Part shown: piece by piece, positions 1-37,498 of the stretch
How positions within the stretch are numbered: position 1 is the stretch's first letter
How the letters are laid out: every line of letters starts with the position of its first letter
DNA from: an uncultured Thiodictyon sp.
GTDB lineage: Bacteria > Pseudomonadota > Gammaproteobacteria > Chromatiales > Chromatiaceae
DNA: 37,498 nucleotides
Direction: 5' to 3'
Assembly: GCF_903946935.1 (NCBI RefSeq)
Contig: NZ_CAJAXH010000185.1
Location: forward strand, 1 to 37,498
Program-made: the position numbers and the translations under genes
Notes under the pieces: model-generated
The model's database searches: none
What the model was told of the DNA's origin: nothing
The model's input: only the letters and a program-made list of their open reading frames with translations

Positions 1-2
1 AA

Positions 3-74
3 GCCATGAGCGTGGCCCGTAACGCGCCACGCTGGATCAAGATGCTCACGAAGCACGGCTTCCTCCCCGCCTGA
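3..74 (+). CDS. C-terminal tail of an unidentified protein (partial)
   Basis: An open frame enters from the left edge and stops at TGA 72-74, giving 23 residues that end in KHGFLPA. The piece is too short to assign to a family. Anbu peptidase genes often sit beside transglutaminase, alpha-E and ATP-grasp genes, so one of these could lie upstream, but nothing in the visible residues proves it. About 240 bp without a gene separate it from the Anbu gene. Confidence 0.45.
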   Translation, partial: AMSVARNAPRWIKMLTKHGFLPA

Positions 75-314
75 ACAACCGGCGAGGGCCGCAGTTTTTT
101 TCAGGGCCGTCCAAGGGCCAGGGCGGAGCTTGGTCCGCGGCTCCCCAATCTTTCACGGTAAAGCCTTGCACTCCAGCCCCGGGATACTCAAGGCGACGGC
201 TCCCAAGGGCAGTGCCCCGGGCGTTATACTGCGGGCCCGGCACAGTCGGCGGTTGGCGCGCGAGCGCACCGTGTTGACGAACAAAGACCCCTGGACCATG
301 AGGACCTTTCTGCC

Positions 315-1094
315 ATGACATATTGTGTGGGACTCTTGCTCGATGAGGGCCTGACCATGGTGTCCGATTCCCGCACCAACGCGGGGGTCGACTATATCTC
401 GACCTACAGCAAACTCCATGTCTTGCAGCCCGCGCCGGACCGGCTCTTCGTGCTGATGGCCGCCGGGAGCCTGGCGACCACGCGGGAGGTCTTGGACCGC
501 ATCCGCCGGGACCTCGACCAGGCCGCCAATCCCAGACCCAGCCCCTTTCAGCAGGCCCCCACCGCGACCCTGGGCAACGTCAACTACCTCTTCGAGGCGG
601 CCACCTATATCGGCCAGTTGAGTCAGGCGGTACAGAACGAGCATGGCCCGGCCCTGCGGCAGGCCGGGGTGAGTGCGGAGGCCAGCTTTATTCTGGGCGG
701 GCAGATTGCGGGCGAGGCCCATGGGTTGTTCTTGATTTACCCCCAAGGCAACGCCATCGCCGCCACCCCCGAGACGCCTTATCTACAAATCGGCGAGAGC
801 AAATATGGGAAGCCCGCACTGGATCGCATTGCGCACCCGGGGCTCTCGCTCGCCGATGGGGCTCGCCTTTGCCTGGTGTCTATGGTTGGCACCGCGCGCT
901 CCAACCTGTCGGTGGGACCACCGTTCGAGGTCGCCATTTGCCCGCGCGACCAGTTGTTTCTCTCCCATCGGCTGAAATTGGAAGACGGCTCGCCGGAGCT
1001 CGAGGCACTCGCATACAGTTGGAACCAGAGTCTGTCCCAAGCCTTCTTTGCGCTCCCACGCTTTAGTTGGGAACCGGGTAATGCCCCATCCTAG
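315..1094 (+). CDS. Anbu-type proteasome-like peptidase
   Basis: 259-residue protein of the Ntn-hydrolase fold related to HslV and proteasome beta subunits. The start MTYCVGLLL followed by SDSRTNAGVDYIS is the hallmark of the bacterial Anbu (beta-proteobacterial proteasome homologue) family. After Met removal Thr2 would be the N-terminal nucleophile, and the Lys in the segment YSKLH is the usual helper residue. Length fits the family (about 240-280). An AGGACC sequence at 301-306 is a plausible ribosome site, so ATG 315 is well placed. Anbu proteins form cytoplasmic self-compartmentalised rings; their natural substrates are not settled. It is followed closely on the same strand by glutaminase, with about 56 bp between them. 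Family call is firm; substrate is unknown. Confidence 0.9.
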   Translation: MTYCVGLLLDEGLTMVSDSRTNAGVDYISTYSKLHVLQPAPDRLFVLMAAGSLATTREVLDRIRRDLDQAANPRPSPFQQAPTATLGNVNYLFEAATYIGQLSQAVQNEHGPALRQAGVSAEASFILGGQIAGEAHGLFLIYPQGNAIAATPETPYLQIGESKYGKPALDRIAHPGLSLADGARLCLVSMVGTARSNLSVGPPFEVAICPRDQLFLSHRLKLEDGSPELEALAYSWNQSLSQAFFALPRFSWEPGNAPS

Positions 1095-1150
1095 CACCTT
1101 TAGCACCGCCGCCGTGCCACCACGGCAGCGGCCTGCCTACGGTATTGCCT

Positions 1151-2137
1151 ATGTCGATCGCTGACTGTGTCTCCACCGGCCACCTGACCGCCCCCGAGGT
1201 GGTCGAGGGCCTGGTGGCCGAGGCCCATGCTCGCTTCCAGTCGAATGACGGGGGGCGGGTGGCCGATTACATTCCGGCCCTCGCCCAGGTGCCGAGCCAG
1301 CGCTTTGGGATTTGTCTGGCGGGCGTCTCCGGACAGTGCTTCACGGCCGGCGATGCCGACGTTGAGTTCACGATCCAGAGCATCTCCAAGCCCTTTGTCT
1401 TCGCCCTGATCTGCCAGACCATCGGGGAAGACGAGGCGCGTCTGCGCCTGGGTGTCAACAGCACCGGTCTGCCGTTCAACTCGGTCATTGCGGTGGAACG
1501 TGCCGGCGACGGATTGACCAATCCGATGGTCAATGCCGGCGCCATCGCGACCACCAGCCTGGCACCCGGCGCCACCGCTACCGCGCAGTGGCAGTTCATT
1601 GCCGACGGCTTGTCCCGCTTTGCCGGGCGGACACTGACGCTGGATGAGGCGGTCTACCAGTCCGAGGCCGCGGCCAACCAGCGCAACACGGGCATTGCCA
1701 AGTTATTGCAGCGCTATGACCGGATCTATTCCGATCCGGTTGAGGCGACGGATATCTATACCCGCCAGTGTTCATTGCGCGTGACCGCCAGAGATTTGGC
1801 CGTCATGTCGGCCACCCTGGCAAACGGCGGAGTCAACCCGCTGACCGGCGAGCAGGTCATCGCCCCCAGCCTCTGCCAGCATATTCTCGCCGTGATGGTT
1901 ACCGCCGGGCTGTATGAGACGTCCGGCGACTGGCTCTATGAGATCGGTTTGCCCGGCAAGAGCGGGGTGAGCGGCGGCCTGATCACGGTCGCTCCCGGCA
2001 AGGGCGGCCTTGCGACCTTCGCGCCGCTGCTCGACGCCGCCGGCAACAGCGTCAAGGGGCAATTGACGGCCGGCTTTTTGTCGCAACAACTGGGCTTGAA
2101 TCTATTCGCTTCACGGCCTGCCGCTGGGTCGCGGTAG
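1151..2137 (+). CDS. glsA: Glutaminase A
   Basis: 328-residue glutaminase of the serine-dependent beta-lactamase fold, which hydrolyses L-glutamine to glutamate and ammonia in the cytoplasm. The catalytic S-x-x-K motif is seen as QSISKPF (Ser77, Lys80). Other family blocks are NPMVNAGAI, the NTGIA segment, and GLPGKSGVSGG near the C-terminus. Length is typical (about 300-330). ATG 1151 is preferred to the in-frame TTG 1145; no strong ribosome site precedes either. It lies just after the Anbu gene on the same strand and may be co-transcribed. The REP-like palindrome immediately downstream could serve as its transcription end. Confidence 0.93.
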   Translation: MSIADCVSTGHLTAPEVVEGLVAEAHARFQSNDGGRVADYIPALAQVPSQRFGICLAGVSGQCFTAGDADVEFTIQSISKPFVFALICQTIGEDEARLRLGVNSTGLPFNSVIAVERAGDGLTNPMVNAGAIATTSLAPGATATAQWQFIADGLSRFAGRTLTLDEAVYQSEAAANQRNTGIAKLLQRYDRIYSDPVEATDIYTRQCSLRVTARDLAVMSATLANGGVNPLTGEQVIAPSLCQHILAVMVTAGLYETSGDWLYEIGLPGKSGVSGGLITVAPGKGGLATFAPLLDAAGNSVKGQLTAGFLSQQLGLNLFASRPAAGSR

Positions 2138-2157
2138 GCAACATCCGCTTGACATCA

Positions 2158-2252
2158 GGCCTTGGCCATCGCTCCGGTTAGACCTGTTCTTGCGGCAACC
2201 CGTCGCGGCCGGGGCCGCTCCTACGCGGGTAGGAGCGGCCCCCAGGCCGCGC
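2158..2252. repeat. REP-like palindromic repeat, family A copy 1
   Basis: The core is a GC-rich inverted repeat (about 2211-2243) built on GGCCGCTCCTACGCGGGTAG and its partner arm. It is preceded by about 50 bp that also recur at 17403-17499, including CTTGCGGCAACCCGTCGCGG. It sits between the convergent ends of glsA (+) and the lipoprotein hydrolase (-), so its transcript could fold and act as a bidirectional terminator or mRNA stabiliser. Confidence 0.8.
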
Positions 2253-2282
2253 CGAATGTTCGCGGGGTGGCCGGAATAATGA

Positions 2283-3836
2283 TCAAGGCCCAGCCGGCGC
2301 ATCGGTCATTCCTTCGTGGAGAATGCGCCGCAATTCCTCAATGGCCTGGGGATGCCCAATACCACTGTGCCCGGCGGGGACGACGACCTCGGACTCCACC
2401 GTATCGAGATGCGCGCTGCGGTACGGGACCACACCGTCCGAGCTGGTCGCCAGGGTGCCCCGCCCGCGGTCGCCAATGATCGAATGGGACGGGACGCTCG
2501 GGCGGGTGCCATCGAGCAGACGCAGGAACTGCGATTGCGGAGACAGGCCGTGGATGCTGGTCGGCAGGCGCCCGTCCAGGCTGTCGGGAACCAGATGGGC
2601 ATAATGGGCCAACTCGCCGATCAGCGTTTCGGGCAGGCGGATCAGACGGATGCCCCAGGCGCCGATGCTGTTGGTGGCGAACGCACTGCCGCGATGCGGT
2701 GTGAACATGAAGACGACCCGGCTGACATCCGTTCTCGGTTCAAAGACCAGCGCGCGCCGTACCGGGTTGGTCTCGGGTAATTCCTTGATCTTTGGGTTGA
2801 TGGTCGCCGCCTCATCCAGCTCGACGTGGGAGACCTGCACGCGGGCGAGGATGCCGCCCATGCTGTGCCCGACCAGGATCATCGGCCGATGCACGCCATG
2901 GTAGCGCGTGGTGTCGTCCAGGGCCTCGCGCAATTGGAGTGCGGACAGCGGGACTGGCTGGCTGGTGGGGTAATAGAAGAACCAGAACTGGTAATGGGCG
3001 CGGATTGCCGCGTCGGCCAGCAGCGGCTTGACCACTGATCCCCACATCCTCGGCGTGGACATCAGGCCATGCACCAGGACCACCGGGGTCTTCGCAGGGT
3101 CGAAGGGCTGCAAGAAGACGATCCGTGGTCGCCCACGGAAGCGGTCGGGTCGCAGCAGATTGGTCAGTCCATCCCAGTTACGCGGACCGGTTGCGCGGGT
3201 GGCGTCCAGCGGCGCCTCCAAGTCCATCGCGACCGCGACCTTGCCGTACCGGGTGGGTACTGAGCGGATGCGGTCGGGGTCCACCAACGCGGCATCGCAG
3301 CAACCCGCGGGCGAGTGGTTCGGCCAGGCCAACAGGGTGAGCGGGACCTGATAACCCGCGAGCGGGGCATTGGCGCCACCGGGGACGATGCGACCCACCG
3401 CCGACAGCCCCAGACCGGCGCGGTGCAGGCCAGGCTCGGTCACGTCAGGGCGCATGACCGGCGCTATGTCCGCAAAGGTGGCGGGTGCATAGACCCCCGG
3501 CCGATCATTGCCGAGCGCGACCAACGCCGGGGCCGACAAGGGAGCCGACCCGGGGCCCCGCACGTGCTCAGGCCGGGCCGCGTCCGCCAGCAGTTCGGGC
3601 AGGTGGCTCGCCACCAAGTCCCGATAGTCGACCCTCGCTTGGGCGCGCTGCGGGTCGCTGCTGCGGGGCGAGGCGAGGACCCGCAGCGCCGCGTCGAGAC
3701 GGGCTCCGAGGACCGGCGTTTCAAGCCGATCCGCGGGCCGCGGCAAGGATTGGCAGCCGGCGAGCAGGAGGCACAGGAAGAGGCTCGCGGCCGTTCCCCG
3801 CACTGGGCCGGTCAACCTGAAAACAGCGGCGATCAC
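2283..3836 (-). CDS. Lipoprotein alpha/beta hydrolase (lipase/esterase-like)
   Basis: 517-residue secreted lipoprotein. The N-terminus carries a hydrophobic signal segment ending in a lipobox LAGC (Cys28 in this start choice), so it should be lipidated and held at an outer or periplasmic membrane face. The hydrolase core has the oxyanion segment VLVHGLMSTPRMWG, the nucleophile elbow GHSMGG (Ser about 325), and later SSDGVVPYRS and AGHSGIGH, which probably supply the catalytic Asp and His. Substrate is unknown; esters or lipids are likely. The listed start is GTG; a TTG eight codons in would also give a normal signal peptide. It is divergent from the DUF3611-like gene, with a palindromic repeat in the gap. 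Two other hydrolases near the second DUF3611-like gene have the same general fold. Confidence 0.85.
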   Translation of the reverse strand: MIAAVFRLTGPVRGTAASLFLCLLLAGCQSLPRPADRLETPVLGARLDAALRVLASPRSSDPQRAQARVDYRDLVASHLPELLADAARPEHVRGPGSAPLSAPALVALGNDRPGVYAPATFADIAPVMRPDVTEPGLHRAGLGLSAVGRIVPGGANAPLAGYQVPLTLLAWPNHSPAGCCDAALVDPDRIRSVPTRYGKVAVAMDLEAPLDATRATGPRNWDGLTNLLRPDRFRGRPRIVFLQPFDPAKTPVVLVHGLMSTPRMWGSVVKPLLADAAIRAHYQFWFFYYPTSQPVPLSALQLREALDDTTRYHGVHRPMILVGHSMGGILARVQVSHVELDEAATINPKIKELPETNPVRRALVFEPRTDVSRVVFMFTPHRGSAFATNSIGAWGIRLIRLPETLIGELAHYAHLVPDSLDGRLPTSIHGLSPQSQFLRLLDGTRPSVPSHSIIGDRGRGTLATSSDGVVPYRSAHLDTVESEVVVPAGHSGIGHPQAIEELRRILHEGMTDAPAGP

Positions 3837-3990
3837 GCGAATGCGCTAAGAATGCGAATGTTTTTCACGATACGAATCAACACGTCCGAAATAGTACGGT
3901 GCCACTAGGACGCAAGCTATACGCCGCAGCGGGTGACCGGACACCGGTGCTACGCAGCGCAGATCGCCAGAGCCTTCACTAAGCAATTGT

Positions 3991-4118
3991 CACGCCGAGG
4001 CGCCAAGCTCGCCAAGGTTCTTCAGTGCTTTATCGATGTTCGGCGACTCACCCGGCGGGTGAGCCGGACACTGAACGCATCCCATTGTCTTACTTGGCGA
4101 GCTTGGCGCCTTGGCGTG
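3991..4118. repeat. Inverted repeat, family B copy 1 (9-bp periodic arms)
   Basis: Left arm 3991-4016 and right arm 4093-4118 are inverted copies with one mismatch over 26 bp. Each arm is itself built from a roughly 9-bp step (CTTGGCGAG, CTTGGCGCC, TTGGCGTG). The loop holds a smaller palindrome around CTCACCCGGCGGGTGAG. The same element, with perfect 29-bp arms, recurs at 13767-13875. Confidence 0.85.
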
Positions 4119-4222
4119 AGCGATTCCCGGATTTAGGTTCAAGCATAACCGTGATCTTGCTCAATCGCCAAGTGGGTGGGCGATCGGGGTGGGCGATCGG
4201 CTGCGCGTTACTGCCAGCTCGC

Positions 4223-4250
4223 TTGTTTTTTTTTCGCTTGATGCTATCTT
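4223..4250 (+). promoter_or_regulatory. Possible sigma-70 promoter for the DUF3611-like gene
   Basis: TTGTTT (4223-4228) and TATCTT (4245-4250) are separated by 16 bp in the only AT-rich patch of this spacer. It would give a leader of roughly 85 nt before ATG 4343. Match quality is modest. Confidence 0.3.
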
Positions 4251-4342
4251 CGGCAACCGCTCCCTAAGTCCGGATCGGGGCCTCCCGGCTCCGCTTCGAT
4301 CGCTCACCCAGACGGACCGTCACGCGCGGCCAGGTGTCACTC

Positions 4343-4954
4343 ATGAGTATGTTGAAGCAAGTCGTTGAGGGTCTGCATGGCGCGCAGATCGAGGGTCTGG
4401 GCAAGACCTTTACCCGCTTGGGACGGATCGGTTTTTGGCTCCAGGTGGTGCTGGGCTCCGTCCCCTTGGTTGTGATGCTCTATGTCTTTGTGTTTTCAGG
4501 CAGCGTCTCGGGCCCGCGCAGCGGCCTGCCGATCGTCGGGCTGTTGAGCCTGGCCAATATGCTGGTGCTCCTGTTTACGATCGTGTGGTTCTATCGCTAC
4601 GCCGGTCTCGGTAAGCGGATTGCCGATCCCCAGTCGCGTCCGACCGAGTCGGCGGTGCTCGCGACCGTGTGGACTGGCCTGGTCGCGAGCAGCCTGGGCA
4701 TCCTGTTCTCCATGGTGGTGATGCTGCTGGAAGTGGGGCAACTCCTCTTCTATTTCCTCTCCGCACCCCAGGCGGGTATCGCGACCATTCAGACGGTGGC
4801 CGGCGTCTCCTCCAGCTGGGTCTCCGCGGTCGATCTGGTGAGCCTGTTGGCCCTGGTGCAGATGCTCGCCGCCGAGGTGATCGCCTTGGTGTTGGGTCTC
4901 TGGTTGATGTTCCGGACCACCCAGGTCGCCGGGGAGTTCCCGAAAGCCGTTTAG
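4343..4954 (+). CDS. DUF3611-like integral membrane protein, paralogue 1
   Basis: About 203 residues with four hydrophobic helices: roughly residues 28-52, 60-85, 105-135 and 160-190. The opening KTFTRLGRIGFWLQ resembles the DUF3611 family, described mostly in cyanobacteria and plastids and without a settled function. A close paralogue lies at 16497-17105 on the other strand; long stretches such as VWFYRYxGLxKRIADPQ and WVSAVDLVSL match. The paralogue begins MSML, so ATG 4343 (MSMLKQVVEGLHG) is chosen over the upstream GTG 4334. An AGG lies about 8 nt ahead. Both copies neighbour alpha/beta hydrolase genes, which hints at a shared envelope or lipid-related task; that is inference only. Confidence 0.75.
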   Translation: MSMLKQVVEGLHGAQIEGLGKTFTRLGRIGFWLQVVLGSVPLVVMLYVFVFSGSVSGPRSGLPIVGLLSLANMLVLLFTIVWFYRYAGLGKRIADPQSRPTESAVLATVWTGLVASSLGILFSMVVMLLEVGQLLFYFLSAPQAGIATIQTVAGVSSSWVSAVDLVSLLALVQMLAAEVIALVLGLWLMFRTTQVAGEFPKAV

Positions 4955-5152
4955 CGTGGACCTGGGCCCTTGGTCGGCCCCGAGCAATGTCGTCGGCGGC
5001 GCCGACGGCTTGGTCATCGCCAGGGACGGCGTCGAGAAGTCCCGGTGTGCCCCGTGGCGCCCGGTTTGTTGATCCATTCCATGATCAAGGCCGCGTTCCT
5101 GTACCAGTTCTGTCCCAGTTCACACAATCCTAGTGCAGGAGCCACCGTCACC

Positions 5153-8100
5153 ATGAATGCCCTATCCGCCTTCTCGGCGCCCGCCCGCGGTCTGATCGTC
5201 GCTGGGGCCGTGGCGCTGGTCTTGACCCTGATGAAGACCGCGGCGCCGCTGCTGGCGCCGATCCTGCTCGCCGTCTTCATCGCCATCGTCGCCACCCCGG
5301 CGCTGGCCTGGATGCGCCGCAAGGGCGTGCCGAAGTGGGGCGCCCTGATCCTGATCGCCTTCGTGATGCTTGATGTCGGCAGCCTGATCGCGCTGATGAC
5401 GACCGGTGCGCTCGAGGGCTTCAAGGACAGCCTGCCGGGCTATCAGGAACGCTTGACGGCCCTGGTCCAGCACTTCGGCGGCCTGATGGCGGGGACGGGC
5501 GTGGACCACCCGGACGCGGCGGCGACCGACCTGATGGACCCGGCCAAGCTCATGGCCTTTGTACCTCAGTTGTTGTCCAGCGCCAGCGGCGTCTTCGCGG
5601 ACGGGCTCCTGGTGCTGCTCACCGTCATCTTCATCCTGCTCGAGGTGCCGACGATGGCGCCCAAGCTGAAGGCGGCCTTTCACATCACCCAGGCCGGCGA
5701 GGCGCGCCTGTCGCGGATGCTGGATAACATCAATCGCTATATGCGGATCAAGGCCCTGACCAGCCTCGCCACCGCCGTCTGTATCTGGATGCTGCTGTGG
5801 TTTTTCGGGATCGACTTCGCCATCCTGTGGGCCGTGCTGGCCTTCTTCCTGAACTTCCTGCCGGTGGTCGGCAATATCCTGATGATGATCCCGGCGGTCC
5901 TGCTGGCGCTGGTGCAGGTCGACCTGAGCACTGCGCTGATGGTCGCGGCCGGTTACCTGGTGATCAACACCGCCATCGGCAATGTCATCGAGCCGCGGAT
6001 CATGGGCAAGGGGCTCGGCATCTCGACGCTGGCGGTCTTTATTGCCCTGTTGTTCTGGGGCTGGCTGTTCGGCACCGTCGGCATGTTCCTGGCGGTGCCG
6101 CTGACCACGGCCCTGATCATCGCGCTCGACGCGAGCGCCCACACCCGCCCGCTCGCCATCCTGATGGGGCCGGCGATCGCGGCGGCCCCGGCGAGCGCCG
6201 TTGCGGTGGCGTTGGACGCAGACGGGCCGGACGCGACCGCCAAGCCTTTGTATCGCGTCGCCGCTCAGGTTGACGGTAAGCCCCTGCCGGCCGCCGCGGC
6301 CTCCCGCGCCTTCGAACTCGGCGACCCCTACGCCCTGCAAGGCGACGCGGTCCTGCACGCCCTGCACAGCACGGCCGACGGCCTGACGGCCGCCGAGGCG
6401 GCCAAGCGGCTCGCGACCGTCGGTCCCAATCGGCTGCCGAGCCCACCGAAGGACGGGCCGCTCAAGCGCTTCGTGCAACATTTCAACGATATCCTGATCT
6501 ATATCCTGATCGCCGCCGCGGTGGCGACAGCGCTCAAGGGTTACTGGATCGACACCTGGGTGATCCTCGCGGTGGTGGTCATCAACGCCGTCATCGGCTT
6601 CATCCAGGAGGGTCGGGCCGAGGACGCACTGGAGGGCATCCGCAAGATGCTCTCGCTGCACGCCCACAGCCGCCGTGGCGGGGAGTGGGTGGAGGTCGAG
6701 TCGGCCGAGCTGGTCCCCGGCGACATCGTGCGGCTGCGTGCCGGCGACCGGGTGCCGGCGGACCTGCGCCTGCTCGAGGCGGTGAATCTGCGCATTGAGG
6801 AATCCGCCCTGACCGGCGAGTCGGTGCCGAGCACCAAGGGCAGCGAGCCGGTGGACGACGCCGCCGGCATCGGCGATCGGCGCGGGATGGCCTACTCGGG
6901 TACGCTGGTGGCGGCCGGGCAGGGCACCGGGGTGGTGACCGCCACCGGCGCCTACACCGAATTGGGCCGGATCAACCGGATGATCTCGGAGGTGCAGACC
7001 CTGGACACCCCACTGACGCGGCAGATGGCCGCCTTCGGCCGGGTGCTCTCGGTGATTATCCTGGGGATGGCCGTCGCGATGGTCCTGATCGGCTGGTTCC
7101 TGCACAGCTTCGGGCTCGAGGAGCTGATGATGGCGACGATCGGCTTCGCCGTGGCCGCCATCCCGGAGGGCCTGCCCGCCATCATGACCATCACGCTGGC
7201 ACTCGGCGTCCAGGAGATGGTGCGGCGCAACGCCATCACCCGCAAACTCCCGGCGGTCGAGACCTTGGGTTCCGTCACCGTGGTGTGCTCGGACAAGACC
7301 GGCACCCTCACCCGCAACGAGATGACGGCACGCCATGTGGTCACCCGGGTGGAACAGTACGACGCGGCCGGGATCGGTTATGCCCCGCAGGGTCACCTGT
7401 CGCTGCACGGGCAGCCGATCGCGGTGGCGGCCCACCCGGACCTGGAGGCCTTGATCGAGACGATGGCGGTCTGCAACGACGCCGAGATCGCCGAGGAGGA
7501 CGGCCACTGGCGGGTCATCGGCGAGCCGACCGAGGGGGCGCTACGCACCCTGGCCCGCAAGGCCGACTTCGCTGCGGCGGACTATGCGCGCCTGGCCGTC
7601 GTGCCCTTCGACTCCGATCTGAAGTTCATGGCCACGCTGAACCAACTGCCCGGGGGCGGCCGGCGCATCCTGATGAAGGGCGCGCCTGACCGGTTGCTGG
7701 AGCGCTGCTCCGGCCAACGCCGCGCCGACGGCACCGTGGAGCCGCTCGAGCGCGCCTTCTGGGAGGCCCACATCGACCGTCTCAGCGGCGAGGGCCTGCG
7801 GGTGCTGGCCGCCGCGAGCCGCGAGAGCGCGTCGGGTAAGGACGATCTGGGCGTCGCCGATCTGGATGGGATGGTGTTGCTGGGCCTGGTCGGCATCATC
7901 GATCCACCGCGACCGGAGGCGATCACGGCCATCGCCGCCTGCCACCAGGCGGGTATCGCGGTGAAGATGATCACCGGCGACCACGCCGGCACCGCCAGTG
8001 CCATCGGCCGCGAGATGGGCATCACCACGGACGATCGGGCCGTCACCGGGGCCGAGCTGGAGGCGGCCAGCGACGAGGAACTGCAAACCATCGTGGCCAA

Positions 8101-9016
8101 GTACGACATCTTTGCCCGCACCAGCCCGGAGCATAAGCTGCGGCTGGTCCAGGCCCTCCAGGCCAATGGCGAGGTCGTGGCGATGACCGGCGATGGGGTC
8201 AACGACGCCCCGGCGCTCAAGCGCGCCGACGTCGGCGTCGCCATGGGTATCAAGGGGACCGAGGCGACCAAGGAGGCGGCCGAGATCGTGCTGGCGGACG
8301 ACAACTTTGCGTCGATCGAGCGTGCGATCGAGGAAGGCCGGACCATCTACGACAATCTGCAAAAGTCGATCCTGTTCCTGCTGCCGACCAATGGCGCCCA
8401 GGCCCTGGTCATCCTGGTCGCGGTCCTGTTCGGCTTCACCCTGCCGCTGGCGCCGGTGCAGATCCTCTGGGTCAACATGGTGACCGCGGTAACCCTGTCC
8501 CTGGCGCTGGCCTTCGAGCCCGCCGAACCGGGGGTGATGAGCCGACCGCCGCGGCGTCCGGGTGCGCCCATTCTGGGCTGGTATTTCATCTGGCGCATCG
8601 CCCTGGTCTCGGTGCTGATCGGCGCGGCCACCACCGCGGTCTTTCTCTTTGAGGAGGGTCGCGGCTATTCGGTGGCAGCGGCGCAGACGATGGCCGTCAA
8701 CACCCTGGCGTTCGGGCAGTTGTTCTTCCTGTTCAACAGCCGCTTCCTGCACGCCTCGAGCCTGCCGCTCCGACTGTGGTTCACCAACCGCGTGGTCTGG
8801 TTGGCCGTCGGCGTACTGGTCTTACTGCAACTACTCTTCGTGTATGCACCCTTCCTGAATCGTTGGTTCCACACGGCGCCCCTGGGCCCGCGCGATTGGC
8901 TGTTACCGGTCGGCATCGGCGTCGCGATCTTCCTGGTGGTCGAGTTCGAGAAGGCCGTGGCGCGTGGGTTTGCGACCCCGGGCGGGCGGACCGCCGTGAC
9001 CGCGGCGAACGTCTGA
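5153..9016 (+). CDS. AI-2E/PerM-family permease fused to a P2-type cation ATPase
   Basis: A single frame of 1287 residues. Residues about 1-345 form an AI-2E/PerM/TqsA-type permease with multiple membrane helices, the family block LNFLPVVGNILMMIPAV and the signature IEPRIMGKGLGIS (Glu about 280). A linker follows (about 346-390). Residues about 391-1280 form a complete P-type ATPase: actuator TGES (554-557), M4 PEGLP (671-675), phosphorylation motif DKTGTLT with Asp714, hinge MTGDGVND (1011-1018), then the C-terminal membrane helices. ATG 5153 has an AGGAG site upstream, so the longer in-frame extension to 4970 is not used. AI-2E permeases are normally about 350 residues and P2 ATPases about 900, each alone. 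No stop or frame change separates the halves. M6 reads VNMVTAVTLSLAL, lacking the Asp used by calcium pumps, so the ion is unknown. Confidence 0.88.
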   Translation: MNALSAFSAPARGLIVAGAVALVLTLMKTAAPLLAPILLAVFIAIVATPALAWMRRKGVPKWGALILIAFVMLDVGSLIALMTTGALEGFKDSLPGYQERLTALVQHFGGLMAGTGVDHPDAAATDLMDPAKLMAFVPQLLSSASGVFADGLLVLLTVIFILLEVPTMAPKLKAAFHITQAGEARLSRMLDNINRYMRIKALTSLATAVCIWMLLWFFGIDFAILWAVLAFFLNFLPVVGNILMMIPAVLLALVQVDLSTALMVAAGYLVINTAIGNVIEPRIMGKGLGISTLAVFIALLFWGWLFGTVGMFLAVPLTTALIIALDASAHTRPLAILMGPAIAAAPASAVAVALDADGPDATAKPLYRVAAQVDGKPLPAAAASRAFELGDPYALQGDAVLHALHSTADGLTAAEAAKRLATVGPNRLPSPPKDGPLKRFVQHFNDILIYILIAAAVATALKGYWIDTWVILAVVVINAVIGFIQEGRAEDALEGIRKMLSLHAHSRRGGEWVEVESAELVPGDIVRLRAGDRVPADLRLLEAVNLRIEESALTGESVPSTKGSEPVDDAAGIGDRRGMAYSGTLVAAGQGTGVVTATGAYTELGRINRMISEVQTLDTPLTRQMAAFGRVLSVIILGMAVAMVLIGWFLHSFGLEELMMATIGFAVAAIPEGLPAIMTITLALGVQEMVRRNAITRKLPAVETLGSVTVVCSDKTGTLTRNEMTARHVVTRVEQYDAAGIGYAPQGHLSLHGQPIAVAAHPDLEALIETMAVCNDAEIAEEDGHWRVIGEPTEGALRTLARKADFAAADYARLAVVPFDSDLKFMATLNQLPGGGRRILMKGAPDRLLERCSGQRRADGTVEPLERAFWEAHIDRLSGEGLRVLAAASRESASGKDDLGVADLDGMVLLGLVGIIDPPRPEAITAIAACHQAGIAVKMITGDHAGTASAIGREMGITTDDRAVTGAELEAASDEELQTIVAKYDIFARTSPEHKLRLVQALQANGEVVAMTGDGVNDAPALKRADVGVAMGIKGTEATKEAAEIVLADDNFASIERAIEEGRTIYDNLQKSILFLLPTNGAQALVILVAVLFGFTLPLAPVQILWVNMVTAVTLSLALAFEPAEPGVMSRPPRRPGAPILGWYFIWRIALVSVLIGAATTAVFLFEEGRGYSVAAAQTMAVNTLAFGQLFFLFNSRFLHASSLPLRLWFTNRVVWLAVGVLVLLQLLFVYAPFLNRWFHTAPLGPRDWLLPVGIGVAIFLVVEFEKAVARGFATPGGRTAVTAANV

Positions 9017-9052
9017 CGGCCATGGCAGCAGACCGGGCGATGAACGTCGCCC

Positions 9053-9124
9053 GTGGGAGCGGCTTCAGCCGCGACGAGGCCTTGGCCGCTCGCGAGGTCC
9101 CGTCGCGGCTGAAGCCGCTCCCAC
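9053..9124. repeat. REP-type inverted pair with perfect 24-bp arms
   Basis: Left arm 9053-9076 begins GTGGGAGCGGCTTCAGCCGC, and right arm 9101-9124 is its exact reverse complement, with a 24-bp spacer. This resembles the REP/BIME elements of gammaproteobacteria that are spread by RAYT transposases. It lies in the 235-bp gap between the fusion gene and the RND operon and could end transcription of the former. No RAYT gene is in the window. Confidence 0.85.
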
Positions 9125-9251
9125 CGGGTCCCGGCCTGACTTTCACGGTAACGCGGATCAAACATCGGGAATCAGCGACCGTGGAATCGCTGATAAAATC
9201 CCACTTCTTAGCGATGCATCGGCGCGGATATCCAGCGCTGGAGGTTTCCTC

Positions 9252-10496
9252 TTGGAAAAGTCAGTCCTGACCAAGCGCGCCGCCGCGGTACGCGCGGCAT
9301 CGAGGGTCCGCCGGGTGTCCGTACCCGGCGTCCTCGCCTTGGCGGTCCTGCTCTGCGCCTGTCGGCCGGCCGAGGCGCCTAAGGTCGAGCCGGAGCCGAT
9401 CCGTCCGGTGCGCGTCGTCACCGTTGAGGAACTCCCGGGTGGCGAGACAGTCACCCTCACCGGCAATGTGCAGTCCCAGGACGAGGTCAATCTGGCCTTC
9501 CGGGTCGGCGGCCAGTTGCTCGAGCGCTCGGTGAGGGTGGGCGATCGGGTGCGCGCCGGTCAGGTGGTCGCGCGTCTCGACGCGGCCGACGCGCGCAACG
9601 CGCTCAATGCCGCCCGCGCCAGCCTGGCCGGCGCCATGGCACGCCTGACGGAGGCGCGTAATACCGTGGCGCGTTACGAGCCCCTACTGCCGCGGGGCTT
9701 CGTCTCCCGTGTCCAGTTCGATCGGGCAGTGGAGGCCCGGCAGGCCGCGCAGGCCCAGGTAGACGCGGTCCAGGCGCAGGTAGCCACCGCCGAGAACACC
9801 CTGTCCTACACCAATCTGGTGGCCGACGGCGCCGGGACCGTCACCGCCCGCGGGGCCGAGCCGGGCGAGGTGGTCGCCGCCGGGCGAATGGTGGTCCAAC
9901 TCGCCCGCCAAGGCGGACGGGATGCGGTCTTCGACGTGCCGGCCCGGGTCAAGGATCGGGCCTCCGCGGACGCCCCGGTCGAGGTGGTCCTAAGCTCCGA
10001 CCCCAAGGTCCGCGCCACCGGCCGGGTGCGCGAGGTCTCCCCTCAGGCGGACCCGGTAACCCGCACCTTCCGGGTCCGGGTGGGCCTGAACAACCCGCCG
10101 GACGCCATGCGGCTGGGGTCCACCGTCACCGGCTCGGTCCATCTGGGCGGTACCTCGGGCATCCAGGTCCCGGCCTCGGCGCTCACCGCCTCCCAGGGCG
10201 CGCCTGCGGTGTGGGTCCTGAACCCGTCGACCAACACGGTGGCGCTGCGCAACATCGATGTGGCGCGCTATGAACTGGACCGGGTGCTGGTCGCCCAAGG
10301 ACTCGATGCCGGGGAACTGGTGGTCACCGCCGGGGTCCAGACACTGCGCCCCGGGCAGCAGGTGCGGCTGTTAGGGCAGGGGGGGGCGACCAAGGCGCCG
10401 CTGAAGGCTGAGGCCCAACCGGAAATCCAGGCCGAGATCAAGGTTCCGGCGCCAACAGCGGCGCCGGCTCAGGTCAAGCCAGGGGCTAAACCATGA
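9252..10496 (+). CDS. RND efflux periplasmic adaptor (membrane fusion) lipoprotein
   Basis: 414-residue HlyD/AcrA-type adaptor. A signal peptide ends in the sequence LLCAC, so Cys37 is the likely lipidated residue. The body follows the family order: an N-terminal beta-barrel strand, a lipoyl half, a coiled-coil hairpin (about residues 105-180, rich in Ala/Arg), the second lipoyl half (the NTLSYTNLVADGAGTV region) and a beta-barrel. The tail is Ala/Pro/Lys rich and low in complexity. The TTG start at 9252 has a GAGG site 7 nt upstream. Its TGA overlaps the ATG of the pump gene, so translation is probably coupled. It would bridge the pump to an outer-membrane channel; no TolC-type gene is visible nearby. 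Confidence 0.9.
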   Translation: MEKSVLTKRAAAVRAASRVRRVSVPGVLALAVLLCACRPAEAPKVEPEPIRPVRVVTVEELPGGETVTLTGNVQSQDEVNLAFRVGGQLLERSVRVGDRVRAGQVVARLDAADARNALNAARASLAGAMARLTEARNTVARYEPLLPRGFVSRVQFDRAVEARQAAQAQVDAVQAQVATAENTLSYTNLVADGAGTVTARGAEPGEVVAAGRMVVQLARQGGRDAVFDVPARVKDRASADAPVEVVLSSDPKVRATGRVREVSPQADPVTRTFRVRVGLNNPPDAMRLGSTVTGSVHLGGTSGIQVPASALTASQGAPAVWVLNPSTNTVALRNIDVARYELDRVLVAQGLDAGELVVTAGVQTLRPGQQVRLLGQGGATKAPLKAEAQPEIQAEIKVPAPTAAPAQVKPGAKP

Positions 10497-13400
10497 CGGG
10501 TTTCAACCTTTCCGGCTGGGCCATCAGTAACCGCTCACTGGTGGTCTTCCTGATGATCGTGGCGGTCGGGGCGGGCGTGGGCACCTTCTTCAAGCTCGGC
10601 CGTGCGGAGGACCCGGCCTTCACCTTCCGGACCATGGTGGTGCGGGCGTCCTGGCCGGGGGCGACCCTCCAGGACACGCTCGACCAGGTCACTGAACGCC
10701 TGGAGCGCACCCTGCAAGAGGTGCCGAACCTCGACAACCTGCGCAGCTTCACCAATGCCGGGACCACGACCATCTTCGTGGATCTCAAGGGCAGCACCTC
10801 GCCCTCAGCCGTTCCGGATACCTGGTATCAGGTGCGCAAGAAGGTGGCGGATATGCGCCATACCCTACCCGTCGGCATCGTCGGCCCCGGCTTCAACGAC
10901 GAGTTCGGCGACACCTTCGGTATCATCTACGGCTTCACCGCGGACGGCTTCAGCCATCGGGAACTGCGCGACTATGTCGAGGACGTGCGTTCCCAGCTCC
11001 TGCGGGTACCGGACGTGGCCAAGGTCGACGTGCTCGGCGCCCAGGACGAGCGGATCTTCGTCGAATTCGACATGGCCAAGCTCGCTGGCTTGGGCTTCGA
11101 TCCCGCCGCACTCACCGCCGCGCTCCAGGCCCAGAATGTGGTGCGCCCCACCGGCGTCATCCAGACCGGGGACGAGGCCATCTCCCTGCGGGTCTCCGGG
11201 GCCTTCCGCTCCGAGGCGGATCTCCTCGCCGTCAACTTCGCCATCGGGGACCGCATGCTGCGCCTGGGCGACATCGCCCAGGTCCGCCGCGGCTACGCCG
11301 ACCCGCCCCAGCCGATGTTCCGCGTCAACGGCCAGCCGGCCCTGGGGCTTGCCATCGTCATGCGCGAGGGCGGCGACATCCTCACCCTCGGTGAGAACGT
11401 CGGCAAGGCCATGAAGAAGATCGTCGCGAACCTGCCGATCGGCATCGAGGCGACCCGCGTCGCCGACCAGCCGGTGACGGTCGATGAGGCCATCAACGAA
11501 TTTACCACCTCACTCTGGCAGGCGATCGCCATCATCCTGGCCGTGAGTTTCCTGAGCCTGGGTGTACGCGCCGGGACCGTGGTGGCCCTGTCGATCCCGC
11601 TGACGCTGGCCCTGGTATTCGCCATCATGGGTCTGGTGCATATCGACCTGCACCGGATCTCATTGGGTGCGCTGATCATCGCGCTCGGCCTGCTGGTGGA
11701 CGACGCCATGACCACGGTGGATGCCATGACCCGTCGTCTGGCGCTGGGGGAGGACAAGTTCACCGCCGCCGCCTATGCCTATCGGACCCTGGCCTTTGCC
11801 ATGCTCGCCGGCGCCCTGGTGACCATCGCCGGCTTCGTCCCCATCGGCTTCGCCCAGAGCACGGCCGGCGAATACACCTTTTCCATCTTCGCGGTGGTGG
11901 CCATTGCGCTGATCGTCTCCTGGCTGGTGGCGGTGGTCTTCGCGCCGGTCCTGGGGGTGGCGCTGCTCGTGGCGCCGAAAGGCGGTACCGGGCAGTCCCA
12001 AGCGCCGGGGGCGGCCATGCGCGCCTATCGTGGCTTCTTGAGTGGCGCCATGCGGGTGCGCTGGCTGACCATCCTGGTCACGATCGCGCTCTTCCTCGGC
12101 TCGCTCTATGGGCTACGACTGGTCCCGCAGCAATTCTTTCCGAGTTCGGATCGCCCCGATCTGCTGGTGAATGTCACCCTGCCGCAAAACGCATCGATCC
12201 ACGCCACCGAAAGCGCGGCGCAACGCCTCGACGCCATCCTCGGGAAAGACCCGGATGTGGACCATTGGAGCACCTATGTGGGCCAGGGCGCCGTGCGCTT
12301 CTACCTGCCGCTGGATGTACAACTCCCCAATCCATTCTTTGCCCAGGTCGTCATCGTCGCCAAGGACGTCGCCGCGCGCGATCGGCTGGCGACCAAGCTG
12401 GAGACGGTGTTGCAGGATGAATTTCCGAGCGCGGTCGGGCGGGTCGCACCCTTGGAATTGGGCCCGCCGGTCGGCTGGCCCATCCAATACCGGGCGATCG
12501 GCCCGGACCCGGTGCAACTGCGCGAGATCGCGCTCAAGCTGGCCCAGGGGATCGCCGAAGGCGGGGGCCGTCATGTCAATTTCAATTGGATGGAGCCAGC
12601 CCGGCAAGTCTCGGTGCGGATCGACCAGGACCAGGCGCGGCTCCTGGGGCTGAGTTCCCAGGCGATTGCGGCGGTGCTCAATACGAACATCTCCGGCACC
12701 GCCGTCACCCAGGTGCGCGACGGCATCTTCCTGATCGACGTGGTGACGCGCGAACAGGAGGGGCAGCGGCTCTCGGTGGCGAGCCTCCAGACCCTGCCGG
12801 TGGCACTGGCGAACGGGCGCACCATCCCGCTCAACCAGATCGCCACCTTCGAGTATGGCCAGGACTACCCACTCATCTGGCGGCGCAACCGGGTGCCGGC
12901 CCTCACCGTCCAGGCCGACGTGGGCCCCGGGGTACTGCCGGAATCGGTGGTCGAGGTACTCACGCCCAAGATCGCCGAGATCGCCACCGGGCTGCCCGCG
13001 GGGTATTCGATCGAGCCGGGCGGCACGGTGGAGGAAAGCGCCAAGTCACGCAATTCGGTGATGGCGGTGGTGCCGCTGATGCTGCTGATCATGCTCAGCG
13101 TACTGATGTTCCAGTTGCGCAGCTTCCCGCTGCTCATCATGGTCTTGAGTATCGTGCCGTTAGGACTCATCGGCGTGGTCGCCGCACTCTTGTTGGCGAA
13201 TAAGCCACTCGGCTTCGTCGCCATCCTGGGCGTGCTCGCCCTCATCGGCATGATCGCCAAGAACTCGGTGATCCTGATCACCCAGATCGAACAGGAGCGG
13301 CGGGCGGGTCAGTCAATCTGGGACGCCGTGGTCGAGGCCAGCAGTTCGCGCTTGCGCCCCATCATGCTCACCGCGCTGTCCACCGTGCTCGGGCTCATCC

Positions 13401-13585
13401 CGATTGCCCCGACGGTCTTCTGGGGTCCCATGGCCTTCGCCATCATGGGCGGGCTGCTGGTGGGCTCGCTCCTCACCCTGGTCTTCGTGCCCACGCTGTA
13501 TGTGACTTGGGAGTCACTCAAGGGCAGCGATCTGCGGGCGGTCCCCGCCGGGAAGCCTGACGGCGGGCCGGAGCCTTCAACCTGA
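10493..13585 (+). CDS. RND efflux pump, inner-membrane permease
   Basis: 1030-residue proton-driven transporter of the HAE/AcrB-like RND superfamily. It has the usual layout of one N-terminal helix, a large periplasmic loop (about residues 35-335), helices 2-6, helix 7 near residue 525, a second periplasmic loop and helices 8-12. The proton-relay acidic pair in helix 4 is present as LVDDAMTTVDAM (Asp403, Asp404). The N-terminal block around FKLGRAEDPAF is typical of the family. AGGGG precedes ATG 10493, which overlaps the stop of the adaptor gene. Substrates cannot be read from sequence; drugs, solvents or lipids are all possible. Confidence 0.93.
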   Translation: MTGFNLSGWAISNRSLVVFLMIVAVGAGVGTFFKLGRAEDPAFTFRTMVVRASWPGATLQDTLDQVTERLERTLQEVPNLDNLRSFTNAGTTTIFVDLKGSTSPSAVPDTWYQVRKKVADMRHTLPVGIVGPGFNDEFGDTFGIIYGFTADGFSHRELRDYVEDVRSQLLRVPDVAKVDVLGAQDERIFVEFDMAKLAGLGFDPAALTAALQAQNVVRPTGVIQTGDEAISLRVSGAFRSEADLLAVNFAIGDRMLRLGDIAQVRRGYADPPQPMFRVNGQPALGLAIVMREGGDILTLGENVGKAMKKIVANLPIGIEATRVADQPVTVDEAINEFTTSLWQAIAIILAVSFLSLGVRAGTVVALSIPLTLALVFAIMGLVHIDLHRISLGALIIALGLLVDDAMTTVDAMTRRLALGEDKFTAAAYAYRTLAFAMLAGALVTIAGFVPIGFAQSTAGEYTFSIFAVVAIALIVSWLVAVVFAPVLGVALLVAPKGGTGQSQAPGAAMRAYRGFLSGAMRVRWLTILVTIALFLGSLYGLRLVPQQFFPSSDRPDLLVNVTLPQNASIHATESAAQRLDAILGKDPDVDHWSTYVGQGAVRFYLPLDVQLPNPFFAQVVIVAKDVAARDRLATKLETVLQDEFPSAVGRVAPLELGPPVGWPIQYRAIGPDPVQLREIALKLAQGIAEGGGRHVNFNWMEPARQVSVRIDQDQARLLGLSSQAIAAVLNTNISGTAVTQVRDGIFLIDVVTREQEGQRLSVASLQTLPVALANGRTIPLNQIATFEYGQDYPLIWRRNRVPALTVQADVGPGVLPESVVEVLTPKIAEIATGLPAGYSIEPGGTVEESAKSRNSVMAVVPLMLLIMLSVLMFQLRSFPLLIMVLSIVPLGLIGVVAALLLANKPLGFVAILGVLALIGMIAKNSVILITQIEQERRAGQSIWDAVVEASSSRLRPIMLTALSTVLGLIPIAPTVFWGPMAFAIMGGLLVGSLLTLVFVPTLYVTWESLKGSDLRAVPAGKPDGGPEPST

Positions 13586-13595
13586 AAAAAGCAAT

Positions 13596-13728
13596 TGTCC
13601 GCAAATGAACGCAAATAAACGCAAATGAATCAAATGCTTGACTTCAGCTCCGTCGTCGCCCGCGAGGTGAGCTGGTGACCCAGGCCAAGTTCTTGATTAT
13701 TGGCGTTCATTTGCGTTCATTTGCGGAC
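13596..13728. repeat. Inverted repeat, family C (10-bp periodic arms)
   Basis: The left arm (13596-13630) repeats a 10-bp step (CGCAAATGAA, CGCAAATAAA, CGCAAATGAA). The right arm (13701-13728) is its inverse. About 22 bp at the outer ends match exactly. It lies between the convergent RND pump and hydrolase genes, next to a family-B element. A weaker related string occurs at 33428-33448. Confidence 0.8.
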
Positions 13729-13766
13729 GAACTGCTCTTTCTAGGTTCAACCTAAACTCGGGCATT

Positions 13767-13875
13767 GCTCACGCCAAGGCGCCAAGCTCGCCAAGGTGTT
13801 TCAGTGGGCAATTCACCCGTCGGATGATCTCTAGCCAATGGTCTTTCTTGGCGAGCTTGGCGCCTTGGCGTGAGC
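13767..13875. repeat. Inverted repeat, family B copy 2
   Basis: Arms 13767-13795 and 13847-13875 are perfect 29-bp inverted copies of the unit also found at 3991-4118. Both loops share traces such as TTCAGTG and CACCCG, so the whole element is homologous. It sits between convergent gene ends and ends 8 bp from the stop of the hydrolase gene, a good place for a bidirectional terminator. Confidence 0.88.
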
Positions 13876-13883
13876 ATAGATAA

Positions 13884-15368
13884 CTAATGCCCCGGCGCGG
13901 GCTGACCGCCGCCGACTGGGGTGTCGATCTGCTCGGTGACACGGTCCAGCAAATAGGGGAAGAAGGGATTGGATGACATGCGGATCAGCGAGTCCAGGCT
14001 GACGATCAGGACGCCGCGCTCGCCGCGCACGGCGATTGACCCCAAATGGACGCCGAAATTCTCGGACAGGTCGGGGGTCATACCATACAGCGAGTCGGTC
14101 ACGGGGAATGGCAGGGCCACATGGGAGAGCGAGAAGACATCGCCGGGATAGGTCAATCCCAACGGGCGCACCTGCTCCGTCGTCGCCCCGGCCTGCGTCA
14201 CCCGCTCGACCACCTCCGCGGAGCCGGCGCTGGCATTGGTCACGACCGATGTGCGGTAGCGCCGCGGGGCCTTCGGCAGCAGCCGCGCGAGCATGGTCTC
14301 GGTGCTCGGGCGCAGCAAGGGGCCGAATTCGGTGTGACGATTGAGATCGAACAACACCAACTCGCTGCCATTCTCCGGCAGGTGCGCATAGAGCGCATTG
14401 ACGACGGCCGGGGTACTGACCGTGAAGTCGGTGATCGATTGGAAGGTGAGGATCGGCGGCAGGGTGCTCAGTCGACCCTCCTGGGCGGCGCGGGCGAGCC
14501 GCGGTTGCAATGCGCGCGTGAGCAGTGACGATTGACGCGCCCCGTTGATCGGGAAGGAATTGTATTTGAACGGATTGAATTCAGGCATGATCGACAGCCA
14601 GGCGGCCTTGGCAAAGCGCGGCAAGAGGGCCGGCAGACCGGCGAACCCGGCAAAACGCGCCATGGCGGTAATGCCGATCATCGGTGAGATCAGAATGATC
14701 CGGTCGGCGCGCGGGAGCTTGGGGTCGTCGATGGCATCCAGTGCGTATTTCATCGCGAGCGCACCCCCGTTGGAGAACCCCACGATGTGCAGTGGCACCC
14801 CGGGGCCGACCCGGCGCCGGGCCTCGCGCACCGCCAGCCGGGTCGCGGCCGTCCAGTCCTCCCACTGCACCTGCGCGAGCCCGGCGGGCACGCTGCCGTG
14901 ACCGGGTAAGCGGGGGGCGACCGTCGCAAAGCCCCGCTCCTGATAGCGCCGCGCGATATGGCGCAGGCTATAGGGCGAATCGGTCAGACCATGGAGCAGC
15001 ACCACCACGCCGACCGGGGTGCCGGTAGGCTCCAACGTATACGAACGATTCCAATCCTGGACGAACCCTTCCGGATTGACGGGGCTGTCCTGGAAATAGC
15101 GATTGGCGGGGATGCGCTCCTCGGGTGCCAGGCGTTGCGTGACGTTGACACGGATCTCCTCGAAGATGGTCTTCTCCACCTCGAGATACTTTGCCCAATC
15201 TGCCTGATCGAGTTCATCGGCGGACAACTCGTGCGGTACAAAGGTATGCCAGGGCTCCAGCGGCGCACCTTGCTGGGCGTCATAGGCGCGTACACCCAGG
15301 AAGGTCACGGCCACCGCCAGGATCAGCACGGTGGCCCATTTCAATAGTGTGATCAGCTTGGATCCCAT
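13884..15368 (-). CDS. Membrane-anchored alpha/beta hydrolase
   Basis: 494 residues from ATG 15368. An N-terminal helix (about residues 5-25) anchors the protein or exports it. The hydrolase core shows the oxyanion segment VVLLHGLTDSPYSLR, a LPGHG motif, and the nucleophile elbow GFSNGG (Ser199). The later residues around DLNRHTEFG probably include the catalytic His. The LPGHG plus GFSNGG pattern recalls serine-aminopeptidase/monoacylglycerol-lipase-like hydrolases. The start is chosen because GGAG lies 7 nt upstream; the ATG 24 nt earlier would overlap the preceding gene. It is the last gene of a three-gene minus-strand run. Substrate is unknown. Confidence 0.82.
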   Translation of the reverse strand: MGSKLITLLKWATVLILAVAVTFLGVRAYDAQQGAPLEPWHTFVPHELSADELDQADWAKYLEVEKTIFEEIRVNVTQRLAPEERIPANRYFQDSPVNPEGFVQDWNRSYTLEPTGTPVGVVVLLHGLTDSPYSLRHIARRYQERGFATVAPRLPGHGSVPAGLAQVQWEDWTAATRLAVREARRRVGPGVPLHIVGFSNGGALAMKYALDAIDDPKLPRADRIILISPMIGITAMARFAGFAGLPALLPRFAKAAWLSIMPEFNPFKYNSFPINGARQSSLLTRALQPRLARAAQEGRLSTLPPILTFQSITDFTVSTPAVVNALYAHLPENGSELVLFDLNRHTEFGPLLRPSTETMLARLLPKAPRRYRTSVVTNASAGSAEVVERVTQAGATTEQVRPLGLTYPGDVFSLSHVALPFPVTDSLYGMTPDLSENFGVHLGSIAVRGERGVLIVSLDSLIRMSSNPFFPYLLDRVTEQIDTPVGGGQPAPGH

Positions 15369-15372
15369 TGTG

Positions 15373-16500
15373 TTACTCCGATTCGTGTTCATTCTGGGCG
15401 GGGGTCATGGACCGCCAGTCATGCAGCGTCTGCAGAATCGGCGCAATGGCCGGCGGCTCCGGGGCGCCTGGCAACTGCCGCAAGAGCAGCCCGCGATGCG
15501 ACGCGTTGAGCACCAGCGGCGGCGCCCCATTGGGGAGTCGCGCGGACTCCAGGGTCACGACGCCATCGCCCAAGTCCTGACCAATGCCGGACCACCAGGC
15601 CCTCAGCCGCTGCCGCAACTCATCGGACTGGACCTCAGCGGCGGCCGCCGCGAGCCCGGTGGAGAGGTCCGCGGGTGGGTCCAGTAGCTGGCCTTCGATG
15701 ACGCGGATTGGCACCGCCGCCGGCCAGGGCCGGGCGTTGAGCGCCCGGAGGAAATCGCTCCCCGGCCGCAGGTCGATCTTGGCCTCGCCGGTGCCGTCGC
15801 GCAGGGCCGCGAACAGTGAGAAACGGCGCCCCTGGCCGGTTGGAAATTGGTCGCGCAACTCCAGCCAGACCCGCAGCCGGGCCCATTCCGAGCCTTGGTT
15901 GGGGGTGCCGACGAGGATCGCGCCGGCCACCGAGGTACCCGCGACCCGCGCCGGCGCACCCACCGGATGACGCAACCGGGAGACGAAGTCCCGCGCGACC
16001 AGCCCGCCCATGCTATGCCCAATCAGCACCACCGGGCGCCCCGGTGGCAGGTCCAGCCAGTGTTGCGCCAGATAGTCGGCACTGCGGTCGATGCCCTGAT
16101 CGTTGGGATAGCGCAATTCCCAGACCTCGTAACCGGCGCCGCCTAAGGCCGGCACCAGGTCGTCCCAGATGCTTCCGGGCTCGTCCAGACCATGAATCAG
16201 CAGGACCCGGCCGACCGAGGCCCCGGCGGGCCGGTCCCGCAGATGGATGCCGTGCCAACCATCGTCGGGGGCCATCTCCCGCGGAAACCAGACGGCGAGT
16301 CGGTCATGGACCAGGACCCGCAGTTGGCGCTCCTGCCGCGGATGGCCCTCCGCCCACCAGGTCCAGAGCGTTGCCGCACCGATGAGTGACAACAGGCCGA
16401 TGGCCAGGACCCGGCGGCGACGCCGCCGGGATACAGCGAGGCCGAACCAGGAGGCTATGCGCATCGGTGGTCTTGGCTCGACCCCCTGGGTTTGCCTCAT
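15373..16500 (-). CDS. Alpha/beta hydrolase (triacylglycerol lipase-like)
   Basis: 375 residues with one N-terminal membrane helix (about 31-50) after a run of arginines, so the enzyme domain should face the periplasm. Core motifs are VLLIHGLDEPGSIW, the nucleophile elbow GHSMGG (Ser163), then GDGVV (likely Asp) and NASHRGLL (likely His). ATG 16500 overlaps the stop of the upstream DUF3611-like gene by an ATGA, which suggests coupling; an internal ATG at 16464 is an alternative. Its stop lies 4 bp before the start of the next hydrolase. The three genes therefore look like one operon. Substrate cannot be read from sequence. Confidence 0.82.
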   Translation of the reverse strand: MRQTQGVEPRPPMRIASWFGLAVSRRRRRRVLAIGLLSLIGAATLWTWWAEGHPRQERQLRVLVHDRLAVWFPREMAPDDGWHGIHLRDRPAGASVGRVLLIHGLDEPGSIWDDLVPALGGAGYEVWELRYPNDQGIDRSADYLAQHWLDLPPGRPVVLIGHSMGGLVARDFVSRLRHPVGAPARVAGTSVAGAILVGTPNQGSEWARLRVWLELRDQFPTGQGRRFSLFAALRDGTGEAKIDLRPGSDFLRALNARPWPAAVPIRVIEGQLLDPPADLSTGLAAAAAEVQSDELRQRLRAWWSGIGQDLGDGVVTLESARLPNGAPPLVLNASHRGLLLRQLPGAPEPPAIAPILQTLHDWRSMTPAQNEHESE

Positions 16501-17105
16501 CCCTTGGCGAGTTCGTCGGCGGTCTGAGTGGTGCGGAACATCAGCCAGAGACCGAGCACCAGGGTGACCACCTCAGCGCCGAGCGTCAGTATCAGGGCCA
16601 TCAGGCTCACCAGGTCGACCGCTGAGACCCAACTGGCAGACCCGCCGGTGGTCGTCTGGACGGCCTGGATGCCCGCTTGCGGAGCGGACAGAAAATAGAA
16701 CAGCAGTTGCCCCACATCCAGCAGCATCACCAGCATGGAGAACAGGAGACCCAGGCTGCTCGCCACCAGGCCAGTCCAGACGGTGCCCACCACCGCCGAT
16801 TCCGTGGGGCGCGTTTGGGGATCCGCGATCCGCTTGGCCAGACCGGTATAGCGATAGAACCAGACGATGGTGAACAGGAGTACCAGCAGATTGGCCGTGC
16901 TCAGAAACTCGACGATCGGCAGCCCGGTGCGCGGACCTGAGAAACTCCCTGAGAAAACGAAGACGTAGGACATCAGAAGCACTGGAATAGACCCCAGCAC
17001 CAACTGGAGCCAGAAACCGGTCCACCCGATGCGGGTAAAGGTCTTGGCCAGACCGTCGATCTTCGAGCTATGAAAGCCTGCAACAATTCTTTCGAGCATA
17101 CTCAT
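16497..17105 (-). CDS. DUF3611-like integral membrane protein, paralogue 2
   Basis: 202 residues, four predicted helices, closely similar along its full length to the protein at 4343-4954 (same start MSML, shared KTFTR, FSGPRxGLPIV, WFYRYxGLxKRIADPQ and LGLWLMFRTTQ). ATG 17105 is preceded by GAGGT at a good distance, so the 31-codon upstream extension is rejected. It is the first gene of a run that continues into two alpha/beta hydrolases, with an ATGA overlap to the first. The family has no settled function; the repeated pairing with hydrolases is the only clue here. Confidence 0.75.
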   Translation of the reverse strand: MSMLERIVAGFHSSKIDGLAKTFTRIGWTGFWLQLVLGSIPVLLMSYVFVFSGSFSGPRTGLPIVEFLSTANLLVLLFTIVWFYRYTGLAKRIADPQTRPTESAVVGTVWTGLVASSLGLLFSMLVMLLDVGQLLFYFLSAPQAGIQAVQTTTGGSASWVSAVDLVSLMALILTLGAEVVTLVLGLWLMFRTTQTADELAKG

Positions 17106-17402
17106 TACTTTACCTCGACCGCAGTGGGCGGTGTCGCTGGGGAGAGAGTGTGAATTGGCCACGGGGAGGTACGCGGCCGGTGGAGACAACGGTAGCATCG
17201 ACGGTCACGCAACAGGTCTTGCCGCTTCACGGCCAGGCACACGACTGGGCACTGCCGTCCCTTGGCCGCCGCGCCGCACCATAGGTCGCGTGTGAGAATA
17301 GCCAAAGCGCCGGCCCGCGTCCATTGTTGGCGCATCACTTCCACACCAAGACGCCAGGTAAGGCCAGCGAGCGGGACGGGCGCGGCTGCCGGCAAGCATC
17401 CC

Positions 17403-17499
17403 GGCCTTGGTCATCGCGCCGGCTAGAACTGTCCTTGCGGCAACCCGTCGCGGCCTGGGGGCCGCTCCTACGCGGGTAGGAGCGGCCCCCGGCCGCGAC
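17403..17499. repeat. REP-like palindromic repeat, family A copy 2
   Basis: Matches 2158-2252 over almost its whole length, including the leader with CTTGCGGCAACCCGTCGCGG and the GC-rich palindromic core around GCCGCTCCTACGCGGGTAGG. Conservation extends well beyond the hairpin, which suggests a mobile unit and not a chance hairpin. Confidence 0.8.
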
Positions 17500-17611
17500 G
17501 TATCTACGCGACGTCGTTTGTTGTGTAAATCTGGCCTCCGGGCGGCACGTGACGATCAGGCTTCGTCGGATGGCCTCCGCCTCGGCGCCGACCGAGAGCG
17601 CCAGTTGCGCC

Positions 17612-17633
17612 ATTATGGCGAGCTCGCCATAAT
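17612..17633. promoter_or_regulatory. Perfect 22-bp palindrome, candidate operator
   Basis: The half-site ATTATGGCGAG is followed directly by its exact reverse complement. It lies about 40 bp upstream of the outer-membrane protein start at 17674, a typical place for a dimeric regulator to bind or for a hairpin in the leader. No regulator gene is adjacent. Confidence 0.45.
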
Positions 17634-17673
17634 AAAGGCTTAGAGTCTCGCGCGCCGGGTTCTCCGGCTCATT

Positions 17674-18852
17674 ATGTTCTATATGAGCACAAATCAAGCC
17701 GGGTCGACCGGTGCCGGGTTTGCAGCCGGTCTGTTCGGCGCCTCGCTGTTATTGGGCGATGCGGGGTATGCAGCCGAGCCGACGCGCGTCCCGTCCGCGG
17801 CCTACCCGGATGCGCTCCCCGTCGCCAATCACTTGGCGCTTGGTCGCTCTTATCTGGAGCGTCGCGAGTATGCCCGCGCGGTCCTCGAATTCGAGCAGGT
17901 ACTGCGTTTCGACAATCTGCCGCCCGATCTGCATGAACAGGCCGAGATCTACGCCCGGAGCGCGCGGGACTACGCGGCGGGACGGCGGCTCTCCGGATTC
18001 GGCTACGCGGAGACCGGCGGCGGCTATTACCGCGAGAACGTCACCCGTTCCACCAATGCCGCGGGCGGTCATCCGGCCAGAGACTGGTTCTGGAAGGCGC
18101 GCGCCGGCGGCGGGGTGAGCTATATCGCCAGCGACGACGTCACGGTGGACGCCACCCTGGACTACCGATTCCGGTACTACGACAATCCCCAGCGGCGGGA
18201 CGACTCGGACCTGCGCTGGAATGCGGCGGTGAAGCAGTCGCTCCCCCATGGCAGCCAGGCGATCGGGGTCCGCGGCCGGGCGAGTTACCGGGGACATCCC
18301 GGTTATCGCAACGACTACGGGGTGTTCGTCGATCGGTCATTCGCTGTCAATGCCGATAATCGGATCGAAGTGGAGGGCGAATTCCGGACGCGGCGATATC
18401 CCCTAGATCTCCGTCAACGCAGTCGCGACATCGCAGAAGTCACCGCTAGTTGGACGCACGCCTTGTTGGACGGCAAGGCGTCGCTGACCCTCTCGGTTAA
18501 CGGCGGTCGCGAGTGGGCGACCCATAACAGGCCCGACGGCAACAGCAACTTCTTTGGGGCCGAGTTCAACTTTGGCATGGACTTCTCTGCAAGCCTCGGC
18601 AGCTTTCTGTTAGGACTCTGGGAACACAACGCTTACCTCGGGGACCGCACCCTGACCGACTCGGATTTCGAGCCGGTTTCATTCTACCGGCGCAGCGACG
18701 ATATCTATGAGATTGGCGGCGGACTGACCTACGGCTTTGCTCGCGATTGGTCCCTGCGCCCGCAGGTGTTGTATACGCGCGATGAGAGCAATACGGTGGG
18801 GGGTAATTACAGCTCGACTGAGCTGTGGCTGACGATCCGCAAGCGGTTCTAG
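17674..18852 (+). CDS. Outer-membrane beta-barrel protein with TPR-like N-terminus
   Basis: 392 residues. A signal peptide ends near AGYAAEP. Residues about 50-105 look like one or two TPR-type helix pairs (LALGRSYLERREYARAVLEF and the helix after it). From about residue 110 to the end, alternating aromatic and polar strands predict a beta-barrel, and the last residue is Phe (LTIRKRF), the normal C-terminal signal for BAM-assisted insertion. The architecture recalls Slam/DUF560 or YaiO-like proteins, but it is shorter than Slam and I do not see a diagnostic motif. ATG 17674 and ATG 17683 are both possible; neither has a clear ribosome site. A perfect palindrome lies just upstream. Role unknown: secretion, sugar export or surface display are options. 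Confidence 0.72.
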   Translation: MFYMSTNQAGSTGAGFAAGLFGASLLLGDAGYAAEPTRVPSAAYPDALPVANHLALGRSYLERREYARAVLEFEQVLRFDNLPPDLHEQAEIYARSARDYAAGRRLSGFGYAETGGGYYRENVTRSTNAAGGHPARDWFWKARAGGGVSYIASDDVTVDATLDYRFRYYDNPQRRDDSDLRWNAAVKQSLPHGSQAIGVRGRASYRGHPGYRNDYGVFVDRSFAVNADNRIEVEGEFRTRRYPLDLRQRSRDIAEVTASWTHALLDGKASLTLSVNGGREWATHNRPDGNSNFFGAEFNFGMDFSASLGSFLLGLWEHNAYLGDRTLTDSDFEPVSFYRRSDDIYEIGGGLTYGFARDWSLRPQVLYTRDESNTVGGNYSSTELWLTIRKRF

Positions 18853-18979
18853 GCTGCACGTGGCGATGCTGTTTCTGATCGCGTCGGTGCTCGGCGGCGG
18901 GGTGGCGAAGATGGCCGACGGGAGCCCCGAGGGGCCACACCGTTCATACCCTCAAGTGCGTGGCGCAGCCAGAGCGCAT

Positions 18980-19133
18980 TTAAAAGCATGCCCCGGCGGG
19001 CCATTGCGATGCGGTATGGCGGCGGTGGTGGAGACCCGCCAGGGGTTCGACTTGCCGGCGCCGCGCTGCCAGGTCACCGAGCCTCGGGTGCTCGAGGCGC
19101 AATGCACCTGCGGGAAGCTAACTGGGCCGGCCC
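18980..19133 (+). pseudogene. Degenerate IS66-type transposase (TnpC) fragment
   Basis: The translated stretch VVETRQGFDLPAPR followed by QVTEPRVLEAQCTCGKLT matches the zinc-finger/leucine-rich region of IS66-family TnpC proteins, which typically read VETRQVFDLPxPRLEVTEHR. Only about 50 residues remain; the rest of the roughly 500-residue transposase is missing and the downstream frame is unrelated. The open frame 18860-19351 that contains it is thus not an intact gene. It marks an old insertion between the outer-membrane protein gene and the electron-transfer operon. Confidence 0.6.
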
Positions 19134-19351
19134 GATCGGCACCCATCGCTGAACGTGGCGGTACGCGTCAGTGCGCTCCCGGCCTGAGCGATTGTGAAAA
19201 ACCTCCCGACCGGTCCGAAGCACTGGGCTTGGGGGGGGTAAAATGGCTCCATCGAACTAGACAGTCGGTGATCGACGAGCGATGGCCAACGAAGCGCTTA
19301 ATCTGTGTGCCAACGTACGGACGCCCCTTTCCCCTGCCCTTAAACTGCTGA

Positions 19352-19462
19352 ATGGATCCGCAAACGGTCTTGCAACTCGTCGACAAGCCGGAGATCGCCG
19401 AGCTCGCGGCCGAGGTGCGCGGGCGCTTGGACCGGGTGCGCGACGTCCTCACGGCCGTTTGA
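19352..19462 (+). CDS. Possible 36-residue small protein
   Basis: ATG 19352 to TGA 19460-19462 encodes a short, helical, charged peptide (MDPQTVLQLVDKPEIAELAA and so on). I do not recognise it. It may be a real small gene or another remnant in the IS66-scarred 18853-19510 gap. No clear ribosome site is seen. The rest of that gap holds only the IS66 fragment. Confidence 0.25.
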   Translation: MDPQTVLQLVDKPEIAELAAEVRGRLDRVRDVLTAV

Positions 19463-19510
19463 GGCTATCGGATGATCGACGGTTACAAACGTAAGTGAGT
19501 AATACATAGC

Positions 19511-20800
19511 ATGTCAAATGCCACCCTGGTGCTCTTGATCACTGCGGCAATCCTGGCCCAGGTGGCCGTATTTGGACTGTTCGGGTGGCTGCGTCAGCGC
19601 GCGCAACTGCGGGTGCTGGAGCGGCGAGGGGAGGGTGGGGCTGGCGGGGCGGTTCGGATGGTCGGTAAGCCGGAGCAGGACCAGGGCCTTGACCCCGCAC
19701 CGGTCGCGCAGGCCCCGGCCTGGCCCGGCCACCGGGAGTTCGTGGTGCAACGCCGCGTGATTGAGGACGGCAACGGCGCGGTCTGTTCTTTCTACCTGTC
19801 CCCGGCGGACGGCCAGCCGCTGCCGACCTACAGACCCGGGCAGTACCTGACCTTCAAGCTGGAGGTGCCGGACCCCACCGGCGGCCCGCCGAAGACCCTG
19901 GTGCGTTGCTACTCCCTGTCGGATCGTCCGCGCACCGACTGCTACCGGGTGTCGATCAAGCGGGTCCCACCGCCCCCCGGTCGACCGGACCTGCCGGCGG
20001 GGGTCGTGTCGAATCACTTCCACGACCAACTCAAAGAAGGCTCCCGGGTGTGGGCACGGGCCCCGTCCGGTCACTTCTTTTTGACGCAGGACAGCGTCCT
20101 GCCAGTCGTGCTGATCGGCGGCGGGATCGGCATCACCCCGTTACTGAGCATCCTCAACACCATGAGTGATCGTGCCGATCCGCGCGAGGTCTGGCTCTTT
20201 TATGGGGTGCGCAACGGCGCCGAGCGGATCATGTCGGAACACCTCAAGACCCTGAGCGAGGGCCAGCCGGGGTTCCATCTGCATTGCTGTTACGCCGTGC
20301 CCGACCCGGATGACCTGCTGGGCCGTGACTATCAGCAACAGGGATACGTGGATCTGGCACTGCTGCAACGGACCCTGGACTTCCGCCGCCATGAATTCTA
20401 TGTCTGCGGTCCGCCGGCGATGATGGAGTCACTGGTACCCGCGCTGGCGGCGCAGGGGGTGCCGGCGGCAGACATCCATTACGAGTCATTCGGTCCAGCC
20501 TCGTTGAACACGCGCGCGGTGCACGTGTCGACCACGCGAGCCAATACCAGCGTGGTGCGATTCAGCCGCTCCGGCAAGACGGTGTCGTGGGACGGCGCTG
20601 CCGCGTCCCTGCTCGATCTCGCCGAGGGGCAGGGGATCGTGGTGGACTCCGGCTGCCGGGCCGGCAGTTGCGGCACCTGCCAGACCCGGATCGAGTCCGG
20701 TGCGGTGACGTATTCCCAGGCGCCCGACGCGGATCTGAAGCCGGGCCATTGCCTACTTTGTATTTCTACCCCGACGACCGATCTGACCCTGACGTTGTAG
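19511..20800 (+). CDS. Membrane-anchored FAD/NAD(P) reductase with C-terminal 2Fe-2S ferredoxin domain
   Basis: 429 residues. One N-terminal helix (about 5-27) anchors it with the enzyme in the cytoplasm. A ferredoxin-NADP reductase-type module follows: FAD-binding RCYSLSD (132-138), nicotinamide-binding GGGIGITP (203-210) and YVCGPPAMM (297-305). A plant-type ferredoxin domain forms the C-terminus with Cys382, Cys387, Cys390 and Cys417 as likely 2Fe-2S ligands. The order helix-FAD-NAD-2Fe-2S differs from NqrF, where the 2Fe-2S domain comes first, and resembles HCR/phthalate dioxygenase reductase-type enzymes. It is the first gene of a three-gene run with a b-type-like membrane protein and an octahaem cytochrome, so it likely feeds NAD(P)H electrons to them, or works in reverse. 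Confidence 0.88.
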   Translation: MSNATLVLLITAAILAQVAVFGLFGWLRQRAQLRVLERRGEGGAGGAVRMVGKPEQDQGLDPAPVAQAPAWPGHREFVVQRRVIEDGNGAVCSFYLSPADGQPLPTYRPGQYLTFKLEVPDPTGGPPKTLVRCYSLSDRPRTDCYRVSIKRVPPPPGRPDLPAGVVSNHFHDQLKEGSRVWARAPSGHFFLTQDSVLPVVLIGGGIGITPLLSILNTMSDRADPREVWLFYGVRNGAERIMSEHLKTLSEGQPGFHLHCCYAVPDPDDLLGRDYQQQGYVDLALLQRTLDFRRHEFYVCGPPAMMESLVPALAAQGVPAADIHYESFGPASLNTRAVHVSTTRANTSVVRFSRSGKTVSWDGAAASLLDLAEGQGIVVDSGCRAGSCGTCQTRIESGAVTYSQAPDADLKPGHCLLCISTPTTDLTLTL

Positions 20801-20808
20801 AGGTCCCG

Positions 20809-21387
20809 ATGAATCGCTCAATCGTTCGTAAAGAATTCGTTCCGTTCCTGTTGCTGTTCGGGTCCTTGATCGTCGCGACTGCGATCACCGATGCCCTGCT
20901 ACACGTCTTCGGTCTCTACTGGATCGGTCGCTGGTTGGGCATCCCCGGGACCCTCCTGATCCTGCTCTCGTTCTTCTATTCCATGCGCAAGCGCAAGCTG
21001 ATCAATTCCGGTAATCCCAAGACCCTGCTACGGTTGCATGAGGTGCTGACCTGGATTGGCGCGCTGATGATCCTGGTCCACGCCGGGATTCACGTCTATG
21101 CGGTCCTGCCCTGGCTGGCCCTGCTGGCGATGCTGGTGACTCTGGCCAGCGGCATGACCGGTCAATACCTGCTGGGCCGTTCACGGCGCGACCTGCTCGC
21201 GAAACGTCAGTTCCATGCCGACCACGGCGACAGCCCGGCGACCATCGACAAAGAGGTCTTCTGGGACGCGGTCACGGTGGACGTGATGAAGCAGTGGCGG
21301 GCGGTACACTTCCCCATCACGCTGGCCTTCGGCGTGCTGGGGCTCGCGCACATTCTCAGCATCTTACTGTTCTGGCAGTGGCAATGA
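20809..21387 (+). CDS. His-rich membrane protein, probable b-type cytochrome subunit
   Basis: 192 residues with four or five helices (about 11-33, 43-58, 76-97, 101-122, 166-189). Histidines lie within or at the edges of helices: His32, His77, His91, His95, His167 and His181. The spacing in LRLHEVLTW, ILVHAGIHVY, AVHFPI and GLAHILS fits axial ligands for one or two b haems, as in cytochrome b561 or ferric-reductase-like proteins. I do not recognise the exact family. ATG 20809 follows the reductase stop by 8 bp with an AGGT site. Its TGA overlaps the ATG of the octahaem gene. It is the likely transmembrane electron carrier of the operon; haem binding is inferred. Confidence 0.72.
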   Translation: MNRSIVRKEFVPFLLLFGSLIVATAITDALLHVFGLYWIGRWLGIPGTLLILLSFFYSMRKRKLINSGNPKTLLRLHEVLTWIGALMILVHAGIHVYAVLPWLALLAMLVTLASGMTGQYLLGRSRRDLLAKRQFHADHGDSPATIDKEVFWDAVTVDVMKQWRAVHFPITLAFGVLGLAHILSILLFWQWQ

Positions 21388-22184
21388 ACAAGCAACTCGT
21401 CTTCATCCTCGTCGCCGCCAATCTGGTCATTCTGATCCTGATTGCCGTGTTCTGGCCGCAACTCATGGTTGAACCGGGGCCGGTGATGCCAGCGCACCAA
21501 GCGTTCGAGACCGATTGCTTCGCCTGTCATCGGCCCTTCATCGGCAGTCGGCCGGCGCTGTGCGTGAAGTGCCACAAGCCCGCGGAGATCGGACTCGTCA
21601 CCACCACAGGATTCGCGATCGCCAATGAGCGCAAACTCACCCCCTTCCATCAGGACCTGCTTGAACCGGACTGTATCGCCTGCCATAGCGACCACAAGGG
21701 GGTGAAGGCCTTCCGCCCCATCGGCCGGTTCTCGCACGACCTGCTCAAGGTCGCCCGCCGCGATCAGTGCAGCGGCTGTCATCAGGCGCCCGTGGACGCC
21801 ATGCACCAAGGCGCGATCGGCGCCTGCGGCCAGTGCCACTCGCAGCGCGCCTGGACGCCTGCGACCTTTGACCACGAGTCCCTGTTCAGCCTCACCGGCG
21901 ACCACGCGGCATCCTGCAACACCTGCCACGTCGGCCGTGACTACCGCACCTACACCTGTTACGGCTGCCATGAGCACTCCCGCTCCAAGATCCGCGAGAA
22001 GCATGTGGAGGAGGGCATCAGCAACTATGAGAATTGCATAGAGTGTCACCGCAAGGGCGAGGCCGATGAGGGTGAACGTGAAGGACGGGACCGGAAAGAC
22101 CGGCACTCGGACGCGGGCGGGTCTGACGCGGAATCAGGCGGCGAGGATGACGATCACAAGAAGTCCAAGGAGCATGACGACTAG
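21384..22184 (+). CDS. Membrane-anchored octahaem cytochrome c
   Basis: 266 residues with eight CxxCH haem-c motifs starting at Cys45, 60, 97, 129, 148, 178, 192 and 218. An uncleaved N-terminal helix (about 5-24) holds it in the inner membrane with the haem domain in the periplasm. Additional histidines (for example His38, His89, His104, His118) may serve as distal ligands. The last 40 residues form a highly charged Asp/Glu/Lys/His-rich tail. It is much shorter than octahaem tetrathionate reductase or hydroxylamine oxidoreductase and looks like a cytochrome c3-type electron carrier. The start at 21384 is set by the ATGA overlap and the helix. It probably exchanges electrons with the b-type-like protein. 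Partner and direction are unknown. Confidence 0.9.
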   Translation: MNKQLVFILVAANLVILILIAVFWPQLMVEPGPVMPAHQAFETDCFACHRPFIGSRPALCVKCHKPAEIGLVTTTGFAIANERKLTPFHQDLLEPDCIACHSDHKGVKAFRPIGRFSHDLLKVARRDQCSGCHQAPVDAMHQGAIGACGQCHSQRAWTPATFDHESLFSLTGDHAASCNTCHVGRDYRTYTCYGCHEHSRSKIREKHVEEGISNYENCIECHRKGEADEGEREGRDRKDRHSDAGGSDAESGGEDDDHKKSKEHDD

Positions 22185-22284
22185 CAGTAGCCTTTGTGGG
22201 CAGGGAGTGGCGGACGCGTTGGGGTTGGGGCCGCGTGGCTGCTGGCGGCGGCCTCGCGTGCGGCCGCGCCAGCGTCCGTTCCTG

Positions 22285-22920
22285 CTAGTCGGGCATGTCT
22301 TCCTCGCCCGGTAAACGGGTCGCCTGGGCGTCGTCCATCGCCACGGCCATCGCCGACTTTTCCGCCGGCATCGGCGGCTCCTTGTACCGCGCCTTCGGTG
22401 TCGATTTGGCCTGAGCCTTCGCCTGCACCTGGGGCTTGGTTTGGACCGGGTCTTGCTTCTTCGGGGTTGGTGCGGGCTGGGGGCGGAGGGCTGTCGGCGG
22501 CGATGCCTGGCCGTACCACGCCTGACGGGCGGCGCTGCGTTGGCCGGCAAACTCACCGAGTAACTGGTGGGCGGTTCGGGCGATGTCGGATACGAAGGAC
22601 TGGTCGGCGGCCCGTATCTCAATGGCCATCACGCCCCGGGCGCGCTGGAAGTCATCCAGCAGGTGGGCGACCTCTTGCTTGCGCTTGGCCTGAAGATCGG
22701 CCGCTTCGACTCGGCTATCGGCAACGGCGCAGCTAACTCGGGCGAGGAAGGCCATGCGATCGACCCGCATGGTTTCCACGCTGACCTTCAAATCACGCAT
22801 GAAGGCGTGCGCAGCGTCGGCGACTTCCTGGCGGTTATCGTTGATTAGGGTCTGGCGGGCGATCCGCTCGCGGGCGATCTCATCGCGTAGCCGCCCCATG
22901 TCCTCAGTAAGACTCCACAT
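22285..22920 (-). CDS. Coiled-coil protein, possible GvpC-like gas-vesicle protein
   Basis: 211 residues. Residues about 1-135 are continuous charged helix with heptad-like spacing and GvpC-style phrases (RQEVADAAHAF, RKQEVAHLLDDFQRAR, TAHQLLGEF). Residues about 138-195 are a Pro/Gln/Lys linker, and the end is acidic. A strong GAGGAG lies 7 nt before ATG 22920. Directly upstream on the same strand is a damaged gvpA, giving the gvpA-gvpC order known from cyanobacterial gas-vesicle operons. GvpC braces the gas-vesicle shell from outside. I see no clean 33-residue repeat, so the GvpC label is tentative and rests largely on context. No other gvp assembly genes are in the window. Confidence 0.55.
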   Translation of the reverse strand: MWSLTEDMGRLRDEIARERIARQTLINDNRQEVADAAHAFMRDLKVSVETMRVDRMAFLARVSCAVADSRVEAADLQAKRKQEVAHLLDDFQRARGVMAIEIRAADQSFVSDIARTAHQLLGEFAGQRSAARQAWYGQASPPTALRPQPAPTPKKQDPVQTKPQVQAKAQAKSTPKARYKEPPMPAEKSAMAVAMDDAQATRLPGEEDMPD

Positions 22921-22962
22921 GGTTTGCTCCTCGAATCAGGTTACGGAATCCAGCGTCGGGTC

Positions 22963-22978
22963 GCGCGGTTCCCCGCGC
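22963..22978 (-). promoter_or_regulatory. Short hairpin in the gvpA-gvpC gap
   Basis: GCGCGG, a TTCC loop and CCGCGC form a six-base stem in the 129-bp gap between the gvpA remnant and the GvpC-like gene. It could slow or attenuate read-through. It lacks a T-run, so it is not a classical terminator. Confidence 0.3.
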
Positions 22979-23049
22979 ATCGCAATCAAGCGGTTAGGCG
23001 CGGCTTGCCACCTGGCCCGGCCGGGGAAAATGCCGCCCGGGGTCAATGC

Positions 23050-23247
23050 CTAGTGCCGCGGCGCGGCCGATGGAGCGGTGAGGCCGATGGCCTCGGCATA
23101 CTTCAGGTAGGTCTCGACCGCGGCGATAACAATGCGGGCTTCGGTTGCCAGCAGCTCGATCACAACCAAGGACACCTTGACCCACACAATGACACCATTC
23201 TGCCTGTCCAATGGCCGATGCACCCACTCACATTGCGCGTCGATTGA
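23050..23247 (-). pseudogene. gvpA: gvpA remnant (major gas-vesicle protein, damaged N-terminal half)
   Basis: The translated C-terminal half (WVKVSLVVIELLATEAR, then IVIAAVETYLKYAEAIGLT, ending SAAPRH) is canonical GvpA, the main shell protein of gas vesicles. The preceding residues (CEWVHRPLDRQNGVIV) stay collinear with the GvpA stretch AEVIDRILDKGIVIDA but have lost most of its invariant residues. No proper GvpA start is present; the frame runs on upstream to a TTG at 23343 with unrelated sequence. It therefore looks like a 5'-damaged or chimeric copy. A functional protein is unlikely unless a non-standard start is used. Functional gvpA genes may exist elsewhere in the genome. Confidence 0.72.
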
Positions 23248-23450
23248 CTGTGAGCGGGTACGCGCGCGTATCGAGCACGAATGTGGGGGAAAATACACTG
23301 GTGCTCTTGCCGGGTCTGTACGCCAAATCACATGGGGCGGCAAGTGGATTTCGGTAAGCCACTAATCTTTCGGTAGCCCGCGAGGTCGTACCCGGATTCC
23401 GCTCGCGCTCCATCCGGGTTACGCCAGGCACGCTGCGAGTATTTTCCTAG

Positions 23451-23564
23451 CAGCCTGTCGGACTTGATGGCGTAACCGATTGATTAAACAGGAAAACGAC
23501 TTTTTGGCGCAAAAGATGAAACTCTTTGCATTCAATCGGTTGCATCACTAAGTCCGACAGCCTG
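23451..23564. mobile_element. MITE-like element with 15-bp terminal inverted repeats
   Basis: 114 bp bounded by CAGCCTGTCGGACTT (23451-23465) and its inverse (23550-23564) with one mismatch. The arms continue inward through ACCGATTGA on both sides. It is flanked on each side by CTAG (23447-23450 and 23565-23568), which looks like a 4-bp target-site duplication. It has no coding capacity, so it would need a transposase supplied by a related IS, possibly IS1182- or IS4/5-like. Together with the gvpA remnant it fills the 22921-23660 gap; the rest shows nothing. Confidence 0.7.
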
Positions 23565-23660
23565 CTAGTCTCTGGATGGGTGTCACACGCAGGGCCTGAG
23601 GTTCAGCGGGCGGGATAACGACCAAGTCCGCTGCTGGCATAACCGAAGTGGGCGCAGCGT

Positions 23661-23870
23661 TCAGGTTCTCATGAGATACGCGTGTAAGGCTTCGGCCTCG
23701 CGATAGGCGGCGTAATCGTCGCGGTCCTGGTTGCGCGCCCTGTAGTGTTCTTGAATTAAGTGCTTGTATTTACTTGCGAACGCATCGACGGGGAGGCTCT
23801 TGTCGGCCAACAGTGCGATGGTGATGACCTCGTTTTCGGCAAGATCGACATAGAGTGCTTCTGAGTTCAT
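23661..23870 (-). CDS. Small hypothetical protein
   Basis: 69 residues, mostly helical and charged (MNSEALYVDLAENEVITIAL and onward, ending HAYLMRT). An AAAGGCAG sequence about 6 nt before ATG 23870 is a reasonable ribosome site. I do not recognise a family. It is divergent from the CheB-type gene, with about 95 bp between their starts, so the two may share a control region. Confidence 0.5.
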   Translation of the reverse strand: MNSEALYVDLAENEVITIALLADKSLPVDAFASKYKHLIQEHYRARNQDRDDYAAYREAEALHAYLMRT

Positions 23871-23965
23871 GGGTTCTGCCTTTGGTGTGGTTTGTCTGTG
23901 CGCTTGTCTGGCCAGTTTGCTCCATGCATACTCGTCTCAAAATCCAAAAAAGCACTTGAGCAACA

Positions 23966-24553
23966 ATGAAAACCGAGGCCGATGCGAGAGATTTCCCAGT
24001 CGTCTGTGTGGGCGGTTCTGCCGGTGGCCTCGACGCCTATATCCGGTTGCTCCAGCACTTGCCGGCCGATATGGGGGTGGCCATCGTCATCGTCAATCAC
24101 TTGCGGACGGTCGCCACCCTGCTCCACGAGATCCTCCCGCATTACACGAAAATGCCCGTCGAGCTGATCACGGACCACTTATTGATCCGGCAGAACCGGG
24201 TATTTATCATCCCTGAACAGCGTGACTTACACATCCTTGACGGGGCCTTCCATCTGGAACCCATCTCAAAACCCCGGGGCTGGCCGGACGTGATTACGGT
24301 GTTTCTGCGTTCACTCACCGAGCACTGGAGCGGCAAACTGATCGCAGTCATCGTCTCCGGCTACGATGGCGATGGTGCAGCGGCCCTGTGCGGTATCAAG
24401 GAGGTGGGGGGTATTACCATTGCGCAGAAACTCGCCACCGCCAAGCGGCCGGACATGCCGGAGAGCGCGATTGCGAGCGGCTGTATCGATTTCATTCTGT
24501 CACCCGAGGACATTGCACAAGAGATCGTGCGCATTGCCCGACGTAATACCTAG
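23966..24553 (+). CDS. Stand-alone CheB-type methylesterase domain protein
   Basis: 195 residues forming only the catalytic domain of CheB, the enzyme that removes methyl esters from glutamates of chemoreceptors. The nucleophile motif is CVGGSAGG (Ser18), the catalytic His is in IVIVNHLRT, and the Asp is in SGYDGDGAAAL, the counterpart of GMGxDG in CheB. There is no N-terminal response-regulator domain, so phosphorylation control is missing. Such single-domain forms occur as protein-glutamate methylesterases or in CheB-CheR sensory proteins. No chemotaxis genes are nearby, so its target is unknown. ATG 23966 has only a weak GAG upstream. Confidence 0.85.
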   Translation: MKTEADARDFPVVCVGGSAGGLDAYIRLLQHLPADMGVAIVIVNHLRTVATLLHEILPHYTKMPVELITDHLLIRQNRVFIIPEQRDLHILDGAFHLEPISKPRGWPDVITVFLRSLTEHWSGKLIAVIVSGYDGDGAAALCGIKEVGGITIAQKLATAKRPDMPESAIASGCIDFILSPEDIAQEIVRIARRNT

Positions 24554-24648
24554 GTTCATACGGCAGCACACACGCTCTCGCTTGGCATCTAGGCTTGCGC
24601 AATGGGCGCCAGGCGATGGCGTCCAGACCCTGCCGGATCACCTCCGCA

Positions 24649-25773
24649 TTACGCCATCTGGCTGATGGTCCTGCGGAACCGATTGAGCGCAATGGTGAAG
24701 AGCGCTGCGCCGATCAGGAGCAATGTGAGGAACTGCGGCCAGACGACAGACAGGCCGGCACCGCGGAACAGGATGGCCTGGCTGCTGGCGACGAAGTGGG
24801 TGGTGGGGGCGACGAGCATCAGGTTCTGCACCAGCTCCGGCATGCTCTCGCGCGGGGTCGAGTTGCCCGATAGCAATTGCAGCGGCAGCAGGATCAGCAC
24901 CGCGAGCATGCCGAATTGCGGCATCGAGCGCGCCAGCGTGGCCATGAAAATGCCCATCGAGGTCGTGGCGAAGAGATGCAGTGCGGCCGCGACCAGGAAC
25001 AGTGCCACCGAGCCCTCAATCGGCACCCGCAGGATGCCCTGCACGACAAGCACCAGCGCAATTGACGCGGCCAGCAGCACCACCAGGCCCATCGACCACA
25101 CCTTGGATAGCATGATCTCGGCGGGCGTCACCGGCATGGCCAGGAGATGGTCGATGGTTCCGTGCTCGCGCTCGCGGATGAGTGCCGCTCCGGTCAGGAT
25201 GATCGACAGCATGGTGACGTTATTGATGATCTCCATCAGTGCGCCGAACCAAGACTGCTCCAGGTTGGGATTAAAACGCGCGCGCAGGGCCAGTTCCACC
25301 GGCAGTTCCGTGCTTGCGCGGTAACGCTGGACGAATTCGGTCACCTCGCCCAACACCATCTGCTGAACATAGCTGCTGCCGGTGAAGGCCTGGCTCATAC
25401 GTGTGGCATCCACGTTGAGTTGGATCGCGGGCGATCGGCCGGCCAGCACATCGCGCTGGAAGTCGGGAGGAATGTCCATGACAAAGGTGAAATCCCCGGC
25501 ATCCATGCCCGTATCGATACGGGCCAGGGGGATCATCGCCGGGGGATTGAAGCGCGGCGGATAGAAGGCCGTGGCGATGCGTATCGAGAGCGGCGATGCA
25601 TCCTCATCGACGATGGCGAGCGGCGCCTTGTGCAGCGTCTCCGGCATCGCTGTGGCCGCGACATAGATCGACACGGTGAAGGTATAGGCAATCAACACCA
25701 GCATCATCGGGTCGCGAGCCAGGCTCCACAGCTCCTTGATCCCCAGGCGGTAAACAGTCGCGGCCTGCGACAT
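24649..25773 (-). CDS. yhhJ: ABC-2 type exporter permease, YhhJ-like
   Basis: 374-residue ABC-2 family membrane subunit with one N-terminal helix (about 18-40), a large periplasmic domain, and five or so C-terminal helices (from about residue 175). Typical blocks are IREREHGTIDHLLAMPVTPAEIMLSK and a C-terminal FRRTI. ATG 25773 starts 2 bp after the RbbA stop, so translation is coupled. Order and families match the Escherichia coli yhiI-rbbA-yhhJ locus. The fused RbbA protein supplies the ATPases and one permease half; this would be the second half. Exported substrate is not known. Confidence 0.88.
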   Translation of the reverse strand: MSQAATVYRLGIKELWSLARDPMMLVLIAYTFTVSIYVAATAMPETLHKAPLAIVDEDASPLSIRIATAFYPPRFNPPAMIPLARIDTGMDAGDFTFVMDIPPDFQRDVLAGRSPAIQLNVDATRMSQAFTGSSYVQQMVLGEVTEFVQRYRASTELPVELALRARFNPNLEQSWFGALMEIINNVTMLSIILTGAALIREREHGTIDHLLAMPVTPAEIMLSKVWSMGLVVLLAASIALVLVVQGILRVPIEGSVALFLVAAALHLFATTSMGIFMATLARSMPQFGMLAVLILLPLQLLSGNSTPRESMPELVQNLMLVAPTTHFVASSQAILFRGAGLSVVWPQFLTLLLIGAALFTIALNRFRRTISQMA

Positions 25774-25775
25774 GC

Positions 25776-28658
25776 TCAGGTTTCCTGCTTCTTCAACAGG
25801 AGGATCGACAGCCCCAGGATCACCGGCACGGCCAGTGCCAGCGGCCAGAACGCGGCTTGGAGGCCGACGAAGTCCAACCCCTTGTTGAAGACACCACGGC
25901 TGATCGTCAGGAAGTACGTGGCCGGGTAGACCCGGCCGATGACATACCCCACACCTTCGAGCGAGGACACCGGGTTCAGCATTCCGGCGAACTGGACGGC
26001 TGGGATGATGGTCCCGATCATGGCTACGAACATCGCCGCGATCTGGCTGCGGGTGAAGGTGGAGGCGAAGAGGCCGAAGCCGGTCGAGAAGATGACGAAG
26101 AGCAGCGCCCCCGCCGTCAGTGCCAGCAGGCTGCCCTTGACCGGGACGCCGAAGACCGTGACCGCCAACAGCGTCAGTAGGGCGAAATTGAGCATCGCCA
26201 GCAGGATGTACGGGAACTGTTTGCCGAGCAGGAACTCGCTGCGGGTCACCGGGGTAACGTAGAGATTGATGATGGAGCCCAGCTCCTTCTCGCGCACCAC
26301 CGAGAGTGCGGCGAGCATCGCCGGGATCATCAGCAAGAGCATCGGGATGACCGCCGGGACCATCGCCGGTAGGCTGCGCACGTCGGGGTTGTAGCGAAAG
26401 CGCGTCGCGATCCTGGCCGGGCCGACCCCGGCGTCCTGACCGAGCTGCCGCGTCGCCTGGTCCAGCAGCCAGCCCTGGTGCATGCCCTGCACATAACCGC
26501 GCACGGTCTCGGCCCGCACCGGCATGGCGCCGTCCACCCAGGCGCCGATCTGCACCTGCTGCCCGCGCGCCAGGTCGCGGGCGAAGCCGTGTGGGATCTC
26601 GATCGCCAGCGCGAGCTGGCCAGCGCGCATACGCCGGTCGAGATCGCGCTCGTCGAGGATCGGCGGGCGTTCGACGAAGTAGCGCGAGCCCGCCAGGTTC
26701 AGCGCGTAGTTGCGGCTCAACCCGGTCTGGTCCCGGTCGAGCACCGCGTAGGTCAGGTTCTCCACATCCAGGCTGATCCCGTAGCCGAAGACAAACATCA
26801 GGATCGCCGTGCCCAGCAGCGCCATGGTGGCACGCACCGGGTCGCGTTGCAGCTCGAGCGTCTCGCGCAGGCTGTAGCTCCAGGCGCGACTCAGGCTGAA
26901 GGGGAATGCGCGCCTGGGCGGGGCGGTCGGCGCGACGACTGGCGGCGGCGCCGGCGCCGCGTCCGCGGAGGTTGCCGCACCGGACGCGCCGGCCTCTTCC
27001 AAGTAGCCGATAAAGGCCTGTTCGAGTGTGGCGACGCCCCGTTGGCGGACCAGTTCGGCGGGGACATCGGTGACGAGCACGCGCCCGGCATGCATCAGCG
27101 CGATGCGGTCGCAACGCCCGGCCTCGTTCATGAAGTGGGTGGAGATAAAGATCGTCACCTGGTCATTGCGGGCCAGGTCGATCATCAGTTGCCACAGGCG
27201 GTCGCGCGCGATGGGGTCCACGCCCGAGGTCGGTTCGTCCAGGATCAGCAGCTCCGGTCGATGCACCATGGCAACGGCCAGCGACAGGCGCTGGCGGATA
27301 CCCAGCGGCAGCCGGTCGGGCAGCGCGTCCACCGACGCCTCCAGGCCGAAGCGACGCACCATCTCTGCCACCCGCGCCGGGATAGTGGCCTGGGGCAGTT
27401 GGAACAGGCGCGCGTGCAGCACCAGATTCTGGCGCACCGTCAACTCCGAATAGAGCGAGAACGCCTGCGACATGTAGCCCACGCGCCGGCGGGTGGCGAT
27501 GTCCTTGGGGTCGACCGGGGCCCCGAACAGGGATGCACTGCCCTCGCTGGCCGGCAGCAGACCGGTCAGCATCTTCATGGTGGTGGACTTGCCGCAGCCG
27601 TTGGAGCCGATGAAGCCGAAGATCTCGCCGCGGCGGATGGACAGATTGACATGATCGACCGCGGTGAAATCACCGAAGCGCATCGTGAGGTCCTTGGCCG
27701 CGATGGCGATCTCGGTCTGGTCTCCAGCGACCAGGGGCGGGATGGTGACCGCCCGGTGGCCCCGCTGCAGCGCCTCCGGCAGCAGTGCGATGAAGGCGGC
27801 GTCGAGCGAGTCGGTCCCGGTGCGCGCCAGCAGCTCGGCGGGTGTGCCCGTGGCCAGCACGCGGCCGGCGTTCATGGCCACCAGCCAGTCGAAGCCTTGT
27901 GCCTCGTCCATGTAGGCGGTGGCCACGATCACGCTCATGCCGGGTCGCCCGGACCTGTCCTGAGCGGAGTCGACGGACCCGTCCTGAGCGGAGTCGACGG
28001 AGCGGATGCGCGCGATCAGGTCCCAGAACTGGGCGCGGGCGAGCGGGTCCACACCGGTGGTCGGCTCATCCAGGATCAGCAAATCCGGGTCGTGGATCAG
28101 GGCGCAGCACAGGGCGAGCTTCTGTTTCATGCCGCCGGAGAGCTTGCCGACCGGGCGCGCCAGGAACGGCGACAGGCCGGTGTCACGGGTGAGCTCGTCG
28201 ATGCGGCGGCGGCGTTCGGCCGCTTGGTGGCCGAACAGCCGGCCGAAGAACTGCAAGTTCTCCTCCACCGACAGGGTCGGATAGAGGTTCTTCCCCAGGC
28301 CCTGGGGCATGTAGGCGATGGAGGGACAGACGCGGCGGCGATGACGGCGGTTGCCCATGTCACCGTCCAGGGCGTGTACGCTTCCCTGCTGCACGGCCCG
28401 GGCCCCGGCGAGCAGCGCCAGGAGGCTCGACTTGCCCACGCCGTCCGGGCCGAGCAGTCCGACCATGCGCCCGGCTGGGATCGCGAGCGTGATGTCGGCC
28501 AACGCCACGACCTTGCCGTAGTGCAGACTGACATCGACCAGACCGGCCACCGGCGCGGAAGTATCCCGCCCCGGTGGCTCCATCACGGGCAGCGCGGGCC
28601 CGCTCGTGCTCAAGCCAGCGCTCAATCCGGCACCTTGAGCACCAGATTGGCCGGCCAC
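25776..28658 (-). CDS. rbbA: RbbA-like fused ABC transporter (two ATPases plus ABC-2 permease)
   Basis: 960 residues. The first ATPase domain has Walker [10 protein letters not shown] (70-78), Q-loop YMPQG, signature LSGGMKQ and Walker B LLILDEP. The second has Walker [10 protein letters not shown] (351-359), a degenerate signature LPLGIRQ, Walker B LLILDEP and a switch STHF. An Ala/Pro linker follows, then an ABC-2 membrane domain (about 580-960). This layout is that of E. coli RbbA (911 residues), reported as a ribosome-associated ATPase and predicted exporter. The first domain lacks the switch His (VATAYMDEA), as I recall is usual for RbbA. An in-frame tandem repeat adds [18 protein letters not shown] around residues 220-237. 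The GTG start overlaps the YhiI gene; an internal ATG at 28583 is possible. Confidence 0.92.
27957..28001. repeat. Two 21-bp direct repeats inside rbbA
   Basis: Two identical 21-bp units (27957-27977 and 27981-28001), each holding CTGAGCGGAGTCGACGG, repeat with a 24-bp step. Being a multiple of three, they keep the frame and add two copies of SVDSAQD to the first ATPase domain. The motif resembles dispersed intergenic repeats that I have seen in many bacterial genomes. Confidence 0.85.
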
Positions 28659-29716
28659 GCCGCCTGCGCATTCAGCTTGAGCCAGGCCATGCCTGGCAGG
28701 CCGGTCTTGACCAGCTTCAAGTGCCTTTGCAGCAGCTCAGGGTCGATCTGCGCCTTGACCCGGAACATCAGCTTCTGCCGCTCGCTGGCCGTCTCCACCG
28801 TCTTGGGCGTGAACTGGGCGGTGCTGGCCACGTAGGACACCCGCGCCGGGATCACATACTGCGGCGCGGCATCGAGCACGATATGCACCTCGCTGCCCAG
28901 CGCCACCCGGCCGGCCACCGTCTCGGGCAGGAAGAACGTCATGTAGACATCGCTCAAGTCGACCAGGTTGAGCACCTTGCCGCCGTTGGCCAGCACCTCG
29001 CCCGGCTGCGCGATGCGGTACTGCACACGCCCGGTGCGCGGGGATTTCAGCAGGCTGTCCTCAATGTCGGCCTCGACGCGGGCCACCGTCGCCTCGCTCG
29101 CCTCGACACCGGAGTTGGCGCCGACGACTTTGGCCTGTGCGGCCGTGATCGCCGCCTGAGCGGCGGTTACCTGGGCCTCTGCACCGGCCAGCGTGGCCTC
29201 GGCGCCCTGCACCCTGGCGCGGTCGTCATCGAGCAGTTGGCGGGTCGTCATCCCCTTCTTGGCCAGCGTCTGCGAGCGCTCAAAGCGTCGTTGCGCCGCA
29301 TCCAACTCGGCCTCGCGCTGCCCCACCAGGGCCTGCGCGGCGAGCGTATCGCTCTCGCGCACGGCGACCTGGGCCTTGGCACTGGCCACCGTGGTGACGG
29401 CCTGACGGGACAGGGCCATGGCCTCGTCATACTGTGCGTCGAGCACCGCGATGCGCATCTGCGCCAGGGGCTGGCCCACCTGCACGAAGTCGCCCTCGTT
29501 GACCAAGATGTCCTGCACCCGCCCGGCGAGCTTGGTCGCGACATCGATCTCGGTGGCCTCGATGCGACCGTTCCCCTTGACGAAGCCGACACCCGGGCCG
29601 GTCGGCTTCAAGGCCATCCAGGCGAAGACGGCGATCGCCGCGAGCGCGGTCGCGGCGACTGCTGAGAGCAGCAGCCTTCTGATTCCTGGCGAAACATGTG
29701 ATGGTGTGTCAGTCAT
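28622..29716 (-). CDS. yhiI: HlyD-family periplasmic adaptor, YhiI-like
   Basis: 364 residues. One N-terminal helix (about 14-36) anchors it in the inner membrane. A biotinyl-lipoyl half ([18 protein letters not shown]) is followed by a long Ala-rich coiled-coil hairpin (about 95-215), the second half ([19 protein letters not shown]) and a beta-barrel. This is the adaptor of the YhiI-RbbA-YhhJ exporter and is the first gene of the operon; its end overlaps the listed RbbA start by 37 bp. It would link the ABC exporter to an outer-membrane channel, which is not encoded here. ATG 29716 has no strong ribosome site. Confidence 0.88.
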
Positions 29717-29824
29717 CGGCCGATGATATCGCCCGCTGGGCCTCGCGTTCGTACGGTGCCATACATTGCGCTGACCGACGTCATCACTGTATTGGCAGCG
29801 GATCGCGATCGCCTGCGCACGGAG

Positions 29825-30580
29825 TCAAGGCTGGGGCGATGCAACTCCGCACACCGGACAGCTCGGGTCGGCCACGAGCCGCACCTGCCGCCACTCCATG
29901 CGAGCGGCATCGAGCAGCAGGAGTCGCCCAAACAGCGGTTCACCCAGCCCGCTGAGCACCTTGATTGCCTCAGTCGCCTGGATGCTGCCGATGATGCCCA
30001 GCACCGGGGCCAGTACACTGTTGGCGGTGCAGGTCTCGTCGATCCCGCCATCGCGCGGGTAGAGGCATTGATAACAGGGACCGCCCGGTTGCCCGGAGAA
30101 GGTCGTCACCTGGCCCTCCAGACGAATCGCTGCGCCGCTCACCAGTGGTTTGCCCGCGGCCACGCAGGCGGCATTGATGGCGAAGCGGGTGTCGAAGTTG
30201 TCGCAGCAGTCCACCACCAGGTCCAGGTCGCGCAGCAGGTCCGGCAGGGTCGCGGCGGTGAGTCGTTCGCGCACCGGCACCAGTTCGACTTCGGGGTTGA
30301 GCGCGGCCAGGGTCGCGCATGCCGACTCCGCCTTGGGTTGCCCGATCCGCGGCGTGGTGTGGATGATCTGGCGCTGGAGATTGCTGAGATCGACGGCATC
30401 GTGATCGGCCAGCACCAGGCGCCCGACCCCGGCCGCCGCCAGATACATGGCCACCGGAGAGCCGAGTCCGCCCAGTCCCACCAGCAACACCCGGGCCGCG
30501 CGCAGCCGCTCCTGGCCTTCGATGCCGAAGGTCGGGAGCAGGATCTGCCGGCTGTAGCGCAGCAGTTGTGTGTCATCCAT
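29825..30580 (-). CDS. moeB: MoeB-type molybdopterin-synthase adenylyltransferase
   Basis: 251 residues of the E1-like ThiF/MoeB/HesA family, cytoplasmic. The nucleotide-binding loop is LLVGLGGLGSP, followed by Asp in VLADHDAVDLSNLQRQI. Zinc ligands are the two CxxC pairs in CYQCLYP and CPVCG. The segment DETCTANSVLAPVLG matches the catalytic-Cys region of MoeB. Length equals E. coli MoeB (249), with no C-terminal rhodanese domain. It adenylates the MoaD C-terminus for sulfur transfer in molybdopterin synthesis; ThiF acting on ThiS is a close alternative. It starts 1 bp after the protease stop, so it is the last gene of a packed operon. Confidence 0.87.
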   Translation of the reverse strand: MDDTQLLRYSRQILLPTFGIEGQERLRAARVLLVGLGGLGSPVAMYLAAAGVGRLVLADHDAVDLSNLQRQIIHTTPRIGQPKAESACATLAALNPEVELVPVRERLTAATLPDLLRDLDLVVDCCDNFDTRFAINAACVAAGKPLVSGAAIRLEGQVTTFSGQPGGPCYQCLYPRDGGIDETCTANSVLAPVLGIIGSIQATEAIKVLSGLGEPLFGRLLLLDAARMEWRQVRLVADPSCPVCGVASPQP

Positions 30581-30581
30581 G

Positions 30582-31340
30582 TTACTTGGGTCCCAATACC
30601 AGCCGGTTCTGTTCGTCTTCGATGGTGACCCGGAAGCGCCCGAGCAGGCTCATCCCCAGCAATGCATTACCGCCGAGCCGCGCGTCCTCGATGAAGGCGA
30701 CCGGGACCTCGGCCACGCGCTGCTGTTGCAGCCAGACCGCCGGGAGGGTCCCGAGTGCCGCCTCCACGTTACCGTTGGCGGTCTGCACCTGCTGGGTGTG
30801 CAGTGCGTCGGGGGCGAGGCCGAGTTGGCCGATCAGCGAAGTCGGGAGCACCACATAGTCGGCCCCCGTATCGACCAGGAGCTGCCGTTGGACCCGTCGG
30901 CCGTTCTGACCCTCCAGCATCAGGGTGACGGCGTGGGACGAGCCGATGCGCTGGGTCTCCAGGGTGATCTCGCCGGCGGGCGGGGCCGCGGGTGCCGCCG
31001 CAGCCGGGGCGGGCGGGGTGTAGGGGGTCTTGGCGCCCAGGATCAGGACCCGCTCGACCCCCCCTTGGCCCGATTGGACGATGATGTGGTCGAACCCCTC
31101 CAGGAGCGCGCGCAGGTGCGGCAGCAGTTCGGTCCCTTCCGCCGCGCGCCCCTGCTTGTCGCGGGTCGCCTCCAGGTCCGCCGGCTTCATCTGGAAGCCA
31201 TACTGGGCCATCAGGCGTTCCAGTTCCCCCGCGACCTCAACCTGGGCGGCGCCCGCGACCCCCAGGCAGAGCCACAATGCGAGCGGCGTCAGGGTGCGGA
31301 CCAGTATCCGCCGATGTGAGTGGGGGGCGGGACACGCCAT
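30582..31340 (-). CDS. Retropepsin-like periplasmic aspartic protease
   Basis: 252 residues from ATG 31340, which has GGAG 8 nt upstream. A signal peptide (LTPLALWLCLGVAGAAQ) sends it to the periplasm. A helical segment with LERLMAQYGFQM follows, then an Ala/Pro linker, then a single retropepsin-type domain with the catalytic motif LLVDTGADYVVLP, a later GGNALLGMSLLGRF and the end RLVLGPK. Such single-domain proteins (clan AA) act as dimers. Substrates are unknown. A longer reading frame extends upstream into the usp gene and is not used. It sits 32 bp after usp and 1 bp before moeB. Confidence 0.82.
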   Translation of the reverse strand: MACPAPHSHRRILVRTLTPLALWLCLGVAGAAQVEVAGELERLMAQYGFQMKPADLEATRDKQGRAAEGTELLPHLRALLEGFDHIIVQSGQGGVERVLILGAKTPYTPPAPAAAAPAAPPAGEITLETQRIGSSHAVTLMLEGQNGRRVQRQLLVDTGADYVVLPTSLIGQLGLAPDALHTQQVQTANGNVEAALGTLPAVWLQQQRVAEVPVAFIEDARLGGNALLGMSLLGRFRVTIEDEQNRLVLGPK

Positions 31341-31372
31341 GATTGCAACTCCGGCCTGGGGGCTCATGGGTG

Positions 31373-31798
31373 TTATTTGACCAGAGTGACCGGCAACGGG
31401 CTCAGGTGGACGACCGCACTGGCCACCGAGCCCAGGAACAGTGACGCCAGCGTGCCGCGACCATGGGTGCCCATGACGATGTGGTCGCAGCCTTGTTGTA
31501 TGGAGAATTCGGCGATGGTCTCGGCGATGGGTCCGCAAGCGACTTGGGCGGTGTAGGCGATCCCGGTCGCCTCGAGCAGGTCGCGCGCACCGCGCAGGTC
31601 GGCCTCGCCCTCCTGCTGCTGGATGTCTGCGATCTCCTTGGGATTGAGGAAGCTGCGGACCTCCCAGGCGTCCGCCGGATCGCGTACATTGAGGAGGCGA
31701 AGCTCCGGGGCCGGGTGGCCGGCGGCGAGTCGCAGCAGATGACGTAGCGCCCGTAGTGAGTGCTCGGAGCCGTCGCAGGGGACCAAGAAGCGCATCAT
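31373..31798 (-). CDS. Universal stress protein (UspA family)
   Basis: 141 residues, single Usp domain of the Rossmann-like alpha/beta fold, cytoplasmic. The opening FLVPCDGSEHSLRAL and the ATP-binding motif GTHGRGTLASLFLGSVA (G-x2-G-x9-GS) are present, so it should belong to the ATP-binding subgroup. Its ATG overlaps the TGA of the upstream transporter gene (ATGA), so the two are translationally coupled. Usp domains often regulate transporters or stress responses; coupling to an ion transporter suggests such a role here. Confidence 0.92.
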   Translation of the reverse strand: MMRFLVPCDGSEHSLRALRHLLRLAAGHPAPELRLLNVRDPADAWEVRSFLNPKEIADIQQQEGEADLRGARDLLEATGIAYTAQVACGPIAETIAEFSIQQGCDHIVMGTHGRGTLASLFLGSVASAVVHLSPLPVTLVK

Positions 31799-33207
31799 AA
31801 CCTCATCGATAAGTGTGATTCCTGACCCGCGGCTGGCGGGTCACAGTGTGAGCTGGCGCAGCACTGGGCCGCGGTCGCTGACTGCGCGGCGCCGCTCGGA
31901 GGCTGGCGGGGCTGCCAACCGAGGATCGAGAGCAGTGCCGCGAACCCTAAGACATAGGCCAGTATGACGTGCCAGCCATCGCGCACCCAGCCCCCCACCG
32001 ATTTGGCCTGGGGATAGAGGTTGGACAGGGCCACGCCGGCGGAGCTGCCAAACCAGATCATCGACCCGCCGAAACCGACCGCGTAGGCGAGCACGCCCCA
32101 ATCGTATCCGCCCTGCTTGAGTGCCAGGGCGGTCAGGGGGATATTGTCGAAGACGGCGGAGACGAACCCCAGGGCCAGGGCCGAGGGCCAGGAGGCCGGC
32201 GGCAGTTGCTCCACCGGCATCATCGAGGCGCAGATCACCAGTGAGAGCAGGAACAGGCTGCCTTTGAAGGCCTCCGGCAGCAGGCCCCAGTCGGGCCGGC
32301 GCAGCGCGGCGGTGGCGAGAATCGCCACCCAGACGGCCGCGCCCAGGAAGGGGAAGCTGCCGGCCGCGGCCTTGAGATGCAGATTCACCAGTACATTGGT
32401 GGCGACGGCCACGCCCAGGATGGTCGCGACGATGCCGACCCGGGTCCAGTCCACCCGCACGCCCGCGGGCACCTCCTGCATCGTCGCGCCGCAACGCTGC
32501 TGCTGGATGGCCGCCGGGATGCCGAACATCGCCAGGGCCACGCCGGCGGCAATATAGGCATGCACCACCTCCAAGGGGCCGATCCCGGAGATCCACATCA
32601 TGGTGGTGGTGGTATCGCCCACCACGCTGCCGGCGCCGCCCGCGTTGGCCGCGGCCACGATGGCCGCGAGGTAACCCAGATGCACCCGATGGCCGAAGAC
32701 CCCGGCGGCCACGGTGCCGCCGATCAGGGCGGCGGCAATGTTGTCGAGGAAGCTCGACAACACGAAGATCATGACCAACAGGACGAAACCGCCCGGCCAG
32801 CCGGCGGGCAGGAAGCGCGGCAACAGCAGCGGGATGCGGCTGTCCTCGAAGTGACGGGCCAGCAGCGCAAAGCCGAGCAGTAGGCCCAGCAGGTTGGCGA
32901 GTATCACCCACTCATGTCCCAGGTGGGCGAGCAGTCCGGTGAGTCCTGGCCCAGCGTGGAAGCCGGTGACGGCGAGTTTGAAGCCGGTAATCGCCGCCAG
33001 CCCGGTCAGGGCCACCACGAGGGTATGGCGGTGGAAGCTGGCCACCCCCAACAGGGTTGCCGCGAACAGGATGAATTCGGTCGGGATGCCGAAGAGTTGC
33101 GTCCCCGTGGGCGGGACCGGCGCCGCCGCCAGGGCGGGGCCGCCGATCAGCATCGCCACCAAGGCCAGCAGGGGCCGGCGGGTGCGGGCGTTGGGGGTTG
33201 CATGCAT
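31795..33207 (-). CDS. NhaD-like ion transporter (IT superfamily)
   Basis: 470 residues from ATG 33207 with about 11-12 helices after an N-terminal signal-like segment. The conserved half-site SSFLDNIAAALIGGTVAAG and the block AAANAGGAGSVVGDTTTTMMW resemble NhaD-type sodium/proton antiporters and the wider ArsB/CitM transporter superfamily; a second half-site is SAVFDNIPLTALAL. The C-terminus carries an odd hydrophilic tail with three cysteines (QCCASSHCD). Its stop overlaps the usp start. It is divergent from trkA-trkH, which fits a joint role in cation balance. The ion is not certain. The long upstream extension to 33447 is rejected because it lacks any membrane or family signal. Confidence 0.82.
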   Translation of the reverse strand: MHATPNARTRRPLLALVAMLIGGPALAAAPVPPTGTQLFGIPTEFILFAATLLGVASFHRHTLVVALTGLAAITGFKLAVTGFHAGPGLTGLLAHLGHEWVILANLLGLLLGFALLARHFEDSRIPLLLPRFLPAGWPGGFVLLVMIFVLSSFLDNIAAALIGGTVAAGVFGHRVHLGYLAAIVAAANAGGAGSVVGDTTTTMMWISGIGPLEVVHAYIAAGVALAMFGIPAAIQQQRCGATMQEVPAGVRVDWTRVGIVATILGVAVATNVLVNLHLKAAAGSFPFLGAAVWVAILATAALRRPDWGLLPEAFKGSLFLLSLVICASMMPVEQLPPASWPSALALGFVSAVFDNIPLTALALKQGGYDWGVLAYAVGFGGSMIWFGSSAGVALSNLYPQAKSVGGWVRDGWHVILAYVLGFAALLSILGWQPRQPPSGAAQSATAAQCCASSHCDPPAAGQESHLSMRL

Positions 33208-33427
33208 GATCGGGGTCAAGGGATCGCCGCAGGAGACAGGACAGGGTTTCGGCGATGATAGCCCGGGCCGCCGTGAACTGCGATGGGCTCCGCACATTGC
33301 CGGTCGGTGGCCCCGGGTCGGGGGACGCGGTAGCATGACGACCCGCGCCAGGTGTCTGCGGACACCATGCTTGCCGGAGGCGGCGACGCGCGGCCGGCCA
33401 CCCCTGAAATGCACCGTGCGACAGTCA

Positions 33428-33448
33428 ATGAACGCAGATAAATGCAAA
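33428..33448. repeat. Fragment related to the family-C repeat
   Basis: AACGCAGATAAATGCAAAG resembles one arm of the 10-bp-periodic repeat at 13596-13728 but has no inverted partner. It lies between the divergent transporter gene and trkA, so it could be a decayed copy. Confidence 0.35.
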
Positions 33449-33468
33449 GCTACTCATATGATTAAGAT

Positions 33469-34872
33469 ATGAAAATTGTCATCCTCGGCGCCGGCCAGGT
33501 CGGGACCTCGGTGGCCGAAAGTCTGGTCTCCGAGGCCAACGAGATCACCGTGATCGATACCGACCTGGTACGTCTGGCGCGCCTCCAGGACCGGCTGGAC
33601 CTGCGCACCGTGGTCGGTAACGCCGCCCTGCCCTCGATCCTGGAACTGGCCGGGACCGGCGATGCGGATATGTTGATCGCCGTGACCCAGAGCGATCAGA
33701 CCAACCTGTGCGCCTGCCGCACCGCCGCCACCCTCTACAAGACCCCGACCAAGATCGCCCGGTTGCGCTCGACGGACTATGCCCGGTACCCGCAACTGCT
33801 GGAGGCGAAGAACTTCGCGGTGGACTTCAGCATCTGCCCGGAGCAGATCATCACCGACTATATCGTCAAGTTAATGGCCTTCCCGGAGGCCCTGCAGGTG
33901 TTGGAGTTTGCCGACGGGCTGCTGAGTCTGGTGGCGGTGCGTGCCATTCCCGGCGGCAAGTTGGTGGGGTGTCCGGTGTCCGATCTGCGCCGCCACATCC
34001 CCAGCGTTGAGGTGCGCATCGCCGCAATCTACCGCGGCGACCAGCCGACGATCCCGGACGGCGAGACCCTGATCGAGGCGGGCGATGAGGTGTTCTTCCT
34101 GGCCGCTACCCGCGACATCCGTCAGGTCTTGAGCGAGTTGCGGCGGCGCGACCGCCCGACCAGGCGCATCCTCATCGCCGGTGGCGGGAACATCGGGGAG
34201 CGGCTCGCCAGTGCCACCCAGGATCGCTATCAGGTGAAACTGGTGGAGGCCGACGAGCGGCGTGCGCGCAATCTGGGCGCGACCCTGAAGCACACCCTGG
34301 TGCTGGTAGGCGATGCGGCGGACGAGAATCTGCTCTCGGCCGAGTCGATCGAGGAGATGGACTGCTTCCTCGCCCTCACCAATGACGACGAGAACAATAT
34401 ACTCTCCGCCCTGCTCGCCAAGGGTATGGGGGCGCGGCGCGTGCTGGCCTTGATCAACCGGCGCGCCTATGCCGATCTGATGCAGGCGGACCGGATCGAT
34501 ATCGCCATCTCACCCGCCCAGGTCTCCATCGGTTCGCTGTTGGCCCATGTGCGTCAGGGGGATGTGGCCGCGGTACACAGCCTGCGCCGGGGGGCGGCGG
34601 AGGCCCTGGAACTGGTCGTCCATGGGGACAAAAACACCTCCAAGGTGGTGGGGCGGCGGGTCGACCAACTGGACCTGCCCCACGGGGTGACGCTGGGTGC
34701 CATCATGCGCGGGAGCGCGCCCGTGGCGGGTGTCGCTGACCGGCGCCGGGTCCTGATCGCCCACCACGATACGGTGATCGAGGCCGAGGACCATGTGATC
34801 CTGTTCGTGATCAGTAAGGACCTGGTGCGCAAGGTGGAGCGCTATTTCCAGGTGAGTCTGGGTTTCTTCTGA
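33469..34872 (+). CDS. trkA: Trk potassium uptake regulatory subunit TrkA
   Basis: 467 residues, cytoplasmic NAD-binding subunit of the Trk/Ktr potassium channel. It has two RCK units: GAGQVG near the N-terminus with the acidic residue in VIDTD, and AGGGNIG with VEADE in the second half. Each is followed by a TrkA-C domain. Length matches the two-RCK TrkA of E. coli (458). The stop overlaps the first base of the TrkH start, so the two are translated together. The ribosome site ahead of ATG 33469 is weak. Confidence 0.96.
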   Translation: MKIVILGAGQVGTSVAESLVSEANEITVIDTDLVRLARLQDRLDLRTVVGNAALPSILELAGTGDADMLIAVTQSDQTNLCACRTAATLYKTPTKIARLRSTDYARYPQLLEAKNFAVDFSICPEQIITDYIVKLMAFPEALQVLEFADGLLSLVAVRAIPGGKLVGCPVSDLRRHIPSVEVRIAAIYRGDQPTIPDGETLIEAGDEVFFLAATRDIRQVLSELRRRDRPTRRILIAGGGNIGERLASATQDRYQVKLVEADERRARNLGATLKHTLVLVGDAADENLLSAESIEEMDCFLALTNDDENNILSALLAKGMGARRVLALINRRAYADLMQADRIDIAISPAQVSIGSLLAHVRQGDVAAVHSLRRGAAEALELVVHGDKNTSKVVGRRVDQLDLPHGVTLGAIMRGSAPVAGVADRRRVLIAHHDTVIEAEDHVILFVISKDLVRKVERYFQVSLGFF

Positions 34873-36326
34873 TGTACTCGGTGCTGTCGGTTACCAATGT
34901 ACTCGGGCGCCTGTTGATGGTGTTCAGCCTGACCTATCTGCTGCCCATCGCCTGTGCCCTGATCTACCAGGACGGGACCCTGTTCACCTTTGTGTTCAGC
35001 ATGATTGCCTGTGTCTTCGCCGGCCTGATGCTGGTGGGGCTCACCCGTCGCCACCGCGCCGAACTCAAGGCGCGCGACGGCTTCATGCTGGTCGCCATGG
35101 CCTGGACGCTGACCGCCGCCATTGCCACCGTGCCGCTGATGCTGCATCAGCAACTGTCCTTCACCCACGCCTTTTTTGAGACCATGTCGGGGCTGACCAC
35201 CACCGGGGCCACGGTGATGACCGGGCTCGATCACGTGGCGCCATCCATCAACCTGTGGCGCCATACCCTGAATTGGTTGGGCGGCATGGGGATCATCGTG
35301 CTGGCGGTCGCCATTCTGCCCTTTCTGGGGGTCGGTGGTATGCAGCTCATGCGTGCCGAGGTGCCGGGGCCGATCAAGGACACCAAACTCACTGCCCGCA
35401 TCGGCGATACGGCCACCCTATTGTGGTTCATTTATGCGAGCCTCACCCTGGCCTGCATCCTGTCACTGCGGGTCGCCGGCATGAGTTGGTTCGATGCCGT
35501 CTGCCATGCCTTTGCGGCCATCAGCCTGGGCGGCTTCTCCACCCGGGACGCGAGCATCGGCGCTTGGGACTCGCCGGCCATCGAGGCGGTGTTGATCGTT
35601 TTCATGGTGCTCGCCGCGTTCAATTTCGCGACCCATTACATGGTCTGGAGGTATCGCAGCCTGCGTCCGATTTGGCGCGATCCGGAGGCCAAGGCGGTGC
35701 TCGGGGTGTTGCTGTTGAGCTGTTTCGGTTGCGCCGCCTATCTCTGGTTCACTCAATTCTATGCGAGCTTCTGGACGGCCCTGCGTTATGTGAGTTTCAA
35801 CTTGGTTTCCATCGCCACCGACTGCGGGCTGGTCAATACCGACTATGCTATTTGGCCGATTTTCGTCCCCTTGTGGATGCTCTTCCTCTCCTCGGTGACC
35901 GCCAGTTCCGGCTCCACCGGCGGCGGGATCAAGATGATCCGTACCCTGATTCTTGTGCGTCAGTCCTCCCGCGAGGTGTCCCGGCTGATCCATCCCTCGC
36001 TGGCTGCCCCGGTCACGATCGGCGGGTCGCCGATTCCCAACAGCGTGGTCTTCGCCGTTCTTGGATTCATTTTTCTTTACTTCATGAGCATCATTGGGCT
36101 GACCTTCCTGCTCATATTCGGCGGACTCGACTTCATCTCCGCCTTCAGCGCTGTTATCGCTTGCATCAACAACGCGGGTCCGGGCCTGGCCGCGGTGGGA
36201 CCGGCTGGCAATTACGGGGGGCTGAACGACTATGAGATCTGGGTCTGCACCTTCGCCATGCTGCTCGGTCGGCTGGAGGTCTTCTCGCTCCTGATCCTGT
36301 TCACGCCGCAGTTTTGGCGCAAGTAG
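34872..36326 (+). CDS. trkH: Trk potassium uptake membrane subunit TrkH
   Basis: 484-residue integral membrane channel subunit. The selectivity loops are visible as TTTGATVMTG, SLGGFSTRDAS, IATDCGLVNTD and ACINNAGPGLAAVG, one per repeat of the M-P-M fold. The segment ASSGSTGGGIKMIR is the gating-related stretch of the third repeat. Length matches E. coli TrkH (483). It forms the K+ pathway and is controlled by TrkA, whose gene overlaps it by one base. Confidence 0.96.
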   Translation: MYSVLSVTNVLGRLLMVFSLTYLLPIACALIYQDGTLFTFVFSMIACVFAGLMLVGLTRRHRAELKARDGFMLVAMAWTLTAAIATVPLMLHQQLSFTHAFFETMSGLTTTGATVMTGLDHVAPSINLWRHTLNWLGGMGIIVLAVAILPFLGVGGMQLMRAEVPGPIKDTKLTARIGDTATLLWFIYASLTLACILSLRVAGMSWFDAVCHAFAAISLGGFSTRDASIGAWDSPAIEAVLIVFMVLAAFNFATHYMVWRYRSLRPIWRDPEAKAVLGVLLLSCFGCAAYLWFTQFYASFWTALRYVSFNLVSIATDCGLVNTDYAIWPIFVPLWMLFLSSVTASSGSTGGGIKMIRTLILVRQSSREVSRLIHPSLAAPVTIGGSPIPNSVVFAVLGFIFLYFMSIIGLTFLLIFGGLDFISAFSAVIACINNAGPGLAAVGPAGNYGGLNDYEIWVCTFAMLLGRLEVFSLLILFTPQFWRK

Positions 36327-36407
36327 GAGCGCCGCCGTTAAGCGGGCCTTGATCATCAAGCCGGCCATCGCAGCACCTGGGGCGCCGGAAGTCAATCGCC
36401 GTTTTGC

Positions 36408-36457
36408 CACGGAAACACACGGAAACACACGGAAGGACACGGAAGGACACGGAAACG
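36408..36457. repeat. Tandem array of a 10-bp unit, family D
   Basis: Five adjacent 10-bp units: CACGGAAACA twice, CACGGAAGGA twice, then CACGGAAACG. There are no spacers, so it is not CRISPR. The array lies in the 265-bp gap after trkH. The 10-bp step matches that of family C and is close to one DNA helical turn. Confidence 0.85.
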
Positions 36458-36591
36458 TTCTTCTCCTAATGATGAGACGGCGCAGTAGCGTGAGGATATT
36501 GACAAAACATGCGAGATTTGCTTGACTGCCCTAGGCGCCCCAAATTACGGGGTAGTTCGTCCGGCGAAATCTGTTTAGGCGACAACAACCC

Positions 36592-37323
36592 ATGCGAATC
36601 GCTACTTGGAATCTCGAGCGCCCGCGTAAGGGGGGCGAGATCAAGAATGCCCTTCTTCTTCAGAGGATGCGTGAGATTGATGCGGACATCTGGGTCCTGA
36701 CCGAAGCAAGTGAGGCAGTTTTTCTACCCGGCTACTATGCGGTCGCTACTCCACCATTAGACGGCTATCACCGTCCCGGCGAAACATCCACTGCTGTTCT
36801 CTCTCGCTGGCCTATTATTGGCGAAGCTCCGACCTGGGATCCAAGGTTGTCGGTCTGCGCCAAAGTCGCAGCTCCGTCAGGGACGGTTCATGTCTACGGG
36901 ACGATCATCGCCTACGCTAACGACAAGGGGCAGTCAGAGACGTCGAAGCGATGGGTCGAGCATCGCCGTTCGATCGAAAAACACCGAAGTGACTGGCTCA
37001 AACTTTCGCAATCCCATTCGTCGCAAACGCCTCTGGTCGTTGCGGGCGACTTCAACCAGAGCAGAGATGGCTCAGGGTGGTATCAAGACAAGTTCTCAGT
37101 GGACCTGCTCTCGGACGTGCTGCGTCAATCTGGCTTGCAGTGCGTAACCGAGCAAGACTTCCGCAAGACTCAAGGGCTGAGTCGAGCCAGTATTGACCAT
37201 ATCTGCCTGCCCGAACAACTCGCAGGTTGCGTGTCGAAGGTGGCGGCTTGGGAGGGTGCAGTCGATGGCCGCGCCGTTAGTGACCACAACGGGGTTTATG
37301 TCCAGATTGACATATCGCGATAA
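36592..37323 (+). CDS. Endonuclease/exonuclease/phosphatase (EEP) family protein
   Basis: 243 residues with the complete metal-dependent EEP fold motifs: ATWNLER (Asn7), TEAS (Glu38), VVAGDFNQSRDG, ASIDHI and the final SDHNGV (catalytic His). Members cut phosphodiester bonds in nucleic acids, lipids or inositol phosphates; the substrate here is unknown. There is no signal peptide, so it is probably cytoplasmic. Base composition looks less GC-rich than the neighbours, and an IS end lies just downstream, which suggests it may have been acquired with mobile DNA. Confidence 0.83.
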   Translation: MRIATWNLERPRKGGEIKNALLLQRMREIDADIWVLTEASEAVFLPGYYAVATPPLDGYHRPGETSTAVLSRWPIIGEAPTWDPRLSVCAKVAAPSGTVHVYGTIIAYANDKGQSETSKRWVEHRRSIEKHRSDWLKLSQSHSSQTPLVVAGDFNQSRDGSGWYQDKFSVDLLSDVLRQSGLQCVTEQDFRKTQGLSRASIDHICLPEQLAGCVSKVAAWEGAVDGRAVSDHNGVYVQIDISR

Positions 37324-37362
37324 GGAGCCATAAGGGACCAGGCTCAATCGTCTCCGAACTAA

Positions 37363-37498
37363 GAGCCTGTCTAGAAACTAAATTATTGATTTTATAGCAA
37401 AAAAATTGTAGAATCTCCGGAATCCATACGAAAATGCGATCTTATTCCGGGTTTCAATATGAATGAAGACAGCATCGAGTCGCCTGCCAGGTATCCTA
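37363..37498 (+). mobile_element. Left end of an IS5-like insertion sequence (partial)
   Basis: The sequence from GAGCCTGTCTAGAAACT, AT-rich and unlike its surroundings, has the look of an IS terminal inverted repeat followed by a transposase promoter. The coding start follows at 37459. The right end and any target duplication lie outside the window, so the left boundary is approximate. Confidence 0.55.
37459..37498 (+). CDS. Transposase N-terminus, IS5-like (partial)
   Basis: ATG 37459 opens a frame reading MNEDSIESPARYP up to the window edge. IS5-type transposases commonly begin with a short leader followed by RYPSDLTDxEW, so the last three residues fit that start. Only 13 residues are visible, so the family is tentative. 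Confidence 0.5.
   Translation, partial: MNEDSIESPARYP

Follow-up and report, generated by a model that had tools for sequence, protein, structure and literature searches.

A lineage-specific fusion of an AI-2E family permease with a P2-type ATPase in Thiodictyon, probably born of a deletion

Analysis of a 37,498-nucleotide stretch of DNA from an uncultured Thiodictyon sp. (the window) revealed a gene on the forward strand (positions 5153–9016) that joins a TqsA-like AI-2E permease, through a linker, to a P2-type ATPase in one stop-free frame, 1287 residues plus stop by translation. The fusion, which unites families that ordinarily work singly and occurs in two related purple sulfur bacteria, is real, very local and lineage-specific, and we think it rather probable that it arose by deletion and tethers two working transporters 1:1. 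The first-pass annotation had proposed a single protein made of a permease and a full P-type ATPase, which is confirmed by the 1287-codon frame, by its domains and motifs, and by a copy in a second uncultured Thiodictyon species (G003; loci L009 and L027). The open reading frame as listed extends back to a TTG at 4970; an AGGAG that resembles a ribosome-binding site (5137–5141, forward strand) lies ahead of the ATG at 5153, with the same context in L009, and the start context GTGCAGGAG...ATGAATGC is common to both fused genes. A DUF3611 protein is encoded upstream (4334–4954, forward strand), as it is in G003. An RND periplasmic adaptor (9252–10496) and an AcrB/AcrD/AcrF-family RND efflux permease (10493–13585), both on the forward strand and assigned by Pfam and named profiles, follow in the same gene order in G003 and serve as context only.

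Six Pfam domains pass their cut-offs in the fused protein, and one extra, overlapping HAD match falls under its own. The permease domain (PF01594; 5192–6133, residues 14–327, E 2.8e-51) scores 175.1 bits against a cut-off of 34.3 and covers profile positions 2–325 of 327, which places it in the AI-2E family. It also matches the TqsA-type profile PRK12287 (241.3 bits, under the cut-off of 318) and, over residues 14–339, solved TqsA (PDB 7nb6, an entry of five chains; E 8.2e-57). TqsA in that entry is a free protein of 344 residues, whereas the C-terminus of the window's permease continues into the ATPase. Judged from its family, this half most likely exports a small polar metabolite of the AI-2 type. 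The signature reported for UPF0118 Na+(Li+)/H+ antiporters is E179-R182-K215-Q217-D251-R292-R293-E296-K298-S307, spread over motifs A–D (PMC7221264). Visual comparison with the published consensus of these motifs, rather than an alignment to the antiporter protein itself, shows that the permease half retains the Glu of motif A and that of motif D and has Leu for Gln in motif B (KAL), Asn for Asp in motif C (NFLPVVGNI) and Gly-Asn for Arg-Arg in motif D (GNVIEPRIMG). A Na+/H+ antiporter identity was rejected because of these differences in motifs B, C and D.

The ATPase half (6335–8956, residues 395–1268) is complete by Pfam, named profiles, alignment to solved relatives and motifs, running from Cation_ATPase_N (395–457) through E1-E2_ATPase (499–692), Hydrolase (709–1026) and Cation_ATPase (772–853) to Cation_ATPase_C (1097–1268). 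It carries TGES at residue 554, PEGLP at 671, DKTGTLT at 714, MITGD at 939 and TGDGVND at 1012; the DKTGT phosphorylation site, TGES, TGDGVND and the hydrolase and membrane domains together identify a member of the P-type ATPase superfamily. These motifs are shared with the P2A-type pumps SPCA1/PMR1, SERCA and Listeria lmo0841. SPCA1 is the best solved relative and the PMR1 type the best named profile, and both equivalog scores lie under their cut-offs (PMR1 type 671.8 of 798.3 bits; SERCA type 609.7 of 703.4). At the ion-site acid positions in M4, M5, M6 and M8, which we take to be those of SERCA, the Glu of M4 is retained, M5 and M8 have Gln, and M6 has Ala where SPCA1 has Asp. A Ca2+ pump identity was rejected on account of the low scores and the missing ion-site acids. 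By family, the ATPase half most likely pumps a cation with ATP.

Comparison with unfused relatives points to how the two halves came together. The direct relatives of the ATPase, found in the same bacterial family and 91–93% identical to it within the genus, likewise have an N-terminal membrane module, but carry DUF599 where the window protein has the permease. The unfused neighbour arrangement is visible in two sister genomes only: there a free permease gene lies upstream of an ATPase gene with its own N-terminal DUF599, at a distance of 420 or 756 bp; at one of these loci (L012) the ATPase reading frame (4342–7740) comprises DUF599 (E 5.5e-56) and a full ATPase. G005 and G006 encode a DUF599::ATPase too close to a contig end for an upstream gene to show, G004 has only a 71% identical paralog, and G002 has only fragments. 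In the unfused sisters the permease tail ends '...PDATVKED*' (L012) and DUF599 ends 'LLYRFDLRVDGEPARAAAAPGAFDLGDPYALQ', while the window reads '...PDATAKPLYRVAAQVDGKPL...AFELGDPYALQ' across these breakpoints. Sequence up to about 6240 aligns with the C-terminal tail of the free permeases, and the junction (6248–6300, forward strand) matches, from residue 366 (LYRV...), the last DUF599 codons of the unfused relatives. DUF599 is lost at the fusion locus in both the window genome (G000) and G003, each of which has one DUF599 copy, on a paralog that is 71–73% identical.

A deletion that swapped DUF599 for the permease is well supported by these alignments. The ancestor would have had a free TqsA-like AI-2E permease gene next to a DUF599::P2-type ATPase gene on the same strand, and one deletion would have taken the last codons and stop of the permease, the DNA between the genes and almost the whole of DUF599, leaving the frames in phase. 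Reckoned against the two sister genomes, which are sisters and not ancestors, the deletion would have spanned roughly 1.1–1.4 kb. The pump would thus have exchanged its N-terminal membrane module, DUF599, for the permease. The first-pass annotation could not see DUF599 as the membrane domain that the permease displaced. The Glu to Gln changes in M5 and M8 are common to the unfused DUF599::ATPases; the altered ion site consequently most likely predates the fusion, and the earlier suggestion that the fusion could mark a pump of new specificity gets the timing wrong.

An assembly or sequencing artefact is extremely unlikely. Both genomes are fragmented (321 and about 580 contigs), but G003 bears the same fusion in a protein that is 93% identical, with a single stop-free frame at L009/L027 spanning query residues 1–1281. 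The junction is the same, while the linker (6188–6334, forward strand, residues 346–394 of the window protein) has diverged to 65% identity over 43 aligned codons with one six-residue in-frame gap; the artefact was rejected on this basis. Domain order and junction are thus kept in another genome, neither half has decayed, and the notion that homologues always keep the halves apart fails. Also rejected was an internal start from which the ATPase would be translated on its own, as none of the five in-frame start codons between 6164 and 6473 has AGGAG or GGAG in the preceding 20 bases. In the permease tree the fused pair groups at 100/99. The ATPase tree does not resolve it (28% of 200 bootstrap trees unite the two), so the case for a single origin is made by the permease tree along with the shared junction.

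The fusion is rare. Among the matches listed it occurs in two of 194 family genomes (a strongly diverged fusion could escape), and one of 115 TqsA-like matches in a phylum sample of species is fused, namely the window's own; no third fused homologue appears among the matches listed for the family genomes and phylum sample. Contigs were scanned for the fusion with six short peptide patterns. A separate survey gave no frame longer than 600 residues among the matches listed, which were the best part of all its matches and from which the window's own fusion is itself absent. Frames in GC-rich DNA are often open by chance alone, and reported open frames seem to join separate genes in the same frame; those reported as 1640 and 1769 residues in G001 and G007 shrink to 1149 in a stop-to-stop check. 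Literature listings on the AI-2E and P-type ATPase domain pair led to a paper on Mycobacterium abscessus and to two genome surveys, and to no account of such a fusion at that level. No description of the DUF599::ATPase architecture was found in the titles and abstract beginnings of the 15 papers listed out of 19 that mention DUF599. DUF599 itself had no fold match at E≤0.001 in the PDB or in a viral fold library, and its profile gave one unrelated match to solved chains (E 1.1). The fold search did bring up Orai channel chains, with Foldseek probabilities of 0.92–0.98 but E values of 0.45–0.99; none of the 6 papers listed, of 23 in all, mentions Orai and DUF599 together, and the passages of PMC7016017 consulted are silent on DUF599.

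Both halves are under purifying selection. Between the two fused genes dN/dS is 0.035/0.143 for the permease, 0.034/0.174 for the ATPase and 0.207/0.407 for the linker. The resulting ratios of 0.24 (permease) and 0.20 (ATPase) compare with 0.20 and 0.14 between two unfused sisters, which hints at slight relaxation. A fortuitous fusion, heading for decay or tolerated without benefit, would accord with this difference, with the simple-deletion origin and with the very narrow distribution; we consider it unlikely, as neither half has lost its frame at a synonymous divergence of about 0.17, with the ratios just given. Each half likely keeps its own job, because both are complete and constrained. 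The linker, whose cytoplasmic topology we presume, would be flexible and hold the halves 1:1 in one complex. AlphaFold modelling of residues 1–1200 (mean pLDDT 64.5; permease half mostly below 50, ATPase good) is uninformative on the packing of the halves. The single permease match at E≤1e-85 in G000 is the fused copy, and G003 has a second besides its fused one (63% identity); as TqsA is a pentamer and G000 has no free close copy, each permease assembly would carry five pumps. Through such co-location the pump might set ion or voltage conditions locally for the permease.

Forty-four regions around the ATPase were hand-picked from match lists, mostly one per genus, plus four loci of the window's genus. 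DUF599 lies at the ATPase in 14 of them, and its absence from the fusion locus coincides exactly with the gain of the permease there, which would fit an ATPase that needs an N-terminal module for folding, siting or regulation, with the permease filling the role of DUF599 and its own transport secondary. This alternative is doubtful: the permease half matches the full AI-2E profile and is nearly as constrained as the free copies, and the other 30 regions showed no DUF599 at the ATPase, so a module of this kind is not a general requirement. An AI-2E gene beside the ATPase was not found in 41 of the 44 regions (one query; contig ends truncate some), and a conserved operon or functional neighbourhood is unsupported in this survey. 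In the sister G007 the permease and ATPase genes are separated by an open frame on the opposite strand that matches PepSY_2, and thus form no operon there.

Both observations bear on the proposal, made in the first-pass annotation, of a permease energised or gated by the ATPase, which they do not bear out. Retention of the fusion by two species, with constraint on either half, would suit such a coupled machine, and KdpFABC, in which coupling of KdpB to the channel-like KdpA is shown, is a precedent for a P-type ATPase physically joined to, and working with, a second membrane transporter (PMC10654040). Its subunits are separate, unlike the single chain of the window; KdpA is not an AI-2E protein, and Pfam assigns AI-2E and no KdpA family to the permease half, the whole protein scoring 102 of 527.9 bits against kdpB. 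An AI-2E gene also directly follows a related ATPase on five Pantoea plasmids. At least 80% of that pair is found in only five of 468 matching plasmid records, and in 20 others among those listed the match stops with the ATPase, in a blastn comparison that a more diverged AI-2E gene would escape. We regard the Pantoea pair as a separate case and rejected it as a counterpart, the order being reversed (ATPase, then AI-2E) and the permease 28% identical. A simple deletion accounts for the joint and the pump retains its own complete P2 domain set, and coupling seems improbable. It is very improbable that the protein is a new ATP-driven exporter, in which a TqsA-type pentamer would have its conformational changes or its local ion supply coupled to the P-type cycle, AI-2E export would be primary active and DUF599 would formerly have had a comparable channel- or regulator-like role. 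The pump half's own ion site is without two membrane carboxylates. In alveolates, a guanylate cyclase reportedly carries a P4-ATPase domain, a eukaryotic case in which a P-type ATPase is joined to a second complete protein, with different families and function.

The fusion alone is no demonstration of a new pumping mechanism. Under the favoured reading, two working transporters tethered by a deletion, a simple event would have swapped a membrane domain for a whole transporter, and selection would then have kept the resulting protein, which comprises two transporters in 1287 residues. The comparison brings to light a group of P2 ATPases with an altered ion site, and the free permease, the DUF599::ATPase and the fusion offer natural matched controls for asking whether P-type ATPases of this group make use of their N-terminal membrane modules.

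Analysis of the translated sequence and its domain matches upheld the first-pass annotation's reading of window 5153–9016 (plus strand) as one uninterrupted 1287-codon open frame that joins a permease to a P-type ATPase. An AI-2E_transport match (175 bits) covers residues 14–327, and residues 395–1268 match cation P-type ATPase domains in succession (Cation_ATPase_N through Cation_ATPase_C) over the cut-offs; among solved structures, TqsA (7nb6, five chains) is closest to the permease half and SPCA1 to the ATPase half. The window lies on contig C185 of a 321-contig assembly (G000) with 99.96% completeness. An AGGAG lies 11 bases 5′ of the ATG in a start context that is also kept in G003 (uncultured Thiodictyon D14_bin-1308), and the in-frame start codons in and 3′ of the linker have no AGGAG or GGAG in the preceding 20 bases. 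Open frames also run antisense to the fusion on the minus strand (5162–7507, 781 aa; 7541–8752, 403 aa); such frames are often a product of GC-rich DNA and provide no evidence of genes.

A whole-protein search of 194 family genomes revealed, among the best matches listed, two genomes, G000 and G003, with a match from residue 1 through the ATPase. The contig scan returned 18 loci, and the single one with permease and ATPase in one frame was L009 (G003:C489), whose stop-free frame spans query residues 1–1281 with 93% identity; homologues are thus not always separate genes. The first-pass annotation had proposed checking whether order and linker are conserved in other genomes. The order in G003 is the same, but the linker varies (65% identity across the 43 codons aligned, and an in-frame gap of six residues), though its frame is kept. 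This degree of identity, together with the in-frame gap, points to natural divergence after a shared event, and it is very unlikely, judging from these sequences, that the fusion is an artefact. Nei–Gojobori values (dN/dS) between the two fused species are 0.035/0.143 for the permease and 0.034/0.174 for the ATPase half, which indicates that both halves are under constraint, and the linker (0.207/0.407) is more variable than either. Genes downstream in the fused genomes gave 0.045/0.284 (adaptor) and 0.042/0.305 (RND). Values for the unfused genes of Lamprocystis purpurea DSM 4197 (G001, locus L012) versus G007 are 0.048/0.242 (permease), 0.066/0.314 (DUF599) and 0.030/0.214 (ATPase), and the fused halves may perhaps be slightly less constrained than the free ones.

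In L012, 420 bp separate a free permease gene (2833–3921, 362 codons) from a 1132-codon gene (4342–7740) in which DUF599 (PF04654, E 5.5e-56) comes first and the ATPase follows. The corresponding genes in G007, a genome in three contigs, are 756 bp apart, and the opposite strand of the gap holds an open frame of 83 residues that matches PepSY_2, which argues that the pair is not an operon there; no intact opposite-strand frame of the PepSY_2 type was found in the L012 gap. Alignment of 3′ ends showed that the window linker consists of the permease's own tail to about base 6240 and the final DUF599 codons from base 6248. A deletion is therefore the best reading of the joint; it would have removed about 1.1 kb relative to L012 and 1.4 kb relative to G007. 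The permease occupies the former DUF599 place at the N-terminus of the pump and could serve as the ATPase's N-terminal membrane module, a reading to which we give the second-highest weight, after plain tethering of two transporters. One DUF599 remains in each of G000 and G003, on a paralogous DUF599::ATPase that is 71–73% identical to the window ATPase. Elsewhere in the genus, DUF599::ATPase lies near a contig end in G005 (uncultured Thiodictyon Loclat_bin-12166) and G006, with the preceding gene out of view; G004 has the paralog only, and G002 gave fragments. The fused pair is united in the permease tree (100/99), and in the ATPase tree it is unresolved, together in 28% of bootstrap trees. 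G001 and G007 each have two close free-permease copies, one beside DUF599::ATPase and the other elsewhere; the G007 copies form one group (94/99) and the L. purpurea copies are almost identical, a pattern like that left by recent duplication or conversion.

Searched against the 194 family genomes, the permease half matched 78 times in 59 of them (table count). Only two of these matches, in G000 and G003, lie in frames longer than 1000 aa; the next longest frame has 797 aa. A phylum-wide sample yielded 115 permease matches in 108 of 398 genomes, where the sole long frame is the window's own and the others are at most 430 aa. DUF599 gave 85 matches in 83 of 299 phylum genomes, with only the G000 paralog in a frame above 650 aa; most of these matches sit in frames a few hundred residues long. 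These frame lengths suggest that, as far as seen, DUF599::ATPase occurs only in the Chromatiaceae and the AI-2E fusion only in two species.

PMR1/SPCA is the nearest group to the ATPase, whose score falls under the PMR1 model cut-off. Comparison of the ion site in 65 rows, one DUF599 row being too short to read, revealed Gln at both M5 and M8 in the fused pair, all 18 DUF599 rows with data, three of three Thauera-type rows and two of two Pantoea rows. The other 39 (M5, M8) comprise 32 Glu/Glu, four Gln/Gln, two Gln then Glu, and one Ala then Gln; of the rows with data, one carries the M6 aspartate of SPCA1. The Gln change most likely predates the fusion, being common to unfused DUF599 rows, and the suggestion that fusion created a new specificity was not borne out. 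The Gln change suggests a changed cation or stoichiometry in the Gln-bearing group as a whole, and with M5, M8 and M6 altered the predicted cation is uncertain. By-eye residue comparison did not find in the permease the Na+(Li+)/H+ antiporter-group signature set out in PMC7221264. Given this and the proximity to TqsA, our best guess for its substrate is a small, polar AI-2-type metabolite.

The first-pass annotation had also proposed that the ATPase may energize or gate the permease. Among 44 regions around the fusion ATPase or its relatives, some of them truncated at contig ends, AI-2E accompanies the ATPase in three, fused to it in G003 and adjacent in G001 and G007, and one TqsA-like query at 1e-8 found none in the other 41; the search detected DUF599 in 14. 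The scarcity of AI-2E speaks against a standing functional partnership and, with the absence of an operon in G007, leaves the proposal unsupported. The precedent in which a P-type ATPase cooperates with another transporter is KdpFABC (PMC10654040), but the partner there is KdpA and the subunits are separate, whereas the fusion has an AI-2E permease in one chain; we consider energetic coupling improbable. Pantoea points the other way on partnership: five plasmids have an AI-2E gene directly after an ATPase gene, and in the two examined (L056, L057) RND adaptor and permease genes adjoin the pair divergently, L057 having a second RND and ATPase set. RND genes also lie 3′ of the fusion in the window and G003, and in L075, another ATPase region, an RND permease match lies about 4 kb away from the ATPase. 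Identity to the window's proteins is only 28% for the Pantoea permease and 26–33% for the Pantoea adaptor and RND proteins. Of 468 matching plasmid records, five contain 80% or more of the Pantoea pair, and in 20 other rows listed the match stops at the ATPase end. The arrangement is a possible coincidence worth remembering. Alpha/beta-hydrolase and DUF3611 genes flank the fusion/RND cluster on both sides (2283–4954 and 13884–17198). The G000 paralog (C276, L060:7137–10568), in which DUF599 is likewise fused to the N-terminus of a P2-type ATPase, lies downstream of genes for an HlyD-type adaptor, a MacB/FtsX-like permease and an ABC ATPase (L060:10617–13566), an order also found in G003 (L104).

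A model of the L012 DUF599 (4342–5055) is a helical bundle (mean pLDDT 80.7) with no match to solved structures at E≤0.001; its likeness to Orai (CRAC channel) chains (Foldseek probability 0.92–0.98, E 0.45–0.99, not significant) is at most a lead. For the fusion (residues 1–1200, 40 rows), only the ATPase is modelled with confidence. The sequences directly show that both transporter modules are complete within one frame, that the junction is shared, that DUF599 was replaced and that selection is purifying; most weight goes to two working transporters plainly tethered. The fusion would place two transporters in one protein at 1:1 stoichiometry, joined by a linker that, from the usual topology, would be cytoplasmic. 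TqsA is reportedly titled pentameric by Khera et al., and a pentamer of the fusion would bear five pumps. Searches of open-licence literature turned up no description of such a fusion. On this evidence, the fusion is real, narrow and of clear origin, its parts are ordinary, and its function is predicted.
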